Positions 1 through 64,000 of a stretch of 64,000 bases of DNA are shown piece by piece. The DNA lies in the NCBI RefSeq assembly GCF_000420725.1, contig NZ_ATVM01000001.1:1-64000 (forward strand). The letters run 5' to 3'. The notes under the pieces are model-generated. The model had not been told where the DNA came from. It worked only from the letters and a program-made list of their open reading frames with translations, and ran no database searches. The DNA is from Marinococcus halotolerans DSM 16375 (GTDB taxonomy: Bacteria; Bacillota; Bacilli; Bacillales; Marinococcaceae). A program made the translations under genes and the position numbers. Within the stretch, counting starts at the first letter, position 1. The number at the start of each line of letters is the position of its first letter.

Positions 1-250
1 ATTCTTCCAGCCAGGCACGTATCCAGTCGCTATGCTCGTCTAACTTCTTGGTTCTTCGATGGGGTTGCTCGATGAAGGCTCGTGCCTCCTGTAGCGTCAT
101 CTCTAAATATTTATAGACCGTCGGTCTGGATATCTTTAACTCTTGAGCGATCTGTGTGACTTTCAACTTTCGTTTGTGTAATTCCTGAATCTTGACATAT
201 AACACTAATTTCTCCTCCAAGTTCCTGACCCCCCAGTAAAATAACGTCAT
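1..250 (-). mobile_element. IS21-like transposase, N-terminal part (runs off left edge)
   Basis: The reverse strand is open from an ATG at 250 to the window edge (83 codons seen, beginning MTLFYWGVRNLEEKLV). Residues about 31-50 form a helix-turn-helix (VTQIAQELKISRPTVYKYLE) like the DNA-binding start of IS21-family IstA transposases; the DDE catalytic domain would lie outside the window. Other transposase families with an N-terminal HTH cannot be excluded. It points out of the window, so the right end of the element must lie in about 250-330, next to a disrupted-looking gene. The exact inverted repeat and target duplication cannot be defined because the other end is missing. Confidence 0.7.
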
Positions 251-339
251 TATCTATTTTACTAAAGGAGCAGGTTGATGGAGCAAAAGTGTAAAATCGA
301 ATCAAGCAAAATCTGTCAACTTTATTCTAGCGTTCACAG
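251..339. other. Probable terminal region of the insertion sequence
   Basis: Non-coding AT-rich stretch between the transposase start and the truncated gene at 340. It should contain the element's terminal inverted repeat and its junction with older chromosomal DNA. The frame of the downstream gene is closed by a TAG at 328-330, so the junction probably lies close to or upstream of there. No direct repeat can be verified with only one end in view. Confidence 0.4.
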
Positions 340-798
340 GTGCTTGCGGCGGAATTTGCAAACATTAAAACCTTGGTCGGTTTAGAGTGGGAACAAACTA
401 TTGATGAAGTATATCAATTAGTAATTGAATATACATATCGTCCGGTAATACCTTTATTAGTTACCGGTATAGAAAAAGGGATAAAAAACGTTATCGATGA
501 ACATAGTGACCACAGTAAGCTTTATGGCAATGATTTAAAAAATGAAATAAATAAATTTCTGGAAAAATTTCAAGATGAGTACGCCGATCACCCTTATTTA
601 AAACAATTTGCCAGGATAATCAGCTTTATATATAAAGACAATTTTTTACGTGGAAAAGTAGCTGATAGAGAGAATATAAAAGGGTTGAATAGAAATCTTG
701 TAGGGCATGGCAATGATAAACCTAATGAATGGACAAAAAAAGACTTATATCAATTAATAGCTTTCTTTTCCAGTACAGCTATGCTGGCTAATAATTAA
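340..798 (+). pseudogene. Truncated gene remnant with HEPN-like RN-x3-H motif
   Basis: A 152-codon reading frame from a GTG with no ribosome-binding site, beginning 90 bases from the transposase start. It is much richer in A+T than neighbouring genes, which suggests acquired DNA. The protein is mostly helical by eye and ends with an RNLVGHG segment (around residue 125) matching the R-N-x3-H signature of HEPN domains, which are often RNases in toxin-antitoxin and phage-defence systems. The start is probably artificial: I infer that the original N-terminus was removed by the insertion or by a deletion. It could instead be an intact small gene of unknown function. Motif match only; no catalytic role is shown. 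Confidence 0.45.
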
Positions 799-831
799 TT
801 GAGGGATTAGTAATATGTAATAAATCCTGAA

Positions 832-963
832 ATGAGACCAAACTTATTATTGGATTTCAGAAAATTTACTCAAGTTCTCAATGCTAGCGGTTTTATGTTT
901 TATGAATATGGGAATGGCAGTTCTAATCAATTATTTCAAATGTGTGGTTCACTTAATAATTAA
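832..963 (+). other. Possible 43-codon ORF of unknown function, weak
   Basis: An ATG frame encoding a 43-residue peptide that starts MRPNLLLDFRKF and stops inside the ribosome-binding site of the next gene. It is AT-rich like the remnant upstream and has no clear ribosome-binding site. It may be another fragment left by rearrangement next to the insertion sequence rather than a working gene. Confidence 0.2.
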
Positions 964-977
964 AGGAGGTATTTTGT

Positions 978-1163
978 ATGGATGATCTGAAAGAACATTT
1001 ACTGCAGCAGGCAAAGTCAGTCAAAGAAGGGCAGTCCATTGAAGCATCGAAAGGGCGGGAAGAAAAAGCCTTTGATGAACTGATTGAAGAGGGCCATATA
1101 AGTGCCAGGAAAGTAGACGGTGCAGGGGAGAACACAGTGGAATACGTAGACATCAGCACATGA
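978..1163 (+). CDS. Small acidic protein, 61 aa, unknown
   Basis: ATG preceded at the right distance by AAAGGAGGT (963-971), the strongest ribosome-binding site in this part of the window. The 61-residue product is soluble, charged and probably alpha-helical at the start, with a short beta-like end (NTVEYVDIS). No family is recognised. It appears to be a single-gene unit: a good terminator follows 18 bases after the stop. Its codon use fits the chromosome better than the AT-rich sequence upstream. Confidence 0.65.
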   Translation: MDDLKEHLLQQAKSVKEGQSIEASKGREEKAFDELIEEGHISARKVDGAGENTVEYVDIST

Positions 1164-1181
1164 AAATCATGACTTCAATAA

Positions 1182-1210
1182 AGCATCCGTCACGAGGGCG
1201 GGTGCTTTTT
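1182..1210 (+). terminator. Rho-independent terminator
   Basis: Hairpin with arms AGCATCCG / CGGGTGCT followed by TTTT, 18 bases after the stop of the 61-aa gene. The same stem type recurs after several other small genes in the window. Confidence 0.8.
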
Positions 1211-1251
1211 AATTTCCAGTAAATAAAGGTTTCCCCCTTATGGTTAAAGGC

Positions 1252-1267
1252 TATAGTGATCACTATA
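1252..1267. promoter_or_regulatory. Perfect 16-bp palindrome overlapping a -10 box
   Basis: TATAGTGATCACTATA reads identically on both strands and overlaps a TATAAT (1264-1269) about 17 bases before the next gene's start codon. Position and symmetry suggest a repressor operator; the regulator is not identifiable. Confidence 0.5.
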
Positions 1268-1285
1268 ATAGTGGGAGGAATTTCA

Positions 1286-1696
1286 ATGAATAAAGAAGAA
1301 ATAACCGCAAAAATAGAAGAACTCGAAGCTGGGCTGGACCGTTCAGGTGCTACGCTGGAAAACGATCACGGCGTGCCTGTCCATAAAACAAGGACGGAGG
1401 ACGGAGCGTCTGTAATATATGAATATGGTAACGAAGACAATACCAGTGCCGGGCAGGAGGAGACCAACCTTCGTGTTGTATTTGACAGGAAGCCAACCGG
1501 CGAATACACCGCGAGGATTGTTTTCGAAACGAACCGGCACAACACAGAAATTGCAGGCGGAGAAAAGCCGTTTGAAGCGCTATATTTAACAGAGGAAGGC
1601 ACGTGGAGCATTGATGCAGCGGATGGGAAAGAGCTGGAGCAGAATGATTTGGACAAGATCCTTGCCTACACCTTCCAAAGCTATTTACTGAAGTAA
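1286..1696 (+). CDS. Hypothetical protein, 136 aa
   Basis: The ATG at 1286 is chosen because GGGAGGA precedes it at good distance; an upstream in-frame start at 1256 would lie inside the promoter palindrome and has no ribosome-binding site. The product is acidic and soluble, with no signal peptide: a helical start (KEEITAKIEELEAGLD) and then alternating beta-like segments (TNLRVVFDRK, YTARIVFETN). No known domain is recognised. It is monocistronic and probably controlled through the palindrome over its -10 box. Confidence 0.7.
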   Translation: MNKEEITAKIEELEAGLDRSGATLENDHGVPVHKTRTEDGASVIYEYGNEDNTSAGQEETNLRVVFDRKPTGEYTARIVFETNRHNTEIAGGEKPFEALYLTEEGTWSIDAADGKELEQNDLDKILAYTFQSYLLK

Positions 1697-1724
1697 ATGA
1701 CTATAAGCCGGCTTCCTTTTTTGC

Positions 1725-1751
1725 ATAAAAAGACCCTGCGCGCACGCAGGG
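1725..1751 (-). terminator. Reverse-strand terminator hairpin
   Basis: Perfect 7-bp stem CCCTGCG/CGCAGGG (1734-1751) followed on the reverse strand by a T-rich run. It probably insulates the 136-aa gene from transcription coming from the right. Confidence 0.6.
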
Positions 1752-1904
1752 CAAGCTGAGGGAATATACCTTTGCAAACTAGCATCATTTCCTTCCACCA
1801 GGGAGACGATCTGGGAAAGCGGTACATGTTTTATATTAAAGCGCTTTCATATAAAAATCACGAGGCAATAGTCCCTTTTTAAGAATTGAGACTATTTTGC
1901 TGAA

Positions 1905-1935
1905 TAAAAAAAGGCCCCGCGGGGAACACGGGGCC
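1905..1935 (-). terminator. Reverse-strand terminator
   Basis: GGCCCCG (1913-1919) pairs with CGGGGCC (1929-1935), and a run of T follows on the reverse strand. It lies about 130 bases beyond the stop of the excalibur-like membrane protein gene and is its likely terminator. Confidence 0.75.
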
Positions 1936-2066
1936 AGTCTCAGGAGCGGGATGACATATTCATCCCATAAGCACTTTATCGGATGAATAATGTTCATTAA
2001 TGAGTCATTTGGTATAAATAATGTCAAAAATATTAAAAACCTGCCGGCGGCTGCCCAATGGAGCCG

Positions 2067-2975
2067 TTAACGGTTGCTGGCTTTTTGAATAGCCTGCTCG
2101 ACCTTTTCGCCGGAAACGCCGAATTTATCAGCAGTCGCTTCCACGGGGCTGCTTTTTGAATCGAGACTTTCATCGTACGCGGGGCCCGCCCAGTAAAAAT
2201 ACATATCCAGCTGTTTTTCGGTCGGGTAGTTGTCCTGCTGCTTCGGCAGGCCTTTATTGTTGATGGAGCCGTATACCGTGTTGATCTCATGGTCGCTGTA
2301 ATCACCGGGTTCATAATTTTCCGCGGTTTCGATTTCGCCGTTCGGGAAATAATCCGTTTTTCCGTAAACATAGCTGCCGTAGTCCATCGCCTCTTCGGCG
2401 TCGACAAAATTGATGGTCAGCAGGTGAAAGGGCTCTTTTTCTTTGGCATTCATGATCACTTCATCGCTGATCGTGTCGATATCCGTTTCATCAATCGACG
2501 TGGGAGCTGCGTCCGGGATCACATAATAATCTAAATAAACGCCATCTTCGTAGCTGCTGCTTTCGCCTTCGTGCAGGGTGTAGGAGGGGATTTCTGCTTC
2601 AGAAGCTCCCCCGGTCTGTTCTTTTTCATAGGCGGTGAATTCGCCTTCCATGTCTTCGGACAGTACCGCACAGGGCACCCCGTCCCCATTCGCATCAAGA
2701 TCGCTCGGATCATTTTCAGAGCTGAAGCTGTTTTCCGTCCAGTAGTCGTACAGCTCCTGATCGTCTTCGAAGTCGCTGCAGCTTTTTACCTCTGTTTCGG
2801 CAGCAGCATCTTCACTGCGCACGTTTTCCGCTGCGTTATCTGCTGGTGCCCCCCTGAATACCAGAGTGATAACGCCAACAAGAACCAGGGCGTAAACGAG
2901 CGTGGCCAGCATAAGCTTCCATCTGGCATCTGACCGCAGGCCGGGCAGACGTGGCCATTTCCTTTTTTTCTGCAT
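2067..2975 (-). CDS. Membrane-anchored protein with excalibur-like motif
   Basis: 302 residues: a basic N-terminus, one membrane segment at about residues 21-42 (LMLATLVYALVLVGVITLVF), then a strongly acidic extracellular part. Around residues 64-105 is a cysteine-framed segment ending DANGDGVPC, which resembles the excalibur calcium-binding motif (DxDxDG followed by C). The rest has no recognisable domain. Extracytoplasmic location is inferred from the single N-terminal helix. The acidity fits a halophile secreted protein. A second excalibur protein (thermonuclease-like lipoprotein) lies 2 kb away. Confidence 0.7.
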   Translation of the reverse strand: MQKKRKWPRLPGLRSDARWKLMLATLVYALVLVGVITLVFRGAPADNAAENVRSEDAAAETEVKSCSDFEDDQELYDYWTENSFSSENDPSDLDANGDGVPCAVLSEDMEGEFTAYEKEQTGGASEAEIPSYTLHEGESSSYEDGVYLDYYVIPDAAPTSIDETDIDTISDEVIMNAKEKEPFHLLTINFVDAEEAMDYGSYVYGKTDYFPNGEIETAENYEPGDYSDHEINTVYGSINNKGLPKQQDNYPTEKQLDMYFYWAGPAYDESLDSKSSPVEATADKFGVSGEKVEQAIQKASNR

Positions 2976-3013
2976 GAAACTCCCCCCTGGATAAGCTTTC
3001 TATCCAAATGAAC

Positions 3014-3325
3014 CTATACCTGGTTCGTCTGTTTAATCATTTTTAAGAAATGCTCCTCTTTCGATTTGAATTCGAGTTCACTGACCTTGCTTAAAACGAA
3101 ATGATATTTAGCAATTTCGCCGCTGATTTTTAAGCTTCTTAAAAAAGCATCTGCGGCCTTTCTGATTTCTGCTGTCTCCCGGTTGCTTTCAAACACGATG
3201 ACGTTTCGGGTAACCTGCCTGGCGTTGTCGTGCTCGGATAAGTGGGTGATCAGATCAAGCAGATCATCGTAGTTGCTGGTTTTGGTGTTGTTGATTAAAT
3301 CGACACTAATCAGAAAAACGCTCAC
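3014..3325 (-). CDS. Small protein with Cas2/VapD-like fold pattern, 103 aa
   Basis: Begins MSVFLISVDLINN and continues with a predicted beta-alpha-beta-beta-alpha-beta order: VFLISVDL, helix NYDDLLDLITHL, RNVIVFESN, helix ETAEIRKAADAFL, YHFVLSKV. This resembles ferredoxin-fold proteins of the Cas2/VapD/SinR-like group, including an Asp at the end of the first strand. There is no CRISPR array or other cas gene nearby, so a role in adaptation is not suggested. The assignment is a fold-pattern impression only. The start has a GGAGGGAT ribosome-binding site upstream on its strand. Confidence 0.5.
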   Translation of the reverse strand: MSVFLISVDLINNTKTSNYDDLLDLITHLSEHDNARQVTRNVIVFESNRETAEIRKAADAFLRSLKISGEIAKYHFVLSKVSELEFKSKEEHFLKMIKQTNQV

Positions 3326-3376
3326 AAAGCATCCCTCCTGGAAAGATCAGGCCGGTCCATTGCTGACACTCCAGGC

Positions 3377-3457
3377 TCAGCCCTGCTTTTTCTTTTTCGC
3401 GTACGCTGTCCACCCGAGGTAAATGACAATCAAAGCGGCAATAATGGAAGCCATCAT
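3377..3457 (-). CDS. 26-aa single-helix membrane peptide
   Basis: Two adjacent ATGs (3457 and 3454) follow a GGCGGGAG sequence. The frame encodes MMASIIAALIVIYLGW, then TAYAKKKKQG and a stop: one hydrophobic helix followed by a lysine tail, the classic layout of a small inner-membrane peptide with its positive end in the cytoplasm. It could be a type I toxin-like or regulatory small protein, but no antisense RNA gene is evident. It is short, so chance is possible. Confidence 0.45.
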   Translation of the reverse strand: MMASIIAALIVIYLGWTAYAKKKKQG

Positions 3458-3584
3458 CTCCCGCCTTCCGTGATTTATTAAGCCTATTGTACCACAGGAA
3501 AATAGCGGAGGGGGTTGTCAAATACGCCTGCAGCCTGCCTTTTGAACGTACAGCTTAAAATGAAAATGCAAAGGGGCGGTTAGT

Positions 3585-3791
3585 GTGTATTACGAACCAG
3601 GCACGCGGGTCTTCAGCGAGGCGAGACAGCAGTGGGGGGTGGTGGTGCTTCAGAATCACCATCTGGGACCGCATTGGTACTACGTTAAATTCACGCCGGT
3701 CCGCTCGGGATGGCATCATGAAAGCGACCTGTGGGAAGCGGGGGAGGTGTTTGCGTGCAGCTGGGAGCGGCACCGGGCGGGACAAATCTGA
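3585..3791 (+). CDS. Small SH3-like hypothetical protein, 68 aa
   Basis: GTG start after AAAGGGGCGG. The protein reads YYEPGTRVFSEARQQWG, then a repeated Trp/Tyr-rich beta pattern (WYYVKF, GWHHESDLW), consistent with a small SH3/KOW-like beta barrel. No family is recognised with certainty. An alternative frame starting 2 bases upstream covers the same DNA but lacks a comparable protein pattern. It precedes another 68-aa gene by about 90 bases. Confidence 0.55.
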   Translation: MYYEPGTRVFSEARQQWGVVVLQNHHLGPHWYYVKFTPVRSGWHHESDLWEAGEVFACSWERHRAGQI

Positions 3792-3883
3792 GCGCGGCAG
3801 CGCCATTTTTTCTTAATTGGTGGTCGTTTGGCCTGATTATATGTAAAATAGATGGCGGTGCTATAAATTTGGGAGGGATCGTT

Positions 3884-4090
3884 ATGTACACATCTATTAT
3901 CTTTTTCATCGAAGACGGGGACCGGCTGATTGTGCCGAAGTCCAACGAGACCCCGAGCGTGGATGAAATTATTGAAAAGCTGAAAAAGGGCAAAAAGCAG
4001 GATTTGAAAATGTCCGAGGTATTCAGCGAATGGTTCAACACCGAAGTGGAATGCAAAAAAGTAACAAGCGTCAGCGTCAACTTTATTTAA
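3884..4090 (+). CDS. Small hypothetical protein, 68 aa
   Basis: The ATG at 3884 is preceded by GGGAGGG at ideal distance; longer in-frame starts upstream read through non-coding sequence. The product begins MYTSIIFFIEDGDRLIVPK, followed by a helix rich in Lys/Glu and a beta-like C-terminus (KKVTSVSVNFI). Cytoplasmic by appearance, no recognised domain. It is followed directly by a terminator, so it is probably an independent unit. Confidence 0.65.
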   Translation: MYTSIIFFIEDGDRLIVPKSNETPSVDEIIEKLKKGKKQDLKMSEVFSEWFNTEVECKKVTSVSVNFI

Positions 4091-4095
4091 CAGCG

Positions 4096-4126
4096 AGCAT
4101 CTGCCTGCGGGCGGGTGCTTTTTTTA
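4096..4126 (+). terminator. Rho-independent terminator
   Basis: Arms AGCATCTGCC and GGCGGGTGCT with a T-run immediately after, 5 bases beyond the preceding stop codon. Same stem family as the terminator at 1182. Confidence 0.8.
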
Positions 4127-4237
4127 TCGATGAAAAAATTTCCGGCGGATGGTTGTAAAAAAGGAGGCCCGGGTTCCTTTACTGGGTAGGGCGGCAACAA
4201 GCCGGCACCTATTCGCTTCAGGAAAGGATGATGAGCA

Positions 4238-4882
4238 TTGGCACACACATTGGGGCATCAGCTGATTACGTACGGGGAGGATCATCTCGGCACGCCGTAT
4301 GAATTCGGCGGCGACGGCACGGACACCTTTGACTGCAGCGGCTTTGTCCGCTACGTGGTTGAGTATGTTACCGGGGAGATCATCCCGCGGACCGCAGCCA
4401 GCCAGTCGGAGACAGGGACTGAGGTTGCGGAGGAAGATCTCCGCACCGGTGATCTGCTGTTCTGGAAGGACACCCGCTCGGAGGATCTGAACCATAACGA
4501 AGTGACCCACGTCGGCTTCTACGTGGACGGCCAGACGTTTTTAGGGGCCCAGGGCTCCACCGGGGTGGCGTTCGCCGATTCGACGCGCGACTACTGGCAG
4601 TCCCGCTACGTCGGGGCACGGCGCGTCGTCGACAACACAGCAGATCCGCTCACCAACGTCGGCGGAAAGGGAGACCTGCTCCGGGTGGTCGCGAGCCAGG
4701 TGAATTACCGCAGCGAACCGTCCTGGGACAGCGAAGCGGTTGCGGGAAAAGCCACCGAGGGAGAGGCGTTTACGATTGAGCGGCGCGTGCCGATGGAGGA
4801 GCGCTCGGATCTGTTTGAACTTATTTCCGGCACGTATATTACGACCCATGAAAACTATGTGGAGGTAGTGCCACAGGGGTAA
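4238..4882 (+). CDS. NlpC/P60-type peptidase with C-terminal SH3-like region
   Basis: 214 residues. The N-terminal half carries the NlpC/P60 cysteine-peptidase signature: DCSGFVRYV with the nucleophile at Cys33, GDLLFW, and the catalytic His91 in VTHVGFYVDG. From about residue 143 a bacterial SH3-like segment follows (VNYRSEPSWDSEAV). Such enzymes cut the gamma-D-Glu-diaminopimelate bond in peptidoglycan stems. Unusually, no signal peptide is visible, so export, phage-type release or action on imported peptides are all possible. The start is a TTG with AGGAAAGGATG upstream. Monocistronic, ending at a bidirectional terminator. Confidence 0.85.
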   Translation: MAHTLGHQLITYGEDHLGTPYEFGGDGTDTFDCSGFVRYVVEYVTGEIIPRTAASQSETGTEVAEEDLRTGDLLFWKDTRSEDLNHNEVTHVGFYVDGQTFLGAQGSTGVAFADSTRDYWQSRYVGARRVVDNTADPLTNVGGKGDLLRVVASQVNYRSEPSWDSEAVAGKATEGEAFTIERRVPMEERSDLFELISGTYITTHENYVEVVPQG

Positions 4883-4901
4883 GTCAGCCTCCCGCGAATA
4901 G

Positions 4902-4945
4902 AAAGCAGGCCCGGCGTACGCAGCCGGGGCCTGCTTTTATTTTTA
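4902..4945. terminator. Bidirectional terminator
   Basis: Long stem AAAGCAGGCCCGGC / GCCGGGGCCTGCTTTT between two convergent genes, with A- and T-rich flanks that suit termination in both directions. Confidence 0.85.
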
Positions 4946-4951
4946 TTCTAT

Positions 4952-5941
4952 TTACGTTTCGCAGCCGACGCCGTCCCCGTCACGGTCGAGGTGGCCGCCG
5001 TAGCCCGGGTCGCCTTCGCGGACCGGGGCAGCCCCGGCTTCGCGGGCAGCGTCGCAGTTTTCATAATACACGTCGTCGCTCTCAGAGGAATCAGCGTCTT
5101 CCGTAGAACCGGAATCCCCGGAGGACTCCTCCGGTTCCTCGTCCTGCTCCACGTAGCCGTCGTCGGTCACATAATCATCGAGCGACCAGATGCCGATGCC
5201 GGCCGACCGGGCTTCTTCCTCGGCGGCTTCAAATTCGTCGAGGTACTCCGTGTTCGGCGGATAGACAGCTACCCGGGCGAGTCCTTCCTCGATCAGCTGC
5301 TGATTGAAGTTTTCCCCGTCAACAAATACGTAGGCAAGCAGCCGGCCGTAATAGTCGCGTTCCTCGACACCAAGCTCGAGCCGCACATCTTCACCGGCCA
5401 GCTCGCTTGTCGTAAATTCTGTAGCCTCCGGGCCGAACGGCTGCACGCCCATCTGCGGATGCTTGGTCTCAGGAGTGTCGACAAGAATGAGACGAATGCG
5501 CTCCTCGCCGCCTTCATAGTCCACATCAATCGTATCACCGTCGACGACGTTGGTTACTGTCGCGTTGGTGTCTTCAGCATTAGAGTCGGACGAGGTGTCT
5601 GCCGGGGCTTCTTCTTCGGTGCTGTCGCTGTCGTCAGAGGAATCTCCGGTAGACGTTTGTTCAGCTTCACTGGAGTTTTCCTCCTTCGACGTGTTCTCCT
5701 GCTGGTCTTCCTCGGCCGTTTCGCCGCTTTCACTGTCGGAGGCTTCCCCGTCCGCAGCGTCTTCGTTATTATCTTCTGCCTGGTCGTCTGTGTCTTCGGT
5801 GTTTTCATCCTCTGAGGCTTGTTCGCTCGTCTGTTCCTCCGTGGCGTCACCGCCGCTTTCCTGGCCGGACTCTTCGCTGCATGCCGACAGAAAGAGCGTG
5901 AGCGCCAGGGCGGAGGACAAAAGCCTGACTGGTTTTTTCAA
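4952..5941 (-). CDS. Thermonuclease-like lipoprotein with excalibur domain
   Basis: The N-terminal signal ends in a lipobox (LFLSAC), so the protein should be lipid-anchored outside the membrane. A long Glu/Asp/Ser linker spans about residues 25-120. Then comes a staphylococcal-nuclease domain: VVDGDTIDV (metal-binding Asp), RIRLILVDTPET and ERDYYGRLLAYVFV (active-site Arg/Glu context). The C-terminus is a classic excalibur motif, NCDAAREAGAAPV...LDRDGDGVGCE, with two cysteines and an EF-hand-like calcium loop. It probably degrades extracellular nucleic acid. A TTG at 5941 is chosen because GGGGTG lies at proper distance; a GTG at 5950 sits within that ribosome-binding site. Confidence 0.88.
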   Translation of the reverse strand: MKKPVRLLSSALALTLFLSACSEESGQESGGDATEEQTSEQASEDENTEDTDDQAEDNNEDAADGEASDSESGETAEEDQQENTSKEENSSEAEQTSTGDSSDDSDSTEEEAPADTSSDSNAEDTNATVTNVVDGDTIDVDYEGGEERIRLILVDTPETKHPQMGVQPFGPEATEFTTSELAGEDVRLELGVEERDYYGRLLAYVFVDGENFNQQLIEEGLARVAVYPPNTEYLDEFEAAEEEARSAGIGIWSLDDYVTDDGYVEQDEEPEESSGDSGSTEDADSSESDDVYYENCDAAREAGAAPVREGDPGYGGHLDRDGDGVGCET

Positions 5942-6016
5942 TAGAATCACCCCGCTGCATAATTGGTTGGCACGTAGTCAGGAAATAGATGGACGTAATG
6001 TGTGAAAAAAGTATCG

Positions 6017-6034
6017 GTTATTAGTATTAATAAC
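6017..6034. promoter_or_regulatory. Perfect inverted repeat upstream of nuclease gene
   Basis: GTTATTA and TAATAAC separated by GTAT, 76 bases upstream of the nuclease start on the reverse strand. Symmetry and location suggest an operator or part of the promoter; the binding protein is unknown. Confidence 0.4.
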
Positions 6035-6161
6035 AGTGTACAAGAAAGCATGTAAAAAGAAAATAACCAACCCGGCAGTGTATTTCGTGATCTGTGCAAA
6101 GCAGAATATAACTGCAATAAAAACTACACATCTGGTATTGCCTATGCGATGAAATGGCAGT

Positions 6162-6196
6162 AAAAAAGCCCTCTGCGCCTTTGCAGCACAGGGGGC
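6162..6196 (-). terminator. Terminator of the tandem UspA gene
   Basis: On the reverse strand GCCCCCTGTGCTGCAA pairs imperfectly with GGCGCAGAGGGC and is followed by six T. It begins 11 bases after the UspA stop. Confidence 0.8.
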
Positions 6197-6206
6197 GGCA
6201 TCAATG

Positions 6207-7100
6207 TTATTTCGGGAGATAGTCGTTTCGGATAATCAGCACGTCGCAGGAAGCCCGGCGTACGAGACTCTCCGAGACGCTGCCAAGAAACAGGCGCTCG
6301 GCGCGTCCCATCCCGGAGGAGCCGACCACAATCAGATCCGCTTCGAATTTTTTGGCTGCCTCGGTCGGAATCACAATCTTCGGCGCTCCGTATTCGACGG
6401 AAAAATCAATCGCCGATATATTTTCCGCAGCGCTTAAATTCCGGTATTCCTCAAGCAGCTCCTTGCCGCGTTCCCGGTACATCTCGATAATATCCTCGGT
6501 ATGGTATTCGGCCGAGGAAATAAACGGCGTATTCAGCACGTATACGACCTGCACCCGGCTTTTCTCCCGTTTGGCGATGTCGAGTCCGGCATACAAAGCG
6601 CTGGTGGACACCTCGGAGCCGTCCACAGCGATCAGTACAGAACGGTAGGGCGCCGGCGGCTCTTCGTTTTTAACAATCCAGACGTCGCAGGAGGCGTGGC
6701 GGACGATGCTTGCGGCAACGCTTCCAAAAATCCGTTTTTCAAACGTCCCGGCCCCGGAGCCGCCGGAGAGAATTAGGTCGGCTCCGAACTCATGGGCGAT
6801 TTCGCCGGGGATTAACGCTTTGGGAGGGCCTTCCTTTAAAAACGTCAGCACCTGTTTTACGCCCTGGTCCTCGGCGCTTTGTTTGGCCCGGTTTAAAATG
6901 TCGGTGCCGATACGCTCCGACGCGCTTAACAGATCCGGCGATTCCTGGCGGAGCTCGCGGATGTTGTGATAATCGATAATGTAGCAGAATGCAAGTGCGC
7001 TTTCGTAGGTGAGGGCGGTTTCGATGCCTTTTTGAAGAGCGTATTCCGCCTCATCCGAACCGTCGAGAGCGACGAGAATACGTTCATAGTGCAGCGTCAT
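6207..7100 (-). CDS. Universal stress protein, tandem UspA domains
   Basis: 297 residues with two UspA domains (about 1-145 and 150-297). Each starts with a strand followed by VALDGSDEAEYAL / IAVDGSEVSTSAL and ends with the ATP-binding pattern G-x2-G-x9-G(S/T): GGSGAGTFEKRIFGS and GSSGMGRAERLFLGS. Both look capable of binding nucleotide. Such proteins support survival under energy or oxygen stress. The gene is divergent from 7285 and shares the intergenic region holding a perfect Fnr-type site, so anaerobic control is likely. Confidence 0.9.
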   Translation of the reverse strand: MTLHYERILVALDGSDEAEYALQKGIETALTYESALAFCYIIDYHNIRELRQESPDLLSASERIGTDILNRAKQSAEDQGVKQVLTFLKEGPPKALIPGEIAHEFGADLILSGGSGAGTFEKRIFGSVAASIVRHASCDVWIVKNEEPPAPYRSVLIAVDGSEVSTSALYAGLDIAKREKSRVQVVYVLNTPFISSAEYHTEDIIEMYRERGKELLEEYRNLSAAENISAIDFSVEYGAPKIVIPTEAAKKFEADLIVVGSSGMGRAERLFLGSVSESLVRRASCDVLIIRNDYLPK

Positions 7101-7164
7101 TGCAATCAGTCCCTTCTGGCTTTTTGATGGTATCTATAGTTTAGCTCATTTTTTCTTCGCTGCG

Positions 7165-7180
7165 TGTGAGGAACCTCACA
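7165..7180. promoter_or_regulatory. Fnr/Crp-type operator TGTGA-N6-TCACA
   Basis: Exact consensus TGTGAGGAACCTCACA, with both arms perfect. Its centre (7172.5) lies 41.5 bases upstream of the start predicted from the -10 TATACT (7202-7207), the classic position for activation by Fnr/Crp-family proteins. An Fnr gene lies 2.7 kb away. Confidence 0.8.
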
Positions 7181-7201
7181 TCCAACCGGGACTTTTTTAT
7201 T

Positions 7202-7214
7202 TATACTGTGCTCA
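7202..7214 (+). promoter_or_regulatory. Predicted Fnr-dependent promoter -10 and start
   Basis: TATACT at 7202-7207 with a predicted start near 7214. There is no good -35 box, as expected of a class II activator-dependent promoter, because the Fnr site occupies that region. Confidence 0.6.
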
Positions 7215-7284
7215 CAAGGAGCTGTAAATGAAAACTGGTACAGCCTGGATGGGCTGTGAAAATAAAGCACAAAGGAGTTTCGGT

Positions 7285-7734
7285 ATGACGGATCGATTAA
7301 AGCAGATTGTCTGGAAGGAAATGCTGAATGAGTATGGAGAAGTGCCGCGTACGCTGCCGGAATTAAATGACAAAGCGGACGGCAATACAGAAATCGCCTG
7401 CCTGCTTCCCTTTTACGTGTATTACTTTCATACGTATGAGTGGCAGGAATACTCGCTGATGACAGAGCGCGCGCTTCCCGGCACGCTGAACCACGCCGCC
7501 TTTATTGCACTCGACACCCCGTCCCTGCAGGCCTCGGCGCAGATGAAGCGGTACTTTTACGGGCTGTCTTTCATCAGCAGGCTCCCGGAGGACGGAGTGA
7601 CGTTGTTTACCCTTGAGGAATGGACGCTGCACGTCTTCCGGAAATACTATTACTTAACGACAAAAGCAGCCCTTCCGGCCGGGGAGGCGAACGCGAAAAG
7701 GTGGTCCGGCACGTGGACCTTCCGGGTGATGTAG
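7285..7734 (+). CDS. Hypothetical protein under likely Fnr control, 149 aa
   Basis: Aromatic-rich, probably helical soluble protein beginning MTDRLKQIVWKEML, with FYVYYFHTYEWQEYS in the middle; no family is recognised. Two in-frame starts both have ribosome-binding sites: 7228 (AAGGAG) and 7285 (AAAGGAG). The later one is preferred because codons between them have low third-position GC, unlike the rest of the gene. It sits downstream of the promoter with the Fnr-type site, so it is probably part of the oxygen-limitation response with the adjacent stress proteins. Confidence 0.7.
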   Translation: MTDRLKQIVWKEMLNEYGEVPRTLPELNDKADGNTEIACLLPFYVYYFHTYEWQEYSLMTERALPGTLNHAAFIALDTPSLQASAQMKRYFYGLSFISRLPEDGVTLFTLEEWTLHVFRKYYYLTTKAALPAGEANAKRWSGTWTFRVM

Positions 7735-7750
7735 ATATGGCCCGCAAAAA

Positions 7751-7764
7751 TGAGAACGTTCTCA
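7751..7764. promoter_or_regulatory. Perfect cre-like palindrome
   Basis: TGAGAACGTTCTCA is fully symmetrical and satisfies the B. subtilis CcpA consensus TGWNANCGNTNWCA at every fixed position. It lies 17 bases after one stop codon and 29 bases before the next start. Confidence 0.6.
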
Positions 7765-7792
7765 AAGCGCCCAAGTAATAAAGGAGGACTGC

Positions 7793-8122
7793 TTGAATAT
7801 GCAGAAGCATCACTACGGATATGCCGGAGAAAGCACGGAAGAGGCAGGAGAAGAAGAGTATATACGGTTTGTGTACATTTTTGACGAGCCGTACCGGCGG
7901 GAGGAGGTACTCTACATCGGCACGAGGGAAAACGTCCGAAAGAGTGCGAGCGTGGATCTTTTAAATATTGAGCTTGCGCTTGCGGACGCTGTGACGGTGG
8001 GGAACCGGACGTTTAAAATTGTCGGAATTGAACGGGTTCCGCCGTTTGAGACGGTATACCGGACGTACCGGGGCGGCATGGTGACGTACTATTTTTCGGA
8101 AGCGGATCTGCCGCTGTCCTGA
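7793..8122 (+). CDS. Hypothetical protein, 109 aa
   Basis: Starts at TTG 7793 or ATG 7799 after AAAGGAGGA; spacing favours the TTG. The product is beta-rich by eye (YIRFVYIFDEPY, RTFKIVGIERV, GGMVTYYFSEADL) and cytoplasmic. No domain is recognised. It lies between an Fnr-linked gene and a tandem UspA gene on the same strand, with a perfect cre-like palindrome just upstream, so catabolite control of this gene, and perhaps of the following UspA gene, is plausible. Confidence 0.65.
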   Translation: MNMQKHHYGYAGESTEEAGEEEYIRFVYIFDEPYRREEVLYIGTRENVRKSASVDLLNIELALADAVTVGNRTFKIVGIERVPPFETVYRTYRGGMVTYYFSEADLPLS

Positions 8123-8167
8123 AGGCAGGAAACATAACAGAAAATAAACGTACAGAGGAGATGCGAT

Positions 8168-9052
8168 ATGTATAAAACCATTCTTGCTGCAGTGGACCGT
8201 TCTGAGGAAGCAAAACGGGCAGCCCGGACCGCTGTCATGCTTGCCGGCCGTTTTGAGGCTACGCTTGTTTTTGCGCATGTAGTGAACGAACGGGATTTCA
8301 GCGCGTTTCAGTATTACGTGCCGTCCGCCTGGGAGGAAACGAAAAAAACGAACGAGGCGATGCTGCAGCAGTTTACAGCCGAAGCCGAAAGCGGGGGAGT
8401 GACGAAGGTGGAGACGGTGCTGCGCTCCGGTGCTCCTAAGTCAATGGTTCCAAAGGAGCTCGCCCCGGAGTTTGCGGCTGACCTGATCGTGACCGGGGCC
8501 TCCGGGATGGGTACCGTGGAAAAACTGGTGATGGGGAGCGTGTCGAGCGGCATCCTCCGCCGGGCCAGGGAGGACGTGCTCATCGTCCGGAAGGAAGACG
8601 CCGGTGCCTATAAAAAAATTCTGATAGCCGTGGACGGCTCTGAGGAGGCGGGGCTCGCATTTGAAAAAGGCGTCCAGCTTGCGCTGCAGACGGGGGCGGA
8701 ACTGTTTATTGTGCACGTATTTAATTCGTATCTGCTGTATTCCACCTCCCTGAACGCCCATATTCTGAAAACGATCGAGGACGATGACCGGAAAATGCTG
8801 GAGGATTATAAAGCAGAAGCAGAGCGTCTCGGTGTTGCAGACGTAACGACGTCGCTGCTCTACGGGGCGGCCAAGCTGATTATTCCACAGGAATATGCCG
8901 TGCAGCACGAAATTGACCTGATCGTAAGCGGCGCGTCCGGAAGGAACAGGACGGAGCGGCTGTTGCTCGGAAGTGTGGCGGAGGGAATTGCCCACCGGGC
9001 GATCTGTGACGTGCTGGTGGTGCGCCAGCCGCTCGAGCATAGAGAGCAGTAG
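8168..9052 (+). CDS. Universal stress protein, tandem UspA domains
   Basis: 294 residues with two UspA domains (about 1-142 and 147-290). They contain ILAAVDRSEEAKRA and ILIAVDGSEEAGLA starts, and nucleotide-loop patterns GASGMGTVEKLVMGS and GASGRNRTERLLLGS. ATG with AGAGGAG upstream. It is a paralogue of the gene at 6207-7100. Its stop lies 2 bases from the end of the convergent regulator gene, leaving no room for a terminator, so the two transcripts probably overlap. Confidence 0.9.
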   Translation: MYKTILAAVDRSEEAKRAARTAVMLAGRFEATLVFAHVVNERDFSAFQYYVPSAWEETKKTNEAMLQQFTAEAESGGVTKVETVLRSGAPKSMVPKELAPEFAADLIVTGASGMGTVEKLVMGSVSSGILRRAREDVLIVRKEDAGAYKKILIAVDGSEEAGLAFEKGVQLALQTGAELFIVHVFNSYLLYSTSLNAHILKTIEDDDRKMLEDYKAEAERLGVADVTTSLLYGAAKLIIPQEYAVQHEIDLIVSGASGRNRTERLLLGSVAEGIAHRAICDVLVVRQPLEHREQ

Positions 9053-9054
9053 GG

Positions 9055-9678
9055 CTATTTTCTGGAATGAATCAGCCCGGTTTGATAGGCGTACTCCACG
9101 AGCTCCTTGCGGGTTTTCATTGCGAGCTTTTCCATTAAATTGGTGCGGTGGGCCTCCACGGTTTTAACACTGATCACGAGCGTATCGGCAATTTCTTTAT
9201 TGGCGTAGCCAAGCGTTATATAATAAAGCACCTCCCACTCCCGCGGGGACAGCCGCCTCGGGCTTTGGCCGGCAGACGGGAGGCTTTGGGCCTGCATTAA
9301 GGCCTGGAAGGAAGCAGAGGCGTAGCGGGTGTGCCGGGCGGAGGCCCGGATGGCCCCGTATAAATCGTCCAGGGGATCGGTGTGCAGCAGGCACCCGGTG
9401 GCCGCTCGTTCGTATACCTGCTGCAGAAATGCGGGCGTTTCCTCTCCGGAGACTAAAAACACGGCCGGAAGCAGGGGACGGCTCGCGATCGCCGGAACCA
9501 GCGACAACGTGCCGGCATCAACGATACAGACGGTCCGCGGACTGCCGGACGGAAAAGCATCTGCAGAAGGCCACTCAGCTGCTTCCTTAACGACGGTACA
9601 GTCAGGCGCTTCGTCGAGCAGTGTTCTTAGCGCTTTGCGGTAAATCGGGCGTCTGCTTATTAATACAATCGAAATCAT
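9055..9678 (-). CDS. LuxR/NarL-type regulator with degenerate receiver
   Basis: 207 residues. The C-terminal LuxR HTH is clear at about residues 140-200 (LSPREWEVLYYITLGYANKEIADTL, then SVKTVEAHRTNLMEKL). The N-terminal part has receiver-like layout with an Asp in CIVDAG, but the usual acidic pair after strand 1 is replaced by Ser-Arg-Arg (VLISRRP). Phosphorylation by a kinase is therefore doubtful, and no kinase gene is adjacent. It is probably a transcription regulator for the stress cluster; its target is unknown. Divergent from fnr. Confidence 0.85.
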   Translation of the reverse strand: MISIVLISRRPIYRKALRTLLDEAPDCTVVKEAAEWPSADAFPSGSPRTVCIVDAGTLSLVPAIASRPLLPAVFLVSGEETPAFLQQVYERAATGCLLHTDPLDDLYGAIRASARHTRYASASFQALMQAQSLPSAGQSPRRLSPREWEVLYYITLGYANKEIADTLVISVKTVEAHRTNLMEKLAMKTRKELVEYAYQTGLIHSRK

Positions 9679-9785
9679 ACAGTCACCTTCTTATGCATGG
9701 TTAGGCATTCATACAATCAGGCGCTTCGGGAACTCCTGCCCAGAGGATTAACCACGAAGTGTTAAAAAAGCAGGAAAAAATAATT

Positions 9786-9844
9786 AAGGGTTTTCCCTTA
9801 TATTTTTTAAAAATACCCTTTGATAGTATCATGGTAATACTATC
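9786..9844. promoter_or_regulatory. fnr: Two inverted repeats in the fnr upstream region
   Basis: AAGGG-TTTT-CCCTT (9786-9799) and GATAGTAT (9822-9829) / ATACTATC (9837-9844). The second is a perfect 8-bp dyad ending directly before the ribosome-binding site. They could be operators or a leader hairpin that affects translation. Confidence 0.45.
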
Positions 9845-9860
9845 GAAGGAGATGGAAATA

Positions 9861-10601
9861 ATGAGCAGGCCCCTTCAAAGTCTTCCAGTGCACGAGAAAC
9901 CGGGCGGATCTTTTGCGAGTATGCTGTCACCTGAAGAATTTGACCGTTTCCAGGCGCGCACGCAGCCGGTGCACAAACGGGCCGGCACGTACCTGTATTT
10001 AGAAGGAGACCCTTCTGATTATTTCTATTTTCTCTACAACGGAACCGTGAAAATTCAAAAAAGCACAAGCGACGGCAAGGAACTGACGATCACGCTGCTC
10101 GGGAGCGGAGATCTGGCCGGTGAATACGGCAATCTGAACGCGGTGCGCCATGATTTTTCCGCGAAAGTCGCCACCGACAGCCTGGTCGGCGCTATTAAAA
10201 AAACACAAATCGAAGCATTGATTAAAGAGTCCGGCACCTTTTCCCTGAAAATGATGCAGTGGATGGGCAGCAATACGTTAAAGGAACAGTCGAAATTCCG
10301 GGATCTGCTGCTGTACGGGAAAAACGGCGCCCTCGCTTCAACGCTGATCCGGCTCAGCACCACGTACGGCGCCGGTACGGAGAATGGGACCGTACTGCAG
10401 CTGAAGCTCACGAACGCCGATCTCGGGGAATACATCGGATTGTCGAGAGAGGGTGTGAACCGCTGCCTGAATGAGTGGAAAAAGGCCGGCGTCCTCTCCT
10501 ATGAGAACGGCCGCATTGTTATTCACGACATGCTTTATCTGCGAGAGCTGTGCAACTGCCCGCTGCACAACCTCTGCTCGAGCGAAATATGCCGTCTGTA
10601 A
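9861..10601 (+). CDS. fnr: Fnr-type oxygen-sensing regulator (Crp/Fnr family)
   Basis: 246 residues from the ATG that follows GAAGGAG; longer in-frame starts cross the upstream dyads. There is a cyclic-nucleotide-binding-like beta domain (about 20-150), then a winged helix with recognition segment LSREGVNRCL. The R-E-x3-R pattern matches Crp and predicts TGTGA half-sites, exactly as found at 7165. The C-terminus has four cysteines (231, 233, 239, 244), like the C-terminal iron-sulfur ligands of B. subtilis Fnr rather than the N-terminal cluster of E. coli FNR. It probably activates anaerobic genes, including the neighbouring uspA promoters. Confidence 0.88.
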   Translation: MSRPLQSLPVHEKPGGSFASMLSPEEFDRFQARTQPVHKRAGTYLYLEGDPSDYFYFLYNGTVKIQKSTSDGKELTITLLGSGDLAGEYGNLNAVRHDFSAKVATDSLVGAIKKTQIEALIKESGTFSLKMMQWMGSNTLKEQSKFRDLLLYGKNGALASTLIRLSTTYGAGTENGTVLQLKLTNADLGEYIGLSREGVNRCLNEWKKAGVLSYENGRIVIHDMLYLRELCNCPLHNLCSSEICRL

Positions 10602-10613
10602 TGATGTGAATTT

Positions 10614-10646
10614 CCCCGGAAGCCTCTTTCAGGCCCCGGGGTTTTA
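10614..10646 (+). terminator. Terminator after fnr
   Basis: CCCCGG ... CCGGGG stem with internal AGCCT/AGGC pairing, followed by four T. It lies between the convergent fnr and uspA genes. Confidence 0.7.
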
Positions 10647-10660
10647 TCATGTTTACCGGA

Positions 10661-11095
10661 CTATAACCGTACGACCATCACGCTGCAGTCGGCATTTTTT
10701 GTAATGTGCTCGGACACGCTGCCAAGAAAAATCTTCTCGACGGCATTTAAGCCAGTCGCACCCGTGACAATTAAATCGACGTTGTATTTTGGCACAAGAT
10801 CGCGTGGAATGGCTGTTTTTGGCGATCCGTATTCGATGTCAGCCACCACGTCCGTGATGCCAAACTCTTCTGCCTGCTTTTTATATTTATCAAGCAGCTG
10901 GCGTGCATCATCCTCTACATTACTGATAACGGTGGAATCGTAATTGCTCATCGGCCGGTAGGCATTACGGTTGATCACCTGGGTGATCACAAGCTGCGAC
11001 CCCTGGGCTTTAGCAATCGGAAGAGCAGTTTCAAACGCGTAATCGGCTTCCTCGGAACCATCTACGGCAACTAAAATAACGTCCATGGTATGCAT
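10661..11095 (-). CDS. Universal stress protein, single UspA domain
   Basis: 144 residues, one UspA domain: VILVAVDGSEEADYAF at the start and the nucleotide loop GATGLNAVEKIFLGSVSEH near the end. AGGAGG lies 6 bases before the ATG. This third UspA gene ends convergently with fnr. It is likely a dimeric nucleotide-binding stress protein, with the same anaerobic or starvation context as its paralogues, although no exact Fnr box is found in its own upstream region. Confidence 0.9.
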   Translation of the reverse strand: MHTMDVILVAVDGSEEADYAFETALPIAKAQGSQLVITQVINRNAYRPMSNYDSTVISNVEDDARQLLDKYKKQAEEFGITDVVADIEYGSPKTAIPRDLVPKYNVDLIVTGATGLNAVEKIFLGSVSEHITKNADCSVMVVRL

Positions 11096-11254
11096 GATTT
11101 GCCTCCTAAAGAAATAATTGTGTTTCCACTCGTTTACTTCTAGTTATTATATGCATTTTCCTGTTTTCCGGGAGCTGAAAATTCCACATTGACCGATTAA
11201 GACAGGTGACTGCCGGGAATTACACCAGTAGACTTTTCCGGGAGGTGTTTAAAC

Positions 11255-11608
11255 ATGCTGAGCGTTACCTCGGCAGAAACAGATCGTATAATCGAGATTG
11301 AAATCAGCGGAAAGCTGACAGAAGAGGATTATGAAACATTCCGGAAGTGGTTTCATTCTGTGAAGCAGGACGAAACTCCGATTAATCTGCTTGCGGTGGC
11401 GGGCGACTGGAAGGGCATGACGCCCCAGGCGATTGTAGAGGATCTGAAATGGCTGAGACGCATAAATGAATTTCAAAAAATGGCAATTGTCAGTGATGAA
11501 AAAGGCATGAAAGCAGTGGAAACCTTCAGTAAGCTTATGCCTGGAATCGAAACAAAGCACTTCGGGCAGACAGAAAAGATAGAGGCACGTGAATGGCTGG
11601 GGCAATAA
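11255..11608 (+). CDS. SpoIIAA/STAS-like protein, 117 aa
   Basis: Begins MLSVTSAETDRIIEIEISGKLTEEDYETF, which matches the start of the SpoIIAA-like STAS family (DUF3478 type); the middle (PINLLAVAGDWKGMT) and MAIVSDEKGM also fit. These small proteins resemble anti-sigma-factor antagonists but usually lack partner kinases and have no proven role. GGGAGGTG precedes the ATG. Next on the strand is a 66-aa gene 33 bases downstream, probably co-transcribed. Confidence 0.75.
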   Translation: MLSVTSAETDRIIEIEISGKLTEEDYETFRKWFHSVKQDETPINLLAVAGDWKGMTPQAIVEDLKWLRRINEFQKMAIVSDEKGMKAVETFSKLMPGIETKHFGQTEKIEAREWLGQ

Positions 11609-11641
11609 TCCCCGGGCCGTAAAAAGAAAGGAGCTTTCAGC

Positions 11642-11842
11642 ATGAGTGAAGCAACCGTGAAACTCGCTGTACAGGGAGAAAACGAGATCAGAAAAGAACA
11701 GAAAACAAGCTTTATCCCCCGCATCGGTGAAACTATAGCCCTCGAACCGGACGAAAAATTCCGGGTGATTGATATAGAGTATACAATGTTTGGGGAAAAC
11801 GCGGCGACTACAGAGGTAGTAGCACTAGTGAAAAGATTGTAA
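11642..11842 (+). CDS. Small hypothetical protein, 66 aa
   Basis: ATG after AAAGGAG. Beta-rich by eye (KTSFIPRIGETIAL, KFRVIDIEYTMF, TEVVALVKRL), suggesting a small barrel. No family recognised. It follows the STAS-like gene closely and is closed by a terminator 9 bases after its stop, so the two probably form a short operon. Confidence 0.65.
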   Translation: MSEATVKLAVQGENEIRKEQKTSFIPRIGETIALEPDEKFRVIDIEYTMFGENAATTEVVALVKRL

Positions 11843-11851
11843 AAGCCGGCA

Positions 11852-11876
11852 GCGTCTCTGGGAAGAGACGCTTTTC
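11852..11876 (+). terminator. Rho-independent terminator
   Basis: GCGTCTCT-GGGA-AGAGACGC perfect stem followed by TTTT. Confidence 0.85.
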
Positions 11877-12006
11877 GTTTAATGCATAATATAATTATGT
11901 TAACTGAAAAATATCTTAAAGCGAAGCAGAAAAAGGATTACGACCGCAGTAAAAGCGGGTAAAAGGGATTAACGACCATGATGCGTACGTTAAAGGAGGG
12001 ATCGCC

Positions 12007-12234
12007 GTGAATAAAAAGCAGAAAAAGCAGCTGGACAGGCTGATTATTGATTATCTGAAGGACCGGGGAAAATCTCATGAGCTGAAGGTGGCAGACGAGC
12101 TGTCGGAGCGGTTTGAAGGAAAGCTGCATGCTGCTACCGTACTGGTCAGAATTGACCGGATGAAAAAAAGCAACGAATTGCGGCATGAGGCCAAAGCTGT
12201 GCACGATACAATCGTCTGGGCAAAAAAACTGTAG
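12007..12234 (+). CDS. Small basic helical protein, 75 aa
   Basis: GTG start 9 bases after AAGGAGGG. Very lysine-rich start (MNKKQKKQLDRLIIDYL), then helices (HELKVADELSERFEG, HAATVLVRIDRMKKSNELR), consistent with a small winged-helix or other nucleic-acid-binding fold. Not recognised as a known family. It lies at the left of the small-gene island, where most other products are acidic; its basic charge makes it a candidate regulator. Confidence 0.6.
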   Translation: MNKKQKKQLDRLIIDYLKDRGKSHELKVADELSERFEGKLHAATVLVRIDRMKKSNELRHEAKAVHDTIVWAKKL

Positions 12235-12356
12235 TTTCATTCATAAAAAACGAGGATCCTGGTTTTTAACCCGGTCAGAACGGGGAAAGACGAGAATAGA
12301 AAGAACGGCAGACGGAAGCTGCACTGCCGCACAGCATGTGGAGGAGGACTCTGGTA

Positions 12357-12635
12357 ATGGAGAAACTGGAATTCCAATTTATAACGGTCGATAAACGGGG
12401 AGAAATCCCGATAGAAAGCGGCATATTGACTATCGAAAACGACAATACATGGCAGGCGGAATTAATTAATTTCACCGGCGGCATGGAGCTGTTCTCCGAT
12501 CAGGGCAATGAGTTCCGCATTAAGGATAACAGCCTGGTGGAGTACGAAGGAAAAGGCAGGGCGTCGAAAGCAGGCGATGAAGACTCGGAAGGAAATATAA
12601 TCATTAAAGGCCAGGGGAAAATTAGCAAGTACTAA
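12357..12635 (+). CDS. Hypothetical protein, 92 aa
   Basis: ATG at 12357 chosen because GGAGGAGG lies at the right distance; the in-frame start 21 bases upstream lacks this. The protein appears all-beta (LEFQFITVDKRGEI, GILTIENDNTWQAEL, NIIIKGQGKISKY) and acidic, with no signal peptide. No family recognised. Independent unit with its own terminator. Confidence 0.65.
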   Translation: MEKLEFQFITVDKRGEIPIESGILTIENDNTWQAELINFTGGMELFSDQGNEFRIKDNSLVEYEGKGRASKAGDEDSEGNIIIKGQGKISKY

Positions 12636-12638
12636 TAA

Positions 12639-12663
12639 AGCATCCCGGACGGGGTGCTTTTTC
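12639..12663 (+). terminator. Rho-independent terminator
   Basis: AGCATCCCG / CGGGGTGCT stem followed by a T-run. It belongs to the recurrent AGCATCC/GGGTGCT stem family of this window. Confidence 0.8.
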
Positions 12664-12699
12664 AATGAATACGTCGGACGCAGAGGAGGAACGACTTGT

Positions 12700-13017
12700 A
12701 TGGACACGTATTATGAACACCCGGAATACCGTCCGTTTTTTCCAAATGCCCTGAACGCTGCGCATTCCATCGAGATACTGGATTTCGACGGGCTGGCCCT
12801 GCTTATCCAGATGACCGATGAGGCAGTAAATTCACCGCACCGGCCGGACAGGGACAACCTGCTGCACTGGCTGTGGGACACCGGCGTCGGCTATCTGGAG
12901 AAAAATGATCCCGGCGAGCGCCAGCGGATGGTGATTACAGAAGCAGATCTTGAAAACGGGAAATTGATTACCTCCTATGAAGATCTTCTGAAAGAATTCG
13001 AAGGGTCCGGGTACTAA
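12700..13017 (+). CDS. WLW-family small protein, copy 1 (105 aa)
   Basis: ATG shortly after GAGGAGG. Shares with the genes at 16390 and 18657 the order: a beta strand ending in a run such as LALLIQMT followed by Ala-containing helix; WLWDTG at residues 57-62; YLE; a strand RMVITEADLENGKLIT; and a C-terminal SYEDLLKEF. I recognise no described domain. Acidic, cytoplasmic, no membrane segment. Copies are diverged, so the duplications are old. The next gene follows after 36 bases and may be co-transcribed. Confidence 0.7.
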   Translation: MDTYYEHPEYRPFFPNALNAAHSIEILDFDGLALLIQMTDEAVNSPHRPDRDNLLHWLWDTGVGYLEKNDPGERQRMVITEADLENGKLITSYEDLLKEFEGSGY

Positions 13018-13053
13018 ACAGCAGAGTAAAAAAAGTTTCCCCAGGAGGTAAAT

Positions 13054-13383
13054 ATGTCATTTCGAAATTCTATAGGAAAAAATGTTAGAATTGCTCTTGC
13101 AGATATAGCCAAAGAAGATAAAGTACTGCAATTAATTTTGGCGCCTAAAACGATGGAAAAATTTATTATCGTAAAAATCGATTCCATCGATGAGATGGGC
13201 ATATGGATCGAACACGAAATAGAAGCTGAGTTCGATGAAGATGAAGACGGAGAAAAGCTGCTGCAGACGCAGCGCGAGAAAAAATTCGTCCGGTCAAAAT
13301 TTCTCATCAAGTGGAACTACATCGAAGGGGCCTATGCGCCGCTTGACGATGACGTAAACAGTAAAATGAAATTCCTGCGATAA
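13054..13383 (+). CDS. Hypothetical protein, 109 aa
   Basis: ATG with AGGAGG at ideal spacing. The product has an N-terminal stretch NSIGKNVRIALADIAK, strands (VLQLILAP, FIIVKIDSIDEMGIWIEHE), a highly acidic loop (EAEFDEDEDGEKL) and a C-terminal KFLIKWNYIEGAYAP. The layout recalls small barrel proteins with an inserted acidic loop, but no family is recognised. More AT-rich than neighbouring genes. It stops 15 bases before the next start, suggesting one transcript with the 149-aa gene. Confidence 0.65.
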   Translation: MSFRNSIGKNVRIALADIAKEDKVLQLILAPKTMEKFIIVKIDSIDEMGIWIEHEIEAEFDEDEDGEKLLQTQREKKFVRSKFLIKWNYIEGAYAPLDDDVNSKMKFLR

Positions 13384-13398
13384 AAGGAGGGGTCTTAC

Positions 13399-13848
13399 AT
13401 GGACAATTGGATTCATCAATTATCAAGCACGGCCCGCCAGAATAAAAAACAGGCGTCCACCGTGGAAGAAGAAAAGCAGATGGAAAGCATACGTGCCTGC
13501 TCCGAGCAGCTGACAGGCATGTTCGATGAATTGATGGGGACCATCAACGGCCGGTCAGACTTAAAAGTGGAAAAGGTAAAAAGCAACAAGCATGTAAAAT
13601 ATTTTTACGGCGTTTCCGAGCTGATCATTGAGTCCGGGGAGATTTTCACCCGTAAAGGCTTTTTGGAAATGAGCTTTAAAATTCGTATTAATGACTCTGC
13701 CTATAACGTCAGCGACGTCAGGCCGCGCAGTGCTTACCTGAAGGACTTAAACTCCTGCAGATGGGAAACGGAAACAGGTGCTGTATTCAGTGAAGAACAG
13801 GCGTCGATATTATTTAAACAGGCACTGCTTCCTTATATTGAAGAATAA
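13399..13848 (+). CDS. Hypothetical protein, 149 aa
   Basis: ATG after AAAAGGAGG. The first 60 residues look helical (WIHQLSSTARQNKKQ, MESIRACSEQLTGMFDELMG); the rest alternates strands and helices (FYGVSELIIESGEIF, LEMSFKIRIN). Cytoplasmic, unknown family. Apparently the last gene of a three-gene transcript (12700, 13054, 13399), followed by a strong terminator. Confidence 0.65.
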   Translation: MDNWIHQLSSTARQNKKQASTVEEEKQMESIRACSEQLTGMFDELMGTINGRSDLKVEKVKSNKHVKYFYGVSELIIESGEIFTRKGFLEMSFKIRINDSAYNVSDVRPRSAYLKDLNSCRWETETGAVFSEEQASILFKQALLPYIEE

Positions 13849-13858
13849 AATCGACATA

Positions 13859-13898
13859 AACAGTCCGGAAAACAACCCGGGCTGTTTTTTTTATTTTT
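13859..13898 (+). terminator. Rho-independent terminator
   Basis: ACAGTCCGG / CCGGGCTGT stem followed by eight T. The 185 bases after it, up to the next gene, are AT-rich with no gene. Confidence 0.85.
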
Positions 13899-14082
13899 TA
13901 AGCGTAGTGTTTTTAATAAAAAAGAAAACAGTGTATTGATGCACAAAAACAACAAAAAAATATACAGTGGGAACACGGGTCGCCCAGGTTAAAAAGCATC
14001 AGAAAATAAATTCCTTAATTTGAAAAATAATAGTACTTTATTACTTGAAATTGAAGTATTATAAAAGAGAGGGGGATAAGCG

Positions 14083-14304
14083 ATGGCTACCGTGTATGTC
14101 AACCGCCATGTTCGTTATGTTCAGGTGCTGTTAAGCGATGAGGGGAGTCTGTTGCACTGTTTAACCTGGGAGACCGATGAAGGATTTGTGTTTGACGTAC
14201 ATGCGCTTGATGACAGCTCGTTTTCCCCTAAGTACGACCGGATCTATATGCCGTTTGACCAGGAAACAATGACGCTCCATGGAAACACATATATTTTATA
14301 TTAA
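14083..14304 (+). CDS. Small hypothetical protein, 73 aa
   Basis: ATG after GAGAGGGGG. Beta-rich sequence VYVNRHVRYVQVLLSD, FVFDVHALDDSSFSP, then LHGNTYILY. Its C-terminal half loosely resembles the protein at 17913 (both have a strand, a Phe-x-Pro loop and a final H/G-x-TY-[IV]-L segment), so the two may be distant relatives. No known family. Own terminator downstream. Confidence 0.6.
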   Translation: MATVYVNRHVRYVQVLLSDEGSLLHCLTWETDEGFVFDVHALDDSSFSPKYDRIYMPFDQETMTLHGNTYILY

Positions 14305-14329
14305 TCATATTTTGGCTGGCAATAAATCA

Positions 14330-14362
14330 AGGGGTGTCCGGAAATGCACGGCACCTCTTTGT
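14330..14362 (+). terminator. Terminator-like hairpin
   Basis: AGGGGTGTCCG / CGGCACCTCT stem with a short T-run. Confidence 0.6.
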
Positions 14363-14552
14363 ATTATTTTATATACATGTTGAATTGATGTATAAAAACT
14401 AAGTGTGTCGTTTGATGTGTTTCTAAATCGATTCATGTTTCTTTTTTTATATACACTTATTCAAAGGACGAATTTTTGTAGTTTTAACAGGGGATGTGTG
14501 CTGAGCATACCGGGCACCATATATTTCCTATACATCGGGAAGTGGGAGTGTT

Positions 14553-14816
14553 ATGCTTTGGGCGGAACAGGAGTTGAAAGGAGCATGCGCTATCTCTCAA
14601 TTTTCTTATGTGATTGATGAAGAAGGAAATGAAGTTTTCGTAGGGACAGAAGAAGACATTAAGGAAAAGTTTCCGGACAGGGAAAAGCATATTTTTAACA
14701 CCGAAGAGGACCTGCTGAAAGGCATACGGGATTTTCGGGAAAATGAACGAATCATATCTGTGGTAAGCGACCTGCCGGTTTTAAATGAACAGTGGAAAAA
14801 CAAAGACAATATGTAA
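14553..14816 (+). CDS. Hypothetical protein, 87 aa
   Basis: ATG preceded by GGGAG. Sequence AISQFSYVIDEEGNEVFVGTEEDIKE looks like a beta-hairpin followed by an acidic helix, then helices FNTEEDLLKGIRDF and a beta-like end RIISVVSDLPVL. Unknown family. The first 14 residues may be spurious, since a TTG at 14574 is another possible start. AT-rich compared with core genes. Confidence 0.5.
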   Translation: MLWAEQELKGACAISQFSYVIDEEGNEVFVGTEEDIKEKFPDREKHIFNTEEDLLKGIRDFRENERIISVVSDLPVLNEQWKNKDNM

Positions 14817-14983
14817 AAACGATTCGCTTATGCCGGAGCAGGCGGGCGTTTTATTTATTACTTAGGTGCGTACCGGACTTTCTTCAGAAAAGTCCGTTTT
14901 TTTTGTCAGGCGGAAGGCTTTTGAAAGCGCTGACGTAGTATAATGAACAAAGTACCTCCCAGTCTTTGTCAGAGAGGAAGATG

Positions 14984-15166
14984 ATGATGAAAAAGAGAAG
15001 AAATACCGCCTGGCTGCTGGTCCCGCTGCTGCTTCTGCAGGCCTGGTGGCTTTACCGGGAAGCAGAAAAGCAGGGAAAAGCAAAATGGACATGGGGCCTG
15101 TGGGGATTAACGCAGTTTCCGACCCCGGCAGTCGCTTTTTATGTTATTCACAAATGGAAGGAATGA
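14984..15166 (+). CDS. Small two-helix membrane protein, about 60 aa
   Basis: Three consecutive ATGs follow AGAGGAAG; spacing favours the second or third. The protein starts MMKKRRNTAW, then has one clear hydrophobic helix (LLVPLLLLQAWWLY), a charged loop and a weaker aromatic hydrophobic segment (WGLTQFPTPAVAFYVI) before a basic end. This suggests a short membrane hairpin. No family recognised. A TATAAT lies about 45 bases upstream. Confidence 0.6.
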   Translation: MMKKRRNTAWLLVPLLLLQAWWLYREAEKQGKAKWTWGLWGLTQFPTPAVAFYVIHKWKE

Positions 15167-15293
15167 CCCTGGGCTTCTACCCGGGCGCTTCTTTTCCGAG
15201 GTTTCAAATCACCGTCCGGGTGTAATAGGGTAAAAAGAAGCCGGGGATTCTGCCGGCATGTGCAGCACCTATTAGAGTGAAGGGGCGACAAAA

Positions 15294-15596
15294 ATGAAAC
15301 AGGAAACTCAGGAAATCAACGAAATTGTACTCGACGAATCGGAGCTGCGATTTGATTCTGCGTATTTGTATCTGGAAACGTCCGGTCCGGAGCGGATCGG
15401 GGAAAGCGCCTGGACGATAGTCATTTACAATGCAGAGCAGGAATTTTCCGAGGAGTTTACGAACCGAAACAGCATCAGCATTCGGATCAAAACCGAAGAA
15501 GCAGAGTACCAGGGACTCGTTAAATTTAAAAATATTGAAGGCAGCGAGAAGAAGCACTGTCATCTCGACGGCCTCGATGAACTGGTGCAAATATAA
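15294..15596 (+). CDS. Hypothetical beta-rich protein, 100 aa
   Basis: ATG after GAAGGGGCG. Acidic; contains IVLDESELRFDSAYLYL, SAWTIVIYNAEQEF and YQGLVKFKNIEG. It resembles the protein at 16075 in the order GPER/GPLER, WT[IV]-x-I, and a strand-G-x-V near the C-terminus, so the two may be paralogues. No known family. A terminator follows at once. Confidence 0.65.
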   Translation: MKQETQEINEIVLDESELRFDSAYLYLETSGPERIGESAWTIVIYNAEQEFSEEFTNRNSISIRIKTEEAEYQGLVKFKNIEGSEKKHCHLDGLDELVQI

Positions 15597-15608
15597 AGAA
15601 GAACTAGA

Positions 15609-15644
15609 AAACGGGTGTCAGCTGAAGCTGGCGCCTGTTTTTGC
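15609..15644 (+). terminator. Rho-independent terminator
   Basis: ACGGGTGTCAGC / GCTGGCGCCTGT stem with a TGAA loop, followed by a T-run. Confidence 0.85.
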
Positions 15645-15743
15645 ATGTTGGGAAGCTGGCAGCCGGATGAACGTTTAATACGCGTGAATTCGGGGATTAT
15701 AGCTGTGAAAAGATGCTCAATGATTGGGAAAGGAGAGAAAGCC

Positions 15744-15986
15744 ATGAGTCCGAGAAAAGAAGCGATGGCCCAGCTCGCTGGAAGAGTCGAGCGCGGGGAG
15801 ATCGGAGCCGAGTGGTCGCCGGTAGATGAAATCGAGCAGGACCGTTTTCAGGAGCTTGCGGAGCACGGATACGTGACGTATGACGACGCCTCCGGAGAGA
15901 AAGATCAGGCGGTTTACAGCGGCATTAAGATTACAAAAGAAGGCCGCGAGCTTTATGAAGAATATAAACGGCAGGTGGACGAATAG
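15744..15986 (+). CDS. Small winged-helix-like protein, 80 aa
   Basis: ATG 15744 is chosen for the GAAAGGAGAG upstream; longer in-frame starts cross the preceding terminator. Helical N-terminus (RKEAMAQLAGRVERGE), then a segment FQELAEHGYVTYDD, and a C-terminus IKITKEGRELYEEY. The last pattern is common at the end of winged-helix proteins, where the wing is followed by an ITxxGRE helix. DNA binding is possible but unproven. It precedes the 16075/16390 pair by about 90 bases. Confidence 0.6.
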   Translation: MSPRKEAMAQLAGRVERGEIGAEWSPVDEIEQDRFQELAEHGYVTYDDASGEKDQAVYSGIKITKEGRELYEEYKRQVDE

Positions 15987-16074
15987 AAATTAATGCACCC
16001 AACAGGAGATTTTGAACAAGCCGCCTTTTTTAAAGAATGAAGCTAAAAGAAATAACAACACCCAGGAGGACGCG

Positions 16075-16368
16075 ATGCCGACATTAGCACTTGAATCTGT
16101 TAAAACAATCTCCACAAATGAAGTTATCCATGTAAATGATGGACAGCTGCAGGCTGGAGACGGGCCGCTCGAGCGCTGGACCGTCTCCATTACAGACTGC
16201 GAAAACGAGGAATTTTTCCACCAGGCCTTCAACAGTGCCTCGCCTGCACTGGATCTGTATTTTTACACCCGGGAAGGGTTTCAGTTTGGCGGCCAGGTGT
16301 ATATTACCCGGGTGGATCAGGAAAGCATCGAGCTTGAAGGAAGCAGTGCGCTCCAGGAGCAATCGTAA
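16075..16368 (+). CDS. Hypothetical beta-rich protein, 97 aa
   Basis: The ATG at 16075 follows CAGGAGG; the longer frame from 16012 lacks a ribosome-binding site. Contains LALESVKTISTNEVIHV, then GPLERWTVSITD, LDLYFYTREGFQFGGQVYI and IELEGSSALQ. Probably a paralogue of the protein at 15294. Unknown family. The next gene, a WLW-family member, starts 21 bases downstream, so the two are likely co-translated partners. Confidence 0.65.
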   Translation: MPTLALESVKTISTNEVIHVNDGQLQAGDGPLERWTVSITDCENEEFFHQAFNSASPALDLYFYTREGFQFGGQVYITRVDQESIELEGSSALQEQS

Positions 16369-16389
16369 TCGGATAAAAGGAGGATAACT

Positions 16390-16716
16390 ATGGCACAGGA
16401 ACCGGATTTTTCCCAGGAGGGACTGAAAGGCTACCGCGTACGTCCGACCCATTTTGCCGGAGAATCAGTTGAAGTGTACCGGGACGAAGAACTGGTGCTG
16501 CTCGTCCAGGTGACCACCTCGGCGATGGCAGCCGAAGCCAGTTTAAAGGAAGAAAACGTGCCGGGATGGCTGTGGGACATTGGCATGGACTATTTGAAGC
16601 AGGAACAGCCCACGGAAAGAAAACGTCTCGTCCTCACCGTCCAGGACGTCACGGACGGAGAAGTAAACAAATCGTATGACAATTTATTAAGAGATTTTGA
16701 AGCGCCCTCAAGCTGA
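16390..16716 (+). CDS. WLW-family small protein, copy 2 (108 aa)
   Basis: ATG after AAAGGAGG. Homologous in layout to 12700 and 18657: SVEVYRDEELVLLVQVTTSAM, GWLWDIGMDYL (WLW at residues 60-62), RLVLTVQDVTDGEV and SYDNLLRDFE. Unknown domain. It directly follows 16075 and likely shares its transcript. The terminator stem starts within its last five codons, so translation and termination are physically coupled here. Confidence 0.7.
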   Translation: MAQEPDFSQEGLKGYRVRPTHFAGESVEVYRDEELVLLVQVTTSAMAAEASLKEENVPGWLWDIGMDYLKQEQPTERKRLVLTVQDVTDGEVNKSYDNLLRDFEAPSS

Positions 16717-16731
16717 GAGGGCGCTTTTTTG
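16701..16731 (+). terminator. Terminator overlapping the end of the coding sequence
   Basis: AGCGCCCTC / GAGGGCGCT perfect stem followed by six T. The left arm is part of the coding sequence and the stop codon lies in the loop. Confidence 0.85.
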
Positions 16732-16827
16732 TTTCTGTTATATAGAAGACAGTAAATAATAAAAAATTTCATGAAATCGAAAGTTGATGGCGGAAGTTTA
16801 ATTGTTGTTACCCCATGAGAGAAGTAA

Positions 16828-16856
16828 CAAAAAAAGCGGGCTGAAAACACCCGCTT
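16828..16856 (-). terminator. Terminator of the DUF4352-like lipoprotein gene
   Basis: On the reverse strand AAGCGGG-TGTTTTCAG-CCCGCTT is followed by a T-run, just after the stop of the gene at 16866. Confidence 0.8.
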
Positions 16857-16865
16857 AATCGACTT

Positions 16866-17606
16866 TTACCAAGTATCCACTTCCAAATCGTCTTGAGTCA
16901 AATTTCCGGAACCTTCTTCTAATGGAAATGTATAGCGCTCTTCTTCGGCAAGGTCGTCCATGTCATCATAATCATACGGAGCATCAATAATGTAAGTGAC
17001 TTCTGAAACCTCTGCTTCAGCATCACTCAGTACGTAATACATTGTCCCTCCCATGCTGACGTCTCCAAGGAAATCGTCCCCAAGCCAAGTACTGAACATC
17101 ATGTCGCTTTCCAACTGTTCGCCGGAATCCGTAGTCAAATACGAACCCGGATAAAAGGAGACATCATCCTCTGTGGTGTTTGTCGCCTCCACATCTACTG
17201 CCAGCAGTTTTACTTGATCAGCTGGTTCGTCTAAATAATAATCCTTGGCTTCTTGAGACGTTTCCAGCTCAATAAGAGCCACGTGATTCACCGAAAATTC
17301 CATAGGCCCAATCGACATAGTGTTTCCTATCGCTTCACCGGTGCCGTGTTTGATAATTTCCGCTTGACCTAAGCCAGAAAAGTCAAAAATGGAAGAGGAT
17401 TCTTCTGCTGATTCATCTTTTGAATCTTCTTCAGAGTTCTGCTCATTGGCAGTAGAATTTTCTTCTGATCCTTCCTCCGCTTTATCGTTTTCAGAGGTAG
17501 TTTCTTCGTTAGCTTCGGGGGCTTCGCTGTCCACATCTTCAGCTCCGCATCCAGTTAAAACAACTATACCTGCTCCAATAAAACCTAACCAAGGTGTTCT
17601 TCTCAT
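16866..17606 (-). CDS. Lipoprotein, DUF4352-like
   Basis: Signal peptide with lipobox VLTGC (Cys20), then about 50 residues of Glu/Ser/Asn-rich linker, then a domain with GEAIGNTMSIGPMEFSVNHVALIE, a strand LLAVDVEATNTTEDDVSFYPG and a further strand GTMYYVLSD. This matches extracellular DUF4352 beta-sandwich lipoproteins of Firmicutes. Function is unknown; such proteins sit outside the membrane. The very acidic linker fits a salt-adapted organism. Confidence 0.8.
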   Translation of the reverse strand: MRRTPWLGFIGAGIVVLTGCGAEDVDSEAPEANEETTSENDKAEEGSEENSTANEQNSEEDSKDESAEESSSIFDFSGLGQAEIIKHGTGEAIGNTMSIGPMEFSVNHVALIELETSQEAKDYYLDEPADQVKLLAVDVEATNTTEDDVSFYPGSYLTTDSGEQLESDMMFSTWLGDDFLGDVSMGGTMYYVLSDAEAEVSEVTYIIDAPYDYDDMDDLAEEERYTFPLEEGSGNLTQDDLEVDTW

Positions 17607-17912
17607 GAGACTATCCCCTTTGTGTATAATGTATGATAAAAATACAGCTAAAATGAAGCTGTATTTTTCATATGAGAGTCTTTATACTTATAATAGCGAC
17701 AAATTGTTCCATTTTCTACTAGTATTTTCATAATGTTATTAATTTATATTTCTATCGTATTTATTATAGAAGAAACAGGCTGACTGATCGTTTGCGGGGG
17801 CGGTCCTGAGAAACGGTTTTCACTGGGCCCGGCAGGAAATTCTTTCTGAAAAAAACAGGCGGGTGTCTTCTCGAACAGCACAAACTGTGGTATAAATAAG
17901 TGGAGGGGGTGG
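17607..17912. other. Divergent intergenic region, 306 bases
   Basis: No gene seen. It holds an AATACAGCT / AGCTGTATT hairpin (about 17641-17667) followed on the forward strand by TTT, AT-rich sequence likely to contain the promoter of the lipoprotein gene, and a TATAAA about 20 bases upstream of the gene at 17913. The right half is GC-rich. Confidence 0.5.
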
Positions 17913-18212
17913 ATGACAGTGGCTTTAGTGGAATTCAAATGCAGAACGCAGCCGCAGGTGACGTATAGCAGTGAAGGTCATGAAATTCATTACAAGGTGA
18001 TTGAATACGCCGATGGCTATGAAGTGGTGCTTCATTCGATGAGTAATTTTCAGCCGGCCGATGAAAAACTGTTATTTCATCAGGGAAGTCAGGTCATTCA
18101 CGCCAAAGAGCATACTTACGTGTTAGACACCTGCGATTGTGTGTACAGCGGTGAGCCCGATGAAACGATCGATCACTCGATCTGTCACAAACCGTATTCT
18201 AAATCTATGTAA
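17913..18212 (+). CDS. Hypothetical protein with C-terminal cysteines, 99 aa
   Basis: Starts at ATG 17913 after GGAGGGGG. Beta-rich sequence (HEIHYKVIEYADGYEVVLHSM) followed by HTYVLDTCDCVYSGEPDETIDHSICH. Three cysteines and several His near the end (CDC and CHK) could bind a metal such as zinc. Possibly a distant relative of the 73-aa protein at 14083. No known family. Confidence 0.6.
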   Translation: MTVALVEFKCRTQPQVTYSSEGHEIHYKVIEYADGYEVVLHSMSNFQPADEKLLFHQGSQVIHAKEHTYVLDTCDCVYSGEPDETIDHSICHKPYSKSM

Positions 18213-18222
18213 ACGCTAAGCG

Positions 18223-18251
18223 GAGCTTTCCTTCCCGGGAGGCTCTTTTTT
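18223..18251 (+). terminator. Probable terminator
   Basis: GAGC ... GGCTC imperfect stem around TCCCGGGA with six T following, shortly after the preceding stop. Confidence 0.6.
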
Positions 18252-18302
18252 GTGGCGGGCGCAGGTATAAAAACATTCCGGAAAATAGAAAGGGGCATAC
18301 CA

Positions 18303-18527
18303 ATGCTGCATTTTGAAAAGAAGGATCTTCACAACTTAAACCATGCGGAAGCGCCGTATGTATCCATTTACCAATACGGAAAAACGGACATCAGCAGCCA
18401 TCCCTCCGACAGCAGCCGGGTGGGGCTGTCCAAGCAGGGCATGATGAAGCTGGTGAGCTACTGGATCGAGGAAGGCAACCTGGATGAAAACGACAAACAG
18501 CAGATTAAAGAGTGGCTCGACCAGTAA
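18303..18527 (+). CDS. Small hypothetical protein, 74 aa
   Basis: ATG after GAAAGGGG; the longer frame from 18252 has no ribosome-binding site and overlaps the terminator region. Sequence APYVSIYQYGKTDISSHPSDSSR, then helix KQGMMKLVSYWIEEGNLDEN and KQQIKEWLDQ. Cytoplasmic and mixed alpha/beta. Not recognised. No terminator is obvious before the next gene, 130 bases on. Confidence 0.6.
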   Translation: MLHFEKKDLHNLNHAEAPYVSIYQYGKTDISSHPSDSSRVGLSKQGMMKLVSYWIEEGNLDENDKQQIKEWLDQ

Positions 18528-18656
18528 CCTTTTAGGAAGCGCGTGGGAAATTCGGGTTTAGCAGGAGGGTGGCCGGGAAAAGGAATCACAATTCACCAAT
18601 AGAAAGACGAGCTTCGGACAGGAATTAATGCCGGAGTCGTTAAAGGGGGAATCGTG

Positions 18657-18971
18657 ATGGCACGCCTGCTTGATTTTTACCACGGACCGTACGAAGGTAG
18701 CCCGGGAGAGTCTGAACATTTTAATGGACCGGTGCTTCACATCTTTGAGCGCGAACAGCTGCTCCTGTCGATGCAGATTACGGCAGAGGCGCTCCAGAAA
18801 AACGAACTGAATGTAGACATGACCACGGTGTATGAATGGCTCTGGCACCGGGGGCTCGAATTTATTGAACGGGAAAATATTACGTCAGCCACGGTGATCG
18901 TAATTACTGACCGGGATATTCAAAAAGACAAAATCATTACGGACTACCAGACGCTTGCCATCCGGGCATAA
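18657..18971 (+). CDS. WLW-family small protein, copy 3 (104 aa)
   Basis: ATG after AAAGGGGGA (a GTG directly before it is an alternative). Same layout as 12700 and 16390: VLHIFEREQLLLSMQITAEAL, EWLWHRGLEFIE (WLW at residues 61-63), TVIVITDRDIQKDKIIT, DYQTLA. Most diverged of the three. It is the last gene of the small-gene island before lexA, ending at a strong bidirectional terminator. Confidence 0.7.
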   Translation: MARLLDFYHGPYEGSPGESEHFNGPVLHIFEREQLLLSMQITAEALQKNELNVDMTTVYEWLWHRGLEFIERENITSATVIVITDRDIQKDKIITDYQTLAIRA

Positions 18972-18976
18972 TAATG

Positions 18977-19020
18977 AAACAGGCCGCCTGCTTTTTTAAA
19001 AAAAGCAGGCGGCCTGTTTT
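18977..19020. terminator. Strong bidirectional terminator
   Basis: AAACAGGCCGCCTGCTTTTTT and its complement form a stem of about 20 bp between the convergent WLW-family gene and lexA. Confidence 0.9.
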
Positions 19021-19026
19021 GTGTGA

Positions 19027-19653
19027 TTAAAAGATGGTGCGGAAAACGCCGGTGACTCTGCCGAGTATCGTACAGTTTTCTAGAATAATCGGATCCATGG
19101 TGGCATTTTCAGGCTGCAGCCGGATAAAGTTTTCTTCTTTATAAAACCGTTTAACCGTTGCTTCCATTTCATCGGTCATAGCGACAATAATATCGCCGTT
19201 GTCTGCGGTCTGCTGTTTTTGAACGACGACAAGGTCCCCGTCAAAAATGCCGGCCTCAATCATGCTGTCGCCCTGGATGGTAAGCATGTAGACCTGTTCT
19301 TCATCGGTAACCATGCGTTCCGGAAGAGGGATGTATTCTTCGACATTTTCCACCGCGGTAATAGGCTCGCCGGCCGTGACTTTACCGATGACCGGCACGT
19401 ACACAGCCTTGCTTTCGTGGATCGGCTCACTGCCCTGATCCTCAAGCTCAAGTACTTCAATCGCCCGTGGCTTTGTCGGGTCGCGGCGGATTAAGTTTTT
19501 ATTTTCAAGGCGGGCGAGGTGCCCGTGAACCGTAGAACTCGAAGCGAGTCCGACGGCTTCCCCGATCTCCCGTACCGAAGGCGGATAGCCTTTTTCTTTT
19601 ACTTCTTCTTTTATATAATCAAGAATTTGCTGCTGGCGCTTGGATAGCTTCAT
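19027..19653 (-). CDS. lexA: LexA, SOS repressor
   Basis: 208 residues from an ATG with AGGTGCGG-type sequence upstream; the longer in-frame start is inside the promoter. Winged HTH at residues about 25-50 ([21 protein letters not shown]). Self-cleavage site Ala94-Gly95 (VTAGEP), catalytic Ser130 (GDSM) and Lys168 (ATVKRF): every residue needed for RecA-triggered autocleavage is present, each shifted by three from B. subtilis LexA. Divergent from yneA with SOS-like boxes between, so it represses itself and yneA. Confidence 0.97.
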
Positions 19654-19715
19654 CTCCGCACCTCCTTTTGAGGAATTTTTCTGAATAAAGTATAGCATGA
19701 GGGGAACAAAAACGC

Positions 19716-19727
19716 AAACACCCGTTC
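19716..19727. promoter_or_regulatory. SOS-like box 1
   Basis: AAACACCCGTTC matches the Bacillus core GAACNNNNGTTC except for the first base. Confidence 0.5.
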
Positions 19728-19745
19728 TAATATTTTTGTTGACGG

Positions 19746-19757
19746 GAACAGGTATTC
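19746..19757. promoter_or_regulatory. SOS-like box 2
   Basis: GAACAGGTATTC has one mismatch from GAACNNNNGTTC, between lexA and yneA. Confidence 0.6.
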
Positions 19758-19778
19758 TGGTATACTGGGTGAATATAA

Positions 19779-19790
19779 GAACATACATTC
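19779..19790. promoter_or_regulatory. SOS-like box 3
   Basis: GAACATACATTC has one mismatch from the LexA core, 22 bases before the yneA start. Confidence 0.65.
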
Positions 19791-19811
19791 TCATTCAGGG
19801 GGAACATGCAT

Positions 19812-20054
19812 ATGAATAAACTCAAAGCTTTTACTTCAACGGACTGGACCATGCTTATCTTATTTGCATTTGCACTTTTATTTTTGGTATATTCAGCGGA
19901 CGCTTCCATCACTCCGGATACGCTGGGCGGCACGGAATCAGACCGTTCGGCAGAAATCGTCTATGAACAGGAGCATCCGGTTTTAAAGGACAGGCCGGGC
20001 TATCAGGAAGAGCCATGGGAGCAAACGGTGTCGTTTGATGCACCCGAACAGTAA
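19812..20054 (+). CDS. yneA: YneA-like SOS division inhibitor, no LysM seen
   Basis: About 80 residues; the second ATG (19812) fits the GGGGG sequence better than 19806. One N-terminal membrane helix (WTMLILFAFALLFLVYS) is followed by an acidic extracellular tail. Position (divergent from lexA, upstream of yneB) and SOS-like boxes identify it as the YneA counterpart, which delays division during DNA damage. B. subtilis YneA is longer and ends in a LysM peptidoglycan-binding domain; no LysM pattern is visible here, so wall targeting may be lost or replaced. Confidence 0.75.
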   Translation: MNKLKAFTSTDWTMLILFAFALLFLVYSADASITPDTLGGTESDRSAEIVYEQEHPVLKDRPGYQEEPWEQTVSFDAPEQ

Positions 20055-20078
20055 AACGCGAACGGAAAGGACCGCTGA

Positions 20079-20741
<663 letters not shown>

Positions 20742-20809
20742 TTTGTTTGCGGTACGGCGCTGTTTTTAATATAATAAAAAAGGAACGCACATTTTAAGGG
20801 AGGCAACTT

Positions 20810-21049
20810 ATGCTTTCGAAAGAAAAAATTGACAGAATTAATGAGTTGGCCAAACGTCAAAAATCGACGGGACTCACGGCTGAAGAAGAAGAAGAACAGC
20901 ATGCGCTGCGTCAAGAATATTTAAGTAAATTCCGTTCTTCGTTTAAAAACCAGCTCGAAAACGTTAAAGTGGTGGATGAAGAAGGCACGGACGTAACTCC
21001 GAGCAAGCTTGAGCGTGTCAAACGCCGGAACCGCAGCTTCCGGCATTAA
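20810..21049 (+). CDS. ynzC: YnzC, DUF896 protein
   Basis: 79 residues beginning MLSKEKIDRINELAKRQKSTGLTAEE, the DUF896 helical hairpin, and then the LRQEYLSKFRSSFKNQLENVKVVDEEG segment. AAGGGAGG precedes the ATG. Third gene of the SOS-regulated yneAB-ynzC operon in Bacillus; molecular role unknown. A terminator follows at 21058. Confidence 0.95.
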   Translation: MLSKEKIDRINELAKRQKSTGLTAEEEEEQHALRQEYLSKFRSSFKNQLENVKVVDEEGTDVTPSKLERVKRRNRSFRH

Positions 21050-21057
21050 GAGAAAAG

Positions 21058-21095
21058 AAAGGCCTGGTCTTAAAAAAGAGCAGGCCTTTTGATTT
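21058..21095 (+). terminator. Terminator of the yneA operon
   Basis: AAAGGCCTG / CAGGCCTTTT stem with a T-rich tail 9 bases after the ynzC stop. Confidence 0.85.
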
Positions 21096-21164
21096 TCTTC
21101 TTTCTCTATGAACCCGCTTGTGTAATCGTTTTAAAACCTTTATCATAAAAGCGTACATGAACAC

Positions 21165-21203
21165 GGAAATTCCCGCGGATTCAACTCACAGGTGCGGGTT
21201 TCC
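21165..21203 (+). promoter_or_regulatory. Stem-loop in the tkt leader
   Basis: GGAAA-TT-CCCGC pairs with GCGGG-TTTCC (10 bp, 2-base bulge), ending about 25 bases before the tkt ribosome-binding site. There is no T-run, so it is not a terminator; it may stabilise or regulate the transcript. Confidence 0.4.
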
Positions 21204-21236
21204 ACCCAAAAATACATACAGTGGAGGGACATATGC

Positions 21237-23222
21237 ATGGCAATTAGCACAGAACAATTAGCAATTAATACGATCCGGACGTTGTCCATCGAAAGCATTG
21301 AAAAAGCCCAGTCGGGTCACCCGGGGCTTCCGATGGGCGCCGCGCCGATGGCGTACGCGCTCTGGACCAAAGCGATGAACCATAACCCGGGCAATCCGTC
21401 CTGGTTTAACCGCGACCGCTTCGTGCTGTCCGCCGGACACGGATCGATGCTCCTATACAGCATGCTGCACCTGAGCGGCTACGACCTGTCGCTCGAGGAA
21501 CTGAAAAACTTCCGCCAGTGGGGAAGCCAGACGCCGGGCCACCCGGAGTACGGACACACCGCCGGCGTGGAAGCAACGACCGGCCCGCTCGGGCAGGGAC
21601 TCGCCATGGGTACCGGCATGGCGATGGCCGAACGCCACCTGGCGGCCAAGTACAACACCGACGACCACGCGGTCGTGGATCATTTCACGTACGTGCTCTG
21701 CGGAGACGGCGACCTGATGGAAGGCGTGGCGTCGGAATCGGCCTCGCTCGCCGGCCACCTGAAGCTCGGCAACCTCGTGGTGCTGTATGACTCCAACGAC
21801 GTGTCCCTGGACGGGGCGCTCCACCAGTCGTTTTCCGAAAACGTGCTGCAGCGCTATGAGGCGTACGGCTGGCATACGATCTTTATCGAGGACGGCAACG
21901 ACGTCGATGCCCTGGAGGCAGCGATCGAAGAAGCGAAGCAGTCCCCGAAGCCATCCATGATCGAAGTGAAAACCGTGATTGGCTACGGAGCACCGAACAA
22001 AGGCGGCACCAATGCCGCCCACGGCGCGCCGATCGGTGAAGACGAGTACAACCTGGTGAAAGAAGCCTATCAGTGGGAATACGACGCGTTTCACGTTCCG
22101 CCGGAAGTGACCGAGCTGTTTGACGAAGTGAAACAGGCCGGCGCGAAGGCCGAACAGGAATGGAACGAGCTGTTTGACGCCTACAAGCAGGCGAATCCGG
22201 AACTCGCCGAAGAGCTCGAGCAGGCGATTGCCGGCAAGCTGCCGGAAGGCTGGGATGCGAAGCTGCCGGTCTTTACGGATGAAAAAGTCGCGACGCGTGC
22301 CGCTTCCGGTGACGTGCTGCAGGAAGTAGCGGCAGCCGTGCCGTCCCTGTTCGGCGGATCGGCGGACCTGGCCGGCTCCAATAAGACGCTCATCAAAGCG
22401 GAGAATAATTTCAGCCGCAACGACTACACCGGCCGCAACATCTGGTTTGGTGTCCGGGAATTCGCGATGGCCGCAGCCGTCAACGGCATCCAGCTGCACG
22501 GCGGCCTGAAGCCGTTTGGCTCGACCTTCCTGGTCTTTTCCGACTATCTGCGTCCGGCGCTGCGCCTGAGTGCGCTGATGGAGCTTCCGCTCACCCAGGT
22601 GTTCACCCACGACAGCATCGCGGTCGGCGAAGACGGCCCGACCCACGAGCCGGTGGAACAGCTGGCTGCTCTCCGCGCGATTCCGAACCTGAATGTCATC
22701 CGTCCCGCGGACGGCAACGAAACGGTCGCGGCGTGGCGCGTGGCGATGGAAAGTGAAACAACGCCAACGGCGCTTGTGCTGACCCGTCAGGGCGTGCCGA
22801 CGCTGGAGGATACGAAGGAAAAAGCGGTCGAAGGCGTACGCAAAGGGGCCTATGTGATCGGCGAACAGGCCGAAAGCCCGGACCTGCTGCTTGTGGCGGC
22901 CGGCTCCGAAGTGTCTCTCGCGGTGGACGCGAAAGCGAAGCTGCAGGAGGACGGCTGGACGGTCAACGTCGTCAGCATGCCAAACTTCCATGCGTTCGAT
23001 CATCAGTCCGAGGACTACCGCCGCTCGGTGCTCCCGGACGGCGTACCGGCGATGGCGGTGGAAATGGGATCGTCCTTCGGCTGGTACAAGTACGTCGGCT
23101 CCCACGGCTCCGTGTACGGCATTGACCGCTTCGGGGCGTCCGCGCCGGGCGGGGAAGTCGTCGAAAAGTACGGCTTTACCCCGGACAAGGTCGCAGACGC
23201 CGCCAGACAGCTGATCAAATAA
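21237..23222 (+). CDS. tkt: Transketolase
   Basis: 661 residues from ATG 21237 (GTGGAGGGA upstream). Transketolase signatures: [19 protein letters not shown] at the start, the thiamine diphosphate [13 protein letters not shown] segment, and the pyrimidine-domain [20 protein letters not shown]. It moves two-carbon units between sugar phosphates in the pentose phosphate pathway, using thiamine diphosphate and Mg2+. Strong codon bias and high third-position GC point to high expression. In Bacillus it follows ynzC, as here. Confidence 0.98.
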
Positions 23223-23236
23223 CTATGTGTTGGGGA

Positions 23237-23263
23237 AAAGCAGCCCGCAGGCTGCTTTTTCTT
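23237..23263 (+). terminator. Terminator of tkt
   Basis: AGCAGCC-CGCA-GGCTGCT perfect stem and T-run. Confidence 0.9.
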
Positions 23264-23423
23264 ATTTTATCTTCATCGAATGGGAAAAACGGAAAGCATG
23301 GCTGAATCTTTCGAATCGGTGCTTTCTTTACATAAAAGAATGCGTTATAATAAACAAGGTCTGTTTAGAGACACTAACAGGAACACGTATATATGTTAGG
23401 TATTCGGGAAAGGGGTAAGACAC

Positions 23424-23648
23424 ATGGGCTGGCTATGGTTAACAATTATCGGCATCGTCATTTTACTAGTTGGTATAGCCATCGGTTTCTTTATCGCAAG
23501 AAAAACGATGATGAATTATTTGAAAAAGAATCCTCCTATTAATGAACAGATGCTGCGCGTCATGATGATGCAGATGGGGCAGAACCCGTCCCAGAAAAAA
23601 ATCAACCAAATGATGAAAGCAATGCAGCGACAACAAGATAAGAAATAA
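23424..23648 (+). CDS. yneF: YneF, UPF0154 membrane protein
   Basis: 74 residues: one N-terminal membrane helix ([21 protein letters not shown]), then [39 protein letters not shown], the hallmark UPF0154 sequence. AAAGGGG precedes the ATG. Conserved downstream of tkt in Bacillus. Function unknown. Confidence 0.95.
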
Positions 23649-23653
23649 CGGTC

Positions 23654-23687
23654 AGCACCCTTCTAGCTTCTAGAGGGTGCTTTTTTA
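23654..23687 (+). terminator. Terminator of yneF
   Basis: AGCACCCTTCTAG / TAGAGGGTGCT stem with a CTTC loop followed by six T. Confidence 0.9.
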
Positions 23688-23708
23688 TCCATAGAGAGGG
23701 TGAGGCGA

Positions 23709-25460
23709 ATGCGCGCTTTTTGGGATTTGCGCTGGTTTTTCTGGCAGGAGCGCTTTAAGTACAGCTTCGGCATTCTGCTGCTTGTCATTGTGGCACTGCT
23801 GTCGCTTCTGCCGCCGTATGTGGTCGGGGTGGTGGTGGACGCCATCGAACAAAACCGCCTGACGACCGGAATGCTTGCCGGCTGGATGGGGGCGATGGTC
23901 GCGGCTGGAATATGCATGTACGTGCTCCGGTACGTATGGCGTATTATGATTTTTGGTTCCTCGCTCCATCTTGGCCGTACGCTTCGCTATAATCTGTATC
24001 AGCACTTTACGCGGATGAGCAGCGATTTTTTCGGGCGGAAGCGGACCGGGGATTTGATGGCGCATGCCACCAACGATATTACAGCGGTCCAGATGATGGC
24101 CGGACAGGGCGTGTTAACGATTGTGGACTCGCTCGTCATGGGAGGGTTCGTGGTTTTGGCCATGGCGGTTGGCATCAGCTGGCAGCTGACGCTGATTACG
24201 CTGTTGCCGATGCCGCTGATGGCGCTGTTGACGAGCTGGTACGGCCATCTGCTTCATCAACGGTTCGGTGCTGCCCAGCAGTCTTTTTCGCAGCTGAACA
24301 ACCGGACGCAGGAGAGCATTTCCGGCGTGAAGGTAACAAAAACGTTCGGCTACGAACAAGAAGACATCGAAGCATTTGATGAGCAGTCCCGTGACGTCGT
24401 AAATAAAAACGAGCGGGTCGCCCGCATTGATGCCCTGTTTGATCCGACGATCACGCTCATTATCGGCGTCTGCTATCTGCTTGCGATTGGGTTTGGGGCC
24501 GGGTATGTGACTGACGGAACCATTACCATCGGTCAGTTAACGACGTTCAGCGTCTATCTGGGCATGCTGATCTGGCCGATGCTTGCGTTCGGGTGGTTTT
24601 TTAACATTATTGAACGCGGCCACGCCTCGTATGACCGGATTCGCAGCCTGATGGCCGAACGGACCGATATTACCGACCAGAAAGCCGGAGTGGATAAAGT
24701 GCCGGCCGGGGCGGTGCAGATCGACATAGACGAATTTTCTTATCCGCGGGCGGAAACGAAAGCGCTGCACGACATTCACGTGTCGGTGCAGCCGGGACAG
24801 ACGATCGGGATCGTCGGGCGGACCGGCAGCGGGAAAACCACGCTTTTGCGGCTGCTTCTGCGTGAGCTGAAAAGCGGGGACGGAGCCATTACGATCGGCG
24901 GGACCCCGGCGGAGGCCTATTATCTGGACACGTACCGACTGGCGTTCGGAAACGTCCCGCAGGAGCATTTCCTGTTTTCGATGACGCTTGCAGACAATAT
25001 CGCGTTCTCAAATCCCGAAGCCACCCAGCAGGACATTCAGCGCGCGGCCGGGCTTGCAGCCATTCATGACGATATCGTGGCGCTTCCCTACGGCTATGCG
25101 ACAGCTGTCGGTGAGCGCGGCGTTACGCTTTCCGGAGGCCAGAAGCAGCGTATTTCGATTGCGCGGGCGCTTCTGCAGAATCCGGAAATCCTTATTCCGG
25201 ATGACGCTCTTTCCGCTGTGGACGCAAATACCGAGCAGCAGATCCTCGAAGCGCTGAAGCAGGAGCGGAGGGGAAAAACAACTTTTATCGTCACGCACCG
25301 CATGAGCACGGTAAAAGAAGCGGATGCGGTATGGGTAATGGAGCACGGCACCATTGTTGAGCACGGGTCCCATCGTGCATTAATGGAAGCCGAAGGCATT
25401 TATGCAGAAATGGTGAAGCGTGAAGAGCTGAAGGCCCAGGTGGAAAGGGGGGACCGCTGA
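23709..25460 (+). CDS. ABC exporter half-transporter A (degenerate catalytic site)
   Basis: 583 residues: about six membrane helices in the first 310 residues, then an ABC ATPase domain with Walker A GRTGSGKTT (near 370) and an intact signature LSGGQKQR (near 474). Walker B reads ILIPDDALSAVD: the catalytic Glu is Asp, as in the non-catalytic subunit of heterodimeric exporters such as BmrC (YheI). The partner gene overlaps by one base (TGATG). Together they likely export drugs or lipids. ATG 23709 is chosen for the GAGGGTGAGG upstream. Confidence 0.92.
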   Translation: MRAFWDLRWFFWQERFKYSFGILLLVIVALLSLLPPYVVGVVVDAIEQNRLTTGMLAGWMGAMVAAGICMYVLRYVWRIMIFGSSLHLGRTLRYNLYQHFTRMSSDFFGRKRTGDLMAHATNDITAVQMMAGQGVLTIVDSLVMGGFVVLAMAVGISWQLTLITLLPMPLMALLTSWYGHLLHQRFGAAQQSFSQLNNRTQESISGVKVTKTFGYEQEDIEAFDEQSRDVVNKNERVARIDALFDPTITLIIGVCYLLAIGFGAGYVTDGTITIGQLTTFSVYLGMLIWPMLAFGWFFNIIERGHASYDRIRSLMAERTDITDQKAGVDKVPAGAVQIDIDEFSYPRAETKALHDIHVSVQPGQTIGIVGRTGSGKTTLLRLLLRELKSGDGAITIGGTPAEAYYLDTYRLAFGNVPQEHFLFSMTLADNIAFSNPEATQQDIQRAAGLAAIHDDIVALPYGYATAVGERGVTLSGGQKQRISIARALLQNPEILIPDDALSAVDANTEQQILEALKQERRGKTTFIVTHRMSTVKEADAVWVMEHGTIVEHGSHRALMEAEGIYAEMVKREELKAQVERGDR

Positions 25461-27247
25461 TGCTGCACGAAGATAAAGTGTTAACCAAACAGGAGCAGCG
25501 GGCGATCGTGAAGCGGCTCTTAAAATACGCAGGAGTGCATAAACGGCTGCTGGCGTTTGCCTGTACGTTTCTCGTCATCGGGGTCGGGGCGGAGCTTCTC
25601 AGCCCGTATCTCGTAAAGATCTTTATCGACAGCTACGTGACACCGGGAGTGTTTCCGGCGGGTGAATTAACGTGGCTGGCGTCCATTTTTGCGGCAGCCA
25701 CCGTGCTTTCCGCGGTAATGGTGTATTTTCACACCTACTGGTTTCAGCGCATCGCCCTGAAAAGCATCCAGCAGATCCGGGTCGATGTGTTTTCGAGCGT
25801 CGAGGGCGCATCAATGCGTTTTTACGACCAGACGCCGTCCGGAGCGCTTGTGAGCCGGATCACCAACGACACCGAGCGGATCCGGGAGCTGTACATGGAG
25901 GTGCTCTCGACCTTTATCCAGAACGGGGTGTTTCTCGTCGGGGTGCTTATCGCCATGTTTTTTCTGGACGTCCGCCTGGCCGCCGCCGCGATACTGATTA
26001 TGCCGCTTCTGCTTCTTCTGATGATGCTCTACCGCCGCTACAGCGCCAGGTACTACGGCGAGATGAGTGGAAAGCTGAGCCGGCTGAACACGAAAATTAA
26101 CGAAAGCCTGCAGGGCATGTCGGTGATCCAGCTGTTCCGGCAGGAGAGCCGGATGAAGCAGGAATTTTCCGGGATCAATGACGCCCACTACGAAGCCGGG
26201 CTGAAAAGCATGAAAATCGACGGCCTGCTGCTTCGCCCGGCGATCGACCTCGTGTCGGTGCTGGCGCTCGTCGGCGTACTGTCGTATTTTGGCATTTTAT
26301 CCATGGAAGGGGCGGTGCAGGTCGGGGTGATTTATGCCTTCGTCAACTATTTTGAGCGCTTCTTCGAACCGGTGAATGAAATCATGCAGCAGATGTCGCT
26401 GTATCAGCAGTCGATTGTGTCCGCCGGCCGGGTGTTTCATTTAATGGATGTGACCGGCCAGGAATCAGCAGTCGCCCGGGACCGGCAGACCGGGGAGGCG
26501 TCAGAGAGCGGAGAGATTGAGTTTGACCACGTGACGTTCAGCTATGACGGCGAGCATCCGGTCCTCCGGGACATTAACCTGTCGGTCAAAGAAGGCGAAA
26601 CCATTGCAATTGTCGGCCACACCGGCAGCGGCAAAAGCTCCATCATTAACCTGCTGCTCCGGTTTTACGAACACGATGCCGGTACCATTTTCCTCGGCGG
26701 AAAGGAGCTGCAGCGCTGGCCGGAGCAGGCGCTGCGCCGCCACGTTGGCCTCGTGCTGCAGGATCCGTTTTTGTTTACCGGCACGGTGCGCGAAAACATT
26801 GAGATGCACAACCACGGACTAAGCGATGAGGACGTGCGGCAGGCAGCTGCTTTTGTCGGCGCGGATCAGTTTATTGAAGCACTACCGAACCAGTACGACG
26901 AGCAGGTGGGCGAGCGGGGAAGCTCGTTTTCAAACGGCGAAAAACAGCTGATTACGTTTGCCCGTACCGTGGCCCATGACCCGAAGGTGCTCGTGCTCGA
27001 TGAAGCAACGGCCAACATTGACAGCGAAAGTGAAGCGGTGATCCAGCAGGCGCTTGCGAACCTCGTGGAGAACCGGACAACCATCATGATCGCTCACCGG
27101 CTGTCCACGATCCGGCATGCCGACCAGATTATCGTGCTGCACCAGGGCGAAATCGCCGAACGCGGCACGCACCAGGAGCTGCTTGCCTCCGGGGGGCTGT
27201 ATGAGAAAATGTACCGGCTGCAGCATGAAAATGAAGAGGTGCTGTAA
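25460..27247 (+). CDS. ABC exporter half-transporter B (catalytic)
   Basis: 595 residues, membrane domain then ATPase. Walker A GHTGSGKSS (near 386) and Walker B VLVLDEATANID carry the catalytic Glu, but the signature is FSNGEKQ rather than LSGGQ. With subunit A this gives one complete nucleotide site (Walker A/B of B with LSGGQ of A) and one degenerate site, the BmrC/BmrD (YheI/YheH) arrangement. Translation is coupled through the ATG overlapping the upstream stop. A long hairpin terminator follows. Confidence 0.92.
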   Translation: MLHEDKVLTKQEQRAIVKRLLKYAGVHKRLLAFACTFLVIGVGAELLSPYLVKIFIDSYVTPGVFPAGELTWLASIFAAATVLSAVMVYFHTYWFQRIALKSIQQIRVDVFSSVEGASMRFYDQTPSGALVSRITNDTERIRELYMEVLSTFIQNGVFLVGVLIAMFFLDVRLAAAAILIMPLLLLLMMLYRRYSARYYGEMSGKLSRLNTKINESLQGMSVIQLFRQESRMKQEFSGINDAHYEAGLKSMKIDGLLLRPAIDLVSVLALVGVLSYFGILSMEGAVQVGVIYAFVNYFERFFEPVNEIMQQMSLYQQSIVSAGRVFHLMDVTGQESAVARDRQTGEASESGEIEFDHVTFSYDGEHPVLRDINLSVKEGETIAIVGHTGSGKSSIINLLLRFYEHDAGTIFLGGKELQRWPEQALRRHVGLVLQDPFLFTGTVRENIEMHNHGLSDEDVRQAAAFVGADQFIEALPNQYDEQVGERGSSFSNGEKQLITFARTVAHDPKVLVLDEATANIDSESEAVIQQALANLVENRTTIMIAHRLSTIRHADQIIVLHQGEIAERGTHQELLASGGLYEKMYRLQHENEEVL

Positions 27248-27277
27248 AAGAGCGAATAATTGCGAGCCGCCGCTGCG

Positions 27278-27327
27278 GGGTGTATCATAAAGGCAGGAAA
27301 GCCTTCATGTGATACACCCTATTTTTA
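27278..27327 (+). terminator. Long hairpin terminator after the exporter operon
   Basis: GGGTGTATCA (27278-27287) pairs with TGATACACCC (27310-27319); inside, AAGGC pairs with GCCTT. A T-rich tail follows. The stem is longer than usual for this genome. Confidence 0.8.
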
Positions 27328-27347
27328 TAGAAAGGAAGGCGGCCGAA

Positions 27348-27860
27348 GTGAGCACACTGCTGATTATTACGACCCTCACGGCCTTTTTTATGGCTTCTGT
27401 CGTGATTGTTATCCGCATGAAAGCCATCAAGCAGCCCGCGACTTTTAAAAAAATCGTGCTGCCGCCGTTTTTTATGGCGACGGGAGCGCTGATGTTTGTT
27501 TATCCGCCGGCGCGGCCAACCGGACTGGAAGTCGGCGAGGCGCTCCTCGTCGGATTTATTTTCTCCTTTCTGCTGATGGCCACCACGTCGTTTGAAATAA
27601 GGGAGCGCCGGATTTTTGTGCGCCGGTCCAAAGCCTTTTCCTTTATTCTGGTCGGCCTGTTAATCGTACGTACGATTATTAAGCTGATCATCGGCGATGC
27701 CATTGAGCCGGCGGTGCTTGCCGGAATGTTTTTCCTGCTGGCCTTTGCCATGCTTGTGCCGTGGCGCGTCTACATGGCCGTGAAATACAAACAGCTTGAA
27801 AAGGTTCTTCAGCGGGACCCGGAGCCTGAGAGCTCTGTATCCTCCCGCCATTCATCTTAA
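27348..27860 (+). CDS. ccdC: CcdC-like membrane protein
   Basis: 170 residues from a GTG with AAAGGAAGG upstream (earlier starts lie inside the terminator). Four to five hydrophobic helices: LLIITTLTAFFMASVVIVI, IVLPPFFMATGALMFVYP, ALLVGFIFSFLLMATT, FILVGLLIVRTIIKLII, VLAGMFFLLAFAMLVPW. The pattern and position between tkt/yneF and aconitase fit CcdC (YneJ, DUF1453), linked to cytochrome c maturation in Bacillus though not essential for it. Its usual ccdA partner is not in the window. Confidence 0.85.
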   Translation: MSTLLIITTLTAFFMASVVIVIRMKAIKQPATFKKIVLPPFFMATGALMFVYPPARPTGLEVGEALLVGFIFSFLLMATTSFEIRERRIFVRRSKAFSFILVGLLIVRTIIKLIIGDAIEPAVLAGMFFLLAFAMLVPWRVYMAVKYKQLEKVLQRDPEPESSVSSRHSS

Positions 27861-27878
27861 GGAAAGGGAGAAGTGCCG

Positions 27879-28316
27879 ATGTCAAACGATGTAAATGAAC
27901 ACCTGCAAAATGAAATTCATGGCAAAAAACTGCCCAATGAAGCGGAGCGGCGTCTGTATCTCGATACGTACCGGGAACGCGTTATCCTTGCGCTGACGAA
28001 AAAACAGGTGATGGAAAAAGGCATACGCCAGGAAGTGCTGAATGCGATGCATGACCGGAAGGCGAAAGAAGTGTTGGTCGACGGTCACCTGAGCCTCGAA
28101 GCGCTGCGGCCGTACCGGAAAGCAGCCGAAACCCGGCGCGTACCTTACCGGCGCGTCACGCTCGACGACCCGGAGGGCACCTACGGCCTGGTCGTCACCT
28201 CCGACACGGCCATTAACCGTGAGGACGTGTTTGCCGAGGATGAGCCGGAAGAGAACAGCGGAGAAGCAGCCGCGGGAGAGAAAAAACCGTGGTGGAAAAA
28301 GCTGCTTGGCATCTGA
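27879..28316 (+). CDS. YueI-like protein (DUF1694)
   Basis: 145 residues. LDTYRERVILALTKKQVMEKGI, then LVDGHLSLEALRPYRKAAETRRVPYRRV and GLVVTSDTAIN match the YueI/DUF1694 family, small cytoplasmic proteins of unknown function. A Lys-rich end (EKKPWWKKLLGI) follows an acidic linker. The ATG 27879 is preferred over GTG 27873 for ribosome-binding-site spacing. It starts 18 bases after ccdC and is probably in the same operon. Confidence 0.8.
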   Translation: MSNDVNEHLQNEIHGKKLPNEAERRLYLDTYRERVILALTKKQVMEKGIRQEVLNAMHDRKAKEVLVDGHLSLEALRPYRKAAETRRVPYRRVTLDDPEGTYGLVVTSDTAINREDVFAEDEPEENSGEAAAGEKKPWWKKLLGI

Positions 28317-28477
28317 AAAACGAAAAAGAGGCAAGCGTTTTCCGAATTTTTATCCGAAAATATTTATCTTTGAGGAAAGTTTTGCTATTCTATGAAAGTG
28401 GGTCGAGAAACAGATCAGGAAAGGCGGCAGTGAAGTAATACAGCTGCAGGCCTTTCTGCTTATCCTCATCTACTTTT

Positions 28478-28506
28478 TCGACAACGTTATTGGATTGTTG
28501 TATAAT
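28478..28506 (+). promoter_or_regulatory. SigA-type promoter of aconitase
   Basis: TCGACA (28478-28483), 17-base spacer, TATAAT (28501-28506), with the ribosome-binding site AAGGAGGGG shortly downstream. Start predicted near 28513. Confidence 0.75.
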
Positions 28507-28528
28507 AGATCAAGAAGGAGGGGTACAT

Positions 28529-31267
28529 ATGGCTCAAAATCAAGACGTATTCAATGCTCGCAAGGCTTTTGAATCGAATGGCAAAACGTATCACTACTAC
28601 GACATTAAAGCTATTCAGGATGCAGGAGTCGGCGATGTATCGAAGCTGCCATATTCCATTCGTGTGCTGCTCGAATCTGTACTAAGACAGTTGGACGGAC
28701 ACGTAATTAAACAGGAACACGTAGAAAGCTTAGCAAAATGGGGTTCGGAAGAAGGATCCAAGTATGACGTACCATTCAAACCATCCCGCGTTATCCTCCA
28801 GGACTTTACCGGGGTTCCGGCAGTCGTGGACCTTGCATCACTGCGAAAAGCAATGAATGATTTTGGGGGAGACCCGGATGTCATCGACCCGGCGATTCCG
28901 GTTGATCTTGTGGTGGACCACTCGGTACAGGTGGACCGTTACGGTACTAATGACTCGTTAAACCAGAACATGAACTTTGAATTTTCGAGAAACGAAGAGC
29001 GCTACAAGCTCCTCAGCTGGGCGACCAAAGCGTTTAACAACTACAGCGCTGTGCCGCCGGCTACAGGCATTGTGCACCAGGTGAACCTGGAATATCTTGC
29101 CTCCGTCGTACACACGAAGGAAACTGAAAACGGCGAAGTGGACACGTATCCGGATACGCTCGTCGGTACGGACTCCCACACGACCATGATCAACGGCCTC
29201 GGCGTGCTTGGCTGGGGTGTTGGCGGTATCGAAGCGGAAGCGGGCATGCTGCAGCAGCCATCCTACTTCCCGGCACCGGAAGTGGTCGGAGTTCGTCTCG
29301 TAAACTCCCTGCCGAATGGTTCAACAGCGACAGACCTGGCGCTGCGCGTTACCCAGCGGCTCCGGGAAACGAACGTTGTCGGCAAATTTGTAGAATTCTT
29401 CGGCGAAGGTCTGGCGGAAATGCCGCTTGCTGACCGGGCGACGATTTCTAACATGGCACCGGAATACGGCGCGACCTGTGGATTCTTCCCGGTTGACGAA
29501 GAAGCGCTCAACTATCTGCGTCTGACCGGCCGCGACGAAGAGCATGTGCAGCTTGTTAAAGACTACTGCAAGCACAACCACATCTTCTTTGATCCATCCG
29601 AAAAAGAACCGCAGTTCACCCAGGTGATTGAAATTGACCTCGCGGAGATTGAACCAAGCCTGAGCGGACCGAAGCGCCCGCAGGACCTGATTACTTTATC
29701 CGACATGAAAAAACAGTTCAATGAAGCGCTGACGGCTCCAGCCGGCAACCAGGGATTCGGCCTGTCTCCGGAGGAGATCGACAACGAAGCGACAATCGAA
29801 CATCCAAACGGCAAAACGTCGACGATGAAAACCGGGGCGCTCGCCATCGCAGCCATCACAAGCTGTACGAACACGTCCAATCCATACGTGATGATCGGTG
29901 CAGGCCTTGTCGCCCGTAACGCGGTGGAGAAAGGGCTTGAAGTACCGGAATACGTTAAAACGTCGCTCGCGCCGGGTTCCAAAGTTGTGACCCGCTATCT
30001 CGACGATTCCGGCCTGATGCCGTATCTGAACGATCTCGGGTTTAACCTGGTCGGCTACGGCTGCACGACATGTATCGGTAACAGCGGCCCGCTGCTCGAA
30101 GAGATCGAAAAAGGGATCACAGACAGCGATCTCCTTGTTTCCTCTGTACTGAGCGGTAACCGTAACTTTGAAGGACGGATCCACCCGCTCGTCAAAGCCA
30201 ACTACCTGGCATCGCCGCCGCTCGTTGTAGCTTACGCGCTGGCTGGTACGGTGGACTTTGATATGTACCGTGATTCATTCGGCAAGGATAAAGACGGCAA
30301 CGACGTATACTTCAACGACCTGTGGCCGTCCGCGACCGAAATCAAAGACTTTATCACGCAAAACGTGTCTCCGGACCTCTTTAAAGAAGAGTACGAGAAT
30401 GTCTTTGACAATAACGAGCGCTGGAACGAGCTGCAATCGGACGAAAATGCGCAGCTGTACGACTTTGACGATGAGTCCACGTACATTCAGAACCCGCCGT
30501 TCTTTGAAGAAATGTCCAAGGAGCCGGAAGATATTAAACCGTTGGCTGCTCTGCGGGCCGTGGCGAAATTCGGCGACTCGGTTACGACCGACCACATTTC
30601 CCCGGCAGGGTCCATCGCAAAGGACAGCCCGGCCGGCCGCTACCTGATGGAAAAAGGCCTCAAGCCGGCGCAGTTTAACTCGTACGGCTCCCGCCGCGGT
30701 AACCACGAAGTGATGATGCGCGGAACGTTCGCCAACATCCGGATTAAAAACCAGCTGGCGCCTGGCACAGAAGGCGGTTATACGACCTACTGGCCAAACG
30801 GCGAAGTGCTGTCCATCTATGATGCAGCGATGAAATACAAAGAGGAAAACACTGGCCTGCTTGTAATGGCCGGCAAAGATTACGGCATGGGAAGCTCCCG
30901 TGACTGGGCAGCGAAAGGAACAAACCTGCTCGGCATTAAGACTGTTATTGCGGAAAGCTTCGAGCGTATTCACCGCAGTAACCTTGTGCTGATGGGCGTG
31001 CTCCCGCTGCAGTTCCAGGAAGGGGAAAACGCTGATTCTCTTGGCTTGACCGGAGAAGAGCAGTTCGATGTGAAAATTGATAATACCGTAAAACCGCATG
31101 ACATGATAGACGTCGTTGCTACTGACCAGGACGGCAAAACGACTACCTTCCAGGTGGTTGCCCGTTTTGACAGTGACGTTGAGATGGATTACTATCGTCA
31201 CGGTGGTATTTTGCAGATGGTTCTCCGTAACAACCTTGAAGCGGCAGAAGCAAAACGCAATCAGTAA
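28529..31267 (+). CDS. acnA: Aconitate hydratase (aconitase A)
   Basis: 912 residues; ATG after AAGGAGGGG. The [4Fe-4S] ligands are visible in [10 protein letters not shown] and [13 protein letters not shown], and the swivelling C-terminal domain carries [10 protein letters not shown]. It converts citrate to isocitrate in the TCA cycle; in B. subtilis the same protein (CitB) also binds iron-responsive RNA elements when its cluster is lost. Monocistronic with a clear promoter and terminator. In B. subtilis citB lies in the same neighbourhood. Confidence 0.98.
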
Positions 31268-31279
31268 TTGCTTAAAAGA

Positions 31280-31303
31280 AGGCCCCGGTCCGCCGGGGCT
31301 TTC
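31280..31303 (+). terminator. Terminator of acnA
   Basis: GGCCCCGG-TCCG-CCGGGGC stem followed by TTTC. Confidence 0.75.
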
Positions 31304-31463
31304 GTTTGAAAGGCATTTAAAATTTCACATACCGTAATGATAAAATTTGTCACACATTCTTCAACCTCTTATAATAAAAATAAGGACTAATGCGTGTTCA
31401 ACCAGGGAATACGATAAAGATGACAACTCATTTTCGTCCTTTTCCCGATAGGGGGTGCCTTTA

Positions 31464-33827
31464 TTGCAAATTAACGAGCAAAATAACATTTACGATATAA
31501 TCGATAGATGGGAAAAAGAAGAAAATAATATTACGGTCAAACGGGCCTACGAGTGCATCCGGACGCTCGAAGAAAACGAGCAGCCCTCCGGCTGCGCCCG
31601 CGTATATGCGCTGATGGCCAGAGACCGGTGGAAGCACCAGCGCCGGTTTGATCCGATGATCCGCAACTGGCTGCAAAAAGCAGAGGAGCTCGACGATTCG
31701 GTGCCGCTTCTGCAGCAGCTGCGGCCGATGGAGCGGATCGACAGCATCCAGGAAAACATTCTGGACACCCAGCTGACGCCGCTGCGCGAAACGGATCCGG
31801 CGTCGGCCCGCTACCGCGTGGCTGAACAGCTGCGCGAGCAGTGCCGCCAGATGATTCAGTATCTCGATGACACGCTTGACACGTGGAATCCGGAAGAATT
31901 GACAGTGGACTTTTTGAACGTGGTGGAAAACGAACACCTGCGCGAGCTCCCGTTTCTGCTTGAAAACATCAAGCAGGCGTGCGAACGGCTGGCGTCGAGT
32001 GCCCAGGCCTATATGGATACGGCGTCGGGGTCGTTTTATTCTCCTGAAGCCGTTCGCGAAATTAAAGAAGCGATCAGCCATGTGGAGCAGCTGAAGGAAA
32101 AATGGAACGAGGCGTCGAGCTCCCTCACGAAGGTGGGCGAGGAGTATGCCGACCCGCTTGAAGAGCTCAATGACATGATCGGGCTTCACGGCGTGAAGTC
32201 CCGCGTGCATAACATGTATCATTATCTGCAGTATCAGAAGCGGCGCAAGGAGCAGGGATACCAGTGGAAGGATGAACGAAGCCTTCATATGATCCTGACG
32301 GGAAACCCCGGCACGGGTAAAACCATGCTCGCCCGCCTGCTGGCTAAAATTTATCACCAGCTCGGCCTGCTGCAGCGCGATGAAGTGCTCGAAACCGACC
32401 GTTCGCGTCTCGTCGGCTCGTACGTCGGCCAGACCGAGGAAAAAACAATGGCGCTGATCAAGGAAGCGGTCGGCGGCGTTCTGTTCATTGATGAAGCCTA
32501 CAGCTTAAAACGCGAGGGCATGGCTGGAAACGACTTTGGACAGACGGCGATTGATACCCTGGTTTCTGCCATGACGAGCGGGGAATACGCCGGTACGTTT
32601 GCCGTTATTCTGGCCGGCTACCCGGAAGAAATGCGGCAGTTTCTGCACGCCAATCCGGGACTTCGCAGCCGGTTTCCGGAAAGCAACCATATTCATCTGC
32701 CCGACTACAGCATGGATGAGCTGATGGAAATTGGAGAAAAGGTTGCGCTTGAAAATGACTTTTTCCTGAGCGAGGAAAGCAAACGGGTCCTTGAAGAGCG
32801 GATCGAAAAAGAACAGGTGGACGAAACGTTTGGCAACGGCCGGACCGTGAAAAATATTGTGCTCGACAGCATTTTCCAGAAAGGGGCGGCGATCGGCAAC
32901 CAGGACTATATCGGCATCGATGACTTTTCGCTGCTGACGGCCGATGACATTCAGGAGCCTGAAGGCGAACAGTCGAAGGACAAACGCTCTGCCGTCCAGC
33001 AGCTCGATGACTTTATCGGCCTTGACCATGTGAAGCAGGAAATGAAAAAGCTGGCCTCCTTTATCCGTGTGCAGCAGCAGCGCCGCGAAGAAGGCGCGCC
33101 GACTGTGCCGATTCAGCTCCATACCGTGTTTTCCGGGCCGCCGGGCACCGGCAAGACGACGCTTGCCCAGGTGTATGCCGGTATCCTGAAGGAATACGGG
33201 TTTTTAAAGCGCGGCCACTGCATCGTAGCCGGCCGCAGCGACCTGGTCGCCGAGTACGTCGGCCAGACAGCCGCGAAAACGAAACGCAAGGTCCGCGAAG
33301 CCCTCGGCGGGGTACTGTTTATTGACGAAGCGTACGCCCTGATGTCGAGTTCGCGGAGTGACTTCGGCCGCGAAGCGATGGATACCCTCGTCGAAGAAAT
33401 GACCAAGCACGACGAAAATCTGGTGGTTGTGCTTTCCGGCTATCCGGAGCCGATGAAGCAGCTGCTTGAAATGAATCCGGGTCTTGAATCCCGCTTTAAA
33501 AAAACCTTTTACTTCCCGCCGTACACGCCGGAGGATCTGGCAGAGATCACAGAGCGTTCGGTGGAGCGTTTTGGCTATCATTTTGAGCCGGAGGCGCGCG
33601 AGCTGCTTGAAAGCAGATACGCCGTTTCCAACACGGACGGCAACGCCCGGCTCGCCGAAGACGTGGCCGAAGAAATCTTTCAGCAGCAGGCCTTCCGGCT
33701 GTTCCAGTCGGAGGAAAACGATGAAGACCTGCACGAGCTGACGGCTGAAGACGTGAAGCATGCGCTTGAAGTACGGGTGAAATCTGAAGGAGAAGAAGGA
33801 CATGAAGAGCGTTCATACACCAATTGA
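31464..33827 (+). CDS. Tandem AAA+ ATPase, SpoVK/CbbX-like
   Basis: 787 residues from TTG 31464 (AGGGGGT upstream; GTG 31455 overlaps that site). A helical N-terminal region of about 240 residues is followed by two AAA+ modules, each with Walker A (TGNPGTGKTM, SGPPGTGKTT) and Walker B (GGVLFIDEAYSL, GGVLFIDEAYAL). Both look active. The closest families are SpoVK and CbbX, which remodel proteins; tandem versions are found in various bacteria with unknown targets. It overlaps the thioesterase gene downstream by 26 bases, so translation is coupled. Confidence 0.85.
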   Translation: MQINEQNNIYDIIDRWEKEENNITVKRAYECIRTLEENEQPSGCARVYALMARDRWKHQRRFDPMIRNWLQKAEELDDSVPLLQQLRPMERIDSIQENILDTQLTPLRETDPASARYRVAEQLREQCRQMIQYLDDTLDTWNPEELTVDFLNVVENEHLRELPFLLENIKQACERLASSAQAYMDTASGSFYSPEAVREIKEAISHVEQLKEKWNEASSSLTKVGEEYADPLEELNDMIGLHGVKSRVHNMYHYLQYQKRRKEQGYQWKDERSLHMILTGNPGTGKTMLARLLAKIYHQLGLLQRDEVLETDRSRLVGSYVGQTEEKTMALIKEAVGGVLFIDEAYSLKREGMAGNDFGQTAIDTLVSAMTSGEYAGTFAVILAGYPEEMRQFLHANPGLRSRFPESNHIHLPDYSMDELMEIGEKVALENDFFLSEESKRVLEERIEKEQVDETFGNGRTVKNIVLDSIFQKGAAIGNQDYIGIDDFSLLTADDIQEPEGEQSKDKRSAVQQLDDFIGLDHVKQEMKKLASFIRVQQQRREEGAPTVPIQLHTVFSGPPGTGKTTLAQVYAGILKEYGFLKRGHCIVAGRSDLVAEYVGQTAAKTKRKVREALGGVLFIDEAYALMSSSRSDFGREAMDTLVEEMTKHDENLVVVLSGYPEPMKQLLEMNPGLESRFKKTFYFPPYTPEDLAEITERSVERFGYHFEPEARELLESRYAVSNTDGNARLAEDVAEEIFQQQAFRLFQSEENDEDLHELTAEDVKHALEVRVKSEGEEGHEERSYTN

Positions 33828-34269
33828 AGTACGATATGCTGAAACGGACCAGATGGGCATCGTCCATCACGGCTCCTATGTGGTATGGTGCGAAATCGGA
33901 CGCACACACCATATGAAGGAGATGGGCTTTTACTATCCGGATATTGAAAGGGCCGGCTATTTGTTTCCGGTGCTCAGCATTAATATCGATTACGAAACGC
34001 CGGCCGTCTACGGCGAGGATGTGGAAATTGAAACGTGGATTGATTCTTATGACGGAGTGCGTGTAAAATATGGGTATATTGTGACTAACGCTAAAAACGA
34101 GACGTGCATCCGGGCGTTTTCAAGCCACGTGTGCGTCCGCAAGGAAACGTTCAAACCGGTGGCTATCCGAAGGGCACTGCCGGACTGGCACGAGGCATAC
34201 AACCGGCTGGCGGCGTCCACAGCCGCCGGGTCTGCCAAAGGCGGTGGAGATGATGGCATTTGGCATTAA
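33802..34269 (+). CDS. yneP: YneP-like acyl-CoA thioesterase (4HBT)
   Basis: 155 residues. Hotdog-fold 4HBT signature: VRYAETDQMGIVHHGSYVVWCEIGRTHHM, with the catalytic Asp in the ETDQMG context, followed by FPVLSINIDYETPAVYGEDVEIET. It hydrolyses acyl-CoA thioesters; the physiological substrate is unknown. It overlaps the AAA+ gene upstream by 26 bases and the next gene by 17 bases, so the three form a tight operon. YneP lies near aconitase in B. subtilis too. Confidence 0.9.
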   Translation: MKSVHTPIEVRYAETDQMGIVHHGSYVVWCEIGRTHHMKEMGFYYPDIERAGYLFPVLSINIDYETPAVYGEDVEIETWIDSYDGVRVKYGYIVTNAKNETCIRAFSSHVCVRKETFKPVAIRRALPDWHEAYNRLAASTAAGSAKGGGDDGIWH

Positions 34270-34573
34270 AGCCCAGGAACTAAGAGCCTGGAAACGAAAG
34301 GCTGCCGCGGGCGAGGTCGCCCTCTTAACGCACTACTGGTATGACCCGCGCTTTCCCGACTGTGATACGGTCACAAAAGCCTCCTGCCGGGACGTGGAAA
34401 CACTTGCGCGCTGGGGCAGGCAGTACGGCTTGAAGGCCGGCTGGATCCATTACCGCGACGACTACCCGCACTTTGACCTGCTGGGAGATTACGAAGCGCA
34501 CATTCTGTCCGAGGAAAAACAGTGGGCGCAGATGCAGCGGTTTGGTATTCAGGCTCCTCGTTCAAACAAATAA
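34253..34573 (+). CDS. yneQ: YneQ-like protein
   Basis: 106 residues, MAFGIKAQELRAWKRKAAAGEVALLTHYWYDPRFPDCDTVTKASCRDVETLARWG, then GWIHYRDDYPHFDLLGDYE. Tyr/Trp/His/Asp-rich, soluble, unknown function. Assigned mainly by its position directly after the YneP-like gene, as in B. subtilis, and by size. ATG 34253 is chosen for GGTGGAG just upstream; it overlaps the end of the thioesterase gene. Confidence 0.75.
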   Translation: MAFGIKAQELRAWKRKAAAGEVALLTHYWYDPRFPDCDTVTKASCRDVETLARWGRQYGLKAGWIHYRDDYPHFDLLGDYEAHILSEEKQWAQMQRFGIQAPRSNK

Positions 34574-34594
34574 TTTAATCTGGAGGCACGATCT

Positions 34595-35422
34595 ATGAAT
34601 GCAACGCAGAATGAAATTATTGAAGCACTGCAGACGACGCCGGAGATTGACCCGAAGCAGGAAATCGAGCGCCGCGTGCACTTTTTAAAGGAATACGCGA
34701 AGCAGGCCGGGGCCAAAGGCTTTGTGCTCGGCATTTCCGGCGGCCAGGATTCGACGCTCGCCGGCAAGCTCGCCCAGATGGCGGTCGATGAGCTCGAAAC
34801 CGAGCAGGCCGTGCCGTTTAAATTCGTCGCTCTTCGTCTGCCGTACGGCAAACAGCATGATGAAGATGATGCGGCAAAGGCACTTGACTACATTGAGCCG
34901 CAGGAAACGTATACGATTGACGTGCAGCCGGGCGTGGACGCGTCGGTGCAGGCGTTTGAACGAGCCCTCGGAACCACCATGTCCGACTTTATCAAAGGCA
35001 ACACCAAGGCCCGGGAGCGGATGAAGGCCCAGTATGACGTCGCCGGGGCCGAAGGGCTGCTTGTGCTCGGCACCGACCATGCGGCAGAAGCGGTCACCGG
35101 CTTTTATACGAAGCACGGGGACGGCGCCTGTGATGTGGCACCGCTGTTTGGCCTGAACAAGCGGCAGGGCAAAATGCTGCTGCGCGAGCTCGAGGCACCG
35201 GCGTCGACGTTTGAAAAAGTGCCGACCGCTGATCTTGAAAGCGACCGTCCCGGTCTTCCGGACGAGGAAGCGCTCGGGCTGACGTACGACCAGATTGACG
35301 ACTTTCTCGAAGGCCGCAGCATCGATCCTGAGGCCCATGACCGGCTGGTGGATATGTATAACAAAACGGCGCATAAACGGGAGCTGCCGGCATCGTTATA
35401 CGATACGTGGTGGAAAGAATAA
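34595..35422 (+). CDS. nadE: NH3-dependent NAD+ synthetase
   Basis: 275 residues; ATG after CTGGAGG. The ATP-pyrophosphatase loop SGGQDS is at residues 48-53 in GFVLGISGGQDSTLAGKLAQ, and VLGTDHAAEAVTGFYTKHGDGACDVAPLFGL is the typical NadE core. It forms NAD+ from nicotinic acid adenine dinucleotide, ATP and ammonia. The length matches the single-domain bacterial enzyme (no glutaminase domain). It starts 21 bases after the YneQ-like gene and has its own terminator. Confidence 0.97.
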   Translation: MNATQNEIIEALQTTPEIDPKQEIERRVHFLKEYAKQAGAKGFVLGISGGQDSTLAGKLAQMAVDELETEQAVPFKFVALRLPYGKQHDEDDAAKALDYIEPQETYTIDVQPGVDASVQAFERALGTTMSDFIKGNTKARERMKAQYDVAGAEGLLVLGTDHAAEAVTGFYTKHGDGACDVAPLFGLNKRQGKMLLRELEAPASTFEKVPTADLESDRPGLPDEEALGLTYDQIDDFLEGRSIDPEAHDRLVDMYNKTAHKRELPASLYDTWWKE

Positions 35423-35429
35423 CAAGCGT

Positions 35430-35462
35430 CTGCGGATGGTCCCTTGCGGCCATCCGTTTTTC
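35430..35462 (+). terminator. Terminator of nadE
   Basis: CGGATGG / CCATCCG stem followed by five T. Confidence 0.8.
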
Positions 35463-35564
35463 ACAAATACAGAAATACTGGACGCCGGGCGCGATGTTTG
35501 ATATACAGATAACAGAAAGAAAAGGAGAGAACACCGAAATACGCTAAAGGAGTACGATAGTGCC

Positions 35565-36473
35565 ATGCCTATTAAAGTGCCTGACTATTTACCGGCCAAG
35601 GATACGCTGGAAAAAGAAAATATTTTCATCATGAACGAAAGCAGGGCCTATCTGCAGGATATCCGCCCGCTGAAAATTGTCATTTTAAACCTGATGCCCC
35701 TAAAGGAACGCACCGAGACCCAGATTCTGCGGATGCTCAGTAACACGCCGCTGCAGGTGGACGTATCGTTTCTGCATCCGGACACCCACCGGTCCAAAAA
35801 TACGCCGCGCGAGCATCTGTCGTCGTTCTATAAAACGATCGATGAAGTGCGGAGCCGAAAATTCGACGGCATGATCATTACCGGCGCTCCGCTTGAAAAA
35901 ATTCCATTTGAAGAAGTGGACTACTGGGAAGAGCTGCAGAGCATTCTCGACTGGAGCGACCAGAACGTCACGAACACGATGCACATCTGCTGGGGCGCCC
36001 AGGCCGGGCTGTACCACCACCACGGCATCGATAAATATCCGCTCCCGAAAAAGCAGTTCGGCGTGTACCCGCACTATATTAACGGACGCAATGAAAAGCT
36101 TTTGAGCGGGTTCGACGATCAGTTTTACGTGCCGCATTCGAGGTACACAAAAACGAGACGCGAGGACGTGGAAGCCTGTCCGGACCTTGATATTCTGTCG
36201 GAATCCGACGAAGCCGGGCTGTATATCGTAGCGACCAAGGACCGCAAGCGGATTTACGTGACCGGCCACAGCGAATACGATGCAGAAACCCTGCGCGACG
36301 AATTTGAACGCGATATGCGTCGCGGCCTGGGGACAGAGGTGCCGGAAAACTACTTTCCGGACGACAACCACCTGTATTCCCCGCTGAAAATGTGGCGCGC
36401 CCACGCGACGCTTCTGTTTACGAACTGGCTGAACTACTATGTGTATCAGGAGACGCCGTTCGATTTTGCCTAA
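35565..36473 (+). CDS. metA: Homoserine O-acetyltransferase (MetA type)
   Basis: 302 residues. Nucleophile Cys142 in [13 protein letters not shown] and His-x-Glu in [12 protein letters not shown] fit the MetA triad. Residue 111 is Glu ([15 protein letters not shown]); in B. cereus MetA, Glu at this position selects acetyl-CoA over the succinyl-CoA used by E. coli enzymes (Gly111), so O-acetylhomoserine is the likely product. This is the first step of methionine synthesis. AAAGGAG lies rather far (12 bases) from the ATG. No SAM riboswitch pattern is seen in the leader. Confidence 0.93.
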
Positions 36474-36503
36474 AACTGTTTCCAATTTGGAAACAGTTTT
36501 TTC
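36472..36503 (+). terminator. Terminator of metA
   Basis: AAAACTGTTTCC / GGAAACAGTTTT perfect stem and T-run starting at the stop codon. Confidence 0.9.
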
Positions 36504-36601
36504 AGTCGGCGGAGAAAAGATGATATAATAGACGCGTATGTGAACAGCAGGCAATGATAAAATGGCAGAGCCGCCGAAGACTGAGAGCAAAAGATTGGGT
36601 G

Positions 36602-37828
36602 ATGGAGTTGGATGCGCTAGATGTATTGATGAACAAGGAACGGATCATGGTATACTTTCAGCCGATACTGAGTGCAGATAAGCTGGAAATTTCTGCGTAT
36701 GAAGTGCTCGGCCGCTTCCAAAACGACAACGGGAACGCCGAAACGCTCGAGAGCTGCTTTCGGGACCCGGGCGTGCCGTGGGAGTACAAGCAGGAAATCG
36801 ACCGTGCCGTGCACCAGGCTGCCCTGGATACCTTTGTGACCGGAGAGCGGACGGACATGATTTTTTTGAACGTGGATGCGGCCACCATCCTGGGCGACGG
36901 AGGAGACGGGCTCGTTGAATTTCTGCTCGGCTACGAAGAAAGGGGCATCGCCCCGACCTCGATCTGCCTGGAGCTGAAGGCGACGGACTTTCAGCAGGAC
37001 CTGTCCCGCCTGAAGCATTTTATGCAGTATGCTCAGAGTGCCGGCCTGTCGATTGCGATTGACAATCTCGGCAAGGAAGCGATTCATCTGGAGCAAATTG
37101 CCTACTTAAAGCCGAATGTCCTGAAGGTGGACGTGACGTTTTCTGAAAATTTTGCCGTCCCGAGCATTTACCGGGACGTGCTGCATTCGCTATCGACGCT
37201 GTCGAGAAAAATCGGGGCTTCGCTTTTATTTGAAAAGATCGAGTCCTTTAATCAGCTGAATTACGCCTGGAGAAACGGCGCCCGGTACTACCAGGGATTT
37301 TATCTGGATAAGCCGAAAGAAACGTTCATTGAAAAGGATCAGTTTCAGGAACGGATGAAAAAAGACATCCACCATTTTATTGATGTGGAACGCAAAAAAA
37401 TTGAAGCCCAGATCCAGCTGACCGCCGAGCTGAACAAGCGGCTGAACGACCGGCTCAAGCACGCGGACGTGATGGAGGACATTGACGGCTGGACGATGAA
37501 AACCGCCGAGTCGCTCGAGGAAATGAGCTTTAGGGTGTACGTGTGCGACCGGGAAGGGTATCAGCTTTCCGGCAACGCCTCGCGTCAGAGCGGTGAAGCC
37601 TGGGAATACCGGACGGAGGAGCGCAACCGCAACTGGAGCTGGCGGCCGTATTTCCTCGAAAACATTGTGCGCATGAACTTTGAACAGCGGGGGATTCTTT
37701 CTGATATGTATACGGACTTTCACAGCGATGAAATGATCCGGACGTATTCCCATCCGATCACGGAGGATCTGTACGTGTTTGTGGACATTCCTTATGCGTT
37801 TTTGTATGAAAAAGATTATCTGCTGTAA
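36602..37828 (+). CDS. ykuI: YkuI-like EAL-domain c-di-GMP protein
   Basis: 408 residues from ATG 36602 (the frame extends upstream to 36554 but without a ribosome-binding site). N-terminal EAL domain with altered motifs: YEVLGR (EVL rather than EAL), ICLELKATDF, and AIDNLG where active enzymes have DDFG. A C-terminal sensor-like domain of about 150 residues follows a long helix. This is the layout of B. subtilis YkuI, which binds cyclic di-GMP but has not shown hydrolysis; a receptor role is the better inference. Confidence 0.87.
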   Translation: MELDALDVLMNKERIMVYFQPILSADKLEISAYEVLGRFQNDNGNAETLESCFRDPGVPWEYKQEIDRAVHQAALDTFVTGERTDMIFLNVDAATILGDGGDGLVEFLLGYEERGIAPTSICLELKATDFQQDLSRLKHFMQYAQSAGLSIAIDNLGKEAIHLEQIAYLKPNVLKVDVTFSENFAVPSIYRDVLHSLSTLSRKIGASLLFEKIESFNQLNYAWRNGARYYQGFYLDKPKETFIEKDQFQERMKKDIHHFIDVERKKIEAQIQLTAELNKRLNDRLKHADVMEDIDGWTMKTAESLEEMSFRVYVCDREGYQLSGNASRQSGEAWEYRTEERNRNWSWRPYFLENIVRMNFEQRGILSDMYTDFHSDEMIRTYSHPITEDLYVFVDIPYAFLYEKDYLL

Positions 37829-37831
37829 ACA

Positions 37832-37868
37832 GCGCCGGCTTCTCCTTCTGCGGAGGGGCGGCGTTTTT
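37832..37868 (+). terminator. Terminator of ykuI
   Basis: GC-rich stem GCGCCGGCTTCTCC / GGAGGGGCGGCG with a T-run. Confidence 0.75.
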
Positions 37869-37891
37869 ACATAAAAAGGAGCGCGGTATCG

Positions 37892-40800
37892 GTGCAGCGG
37901 CCAAGTCTTGAAATGTATCAATGGAATAATGACACGGTCCGGAGCTTTTTCTCCCGGCATACGTTTTCAGAGGCAGCGGTCGCGGACGGCCTGGAAGAGC
38001 TTCAGGCCGCGGCGGCGCTGAGCGAAGAGGAGCAGAAGGACCTTGAGCGGCTGAAGGCGAAAAACAGCGCGGCGGCGTACCATGTGCTCGTCTGCGGCCA
38101 TTTTTCCGCCGGTAAAAGCACGCTGATCAACCGGATGCTCGACGGAGAATGGCTGCCGGCCCACCCGGTGCCAACGAGTGCCAATATCGTTTCGTTTACG
38201 ACCGGAAGCGCTTCCTCCTATGAGGTGACCACCGGCGGAGAAACAACGGCCGTACCGCCCGGGGAATGGACGAACGCATGGATGATGGCCGGAGAGACCG
38301 AGCGGGTGGAAGTGAAGCATCCTGCCCTTCCGCTGCCGCCGGGGGTGACGCTTTTTGACACGCCGGGCATCGATTCCACCGAATCGGCTCATCAGCGGGC
38401 GGCGGAGTCGGAATGGATGGTAGCCGATGAGCTGTTTTACGTCACCGACTACCAGCAGGTGGAGTCGGAGGAAAATTTCTTATTTCTGCAGCAGCTGAAC
38501 GAGCAGTACGTCCGCCCGTGTCTTATCGTGAACCAGGTGGATAAGCATGAGGAGGGGGAGCTTTCGTTTCAGGCGTATCAGGACCGGATCCGTCAGAGCC
38601 TGGAGCGCCGGCAGATCGAATACGAAGCCATTTTCTTTGTGTCCGCTCTTTATCCGGAACGGACCGCTGCTTCCTGGAAAGCGCTGCAGGAGAAAATGCT
38701 GCCCGAGGGTTCCCGGGAGCGGGAGGAGCGCATCCGGCAGACATGCGCCTCGAGAGCCTATTACATCACGGTTTCCCATTTAAAGCGGCGTCTTGCTGCT
38801 GCGGAGCCGGATGGGGACATGCAGCGCGTCTGGGAGACGTTTTCCACACCGGGGGCCCTTTACGAGGCACTCTTAGCCGACGAAGAGGCCGCCGGCGAGT
38901 TCAGGCACTGGGAAACGAAGGCGGAAAAAGCAATGCGCCGGACCATCCACGACGGCTTTGCCCGTGCCAAGCTGATGCCCTATCATACCCGGGCCGCCGT
39001 GCACGCGTATTTGGAATCCCGCCTGGTCACGTTCCGGGTGAAAAGCTGGCTGGGCACCCGGAAGACAGCCCGGGTACGGAAAGAGCGCGAGGCCCGGGTG
39101 CTCGAAGAACTGAATGAAAACATAAAAAACGAGCTCGAAAATCATTTAAAACGTGACATGAAGCAGACCGCCGAACGGTATGCGGGCAAAAGCCCGGAGG
39201 TGGAAGCTGCTATTGATGCCATGAAGGTGCGCGCAGACTCCGCGATGCTCGAGGAAGCGGAAAATAAGGGAGCGCGTCTCACGGAGGCCTATGCAAGAAC
39301 CTACTGCCGCACGCTCGAGGAAAAAATGCAGACAGCGTACCGGCGCCAGCTCGCCGAATGGATGCCGCTGTTTTTAGAGAAGGCTCATGCCCACAAACAG
39401 ACGGAAGCCGAGCGCCAGGAATCAAACGCGGCTGCCCATCGGCAGGCATGGCGGGCCTACGAAGCGTGGCGGGAGGAATTTTATCAAGAGAAGGAGCTGC
39501 TCGAAGCCCAGCAGCAGTGGTGGGCCCAGGAGGCGGTTCCGCTCGCGCAGCCGGAAGAGCGCGAGCCGGTCATGCAGGCCGTGGCCCCTTCGACGGGTGC
39601 AGAAGGTTACTCGGTGCAGGAATGGTACCGGGATTATCTGGACCGCGCCGGCCGGGAGCGGTCCTCCCTCGCAGATCCGGAGGCCGAGGCAGAGAAGTGG
39701 CAGAAGCTCGCCCGTCTCGTGCAGCCGTATGCGCCGCTTGAAGGCTTTGCCCAGAGGCTTGAGTCCCGGGCAAGGCGGCTTCGGGAGCAGGCGTTTCGTG
39801 TTTCCTTTTTCGGCGGCTTCAGCGCCGGAAAATCCACCGTGGCCAACGCCATGGCCGGAGAAGCCGTTCTGCCGGTGTCAGCGAACCCGACCACAGCAGC
39901 CATCACGCATATGAAAGCGCCGGACGACCGGCACGCAGACCGGAGCGCGGTCATTTATTATAAACAGCAGGCTGACGTCCTGCAGGATATGAATGACCTG
40001 CTCGCGCCGTTTGAGGTGCGTCTTTCGCATGTGTCGGAGTGGCACAGCCGGTACGCCGCCTATGAAGAAGAGGTGCAGGAGCGGGCGGAGAAGGCTGAAA
40101 AGCAGAAACGGACGGAGCTCGAGCAGCAGCACCTGGAGCCGCTCGCGTTTGACGCCATGCGGGAGGAAGAAAAAAGGATGCTTGATCAGTATGTGGCGTC
40201 CTATGAAAAGCAAAAAAGCCGTGCCGGCCGTCCGGATACGGTGTCCCTGGAGGCGTTTCAGCAGGCCGCAGGCACTGAAGAAGCCGCCATGATGATCGAG
40301 CGGGCGGATGTTTACCTTTCGACAGGGTGGACCGAAAGAGGAATGGAAGTCGTTGATACGCCCGGCATCCATTCCGTGTACCAGCGGCATGCGGACATTT
40401 CGTTTCAGGAAATGAAGCGGGCGGACGCTATTTTGTTTTTATCCTATTATAACCATGCGTTTTCCCGCGGGGACAAAGCGTTTTTGGAACAGCTGGCTGC
40501 GGTGAACCAGACCTTTTCCTATGATAAGCTCCTTTTCCTGGTTAATGCATCGGACCTGGCCGCGGGGCGCCAGGAGCTCGAAGAGGTTCTTCACTACGTC
40601 CGGCAGGAGCTGTCCGCGATTGGCATCCGTGAGCCACTCGTCCTGCCTGTTTCCGGGAAGGTATCGCTTCAGGATAAAACGGCCGGCGGCCTGGAAGGGT
40701 TCGACGCCGTGTTTGAGCAGTTTCTTTTCTCGACGCTTGAGACGACTGTCATGAAAGAGGGCAGCCGGGAAGCAGCGGAGGTGCTGGCCTATGTGGAACG

Positions 40801-41593
40801 AGCGCGGGCACAGGCGGAACGGACGGATGCCGAACAGGAGCAGGAAAAGCAAAACGATATCGCACAGCTCGAGCAGTTCATCACACAGGACAAATGGACA
40901 GAATCATGGAAACGGATCGAACAGCGGCTCACGGAGGAAACGGAGGAGTTGTTTTTTTACGTGCGCCAGCGCCTGTTTTATTACTACCGGGAAGAATTTA
41001 TGTTTTGGTTTTCACGGGCTTACTTTTATGAGCAGCCGTCGTTTCGCTCTCAGCTCCGCCGAAAAACGACGGAGGCGGTGCAGCAGGTGCTGCAGCGGTT
41101 TTTGCAGGAAACAAGGATCACCTCCGCCCGGATTGAACAGTGGATGCAGCGGACCATGGACGAAGAAGAACAGCACTGGAGACAGCAGCTTCCGGATCAT
41201 TTGCGCTATGTATTTTCGGGGGAGCAAGCAGCTTTTCCGCCAATCGAATTCTCCCCGCCGGAGGTGCCGGCAATTGCAGAAGCAGTGGAAGGCGAGTGGA
41301 AAACGCTGACCCACCATGATTTCTTTATGAACGGGCAGAACAAAGGGTACCGGGAGGCGCTGGAACAACAGCTGCGTCCCGTCGTCGAAGAAGAACTGCA
41401 GATCGTTAAAGCAGAGGTCTACGCCTGGGCAGAGGCAGCCGCCCGGGCCCGTTGGGAAGAGCGCACCGCTGACTGGGAAACGGCGGCCCGCCGGCAGGCG
41501 GAGTGGCTCCGGCAGGAAAAAACAGGGGAAAGCGAACGGCAGTGGGCCGAGCTTGAAGCAGAGGTCCGGAGGCTGGTTGGACAGAAAGAGTGA
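37892..41593 (+). CDS. dynA: Tandem dynamin-like GTPase (DynA type)
   Basis: 1233 residues from a GTG with AAAAGGAG upstream. Two complete GTPase modules: P-loops GHFSAGKSTLIN (69-80) and FGGFSAGKSTVAN (near 637), each with a switch DTPG (TLFDTPGID, VVDTPGIH) and nucleotide-base motifs (NQVDK in the first). Each is followed by a long coiled-coil-rich stalk. This internal duplication is the layout of B. subtilis DynA (YpbR), which tethers and fuses membranes and helps protect against pore damage and phage. The C-terminal region is highly charged. Confidence 0.93.
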   Translation: MQRPSLEMYQWNNDTVRSFFSRHTFSEAAVADGLEELQAAAALSEEEQKDLERLKAKNSAAAYHVLVCGHFSAGKSTLINRMLDGEWLPAHPVPTSANIVSFTTGSASSYEVTTGGETTAVPPGEWTNAWMMAGETERVEVKHPALPLPPGVTLFDTPGIDSTESAHQRAAESEWMVADELFYVTDYQQVESEENFLFLQQLNEQYVRPCLIVNQVDKHEEGELSFQAYQDRIRQSLERRQIEYEAIFFVSALYPERTAASWKALQEKMLPEGSREREERIRQTCASRAYYITVSHLKRRLAAAEPDGDMQRVWETFSTPGALYEALLADEEAAGEFRHWETKAEKAMRRTIHDGFARAKLMPYHTRAAVHAYLESRLVTFRVKSWLGTRKTARVRKEREARVLEELNENIKNELENHLKRDMKQTAERYAGKSPEVEAAIDAMKVRADSAMLEEAENKGARLTEAYARTYCRTLEEKMQTAYRRQLAEWMPLFLEKAHAHKQTEAERQESNAAAHRQAWRAYEAWREEFYQEKELLEAQQQWWAQEAVPLAQPEEREPVMQAVAPSTGAEGYSVQEWYRDYLDRAGRERSSLADPEAEAEKWQKLARLVQPYAPLEGFAQRLESRARRLREQAFRVSFFGGFSAGKSTVANAMAGEAVLPVSANPTTAAITHMKAPDDRHADRSAVIYYKQQADVLQDMNDLLAPFEVRLSHVSEWHSRYAAYEEEVQERAEKAEKQKRTELEQQHLEPLAFDAMREEEKRMLDQYVASYEKQKSRAGRPDTVSLEAFQQAAGTEEAAMMIERADVYLSTGWTERGMEVVDTPGIHSVYQRHADISFQEMKRADAILFLSYYNHAFSRGDKAFLEQLAAVNQTFSYDKLLFLVNASDLAAGRQELEEVLHYVRQELSAIGIREPLVLPVSGKVSLQDKTAGGLEGFDAVFEQFLFSTLETTVMKEGSREAAEVLAYVERARAQAERTDAEQEQEKQNDIAQLEQFITQDKWTESWKRIEQRLTEETEELFFYVRQRLFYYYREEFMFWFSRAYFYEQPSFRSQLRRKTTEAVQQVLQRFLQETRITSARIEQWMQRTMDEEEQHWRQQLPDHLRYVFSGEQAAFPPIEFSPPEVPAIAEAVEGEWKTLTHHDFFMNGQNKGYREALEQQLRPVVEEELQIVKAEVYAWAEAAARARWEERTADWETAARRQAEWLRQEKTGESERQWAELEAEVRRLVGQKE

Positions 41594-41605
41594 GTGTGTT
41601 ATAAT
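41577..41605 (+). promoter_or_regulatory. SigA-type promoter inside the end of dynA
   Basis: TTGGAC, 17-base spacer, TATAAT (41600-41605). The -35 box lies in the last codons of dynA and drives the small gene at 41637. Confidence 0.75.
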
Positions 41606-41636
41606 ACAAGTACTCTGTAAGACAAAGGATGGGGAC

Positions 41637-41972
41637 ATGAACGGAACAAATATTTTTTTAGACGACGTCCGACAGTCTCCGGAGAATCACGTATTAGTGA
41701 AAACAGCAGAAGAATGTATGCGACTGCTGCAAAACACGGCTGATGTGAGTCATCTGTCGCTTGACCACGATTTGGGAACGAAGTACTTTAATGGATTTTC
41801 CGTCGTGCTGTATTTACTTGAAAAACAAATTATCCCTTCAAAAATTACTATACACTCAGCTAATGCAGTTGGCGGTAAACGGATGTACCGGAGACTGATG
41901 GAAGCACGCAGGTCCGGGGAACTTCCGGAACGAGTGAAGATTCTGCACCGGCCGCTTCCATTGAATGCCTAA
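41637..41972 (+). CDS. Cyclic-phosphate-processing receiver-like protein (cPRD)
   Basis: 111 residues; ATG after AAAGGATGGGG. N-terminal IFLDDVRQSPE (Asp9-Asp10) and LSLDHDLGTKYFNGF (Asp43, His44, Asp45), then KITIHSANAVGGKRM. This is the pattern of the stand-alone receiver-fold family predicted to process cyclic-phosphate ends in RNA repair or conflict contexts (LDDxR ... SLDHDLG); a classical two-component receiver would not carry the DHDLG. Function inferred from the family prediction, not demonstrated. It has its own promoter inside dynA and its own terminator. Confidence 0.75.
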   Translation: MNGTNIFLDDVRQSPENHVLVKTAEECMRLLQNTADVSHLSLDHDLGTKYFNGFSVVLYLLEKQIIPSKITIHSANAVGGKRMYRRLMEARRSGELPERVKILHRPLPLNA

Positions 41973-41974
41973 AA

Positions 41975-42002
41975 AGAAGCCTTTCAGGGCTTCTTTTTTT
42001 AT
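41975..42002 (+). terminator. Rho-independent terminator
   Basis: AGAAGCC / GGCTTCT stem followed by seven T. Confidence 0.9.
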
Positions 42003-42053
42003 ATACCGGGACAAGCTTTGCTATAATGAACAGAGGAAAAGGAGGCAGAAGCT

Positions 42054-42344
42054 ATGCAAATACATGTAACGGACCGGGCGAAAGAGGCGATCCGCCGTCT
42101 CGGGGACAACCAGACGATAACGATTGCCTATGAATTCACGGGAGGGTGTCAGGGGCTTCAGGAATTCCAGCTGCACGCCTCCCCGGGTACAACACCGGAC
42201 GTCCGGGCTGCCGATGAAGACACCCTGCATCTGATCGAGCCGTCGCCGGTGCTCGACTATCACCCAACGCTCAAGTGGATGCTGAAAAATAAAAACCAGA
42301 CGATCGCAAACAATATTCATTTGTATGAACACACCGAAGCGTAA
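42054..42344 (+). CDS. HesB/IscA-fold protein (YqkB-like)
   Basis: 96 residues, MQIHVTDRAKEAIRRLG, then ITIAYEFTGGCQGLQEFQLH and a C-terminus LDYHPTLKWMLKNKNQTIANN. The layout fits the Fe-S biosynthesis (HesB/IscA) fold family of the YqkB kind. Only one Cys is present and the CxC cluster ligands of IscA are absent, so Fe-S carriage is doubtful. AAAGGAGG precedes the ATG. It ends 13 bases before the ABC ATPase start, which suggests co-transcription. Confidence 0.72.
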   Translation: MQIHVTDRAKEAIRRLGDNQTITIAYEFTGGCQGLQEFQLHASPGTTPDVRAADEDTLHLIEPSPVLDYHPTLKWMLKNKNQTIANNIHLYEHTEA

Positions 42345-42357
42345 GGAGGACCAGGCA

Positions 42358-43158
42358 ATGGAGCGTTTAGTGGACATGAAAAACGTCAGCGTCCGGACCA
42401 ACGGACGGGTCAGGCTTGAAGACGTTTCATTTGAAGTCAATCAGGGCGAGCACCGGGCGCTGCTCGGCTTGAACGGATCCGGCAAAACCACCCTGCTGCA
42501 GGCGATTTTAGGGCAGGTTTGGGCCACGGAAGGCGTAGTGCATACCTGGTTTGGCCGTCACGGCAGGGTGAACATGCAGGATCTCCGCCGGGAAATCGGT
42601 ATCGTCAGCAACGCCCTCGATGACCAGTACCAGCACCGGGCGGGGGAAACCGCCTTTAATGTCGCGTTAAGCGGTTATTTTGCGAGTATCGGTATTTACG
42701 AGCAGGCACCGGAAGAAATCACCGCCCGGGCGGAAAACGCGCTGCACACGTTTGGGGTTTCCCAGTACAGGGATGTGCCGTACGCAGCGCTCTCGCAGGG
42801 AGAGAAGCGCCGGGTGATGCTTGCGAGAGCCTGGACAACAGGAGCAAAACTGCTGCTTCTCGACGAGCCATGCACCGGGCTTGATGTAAAGGGAAGAGAA
42901 GAGCTGATCGCAGGGCTTGAAGCATCACTGCAAAACCCCGAGGCCCCGACGGTACTGTATGTAACCCATCATCTCGAAGAACTGCCGGGAGCTGTGGAAG
43001 CTGCAACGATTATGAAAAACGGACGGGTGCAGGCAGATGGGAAAAAACAGGACGTGCTGACAGATGAGGAAATTTCGACCGCATTTGACGTAAACGGAAG
43101 CATCCAGTGGCATGAACAGCGGCCGTGGTTTATCATCGGGGGAGCGCCGATACGCTGA
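42358..43158 (+). CDS. ABC transporter ATP-binding protein (YlmA-like)
   Basis: 266 residues; ATG chosen for AAGGAGG at 42342. Walker A GLNGSGKTT, signature LSQGEKRR (Q replaces the first G of LSGGQ), Walker B KLLLLDEPCTGLD and switch His in YVTHH. It resembles stand-alone ATPases like YlmA/ModF-type regulators. No permease gene is adjacent, so it either pairs with a distant membrane subunit or works without transport. Confidence 0.85.
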   Translation: MERLVDMKNVSVRTNGRVRLEDVSFEVNQGEHRALLGLNGSGKTTLLQAILGQVWATEGVVHTWFGRHGRVNMQDLRREIGIVSNALDDQYQHRAGETAFNVALSGYFASIGIYEQAPEEITARAENALHTFGVSQYRDVPYAALSQGEKRRVMLARAWTTGAKLLLLDEPCTGLDVKGREELIAGLEASLQNPEAPTVLYVTHHLEELPGAVEAATIMKNGRVQADGKKQDVLTDEEISTAFDVNGSIQWHEQRPWFIIGGAPIR

Positions 43159-43253
43159 CGCCGAACCTAGCTGTTCGGTTAACAATAAAAATTTCAATTA
43201 CCGTAATTAATATAAATAAAAAAATATATAATTAAAGAGTCAAGCAAAAATGC

Positions 43254-43288
43254 CAAAAATAAGCCCCTTCCTAATACAGGAAAGGGCC
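43254..43288 (-). terminator. Terminator of the oxidoreductase gene
   Basis: On the reverse strand GCCCTTTCC and GGAAGGGGC pair across TGTATTA, followed by TTATTTTT. Confidence 0.75.
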
Positions 43289-43299
43289 CGGGAATGTGG

Positions 43300-44283
43300 T
43301 TATGCCTCGAACGACGCGACGATTTTCCCGCGAGTATGACCGTCCTGCATGTCCTTTAACGCATCCGGAATATCACTAAAGCTGACGGTCCGGCTGACGG
43401 AAGGCTTCACTTTTCCCTGAGAAGCCAGTTCTCCAAGCTCCCGGGCGATGAACCCGAGATCTTTAATCTGCGCTTCGTCATCGGAGCGGTACACAAACCC
43501 AAGTGCCACTTCATGAATGGAAGGGGCGAGCGTTTTCGCTACGTAGTGGGAAAGATCCGGCCATTCCACAACAGCAATCAAATGCCCGTTGAAGGCAAGA
43601 TAATCCAGTGCTTCTGTGGCCGTCTGCTGTCCTACCAGATCAAGCACTACATCAACACCGCGGCCGTCGGTCCATTTGTGTACTTCCTCCACCACATTCT
43701 CCCGGCGGTAGTCCACCACATGATCGGCGCCCAGGTCTTTGACATAGTCCGCATTGTCACTCGAGCAGGTGGAAATGACCGTAAGGCCGAGGTGCTTGGC
43801 GAGCTGGACGGCAAAGCTGCCGACACCGCCGGATCCGGCCTGAATCATAATCGTCTGCCCGGGGCGAAGCGGCGCCTTCCGGTACAGCGACTGGTAGGCC
43901 GTGAAACCGGCTGTCGGCATGGATGCTGCTTCCACATGCGTCAGTCCTTTGGGCACGGATGAAACCACATCTGCACGCGTGGTCGTAAATTCCGCAAACC
44001 CGCCGTCCTCTGTCATATTTCCGTGATAATACACTTCATCGCCGACCGACCAATCGGTTACCTCCGCGCCGACGGCATCGACTACCCCGGAAACGTCCAG
44101 CCCCGAAACATGAGGGAACGACCATTCCGGGAGGGGAGAGCCCATTAATTTATAATCAACCGGATTTAATCCAACGGCGTGTACCTTGATCCGGAGCTCA
44201 TGAGCTTCCGGCTCCGGCATGTCGATATTTTCTTCCTTTAACTGACCGGGTCCTCCGGCTTCATTCAGTACAAGTGCTTTCAT
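43300..44283 (-). CDS. Zinc-free alcohol dehydrogenase/quinone reductase family (YogA-like)
   Basis: 327 residues from the ATG at 44283, preceded by AGGAGGC. Medium-chain dehydrogenase: MKALVLNEAGGPGQLKEE, HVSGLDVSGVVDAVG, and the NADPH-binding GSGGVGSFAVQLAK. The cysteine/histidine zinc ligands of true alcohol dehydrogenases are absent, fitting quinone-oxidoreductase or enoyl-reductase types. The substrate cannot be read from the sequence. Single gene, convergent with the ABC ATPase gene. Confidence 0.88.
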   Translation of the reverse strand: MKALVLNEAGGPGQLKEENIDMPEPEAHELRIKVHAVGLNPVDYKLMGSPLPEWSFPHVSGLDVSGVVDAVGAEVTDWSVGDEVYYHGNMTEDGGFAEFTTTRADVVSSVPKGLTHVEAASMPTAGFTAYQSLYRKAPLRPGQTIMIQAGSGGVGSFAVQLAKHLGLTVISTCSSDNADYVKDLGADHVVDYRRENVVEEVHKWTDGRGVDVVLDLVGQQTATEALDYLAFNGHLIAVVEWPDLSHYVAKTLAPSIHEVALGFVYRSDDEAQIKDLGFIARELGELASQGKVKPSVSRTVSFSDIPDALKDMQDGHTRGKIVASFEA

Positions 44284-44421
44284 TCTATCAGCCTCCTGTT
44301 CATCTATACCTTCCGTGCCCGGCCCAAAAACATCCAAAAAATAAAAACTCCTGCCTGAAAATCTTTAACACATGCTGACACGGGCCGATATATGAAGTAA
44401 AGAGACCAGGAGGGAAACGGC

Positions 44422-45339
44422 ATGTCCTTAGCAGGTGAAAAAAATATTTTATTAGAATCCGGGACGAATGAGCTCGAAATCGTTCTTTTTTCCGTCGGAA
44501 ACAGTCAATTCGGTATCAATGTGCTGAAGGTTCGCGAAATCATTCATCAGGTGGAGGTGACTCCCGTACCCAATCACCACGAGCACGTGAAGGGAATCGT
44601 CCGGCTGCGCAATGAAGTGATTCCGGTGATCGATTTAAAAAAAGTACTCCATCATGAGGGGGCGGACGACGCCCGGCACGACAAGTACATTATCGCAGAG
44701 CTGAACCAGGTGAAGGTGGCGTTTCATGTGGAGGAGGTTTCACGTATCCACCGCATCAGCTGGGAGGATATTGAAAAGCCCAACGCCCTGTCCCAGGGAC
44801 TTGAAGCACGCTCCATCGGGATTGTGAAAATGGAGCACGCCATGGTCTTTCTGCTCGATTATGAAAAAATCATAAGCGACATTTCCCCGGACACGCTGTT
44901 TGACCAGCACCTGCCGGCATACAAGCCGGACCGGGAAAACACGACCGTGTTAATTGCGGAGGATTCGCCGGTGCTTAAGCATTTGATTGTTGATACCCTC
45001 GCAGAGGCCGGTTACAAACAGCACCGCTCCTTTGAAAATGGCCGGGAAGCGTACGAGTACTTAGAAGCATTACTCGCAGACGACGCAGCATCAAGCCTCC
45101 CGGACCTTGTAATCACTGACATTGAAATGCCGCAGATGGACGGCCACCATCTGACGAAAAAAATCAAGGACCATGAAAACCTCCGAAGCCTTCCGGTCAT
45201 TATTTTTTCGTCGCTGATCACGGCGGATCTGTTCCACAAAGGGGAAAAAGTCGGGGCCGACGCCCAGGTGAGCAAGCCCGAAATTAATACCCTGGTAAAA
45301 ACCATCGACAGCTGCATCCGTGCCGCTGCCGGCCGCTAA
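44422..45339 (+). CDS. cheV: CheV chemotaxis coupling protein
   Basis: 305 residues: N-terminal CheW domain (ELEIVLFSVGNSQFGINVLKVREII, GIVRLRNEVIPVIDL) and C-terminal receiver (VLIAEDSPVLKHLIVDTL; phosphoacceptor Asp in LVITDIEMPQMDG; conserved Lys in SKPE). CheV couples receptors to CheA, and its phosphorylation gives adaptation. The start has CAGGAGGG upstream. No flagellar genes are in the window, so this is a detached chemotaxis gene, as in B. subtilis. Confidence 0.97.
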   Translation: MSLAGEKNILLESGTNELEIVLFSVGNSQFGINVLKVREIIHQVEVTPVPNHHEHVKGIVRLRNEVIPVIDLKKVLHHEGADDARHDKYIIAELNQVKVAFHVEEVSRIHRISWEDIEKPNALSQGLEARSIGIVKMEHAMVFLLDYEKIISDISPDTLFDQHLPAYKPDRENTTVLIAEDSPVLKHLIVDTLAEAGYKQHRSFENGREAYEYLEALLADDAASSLPDLVITDIEMPQMDGHHLTKKIKDHENLRSLPVIIFSSLITADLFHKGEKVGADAQVSKPEINTLVKTIDSCIRAAAGR

Positions 45340-45351
45340 GCCATAAATAGA

Positions 45352-45383
45352 GCCTCTCTGCCACAGGGCAGAGGGGCTTTTTT
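45352..45383 (+). terminator. Terminator of cheV
   Basis: GCCTCTCTGCC / GGCAGAGGGGC stem and T-run. Confidence 0.9.
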
Positions 45384-45415
45384 ATAAAAAATTCGAAAAA
45401 ATTTTGAAATAACCG

Positions 45416-45444
45416 TTGACTGTATTATAACAACAGTATATAAT
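45416..45444 (+). promoter_or_regulatory. Strong SigA promoter of the 33-codon gene
   Basis: TTGACT, exactly 17 bases, TATAAT (45439-45444). Near-consensus and among the best promoters in the window. Confidence 0.85.
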
Positions 45445-45465
45445 TTGAATTACATTATAACAACA
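45424..45465. repeat. 12-bp direct repeat flanking the -10 box
   Basis: ATTATAACAACA occurs exactly at 45424-45435 (inside the spacer) and 45454-45465 (just after the -10), 30 bases apart, about three helical turns: a likely operator for a protein binding one face of the DNA. A related palindrome GTGTTATAACAC lies at 45643-45654. Confidence 0.6.
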
Positions 45466-45489
45466 TTAACGAAAAGGAGCGATTTTAGG

Positions 45490-45591
45490 ATGCGTCATTT
45501 CACTAGATCGAAAGAAGACCGTTATACCCCGGAAGAGGAAAATCAGACGATTCTCGACATGATTAATGACTATCACACCAACACTAAATAA
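45490..45591 (+). CDS. 33-aa small protein gene with strong promoter
   Basis: AAAAGGAGCG lies upstream of the ATG, slightly far. The peptide RHFTRSKEDRYTPEEENQ, then ILDMINDYHTNTK is charged, soluble and unlike a membrane peptide. The gene is isolated between two terminators and driven by a near-perfect promoter with direct repeats, so it is very probably expressed. Not recognised; a small regulator or a regulated stress peptide is possible. Confidence 0.7.
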   Translation: MRHFTRSKEDRYTPEEENQTILDMINDYHTNTK

Positions 45592-45603
45592 CGCTCACGT
45601 CCC

Positions 45604-45641
45604 GAAAAGGCTTCCCGCACAACGTTGCGGGAGGCCTTTTC
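45604..45641 (+). terminator. Strong terminator
   Basis: GAAAAGGCTTCCCGCA / TGCGGGAGGCCTTTTC stem of about 16 bp. Confidence 0.9.
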
Positions 45642-45642
45642 T

Positions 45643-45654
45643 GTGTTATAACAC
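45643..45654. promoter_or_regulatory. Palindrome GTGTTATAACAC upstream of mrfA
   Basis: Perfect 12-bp palindrome whose TTATAACA core is shared with the direct repeats at 45424 and 45454. It suggests the same regulator may act on the small gene and on mrfA. Confidence 0.45.
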
Positions 45655-45722
45655 CAAAAACAGCCTGGATAGAAAAACAAACGTACATTCGCTATAATGG
45701 GGATATGCTGAGGTGAGCAACC

Positions 45723-48035
45723 ATGAAAAAACAATCCTTACAGGAGTTAATGCAGTGGATGAAAACTGACCCATCCATTGCGCCCAATATAGAATTCTGG
45801 CATACCGTTGACGAACGGCCGGCGAAAACGGCGGCGTACCCGGACCAGCTGCATGAGCGCCTGCGCGCCGGTCTTGCCGCCCGCGGCATCGATTCGCTGT
45901 ACACCCATCAGCATTCGGCGTTTGAGGAGGCTTACGGCCAGAAGAACAATGTCGTTACCATCACACCGACCGCCTCCGGGAAAACCCTGTGCTACAACCT
46001 CCCGGTGCTGCAGACGATCATGGACGAGCCGGAAGCACGCGCCCTGTATCTGTTTCCGACCAAGGCCCTCGCCCAGGACCAGAAAAGCGAGATCAATGAG
46101 TTTATCGAAGAAATCGGCGCTTCCATCAACAGCTACACGTACGACGGGGACACGCCACCGACCATCCGGCAGTCGATCCGGCGTGCCGGCCATATTGTCA
46201 TGACCAATCCGGACATGCTGCACTCGGCCATTCTGCCGCATCATACCAAATGGGTGTCGCTGTTTGAGCACCTTCGCTATATCGTCATTGACGAAATTCA
46301 TACGTACCGCGGGGTATTTGGCAGCCACGTGGCGAACGTGCTCCGCCGGCTGCTGCGTATCGCCCGCTACTACGGGGCAGAGCCGACTTTTATCACTACC
46401 TCGGCAACCATCGCCAATCCGCGCGAACTTGCCGAAACTCTCACTGAACAGCCCTTTACACTCGTGGATAACAACGGGGCACCGCAGGGGAAAAAGCATT
46501 TTGTGTTTTACAACCCGCCGGTGATTAACGAAGCGATGAACATCCGCAAGGGCGTTCTCTCTGAGGTCAACCGGCTTGCCAACACATTTCTCGAGCAGCA
46601 CGTCCAGACGATTGTGTTTACGAAAAGCCGGGTGATGGTGGAGGTGATTTTAAGTCACCTGCAGCATTTAAACAGCAGGCAGACCGGCCAGCAGAGCCTC
46701 GTGACCGGCTACCGCGGCGGCTACCTGCCAAACCAGCGGCGGGCTATTGAGGAGGGCCTTCGCTCCGGCGATATCATGGGCGTGATTTCCACCAACGCGC
46801 TTGAGCTTGGCGTCGACATCGGCCAGCTGCAGGTGTGCATCATGTCCGGCTATCCGGGCTCGATTGCAAGTGCCTGGCAGCAGGCCGGACGCGCGGGACG
46901 ACGCCAGTCGGAGTCGCTGATCGTCATGATCGCAAGCTCCAATCCGATCGACCAGTACATGATCCAGCACTCCGACTACTTTCTCGAGAAAAATCCCGAA
47001 ACCGCGCGCATCCATCCCGATAACCTGATCATTCTCGTGGACCATGTGAAATGCGCCGCCTTTGAACTGCCGTTCCGGGACGATGACACGTTCGGCGGAG
47101 TTGACGTGCGCGACGTGCTTGAGTACCTGTCGGAGGAAAACGTCGTGCACCACCGGGGCTCCAAATGGTACTGGATGAGCGATGCGTTTCCGGCACACGG
47201 CATCAGCCTGCGCTCCGCCTCGCAGGAAAACGTCGTCATCATCGACCAGACGGTGCCGTCCGCGTCCAAGGTGATCGGGCAGATGGACCGCTTCAGCGCA
47301 ATGACCCTGCTGCATGACGAAGCCATCTACATTCACCAGGGCGTGCAGTACCAGGTGGTTTATCTGGACTGGGACGAGAAAAAAGCGTACGTGGAAGAGG
47401 TGCGGGTCGACTACTATACTGATGCCAACATGGCCGTTGAGCTGAAGGTGCTCGAAGAGGATAAAACGGCCGGCTACCCGTCCTACCACGCCGGCTTCGG
47501 CGATGTGATGGTGCACGCCAAGGTGACGATCTTTAAAAAAATCAAGCTGACGACGTTTGAAAATATCGGCTCGGGAACCGTGCACCTGCCGGAGGAGGAG
47601 CTGCATACAAATGCCTGCTGGCTCCATTTTCCCGAGGAGACCGTCCGGGAATTCGGGCGCGATACCCTCGAGCAGGCGATGATGGGGCTTGCGAATGTCC
47701 TCCGGCACACGGCGCCCGTGCGGGTCATGTGCGACCCGTCCGACATTCACGTGGTGCCGCAGATGAAGGCGACCCATTCGGAGCAGCCGACCATCTTTTT
47801 ATACGACCGCTATCCGGGCGGCGTCGGTCTTTCGTCCACCATTTTTACCGACCTGCCCGACGTGCTCCGCGACTGCGCTTCGTTAATCGAGGCCTGTCCG
47901 TGCCACGACGGATGCCCGTCCTGCATCGGATCGGATATTATGCTGAGTGGAAACACGAAAGCGACCGTGCTCGCATTCATTCACCGGCTTCAGGCCGAAC
48001 AGGAGGTGAGCTCAACCGGTGAGCATGAAAAATAA
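45723..48035 (+). CDS. mrfA: MrfA (YprA) DNA-repair helicase
   Basis: 770 residues. Superfamily 2 helicase: Walker A TPTASGKTLCYN, Walker B VIDEIHTYRG (DEIH), motif III TSATIANP, motif VI QQAGRAGRR. The C-terminal DUF1998 region has a four-cysteine cluster (CPCHDGCPSC). B. subtilis YprA/MrfA works with MrfB to repair mitomycin C damage independently of UvrABC. GAGGTGAG precedes the ATG. It overlaps mrfB, so the pair is co-translated. Confidence 0.95.
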   Translation: MKKQSLQELMQWMKTDPSIAPNIEFWHTVDERPAKTAAYPDQLHERLRAGLAARGIDSLYTHQHSAFEEAYGQKNNVVTITPTASGKTLCYNLPVLQTIMDEPEARALYLFPTKALAQDQKSEINEFIEEIGASINSYTYDGDTPPTIRQSIRRAGHIVMTNPDMLHSAILPHHTKWVSLFEHLRYIVIDEIHTYRGVFGSHVANVLRRLLRIARYYGAEPTFITTSATIANPRELAETLTEQPFTLVDNNGAPQGKKHFVFYNPPVINEAMNIRKGVLSEVNRLANTFLEQHVQTIVFTKSRVMVEVILSHLQHLNSRQTGQQSLVTGYRGGYLPNQRRAIEEGLRSGDIMGVISTNALELGVDIGQLQVCIMSGYPGSIASAWQQAGRAGRRQSESLIVMIASSNPIDQYMIQHSDYFLEKNPETARIHPDNLIILVDHVKCAAFELPFRDDDTFGGVDVRDVLEYLSEENVVHHRGSKWYWMSDAFPAHGISLRSASQENVVIIDQTVPSASKVIGQMDRFSAMTLLHDEAIYIHQGVQYQVVYLDWDEKKAYVEEVRVDYYTDANMAVELKVLEEDKTAGYPSYHAGFGDVMVHAKVTIFKKIKLTTFENIGSGTVHLPEEELHTNACWLHFPEETVREFGRDTLEQAMMGLANVLRHTAPVRVMCDPSDIHVVPQMKATHSEQPTIFLYDRYPGGVGLSSTIFTDLPDVLRDCASLIEACPCHDGCPSCIGSDIMLSGNTKATVLAFIHRLQAEQEVSSTGEHEK

Positions 48036-49269
48036 ACTCAAGCGAATGAAAACGCATCTGCAGGAAGAAACCCCGGCTGCTCCCGCTCCGCCCGAAGAAA
48101 ACAGGGAAGAGGGAAGCATCCTGCACCTGGAGGAATGGAAAGCCTTCGGCGCAGTGCCGAAGCACTACGACGGGGAAACGATTTTAAAGCGGACCGTTAC
48201 GTATCCGCTGGACTACATCCACGGAAGCGCCTCCTTTGGCGAGCTGTTTACGGTGTTTGACCGCTGGCAGCAGGAGCCCGCGTTTCATCCGCTCCATCCG
48301 GAGGGCCGGCGCCCGGAGGACCTGCTGTTTTTTGATACGGAAACGACCGGGCTGAAAGGAGGGACCGGCACCACCATCTTTCTGCTTGGCGGCGCCCGGG
48401 TGTACACCGACCGCGTCGAGGTGTCACAGTACTTTCTCCCCGGGCCGGAGCATGAAGTGGCGCTGTATCATTACTTTCTGACCGAATGCTATTCGGCGGA
48501 AAACCTGGTCACCTACAACGGGAAATCGTTTGACTGGCCGCAGGTGCAGACCCGGCATACGCTCGTGCGCAACCAGGTGCCGAAGCTTCCGGCCTTTGGC
48601 CACTTTGATCTTTTGCACGCGAGCCGCCGCCTGTTTGCCGAGCGGCTGGAATCGTGCCGGCTGAGCGTGGTGGAGCGGGATATTCTCGGGTTTGTCCGCC
48701 AGGACGACACGCCGGGATACCTCGCGCCGATGCTGTACTTTGACTATGTGAACGAAGGGCTTCCCGAGTTTGTAACCGGGATCCTGGAGCATAACGAGCA
48801 GGATATTTTGTCGCTGATCACGCTTTACATTGATATTTCCAAACGAATTCTTGCTGACGGCACGGGCGAAAAGCAGTCGCTTGCCGTCGCCAAATGGTTT
48901 GACCAGCAGAAGGAGTGGACCAAAAGCGCCCAGCACTATACGGCCATGGTCGAAAACGGGGACGAGGACGGCGAAACGATGCACCGCTACGGGCTCAATT
49001 TAAAAAAACAGCACCGGTACGCCGAAGCGGTTTCCTGGTTTGAGAAGGTCTGGGAGCGCAACGAGGATTCGCGGTATACCCTCGAGGCCGGCGTGGAGCT
49101 TGCCAAATGGGAGGAGCACCAGGCGAAGCATCCCGAGCGGGCGCTTCTGTACGCCGCAGGGGTCCAGAGCAAGGCCGAACGGGCCGGGATCCAGCTCTCG
49201 ACCGGGAAACAGGCGGATCTGCATAAACGGCTCGAGCGGCTGATGCATAAACGGGGGCGGACGTCTTGA
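48019..49269 (+). CDS. mrfB: MrfB (YprB) exonuclease-like repair protein
   Basis: 416 residues; GTG start with AGGAGGTGAG upstream, overlapping mrfA by 17 bases. DEDD-type exonuclease domain at about residues 95-270: first Asp-x-Glu in LLFFDTETTGLKGGTG, and later Asp motifs in NGKSFDWPQVQTRHTL and HNEQDILSLITL. A C-terminal TPR-like helical region follows. Partner of MrfA in the mitomycin repair pathway. Together with ypsA downstream the order matches B. subtilis. Confidence 0.93.
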   Translation: MSMKNKLKRMKTHLQEETPAAPAPPEENREEGSILHLEEWKAFGAVPKHYDGETILKRTVTYPLDYIHGSASFGELFTVFDRWQQEPAFHPLHPEGRRPEDLLFFDTETTGLKGGTGTTIFLLGGARVYTDRVEVSQYFLPGPEHEVALYHYFLTECYSAENLVTYNGKSFDWPQVQTRHTLVRNQVPKLPAFGHFDLLHASRRLFAERLESCRLSVVERDILGFVRQDDTPGYLAPMLYFDYVNEGLPEFVTGILEHNEQDILSLITLYIDISKRILADGTGEKQSLAVAKWFDQQKEWTKSAQHYTAMVENGDEDGETMHRYGLNLKKQHRYAEAVSWFEKVWERNEDSRYTLEAGVELAKWEEHQAKHPERALLYAAGVQSKAERAGIQLSTGKQADLHKRLERLMHKRGRTS

Positions 49270-49823
49270 GGCGCCTGGCCGCCACCGGCTACAAGCCGGC
49301 AGAGATCGGGATCTTCAAGGACGACGCCCCGGAAATTGCCTACATCCGGAAAACGCTCGAGAAGCGGCTGCGGGCCCTGATTGAAGAGGGAAGCGAATGG
49401 CTGATTATTTCCGGCCAGCCCGGGGTGGAATGGTGGGCCGCCGAAGCCTGGAACGGGCTGCGAAAGGAGTATGACCACATTCAGCTCGCCGTGCTCGAGC
49501 CGTTTCTCGAACAGGATTCCATCTGGCCGGAGCACGTCCGCACCGCCTATGCACAGCTGAAGCAGAGCGCCGACTATGTGGATGCGATTTCCAAGCGCCC
49601 GTATGTGAATCCGTCACAGCTGAAGGCCAAAAACGACTTTATTATTTCCCATACGGACGCCCTTTTGATTCTGTATGACGAGGAGCAGGAGGGGGTGCCC
49701 AAATATATGCTCGCCTCCGCCGAGCGGCGCCAGCAGAGCGACCATTATCCGGTCTATACGATCGTGCCGGAGGACCTTGAGGAAACCGTGCGCGAGGAAG
49801 CCGAACGGGAATGGGACGGATAG
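49266..49823 (+). CDS. ypsA: YpsA (SLOG superfamily, DUF1273)
   Basis: 185 residues; the TTG start overlaps the mrfB stop by 4 bases. LAATGYKPAEIGIFKDDAPEIAYIRKTLEKRL, then WLIISGQPGVEWWAAEAW and HTDALLILYDEEQEGVPKY form the SLOG-type nucleotide-binding fold of DUF1273. In B. subtilis, YpsA affects cell division together with GpsB and sugar metabolism; the ligand is unknown. It lies in an operon with mrfAB and directly upstream of gpsB. Confidence 0.92.
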   Translation: MRRLAATGYKPAEIGIFKDDAPEIAYIRKTLEKRLRALIEEGSEWLIISGQPGVEWWAAEAWNGLRKEYDHIQLAVLEPFLEQDSIWPEHVRTAYAQLKQSADYVDAISKRPYVNPSQLKAKNDFIISHTDALLILYDEEQEGVPKYMLASAERRQQSDHYPVYTIVPEDLEETVREEAEREWDG

Positions 49824-49954
49824 ATACAGGAAGGAAATTGACTTTTTTTATGTATTCTGAAAGAATATAAGCAGATAAATGCGTGGTCGTCCGCCCGGCA
49901 GGCGCCGGCGGCTGCGAATGTATCATACAAATAAAGCAGAGGTGGTCCTTGCTG

Positions 49955-50341
49955 ATGGAACAGACACAGTTATCTGCCAAAGACATTTTAGACAAAGATT
50001 TTAAAAACAGTGTCAAAGGCTACAACAAAGACGAAGTCGACCAATTTTTAGACATTATTATTCAGGACTATGAACGGTTCGAACAAAAGGTGCGCGAGCT
50101 CGAAGACCAGCTGAACCGCTCGCCGGAACAGCGGACAGCCGCATCGCCGGAAGGGGATTCCCGCTACCAGCGTACCGTAACGTCGTCGATTTCCACCCGG
50201 TCCGAAAGCGGCGCCGGCAGTACGGACACCGCTTCGAACACCACCGCAGCCGAGCCGGCCGCCGGGACAACCAATTACGATATTTTAAAACGGCTCTCGA
50301 ACCTTGAAAAAGAAGTATTCGGCAAAAAACTATACGATTAA
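49955..50341 (+). CDS. gpsB: GpsB cell-division protein
   Basis: 128 residues from the ATG at 49955, preceded by AGAGGTGG; longer frames run through non-coding sequence. DivIVA-like N-terminal lipid-binding/coiled-coil domain (LSAKDILDKDFKNSVKGYNKDEVDQFLDIIIQDYERFEQKV), variable Ser/Thr/Ala linker and a conserved C-terminal helix (YDILKRLSNLEKEVFGK). It coordinates peptidoglycan synthesis between side-wall growth and the septum by binding PBP1. The linker is longer than in B. subtilis. Confidence 0.96.
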   Translation: MEQTQLSAKDILDKDFKNSVKGYNKDEVDQFLDIIIQDYERFEQKVRELEDQLNRSPEQRTAASPEGDSRYQRTVTSSISTRSESGAGSTDTASNTTAAEPAAGTTNYDILKRLSNLEKEVFGKKLYD

Positions 50342-50353
50342 AGGCGGGGACGC

Positions 50354-50767
50354 GTGAATATGCGGACGATTCATATTGACGGGGCAAGCGCCGGGCAGCC
50401 CGGGCCCTCCGGCATCGGCATATTCGTCAAGCACGATGACGGCAGCGTGGAGGAGTTTTCCCGCCCGCTCGGGTGCTTGACCAACAACGAAGCGGAATTT
50501 GAAGCGTGCGTGCAGGCGTACGAGCTCTGCCGCGAGCGCGGCTGGCATTCAGCCTCGATCCGGACCGATTCGCAGCTTGTGAATGCGTCGGTGGAAAAGC
50601 GGTTTGTGAAACGAAAGCTCTATCAGCCGTATTTAGCCAAAATTCTGCGCGCCGAAGAGGAGCTGCCCCTTTGTTTTCTCAAATGGGTGCCCTCCCGGGA
50701 CAACCGGGCGGCGGACCGGCTGGCCAGACAGGCCGTGCTCGCTTCGGGCAAAAAAGATCCGTGCTGA
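50354..50767 (+). CDS. RNase H-like protein
   Basis: 137 residues; GTG 50354 or ATG 50360 after GGCGGGG. RNase H fold with all four catalytic acids: Asp9 (IHIDGAS), Glu46 (NNEAEFEA), Asp72 (IRTDSQLV), Asp121 (RAADRLAR). It may be active on RNA-DNA hybrids, and resembles the YpeP/RNase HI-type gene near gpsB in Bacillus. It lies between gpsB and the RNase P RNA gene. Confidence 0.85.
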   Translation: MNMRTIHIDGASAGQPGPSGIGIFVKHDDGSVEEFSRPLGCLTNNEAEFEACVQAYELCRERGWHSASIRTDSQLVNASVEKRFVKRKLYQPYLAKILRAEEELPLCFLKWVPSRDNRAADRLARQAVLASGKKDPC

Positions 50768-50783
50768 CCTGCAGTTTCTTTTC

Positions 50784-50812
50784 TTGCTTCTTCCGCCCGG
50801 AACCGATATAAT
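50784..50812 (+). promoter_or_regulatory. SigA-type promoter of rnpB
   Basis: TTGCTT, 17-base spacer, TATAAT (50807-50812). The predicted start near 50820 agrees with the RNA's 5' stem. Confidence 0.8.
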
Positions 50813-50830
50813 AGCACCTGGCCATAAAGA

Positions 50831-51233
50831 GCCGGGATTCGTTCAGGTGATCGCTGTATGTACCCATACAGAGGAAAGTCCATGCTCGCACAGCCTGAGA
50901 CGGCTGTAGTGTTCGTGTCTGACGAAACCATAAGTCAGAGCAGCTTCGTTTCGGAGCTGACGGCGGGGAAACAGCCTGTGTCCGTCCGGATATGGCTGGA
51001 GTCCCCTGAACAGTGCCACAGTGACGTAGTCCGGCTGGAAACGGCCGGAGTGGAACGCGGTAAACCCCTCGAGCGAGAAACCCAAAATTAGGTAGGGGCG
51101 CCTTTCGGAAGGAACACAACGGAACGAAAGGGCAGAATTCTTTCTGCAGATAGATGATTACCACCCGAGTGCAAGGTGAACAGCCGCTAGCAGCACAAGG
51201 GAACAGAACATGGCTTACACGAACGGTCCCGGC
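50831..51233 (+). ncRNA. rnpB: RNase P RNA, Bacillus type B
   Basis: About 400 nt RNA component of RNase P, which matures tRNA 5' ends. Diagnostic blocks: GAGGAAAGTCCATGCTCGCA after the first stems, ACAGTGCCACAGTGACG, GGAACGCGGTAAACCCCTCG, GAGAAACCCAA, AGATAGATGATTACC and a final CATGGCTTACA. The first stem GCCGGGATTCGTTC pairs with the end GAACGGTCCCGGC, giving a clear P1. Size and order fit class B as in B. subtilis, located between gpsB and ypsC as there. Protein reading frames crossing it are shadows. Confidence 0.97.
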
Positions 51234-51243
51234 TTCTTGAAGC

Positions 51244-51275
51244 AAAACCCCTGGAGGAATTCAGGGGTTTTTTTA
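51244..51275 (+). terminator. Terminator of rnpB
   Basis: AAACCCCTG / CAGGGGTTT stem with seven T. Confidence 0.9.
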
Positions 51276-51313
51276 GTAGATATGAACGGACATTAACGTC
51301 CAAGGAGGAACCT

Positions 51314-52459
51314 ATGACCCAACCAACATACACCTTAATCGCCACGGCGACGATGGGCCTCGAAGCCCTGGTCGCCAAAGAAATCAAAGCACTCGGCTAC
51401 CGGCACCTGCGCACCGAAAACGGCCGCGTGGAATTCGAAGCGCCCGCCGAAGGCATCGCCCGGGCTAACCTGTGGCTGCGCACCGCCGGCCGGGTTAAAA
51501 TCAAAATCGGCTCGTTTACCGCCGAAACGTTTGATGAGCTGTTCGAACAGACGAAGGCCCTCCCGTGGGAGAAGTTTCTGCCTGAAAATGCCGAATTTCC
51601 CGTCAGCGGCCGCTCGGTCAAATCCACCCTGTTCAGCGTGTCGGACTGCCAGGCGATCGTCAAAAAAGCGATCGTGGAACGGCTGAAGCAGTCCTACCAA
51701 CGCGAATGGTTCCCGGAAGACGGACCGCTCTTTAAGCTCGACGTGGCGCTGCATAAGGATGAAGCCGTGCTGTCGCTCGATACGTCCGGCCCCGGTCTGA
51801 ACCAGCGCGGCTACCGGGAAACGCATGCCCGGGCGCCGCTCAAGGAGACGCTGGCGGCAGCCCTGATCATGCTTGCCAACTGGCATCCGGACCGCCCGCT
51901 CGTGGATTTATTCTGCGGCTCGGGCACGATTCCGATTGAAGCCGCCATGATCGGCCAGAACATGGCCCCCGGCGTGAACCGCTCATTTGTGAGCGAAACG
52001 TGGCCGTGGGCGGAAGCCATGCGGTGGAACGACGCCCGCCAGGAAGCCGAAGACCTCCTCCGGGACGATCAGCCGCTCATGATTACCGGCACCGATCTGG
52101 ATCCGAAGGCCATCGAAGTGGCAGAGGAAAATGCCAAGGAAGCCGGCATGTACGGCCTGATCACGTTCAAGCAGATGGCCGCCCGCGACTTTAAGCCAAA
52201 GGGCGAGTACGGCGCGGTGATCAGCAACCCGCCGTACGGGGAACGAATCGGGGACCTTGCCGAGGTGGAGGAAGTGTACCGGGCCCTCGGGCGTATCGCC
52301 CGGGATACGCCAACCTGGTCCTACTACGTGCTGACGTCGCATGAACGGTTTGAAGCGCTGTTCGGCCGGGAGGCGACCAAACGGCGCAAGCTTTACAACG
52401 GCAACCTCAAAACGGATTATTACCAGTACTGGGGACCGCGGCCGCCCCGTTCGTCCTAA
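51314..52459 (+). CDS. ypsC: YpsC, THUMP-domain rRNA methyltransferase
   Basis: 381 residues; ATG after AAGGAGG. The N-terminal THUMP RNA-binding region (about 1-165) is followed by a SAM-dependent methylase domain with LVDLFCGSGTIPIEAA (SAM loop) and NPPYGERIG (catalytic NPPY for N2-guanine methylation). It resembles RlmL-type 23S rRNA m2G methylases; the exact nucleotide is not visible from sequence. Convergent with yneR. Confidence 0.93.
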   Translation: MTQPTYTLIATATMGLEALVAKEIKALGYRHLRTENGRVEFEAPAEGIARANLWLRTAGRVKIKIGSFTAETFDELFEQTKALPWEKFLPENAEFPVSGRSVKSTLFSVSDCQAIVKKAIVERLKQSYQREWFPEDGPLFKLDVALHKDEAVLSLDTSGPGLNQRGYRETHARAPLKETLAAALIMLANWHPDRPLVDLFCGSGTIPIEAAMIGQNMAPGVNRSFVSETWPWAEAMRWNDARQEAEDLLRDDQPLMITGTDLDPKAIEVAEENAKEAGMYGLITFKQMAARDFKPKGEYGAVISNPPYGERIGDLAEVEEVYRALGRIARDTPTWSYYVLTSHERFEALFGREATKRRKLYNGNLKTDYYQYWGPRPPRSS

Positions 52460-52761
52460 TTGTTCGGATGATCGGTATCCCCGAGCCGGGGATTGTCAAA
52501 ATGCAGGTAGTCGATGGCCGGATGATAGCTGATCGTCATGCCGTCGAGGTACCACCGGTCCTGCGGCTCCACAAAAAAGCGCAGGCCGCCTGCTTCGGTC
52601 TGGTAGCTGGTGCCGGACGGCTCCCCGGGTTCCACCCCGATGGAAAAACCGCCGGAGCCCACGCCGCCGATGCGGACAAACAGGCGCACGGCCGCCCCGT
52701 TATCGAGCTCCATTTCCTGTTTGTAGTGGCGTCCTGCTTCTTCAGTAATCGTCATTTGCAT
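52456..52761 (-). CDS. yneR: YneR, HesB-like protein
   Basis: 101 residues from ATG 52761 (AAGGGAG upstream). MTITEEAGRHYKQEMELDNGAAVRLFVRIGG, then GFSIGVEPGEP and GLRFFVEPQDRWYLDGM match B. subtilis YneR of the HesB-fold family. None of the Cys ligands of IscA-type scaffolds is present, so it is probably not a cluster carrier. Its stop overlaps the end of ypsC by 4 bases (convergent). Confidence 0.85.
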   Translation of the reverse strand: MQMTITEEAGRHYKQEMELDNGAAVRLFVRIGGVGSGGFSIGVEPGEPSGTSYQTEAGGLRFFVEPQDRWYLDGMTISYHPAIDYLHFDNPRLGDTDHPNN

Positions 52762-52847
52762 ACGTATCTTTCGCTCCCTTCCACTCTTTGTTATATCATG
52801 AAGGAGGGAGTCATACCAAACAGAGTTCATACCAAGGAGGAATCGCC

Positions 52848-54362
52848 ATGCCGGATTATGCACAGATCGAACGGGATTTTTTGACGGAGCAGCGCAGCCT
52901 GAATGCCTATGATCAGGCTCTCAGCCTGCTCGGATGGGACGCCCGGACCGGAGCGCCCAAAAAAGGGGTGGAGGAGCGTTCGGAAGTGGTGGGGGCGCTT
53001 GCCACCGAGCTGTTTGCCCGGAAAACCTCCGGACGCCTGAAGGAAATGAGCCAGTATCTGCTTGAGCCGGAAGCGGCCTCGCAGGTCTCTGCAGTTGCAC
53101 GAAGAGCGGCGGAAGAAACCCTCACCGAGGTGGAACGGATGGAGCGCCTGCCCCAGGACGAGTATCAGGCGTTTACGACGCTTACATCCAAAACCGAATC
53201 GTACTGGGAGGAGGCGAAAGCGTCCGGGGACTTCGAAGGGTTCCGCCCGTACCTCGAAGAGATCGTGGCCTACCAGCGCCGGTTCACCGAGTACCTCGGA
53301 TACAACGGGCATCCGTACGACGCGCTGCTCCATGACTTTGAGCCCGGCATGACCGTTTCCACTCTCGATACCACCTTTTCCCGGCTCCGTGACGGCCTCC
53401 TGCCGCTTGTGGAGCAGGTGAAGGGAGCGCCGGTGCAGCCGGACACCTCGTTTCTGCACGCCCATGTGCCGAAGGACCGGCAGCGCGCCTTCAGTGAGCA
53501 TGTGCTCCGGCAGATGACGTACGATTTTGAAGCCGGACGGCTCGATGAAACCGTGCATCCGTTTGCCGTCGGCCTGAACCGAAACGACGTGCGGGTCACC
53601 ACCAAATACGACGAATCCGACTTCCGGACCGCCGTGTTCGGCACCATCCACGAAGGCGGCCATGCGCTGTACGAGCAGCACCTCGGCGCGGACCTGGCCG
53701 GGACGATTCTCGCAGACGGGGCGTCCATGGGCATCCACGAATCGCAGTCGCTGTTCTGGGAAAATTTCGTGGCGCGGACCCGTTCGTTCTGGGAAAACAA
53801 CTTTGGCAGGCTCCAGGAGCTGAGCGGCCAGTTCCAGTACGTGGCCCTCGACGATTTTTACTTTGCCGTCAACAGCGTCGAACCATCCCTCATCCGGATT
53901 GAAGCCGATGAAATGACCTATTCGCTGCACATTATTCTCCGCTACGAGCTCGAAAAAGCCCTGATCGAAGGCAGCCTGCAGGTGAAGGATCTGCCGGAGG
54001 CGTGGAATGAAAAAATGAAGCAGTACCTCGGGGTCGTGCCGTCCAATCACGCGGAGGGCGTGCTGCAGGATGTGCACTGGGCGGGCGGCGCCTTTGGCTA
54101 CTTTCCGTCCTATGCCCTCGGCTATATCTACGCCGCCCAGCTCCAGCAGGCAATGGCCCGCGATCTGCCGGCGTTCGACGATCTGATCGCAAGCGGGGAC
54201 CTCGCGCCGGTCCGGCACTGGCTGACCGAGCACGTTCATCAGCACGGCCGGATGAAGCGGCCCGCCGACATCATTGCGGCCGCGACCGGGGAAGGGACCA
54301 ACCCGGAGCCGCTGCTTGCCCACCTGTCCCATAAGTACCAGGGCCTGTACCGCTGGTCCTGA
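52848..54362 (+). CDS. ypwA: Carboxypeptidase M32 (YpwA-like)
   Basis: 504 residues; ATG after AAGGAGGA. Zinc-binding HEGGH at about residues 268-272 (TIHEGGHALYEQ), third ligand Glu in GIHESQSLFWEN, plus the family motif DDFYFAVNSVEPSLIRIEADEMTYSLHII. M32 enzymes remove C-terminal residues from peptides with broad specificity. Cytoplasmic; length typical. Monocistronic with a terminator. In B. subtilis ypwA is close to ypsC. Confidence 0.96.
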   Translation: MPDYAQIERDFLTEQRSLNAYDQALSLLGWDARTGAPKKGVEERSEVVGALATELFARKTSGRLKEMSQYLLEPEAASQVSAVARRAAEETLTEVERMERLPQDEYQAFTTLTSKTESYWEEAKASGDFEGFRPYLEEIVAYQRRFTEYLGYNGHPYDALLHDFEPGMTVSTLDTTFSRLRDGLLPLVEQVKGAPVQPDTSFLHAHVPKDRQRAFSEHVLRQMTYDFEAGRLDETVHPFAVGLNRNDVRVTTKYDESDFRTAVFGTIHEGGHALYEQHLGADLAGTILADGASMGIHESQSLFWENFVARTRSFWENNFGRLQELSGQFQYVALDDFYFAVNSVEPSLIRIEADEMTYSLHIILRYELEKALIEGSLQVKDLPEAWNEKMKQYLGVVPSNHAEGVLQDVHWAGGAFGYFPSYALGYIYAAQLQQAMARDLPAFDDLIASGDLAPVRHWLTEHVHQHGRMKRPADIIAAATGEGTNPEPLLAHLSHKYQGLYRWS

Positions 54363-54363
54363 T

Positions 54364-54390
54364 CCCGCTGCCCGGTGCAGCGGGGGTTTT
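54364..54390 (+). terminator. Terminator of ypwA
   Basis: CCCGCTG / CAGCGGG stem followed by GGTTTT. Confidence 0.75.
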
Positions 54391-54487
54391 GCCCCGGGAC
54401 GTTTGAAGGATGCGCTTTTGTGAAATAAAGTAGAGACTCTAATAATTTAGATGTCCCTTGCACCAGAACCATTAGAGGGGGATTGGC

Positions 54488-55564
54488 ATGATTACATTCA
54501 CTGACATTGCAAAGACGTTTCCCGGCGCTGACGACCCGGCCGTTCAAAACTTTAACGCCACGGTCGAGCAGGGGGAATTTTTCGTTTTGATCGGCCCGAG
54601 CGGGTGCGGCAAGACGACCACGCTGAAAATGATCAACCGGCTGATTGAGCCAAGCACCGGCACCATCCGAATCCAGGATAAGGACATCCGGGAGTGGGAC
54701 CGCCATGAGCTGCGGTGGAACGTCGGGTACGTGCTGCAGCAGATTGCGCTGTTTCCGACGATGACAATTGCTGAAAACATTGCGGTCGTTCCGGAAATGC
54801 GGCGCTGGAAGAAAAACGAGATCAAAGAACGGGTCGATGAACTGCTGCAGATGGTCGGCCTCGATCCGGATACATACCGCAACCGGAAGCCGTCGGAGCT
54901 CTCCGGCGGCCAGCAGCAGCGGATCGGGGTGATACGGGCCCTTGCCGCGGATCCGGACATCATTCTGATGGACGAGCCGTTCAGCGCGCTCGATCCGCTG
55001 AGCCGCGAACAGCTGCAGGAGGACATCCGCGCCCTGCAGCAGAACATCCAGAAAACGATCGTTTTTGTCACCCATGACATGGACGAAGCGCTTGCCCTCG
55101 GCGACCGGATCTGCCTCATGAAGGACGGCGATATCGTGCAGATCGGCACGCCGCGCGAGCTTAAAAATGAGCCGGCCAACGATTTTGTGCGCGACTTTAT
55201 CGGGGACCGCCGGGACGAATGGGACACCCCGGTGCGGTCGGTCATGAGCGGACGCGACAGCCAGTACATCGCAAGCGTCCACGACATGCCCGAAATGCCG
55301 CTCTACCCGGCGCCGCTTTATATCTTCGACCAGAACGACACGTTTCTCGGCCGCCGGGACGGCGACTCCATTGCGTCCCAGAAAACCGTAATTTCCCCGG
55401 ATCACGTGCTGTATGACGCCCTCAAAACCTTCAACGATACCGATGCCGAAGCGCTGCCGGTGCTCGAAGAAGGACGGCTCGTCGGCGCGCTCAGCTACAA
55501 GGACGTGATGCAGTTTCTGCAGAAAGCAAAGCTCGCATCCGCGGGAGGTGACACGGAAACATGA
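54488..55564 (+). CDS. opuCA: Osmoprotectant ABC transporter ATPase (OpuCA-like)
   Basis: 358 residues; ATG after AGAGGGGG. Walker A GPSGCGKTT (near 37), LSGGQQQRIGVIRALA, Walker B IILMDEPFSALDPLSRE, with His switch in VTHDMDEAL. The C-terminal 110 residues hold one recognisable CBS segment (YDALKTFNDTDAEALPVLEEG ... GALSYKDVM), the ionic-strength sensor of OpuA/OpuC-type ATPases. It powers uptake of glycine betaine, choline or related solutes. ATGA overlap couples it to the permease gene. Confidence 0.93.
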   Translation: MITFTDIAKTFPGADDPAVQNFNATVEQGEFFVLIGPSGCGKTTTLKMINRLIEPSTGTIRIQDKDIREWDRHELRWNVGYVLQQIALFPTMTIAENIAVVPEMRRWKKNEIKERVDELLQMVGLDPDTYRNRKPSELSGGQQQRIGVIRALAADPDIILMDEPFSALDPLSREQLQEDIRALQQNIQKTIVFVTHDMDEALALGDRICLMKDGDIVQIGTPRELKNEPANDFVRDFIGDRRDEWDTPVRSVMSGRDSQYIASVHDMPEMPLYPAPLYIFDQNDTFLGRRDGDSIASQKTVISPDHVLYDALKTFNDTDAEALPVLEEGRLVGALSYKDVMQFLQKAKLASAGGDTET

Positions 55565-57099
55565 ATCTACTTGAAAACACCTATCAGCTGTTTACCGATG
55601 AACAGGGACAGTTCTGGACTCTCGTGTGGGAGCACGTCAACATGAGTCTGATTTCGCTTCTGTGCGCGTCGTTTATTGCGGTGCCGGTCGGCGTCCTCTT
55701 AACCCGCCGCCGGTCGATCGCCGAGCCGATCATCGGCATCGCTGCAGTACTGCAGACGATTCCGAGTCTGGCCCTGCTCGGGTTTATGATTCTTATTCTT
55801 AACCAGATTGGCACGGTACCGGCCGTGGTCGCGCTGACCGCCTATGCGCTGCTTCCGATTCTGCGTAACACCTACACCGGCATCGCCGGCGTGGATCCGG
55901 CCCTGGTGGAGGCGGCCACCGGGATGGGAATGAATTCCTTCCGGCGCCTGCGCAAAATTGAGCTGCCAATGGCCATGCCGGTGATCATGGCCGGCATCCG
56001 GACCTCCATGGTACTGATTGTCGGCACCGCCACCCTGGCGGCTCTGATCAGCGCGGGGGGCCTCGGTGATTTCATCATGACGGGCATCGACCGGGCAGAC
56101 AACGCCTATATTCTGCTCGGCGCCATTCCGGCCGCTCTTCTGGCTCTGTTCTTCGACCTGGTGCTGCGCATCACCGAACGCACGTCCCAGGGCAAAGCGC
56201 TTGCTCCGGTCGCGGTTGTGCTGGGTGTCGCCCTGTTAGTCGTCATCACGCCGGCGCTTGCCTCCACTCAGCAGGAAGAGCTCGTGATCGGCGGGAAGGA
56301 AGGGGCCGAACCTGAAATTCTTGCCAACATGTACTCGCTCTTGATTGAGGAAAACACCGATCTTGAAACGAGCGTGGAAGCCGGCCTGGGGAGCACCAGC
56401 ATCGCGTTTAACGCCCTGGAGTCGGACGATATTGACATTTATCCGGAGTTTACCGGTACCGTGACCGCCAACCTGTATGACCAGGGGGTGCCGTCCGGAA
56501 GCACCCGCGAAGAAGTGTACGAGGAAGCGCGCGGCCTGCTTGCCGAGGACGGCCTGGCCTATCTCGAGCCGATGGAATACAACAATACGTATGCGCTGGC
56601 GCTCCGCGAGGAGGAAGCCGACAACCTGGGCATTGAAACCATTTCGGACCTCGAGCCGCACACCGATGAGCTTGTTCCCGGATTCACCTTTGAATTTGCT
56701 GACCGTCAGACCGATGGCTACCCAGCGATTGTCGACACGTACGGGTTTGAGTTTGACGAAGTGGAAACCCTCGACGCCGGCCTTCGTTCGAACGCGCTGC
56801 AGGAGGGCCAGATCGATTTGATTGACGCCTACTCCACCGATGCGTATATCATAGAGTACGGGCTTACCGTGCTTGAGGATGACGAAAATGTGTTTCCACC
56901 GTACCAGGGCGCTCCGCTTTTAAAGCAGGAAACCCTGGATGACAATCCCGGCCTCGAAGAAGCGTTAAACCGCCTCGGCGGCCAGATTACCAATGAAGAA
57001 ATGCAGGAAATGAACTACGAGGTGGACTACGAAGGCGCCGACCACCGGGAGGTTGCCCGGGACTACCTTGAGGAAAACAACCTGCTCGGCAGCAACTAA
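55561..57099 (+). CDS. Osmoprotectant permease fused to binding protein
   Basis: 512 residues. About residues 1-215: permease with several membrane helices and the EAA-type loop (DPALVEAATGMGMNSFRRLRKIELPMAMP). After another helix (VAVVLGVALLVVITPALA) comes a substrate-binding domain (about 238-512): ELVIGGKEGAEPEILANMYSLLIEENT and DIYPEFTGTVTANLYDQG, as in OpuCC/YehZ-type betaine binders. In B. subtilis these are separate genes; here two functions share one chain, so the binding domain is tethered without a lipobox. Osmotic protection fits the halophile setting. Confidence 0.93.
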   Translation: MNLLENTYQLFTDEQGQFWTLVWEHVNMSLISLLCASFIAVPVGVLLTRRRSIAEPIIGIAAVLQTIPSLALLGFMILILNQIGTVPAVVALTAYALLPILRNTYTGIAGVDPALVEAATGMGMNSFRRLRKIELPMAMPVIMAGIRTSMVLIVGTATLAALISAGGLGDFIMTGIDRADNAYILLGAIPAALLALFFDLVLRITERTSQGKALAPVAVVLGVALLVVITPALASTQQEELVIGGKEGAEPEILANMYSLLIEENTDLETSVEAGLGSTSIAFNALESDDIDIYPEFTGTVTANLYDQGVPSGSTREEVYEEARGLLAEDGLAYLEPMEYNNTYALALREEEADNLGIETISDLEPHTDELVPGFTFEFADRQTDGYPAIVDTYGFEFDEVETLDAGLRSNALQEGQIDLIDAYSTDAYIIEYGLTVLEDDENVFPPYQGAPLLKQETLDDNPGLEEALNRLGGQITNEEMQEMNYEVDYEGADHREVARDYLEENNLLGSN

Positions 57100-57135
57100 C
57101 GGACTGCCCGTTATTATCTTAAGGAGGGATACCCA

Positions 57136-57540
57136 ATGAAAAACCCTGAACGACAAGAAATACGGGCCATTCTTGACCGCAGCAAACGTATCGCGGTCGT
57201 CGGCCTGTCGGATAACCCGTACCGGACGTCCTACCAGATCAGCAAAGTGATGCTTGAAGCGGGCTACGACATCATTCCGGTCAACCCGACCGTGGAACAA
57301 GTCTTTGACATTCCGGCCGTCGATTCGCTCAAAGACATCGAAGGACACATTGATATCATAAACGTTTTCCGTCGCAGCGAATTTCTCAAAGGCGTAGCCG
57401 AGGAAGCGGCCCAGGTGGACGCAGACGTGTTCTGGACCCAGCTCGGCCTGGTGAGCGAAGACGCGTACGACATTGCAGTCAACGCAGGCATGACGGTGAT
57501 CATGGACCGCTGTATTAAAGTGGAGCATGCGATCGCCTAA
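57136..57540 (+). CDS. yneT: YneT, CoA-binding-fold protein
   Basis: 134 residues; ATG after AAGGAGGG. Rossmann-like CoA-binding domain: KRIAVVGLSDNPYRTSYQISKVMLEAGYDIIPVNPTVE, IDIINVFRRSEFLKGVAEEA, then WTQLGLVSEDAYDIAVNAGMTVIMDRCIKVEHA. The conserved DRC near the end is typical. Function unknown; conserved upstream of parE in B. subtilis, as here. It has its own terminator. Confidence 0.95.
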   Translation: MKNPERQEIRAILDRSKRIAVVGLSDNPYRTSYQISKVMLEAGYDIIPVNPTVEQVFDIPAVDSLKDIEGHIDIINVFRRSEFLKGVAEEAAQVDADVFWTQLGLVSEDAYDIAVNAGMTVIMDRCIKVEHAIA

Positions 57541-57566
57541 ACACGGATATACCGGACAGCAACCAA

Positions 57567-57596
57567 CCTTGGCGGGTTTTCCTGCCAAGGTTTTCC
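57567..57596 (+). terminator. Terminator of yneT
   Basis: CCTTGGC / GCCAAGG stem with TTTT. Confidence 0.85.
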
Positions 57597-57644
57597 TGTC
57601 TGCAGAGGGGATTGTCCTAAAATCGAAACATATGTTCCCGTTCA

Positions 57645-57674
57645 TTGACAAACTGTGTTAGTATGAAATATAAC
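57645..57674 (+). promoter_or_regulatory. Promoter of parE-parC
   Basis: TTGACA (57645-57650), 18-base spacer, TATAAC (57669-57674). Confidence 0.65.
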
Positions 57675-57706
57675 TAGAACGGAGAATGAAGAAGGGAGAG
57701 ACAGGA

Positions 57707-59683
<1,977 letters not shown>

Positions 59684-62110
59684 GTGGCTGACGCAGAACA
59701 ATACTTGGACCTGCGCCTCGAAGATGTTCTCGGCGAACGCTTCGGGCGCTACAGCAAATACATTATTCAGGAGCGTGCGCTCCCGGACGCACGGGACGGG
59801 TTAAAGCCCGTCCAGCGCCGGATTCTGTTTGCGATGCTTCAGGACGGTAACACCGCGGACAAACCATTCCGCAAAGCAGCAAAAACGGTAGGGAACGTGA
59901 TCGGGAACTATCACCCGCACGGCGATTCCTCCGTGTATGAAGCGATGGTGCGGATGAGCCAGGAGTGGAAGGTCCGCGCCCCGCTTGTGGAGATGCACGG
60001 CAATAACGGTTCGGTCGACGGCGACCCGCCGGCGGCGATGCGGTATACGGAGGCGCGGCTTGCCAACGTTTCGTCGGAGCTGTTGAAAGACATTGAAAAA
60101 CAAACGGTAGAGCATGTAACAAACTTTGACGATACCCAGGAGGAGCCGACCGTGCTTCCGGCGAAATTCCCGAATCTGCTGGTAAACGGCTCCACCGGTA
60201 TTTCCTCCGGCTATGCGACCGATATTCCGCCGCATCAGCTGGGGGAAATTATTGATGCTGCCGTCGCCCAGCTCGAGAATCCGTCGGTGTCGACCGATGA
60301 ATTGATGGAGTACGTGCAGGGTCCTGATTTTCCAACCGGCGGCGTTATTCAGGGCAAGGACGGCATCCGCCAGGCGTATGAGACCGGACGGGGGAAAGTT
60401 GTCGTTCGTGCCAAAACGAGCATCGAGCAGGTGCGGGGAGGCCGGGAACAGATTCTGATCACCGAACTGCCGTACGAAGTCAACAAATCCACGCTCGTGA
60501 AGAAAATGGACGAGCTCCGGTTTGACCGCAAGGTGGACGGCGTCGCCGAGGTGCGCGACGATACGGACCGGACCGGGCTTCGGGTCGTCATTGAGTTGAA
60601 AAAAGATGCCGACGCCCAGAGCGTGCTGAACTTTTACTATAAAATGACCGACCTGCAGGTGTCATACAATTTCAATATGGTCGCCATCAGCAACCGCACC
60701 CCGCAGCTGATGAATTTAAAACAGCTGCTTGATGCCTATATCAGCCACCGCCGGAGCGTTGTCACCAACCGTTCCCAGTTTGACCTCAACAAAGCGGAGC
60801 AGCGTCAGCACATCGTCGAAGGTCTGATCAAGGCGATCAGCGTACTTGACCAGGTGATTGATACGATCCGCCAGTCGGAAAACAAGAAAAATGCGAAGGA
60901 AAATCTGGTGGAGCGGTTTGCCTTTACCGATGCGCAGGCCGAGGCCATTGTGAACCTGCAGCTGTACCGGTTAACCAATACCGATGTTACCCAGCTCGAA
61001 AAAGAAGCCGGACAGCTCGAAAAAGAAATCAAGCGGCTCCGCGGCATCCTGTCGAGCGAAAAGAAGCTGCAGCAGGTCGTAAAAAAGGAACTCGAGGAAG
61101 TTAAGAAGCAGTATGACGACACCCGGCGCACCGCGATTGAAGCGGAAATCGAAGAGCTTAAAATCGACCGCGAAGTGATGATTCCGTCCGAGGACGTGAT
61201 CGTTACCGCTACGGCAGAGGGATACATTAAACGCACGAGCCAGCGGTCCTATGCGGCTTCGAACACCGAACCGCCGGGAATGAAGGAAGAAGACGCCCTG
61301 TTGTTTTTCCGCGACATGAATACCACAGACATGCTGCTGCTGTTTACGAAAAAAGGACAGTTTATCTATCTGCCGGTACATATGCTCTCCGACATCCGCT
61401 GGAAGGATAACGGCCAGCATATCGGCAACGTTTCCCCGCTTGACCCGGGGGATGCGCTGGTGGCAGTAGTGCCAGTCCAGGAGTTTACCGAAGAAGATTA
61501 TTTTGTGTTTATCACCCGCCAGGGCATGATCAAAAAAACGGCGATGACCGCTTACCAGGCTTCGCGCTACGGACGCTCCATGATCGGAGTGAATGTAAAG
61601 GACGGGGACGAAGTGCTTTCCGTGTACCAGACGAACGGGGAACAGGAGCTGTTTCTCACCACCCATCAAAACTACGGCCTCCGATTCCATGAACAGGAGG
61701 TGTCCCCGGTCGGTGTCCGGGCAGCCGGTGTCAAAGCCATTGATTTGAAAGACGACGATGTGGTCACTGGGGCACATGTAACGTCAGCCTATAAAACCGA
61801 GGATGCAGTCATGGTCACCCAGCGCGGTGGCGTCAAACGCATGAGCCTCGATGATATTCCGATGACGAACCGAGCCAAGCGGGGCGTTGTTCTCTGGAAA
61901 GAAGTCAAATCCAAACCGCACCGGATCATCGCAAGCTATATCCTGGACAGCGAACCATTTGTACTGCAGGCCCGCACGAAAAACACGACCGTCACGATTG
62001 ATCCGGCGAAATACCGGCGGGTCGACCGTTACAGCAACGGTTCCTATGTTATTGATACGAAAAAGCACGGAGTAATTGAAGCGGTATGGAAGGATGTTCC
62101 GTACCAGTAA
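59684..62110 (+). CDS. parC: Topoisomerase IV subunit A
   Basis: 808 residues; GTG start directly after the parE stop, with AAGGAGG inside the parE end. Breakage-reunion domain with catalytic Tyr121 (AMRYTEARL); quinolone-region residues are Ser82 and Glu86 ([12 protein letters not shown]), the susceptible-type residues. The C-terminal beta-propeller lacks the gyrase GyrA box, as expected for ParC. It forms the A2B2 enzyme with ParE that unlinks daughter chromosomes. Confidence 0.97.
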
Positions 62111-62150
62111 ACAACGCTCCGCTCGCTAACAAAAAGGACGCTGAACAACC

Positions 62151-62666
62151 ATGAAAGCAGGAACACATGTGATCGGAGCAGTCACAGGCGGCCTGGCCGT
62201 TCAGTGGCTGACGCCGGTGCCGTTTGCCTTTTTTGAATGGGAGACAAGCATTTATGTCGCAAGCCTGGTGTTCGGAGGCCTGGCGCCGGATATCTGCCAG
62301 CCCAACTCGTGGATGGGGAGGCGGGTGCCGGGCGTTTCCCATCTGATTTCGAAGCTGGTGGGGCACCGCACCTTCACCCACAGCCTTCTGCTCGTGCTGC
62401 TCGTCTTCCTGTCACTTGCCCAGTGGCAGGAAGGATGGGGCCTCGCGCTGCAGTGGGGCATCAGCCTCGGGATTGTGAGCCATATCGTGCTCGACATGAT
62501 GACCACCAAGGGCGTCCATGTGCTGTTTCCGCTGCACTATGCCTTTCGGTTCCCATTTACCACAAAAACCGGATCCACCTTTGGTGAAGGACTGATCAAC
62601 GCGTTGCTCATCGCCGGATTATTTTACGTGAGCTTTCAGCTGTTTTCGATCGATCTCACGCTGTAA
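62151..62666 (+). CDS. YdjM-like inner-membrane metal-dependent hydrolase
   Basis: 171 residues, with an N-terminal MKAGTHVIGAVTGGLAVQW, helices LLLVLLVFLSLAQWQ, LQWGISLGIVSHIVLDMMTT and LINALLIAGLFYVSFQLF. Conserved metal-binding-like residues: H6 in GTHVIG, PDICQP, HRTFTHS and HIVLDMMT, the YdjM/DUF457 pattern. In E. coli YdjM is SOS-induced; no LexA box is seen here. Function uncertain. A terminator follows about 45 bases after the stop. Confidence 0.85.
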   Translation: MKAGTHVIGAVTGGLAVQWLTPVPFAFFEWETSIYVASLVFGGLAPDICQPNSWMGRRVPGVSHLISKLVGHRTFTHSLLLVLLVFLSLAQWQEGWGLALQWGISLGIVSHIVLDMMTTKGVHVLFPLHYAFRFPFTTKTGSTFGEGLINALLIAGLFYVSFQLFSIDLTL

Positions 62667-62710
62667 ACACGTTGTAAACCAGTACAATAAAAAAGCAAAT
62701 TCCAACGAGA

Positions 62711-62744
62711 AAGCATCAGTCATGAATCATACTGGTGCTTTTTG
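62711..62744 (+). terminator. Terminator
   Basis: AGCATCAGT / ACTGGTGCT stem followed by five T. Same stem family as at 1182, 4096 and 12639. Confidence 0.85.
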
Positions 62745-62796
62745 TTTGTGCTGTCTCAAAACATGAAGTTATCTTCAGTATTGAAATAATAAATCG

Positions 62797-62827
<31 letters not shown>

Positions 62828-63069
62828 AGAAATAAATAAAGCACTCCAGGGTCCACATTTGGCTTTATAACTTCACCTTCCCTTTTAGTCATCAACTTTG
62901 TATGCGGGCTGCGTCTTTAATTTTCATTTCACTTCCCCGTCTTCTCCAGGCAAATTTTATAAATCCGTTTCCCTGTGTTTTCAACTCAAGCTATTGAATA
63001 AGCTTCAGCTATGCTAAATTTTTTGTATGCTTTTAACTTTACGGGAACAACTGCCCGTGGCCAAGGCGC

Positions 63070-63370
63070 GATTATTCATTACAGCCGAACTCGTAAATCG
63101 CAGTAGCGGTTTTTGAATCAGCCAACTCATAACAGCCGTATTTTTGTCAGTCGTTCAAATAAACCTTTGTGAGTGCCCGGCAGCTTTTTGTTCTTTTTCT
63201 TTCCACGCATTTTCATTCTTGTTATAAGTCATTTCTGTTTTAAGAGTTTGCTGCATTATTTGCTATTCCATAATTACCATCTAATTCTCCGCTATATTTG
63301 CACGACTTATCAATTCTTCATCTGTCTCAAAATCAAATGAGACAACCCCCGTTTCAATCCACCACCGCTA
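63070..63370 (-). pseudogene. Possible decayed gene fragments
   Basis: Reading the reverse strand, protein-like stretches appear in successive frames: WIETGVVSFDFETDEELI, then MTYNKNENAWKEKEQKAAG, then YGCYELADSKTATAIYEFG ending at a stop (63072-63074). Stop codons and frame changes separate them, which suggests a small gene destroyed by point changes. They may be chance; no homologue is recognised. Weak call. Confidence 0.25.
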
Positions 63371-63403
63371 ATTAAAGCTGGAGATGTTTTCCGCATCAAA
63401 ACC

Positions 63404-63430
63404 AAAAAAAGACCCCCGAAGGAGTCTTTC
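63404..63430 (-). terminator. Reverse-strand terminator
   Basis: AAAGACTCC-TTCG-GGGGTCTTT on the reverse strand with a stable tetraloop and a T-run; likely terminator of the partial gene at the right edge. Confidence 0.8.
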
Positions 63431-63572
63431 ATGACATTTTTGCTCTGTTTAACCGCAGACAACGCCTGTTTTAATGGCCCTGAGACACCGCTCCCGCTCC
63501 GAGCCGCTTCAAGGACACATATACGTCTCTGTATGAAGTGAAATCCCTGAGAGCGCGCAGCTTATAAAATCC

Positions 63573-64000
63573 CTACCACGGATGGTCGGTGATTTCCTGG
63601 ACTGTCCCCATGTCTTCGCTGCGGTTAACGGTAAAGGTAATCTCGTCGCCTTCCTGCATCAGCACAGCATCGGCATCACTGGATGTGTTGTAGACGTAAA
63701 GGGTGTCATCGCCCTCGAGCTTAAACTGCACAAGATTGGCGTCCTCGGCGCCGGATGTGATGACGACCCGGTCAACGGTTCCCTGGGCTTCTTCCCGGTC
63801 AGCTTCACTCGCTTCCACGCCTTCATCAGTGGAAGCAAGCGCGGAACGGTAATTTTCCAGGGCGCCCTGCGCGGTGTCGCCAAACGCGTACACATCGGCA
63901 TCGTTGGCTTTAATGTAGGCGTACTGCCGGAACAGTCCCGACGGATCAAGTGTATTAACGACCCAGGTCGCGTTACCGTTAATGTTGTACATAATTGGCA
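63573..64000 (-). CDS. C-terminal part of an unrecognised protein (runs off right edge)
   Basis: Reverse-strand frame open from the window edge to a stop at 63573; the ATG at 63992 is probably internal, because the frame continues upstream without stop. The segment reads YNINGNATWVVNTLDPSGLFRQYAYIKANDADVYAFGDT, then an acidic helical part (ENYRSALASTDEG, EASEADREEA) and a beta-like C-terminus (DTLYVYN, DEITFTVNRS). The strong acidity suggests an extracellular domain in a halophile. No family recognised from this part. Confidence 0.65.
   Translation of the reverse strand, partial: PIMYNINGNATWVVNTLDPSGLFRQYAYIKANDADVYAFGDTAQGALENYRSALASTDEGVEASEADREEAQGTVDRVVITSGAEDANLVQFKLEGDDTLYVYNTSSDADAVLMQEGDEITFTVNRSEDMGTVQEITDHPW

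Follow-up and report, generated by a model that had tools for sequence, protein, structure and literature searches.

The window analysed here, 64,000 nucleotides of the Marinococcus halotolerans DSM 16375 genome, holds three small genes in a chromosomal island beside lexA whose products share a W-L-W motif (Table 1). An initial annotation had described them as three diverged copies of one family, and our comparison bears this out, all three open reading frames being found where it had placed them. In BLASTP (single-comparison E-values), copies 1 and 2 were 37% identical over 83 residues (E 2e-21), copies 1 and 3 were 30% identical over 74 (E 3e-11) and copies 2 and 3 were 27% identical over 100 (E 2e-13), and most of the length of each protein could be aligned. 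Aligned together, the three proteins are invariant in 16 columns, which include L-x-L-x2-Q-x-T-x2-A, W-L-W-x2-G (residues 57-62 of copy 1), V-x-T-x2-D and Y-x2-L. Two of the motifs first described needed amendment: the I/V-T-x2-D strand is present but reads VLTVQD in copy 2, giving I/V/L-T-x2-D, and the closing segment given as acidic-Tyr-x-(D/T)-L does occur but is better written Y-x-(D/N/T)-L. The start of copy 3 is uncertain, because its ATG reads ATA in one other Marinococcus genome (G001), and the adjoining GTG may be used instead. A profile of the three copies recovered only these genes from their own genome (3.14 Mb); one further match, at E 0.12 and inside a 372-residue frame on another contig, was judged spurious. 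Judged by their sequences, the three are diverged paralogs of a single family.

Table 1. Features of the island beside lexA (positions in the window)
Feature	Position	Strand	Basis or remark
SigB-type site 5' of the gene preceding copy 1	12262..12287	+	conserved in 5/5 genomes
Small predicted gene 5' of copy 1, after the 12262 site	12357..12635	+	ORF
Terminator-like hairpin, short T run, 3' of gene 12357-12635 and 5' of copy 1	12638..12662	+	by eye
WLW copy 1, 105 aa	12700..13017	+	ORF, family alignment, orthologs
Small gene directly 5' of copy 2	16078..16368	+	ORF
WLW copy 2, 108 aa	16390..16716	+	ORF, RBS, orthologs, structure model
Terminator-like hairpin, overlaps 3' end of copy 2	16699..16727	+	terminator scan
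SigB-type promoter GTTTAG-N13-GGGAA, 5' of copy 3	18556..18579	+	5/5 genomes
WLW copy 3, 104 aa (ATG 18657) or 105 aa (GTG 18654)	18657..18971	+	ORF, alignment, orthologs
Long terminator-like hairpin between copy 3 and convergent lexA	18977..19019	-	scan; near-symmetrical

Duplication of a larger block was considered and set aside: among the 17 island genes only the WLW genes were clearly paralogous, and genes 14083 and 17913 reached a probability of just 16 in this comparison. The small genes preceding copies 1 and 2 both have counterparts in all four other genomes of the genus, and neither matches a Pfam or NCBIfam model. Copy 2 starts 21 nt past the stop of its neighbour, with AAAGGAGG as its ribosome-binding site, and this short gap makes it probable that the two are co-transcribed. 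The hairpin before copy 1 is absent from the site list of the terminator scan. Rfam gave no match within 11000-20100. A strict SOS box (GAAC-N4-GTTC) does not occur in the island; SOS control of the WLW genes was therefore set aside, and the proximity of lexA was not taken as a sign of regulation.

Orthologs of copies 2 and 3 are present in all five Marinococcus genomes, and those of copy 1 in G001 and G002, with none found in G003 or G004 (two of the five). dN/dS lay between 0.12 and 0.23 in 17 of 23 ortholog pairs, the values of 0.06 and 0.99 belonging to two near-identical pairs; these readings leave out four L017 pairs, which the coordinates used had put out of register by one codon. The WLW copies are therefore real genes under purifying selection. 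Each paralog forms its own clade within the genus, and the split into three preceded the divergence of the sampled Marinococcus genomes. A single clade of all 13 Marinococcus rows was not rejected (p 0.18).

Upstream of copy 3, 101 bases 5' of its ATG, both boxes of a SigB-type promoter are conserved around a variable spacer in every Marinococcus genome; the -35 box has one mismatch to GTTTAA. The same five genomes provided a positive control, GTTTAA-N14-GGGAA 5' of rsbV-rsbW-sigB. With at most one mismatch allowed, 3 of 23 genes had a site conserved in every genome having the gene, and over all 600 distinct box permutations the real motif alone reached three (mean 0.08). With two mismatches four of the 23 passed, yneA among them, a count reached by 2 of 300 permuted draws, and with no mismatch in GTTTAA none of the 23 had a conserved site. 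Across the window the loose SigB motif was not enriched (9 matches against a chance mean of 6.0; 12 of 100 shuffles reached 9). In another genus, the single family copy of genome G027 is preceded by GTTTAA-N12-GGGAA at -76, a type of motif that occurs twice, this instance counted, in 407,526 strand-bases. SigB itself is present in all five Marinococcus genomes and in all seven other hosts. Directly upstream of copies 1 and 2 there is no conserved SigB box, and copy 1 is set apart from the 12262 site by a hairpin. Among the non-phage loci of other hosts (L021, L022, L039, L041 and L059) a SigB box was found at L021 only; L022, the phage-type L038 and copy 2 have loose GTAT matches only. A loose GTTT/GGGT pair 5' of gene 15294, which lies three genes ahead of copy 2, was rejected, being conserved in part only.

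In a Bacillus subtilis study (PMC9847131), the SigB consensus is given as GTTTAA-N15(+/-2)-GGGTAT, a spacer of 14 seemed best (against 13 at copy 3 and 12 in G027), and promoters of the GGGAA type performed poorly: PpucI (N17-GGGAAA) was very mild, PylaL was mild and not related to stressors, and PygaO (GTTTAT-N14-GGGAAT) gave no change. Features in common with the SigB regulon of Bacillales are the SigB-type promoter 5' of copy 3 and of the G027 copy and the presence of SigB; at least copy 3 appears to be under the control of the general stress response. Our literature search found no paper combining Marinococcus, sigma B and general stress. Newly described are the conserved SigB-type promoter predicted before copy 3 and the one predicted for the single copy of another genus.

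The initial annotation knew of no named domain with this pattern and called the family undescribed, which is right in part. It stands for Pfam and NCBIfam, in which nothing exceeded the curated cut-offs for the three copies (in Pfam the top row scored 15 bits against a cut-off of 25), but the family does join a phage cluster, PHROG 37894. Pfam searches with the relatives L021, L022 and L023, and sequence searches of the PDB, likewise gave nothing convincing. The profile searches did not assign the copies to different known families, and the link that emerged was to this cluster. In hmmscan, L022 (3.8e-10) and L023 (2.7e-35) match PHROG 37894 directly, copies 1 and 3 weakly (0.0065 and 0.0013) and copy 2 and L021 not at all; by profile-profile comparison the phage set matches the Marinococcus set at E 1.5e-12 and an intermediate set at E 4.1e-22. 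The cluster includes PHI105_00250 of phage phi105 (ADF59183.1) and WMM35780.1 of vB_BteM-A9Y; the literature we found mentions neither PHI105_00250, ADF59183 nor phrog_37894. The homologous core comprises the strands, a WLW-type helix, the I-T-x2-D strand and a W/Y-x2-L end. Most phage forms differ in an additional helix at the N-terminus (MGYRYDM...QQQAIVRxRDE...), which L056 lacks; in our reading of the alignment, for which there is no published definition, the QQQAIVR helix is also absent from the Marinococcus copies, which are therefore distant relatives and not members of the PHROG 37894 subfamily. The setting differs as well, the phage gene recurrently lying shortly 5' of HNH/terminase genes. 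As far as sequence comparison tells, the family is shared by Marinococcaceae and scattered Bacillales, on their chromosomes, and by phi105-type phages.

It may be asked whether the family is in essence an accessory protein of the phage late region, the Marinococcus copies being domesticated or decaying left-overs of old prophages near lexA. The recurrent place of the phage members near HNH/terminase genes would fit, as would their standing as the best-defined subfamily and the patchy distribution elsewhere: it was carried by 10 of 397 order genomes, by 3 of the 398 sampled from the class and by 1 of the 348 sampled from the phylum, the last being the genome studied here (a family search at E <= 1 gave matches in 13 of 29 genomes, five of which were dismissed as spurious, with a best E of 0.019-0.75). 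We nevertheless consider this origin unlikely. A PHROG search with ten other island genes (11255, 12336, 14966 and 16078 not among them) gave no match below E 0.02, dN/dS indicates maintained function, and lexA synteny is retained in L005, L006 and L007. In G027, gene and promoter are both located outside the 31-bp repeat at tRNA-Thr, and carriage as mobile-element cargo was set aside. The family tree is unrooted, with weak deep branches, and does not fix the direction of transfer between phage and host.

A role in phage defence or counter-defence is improbable. In G021 a family gene lies 57 bp 5' of a same-strand helicase matching the PADLOC candidate PDC-S28 (E 2.3e-281), and in phi105 it adjoins genes noted as COG1598 and COG1724, presumably HicB and HicA; yet no family member lies near PDC-S28 at the ten other order-sample loci (within flanks of 1.5 kb, or less where the contig ended), for which reason we set the link aside, and only 1 of 12 members matched a PADLOC model (0.00074, over 37 residues).

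Predicted structures, which the initial annotation had proposed comparing, point to a common core in copy 2 (pLDDT 87.2, pTM 0.81) and the phi105 protein (pLDDT 77.6, pTM 0.62). The copy 2 model shows four strands, then two helices, of which the WLW helix is the second, and a final, fifth strand; the family would be one of small, single-domain alpha/beta proteins. At E <= 0.001 it found no fold match in PDB and BFVD, nor did the phage model in BFVD, by which a new fold is not shown; the best VIA Z scores were 4.7 and 3.3, respectively. That the family is a diverged DUF1488-type domain (PF07369) seems very improbable: the DUF1488 protein 2gpi is of similar size and forms the best VIA-align row of copy 2 (rmsd 3.5 over 76 residues), but a Z under 8 may reflect merely a common arrangement, GatB rows tie with it (Z 4.6), the listing for the phage model holds no DUF1488, and six annotated DUF1488 proteins gave a profile-profile probability of 0.2 (hhalign; a small profile that itself finds 2gpi at E 0.097), leaving the WLW family without sequence-profile support. 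DNA binding by copy 3 is less likely and was provisionally set aside, the models of copy 2 and the phi105 protein showing no helix-turn-helix domain. Copy 3 matches phrog_1303 'DNA binding protein' weakly (0.0037), and in tblastn six Bacillus phage records matched it at E 3-4 through a protein annotated as DNA binding; profile comparison with one such protein, L111, joined only a 27-residue stretch around the WLW helix (probability 56), a region of L111 that we read as an excisionase-type helix-turn-helix.

The near-invariant residues of the family are mostly W, L, I, A and G, plus one Asp, and in its most diverse set (n = 12) only M1, W, L and I, a pattern that argues against an enzyme. We tentatively favour, at a little short of even confidence, a small and probably non-enzymatic binding protein serving the general stress response in the host and the packaging region in phages. 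The chromosomal copies would then be general-stress proteins, made on release of SigB under salt, heat or other stress, with SigB acting on copy 3 directly and on copy 1 perhaps by read-through from the 12262 site. Since there is no conserved polar active-site set, partner binding would be the most likely mode; the putative partner would more likely be protein than DNA, contacted through the sheet or the WLW helix, and the paralogs would differ in the partner bound or in the trigger to which they respond. In phages, where the gene lies between the late-control region and the HNH/terminase genes, the protein would make a contact of this kind in the course of infection.

It is possible, if rather doubtful, that a phage packaging-region protein and a SigB-controlled host stress protein form one fold family, phages having taken a host stress effector for use next to the packaging genes, or hosts having recruited and triplicated a phage effector; a recruited effector could be stress-inducible, for example against superinfection. 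The WLW fold may be without any solved representative. Three orphan genes are gathered in one family and tied to an uncharacterised phi105 gene, and SigB would offer a concrete regulatory handle for testing function in a tractable phage/host pair.

Viral scans queried with A1, L038 and L040 gave no relative, and the sole match to L023 was a contig of 43,598, the same size as its own. A plasmid search gave matches at E 1e-2 in three Priestia records.

The three WLW open reading frames are present and homologous (BLASTP E-values of 2e-21 for copies 1 and 2, 3e-11 for 1 and 3, and 2e-13 for 2 and 3) and share 16 invariant columns in a three-way alignment, WLW-x2-G among them. A profile of the three matched no other protein in a search of the whole genome (3,139,679 bases). 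The initial annotation knew of no named domain with this pattern, and indeed Pfam and NCBIfam hold no matching model. The WLW family is real and small, and "undescribed" as far as curated protein libraries go, but it joins an already known phage cluster, PHROG 37894, of unknown function.

Features in the window and in fetched loci of other genomes
Feature	Sequence	Positions	Strand
WLW copy 1	window	12700-13017	+
WLW copy 2	window	16390-16716	+
WLW copy 3	window	18657-18971	+
SigB-type site, gene 12357-12635	window	12262-12287	
SigB-type site, SpoIIAA-like gene 11255	window	11195-11219	
Lipoprotein-like gene	window	16866-17606	-
Small gene a	window	14083-14304	
Small gene b	window	17913-18212	
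Hairpin-rich region	window	11000-20100	
13.2-kb element	G027	L065 9489 to L109 4736	
PDC-S28 helicase candidate	G021, L064	6567-9119	
Weak possible member	G422, L072	8263-8733	

All five Marinococcus genomes carry the family: there are three copies each in G000 (our genome), G001 and G002, and copies 2 and 3 in G003 and G004. At the copy 1 position of G004 (locus L007), a short stretch read by eye resembles the last codons of that gene, which makes its loss there probable. Within the genus each copy forms a separate clade (support 99/99, 97/94 and 100/99). Ortholog dN/dS was 0.12-0.23 in 17 of 23 pairs; two pairs that are nearly identical gave 0.06 and 0.99, and the four pairs out of register were left out. 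The copies belong to an island upstream of lexA that consists of small genes, most of them unassigned, and each of the four other Marinococcus genomes has 14 to 17 of the 17 island genes tested. The lipoprotein-like gene between copy 2 and gene 17913, with a weak DUF4352 match, was not found at the four other Marinococcus loci. Small genes a and b, which align at 30% over 50 columns with a profile-profile probability of 16, might be distantly related paralogs. Terminator-like hairpins are in excess across the region (23 observed versus 9.9 expected, sd 3.0), as would fit a region transcribed in many short, separate units.

A possible link to the general stress sigma factor SigB, resting on conserved DNA, is the most useful new handle on the family. 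Upstream of copy 3, GTTTAG-N13-GGGAA starts 101 bases before the ATG in all five genomes, with both boxes conserved and a variable spacer. When 25 genes were scanned strictly, just one more, gene 12357-12635, had a fully conserved site upstream (5/5); gene 20810 has a site in two of five. Allowing one mismatch in GTTTAA adds the SpoIIAA-like gene 11255 (3/3 genomes having it), and three of 23 genes then had a conserved site (23 of the 24 supplied had at least three genomes). The mean was 0.07 genes for 300 random permuted motifs, one of which reached three, and 0.08 over all 600 distinct permutations, where the real motif alone reached three. With no mismatch none of the 23 genes passed; with two, four passed, a count that 2 of the 300 permuted draws also reached. 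The positive control was rsbV, which has GTTTAA-N14-GGGAA ahead of it in 5/5 genomes (rsb genes named by eye from order and sequence), and the 10-kb rsbV region holds further matches in four of the five, none in G000. SigB itself exceeds the curated cut-off in 5/5 Marinococcus genomes and in all seven other hosts examined. The single WLW copy of G027, from another genus, has GTTTAA-N12-GGGAA at -76, a motif occurring twice in 407,526 strand-bases, this site counted.

Several points weigh against the link. A loose SigB motif shows no enrichment across the window (9 matches versus 6.0 by chance), copies 1 and 2 have no conserved SigB box directly upstream, and the box is missing at four of five other-host loci outside recognised phages. 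Passages of PMC9847131 on B. subtilis give the consensus as GTTTAA-N15(+/-2)-GGGTAT, with spacer 14 appearing best, and report a very mild, mild or unchanged response for GGGAA promoters. Given the conserved sites before gene 12357-12635 and the SpoIIAA-like gene, part of the island may belong to the general stress regulon.

The AlphaFold2 model of copy 2 (pLDDT 87.2, pTM 0.81) has strands 7-9, 12-17, 24-31 and 34-42, helices 43-48 and 57-72 (the WLW helix) and strand 78-82. The phi105-type model (pLDDT 77.6, pTM 0.62) repeats this core after an additional helix, 12-34; the models are not independent, because both jobs were fed the same 17 window and fetched-locus sequences. Searching the PDB with them gave no clear chain match. 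The residues that hardly vary are for the most part W, L, I, A and G, together with an Asp; the most diverse set (n=12) retains just M1, W, L and I. Such positions point to a structural core and not to an active site, from which we infer that the protein would bind rather than catalyse.

Outside Marinococcus, profile searches found lone relatives in other genera (L021 in G027, L022 in G021 and L023 in G007), L023 being prophage-located and matching PHROG 37894. Relatives occurred in 10 of 397 genomes sampled from the order (E <= 0.01; four of them Marinococcus), yielding L038-L041, in 3 of 398 from the class, our own counted, yielding L059 and a weak L060, and in 1 of 348 from the phylum (E <= 0.001), our own alone. 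Among 50,697 phage records, tblastn matched vB_BteM-A9Y and two records of phi105; relatives of the phi105 protein are encoded on seven viral contigs, with 100% identity on two. Profile-profile comparison joined the Marinococcus set to L021, L022 and L039-L041 (5.6e-21) and to the phage type (1.5e-12), and the latter two to each other (4.1e-22).

The annotated genes of A9Y run, in order, ArpU, two hypothetical genes, WLW, a hypothetical gene on the opposite strand, HNH endonuclease, hypothetical, terminase small, terminase large, hypothetical and portal; in phi105 COG1598 and COG1724 genes, WLW, a putative endonuclease and a hypothetical gene run to the cos end. Loci L056 and L066 have a similar order (proteins named by eye), and L069 has, in this order, a terminase-small-like HTH gene, a resolvase (by eye), WLW and terminase (Terminase_6C). 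A 13.2-kb element in G027, integrated at the 3' end of a tRNA-Thr gene and bounded by a 31-bp repeat of that end, carries genes for a terminase small subunit and SocA/Panacea as well as a weak match to DarG, and looks like a phage satellite; the WLW gene is outside this element, 152 bp away. The full-length helicase candidate in G021 lies 57 bp downstream of the WLW gene, an adjacency found at none of 10 other PDC-S28 loci. The weak possible member in G422 (E 0.003) directly follows a RelE-like toxin gene, named by eye.
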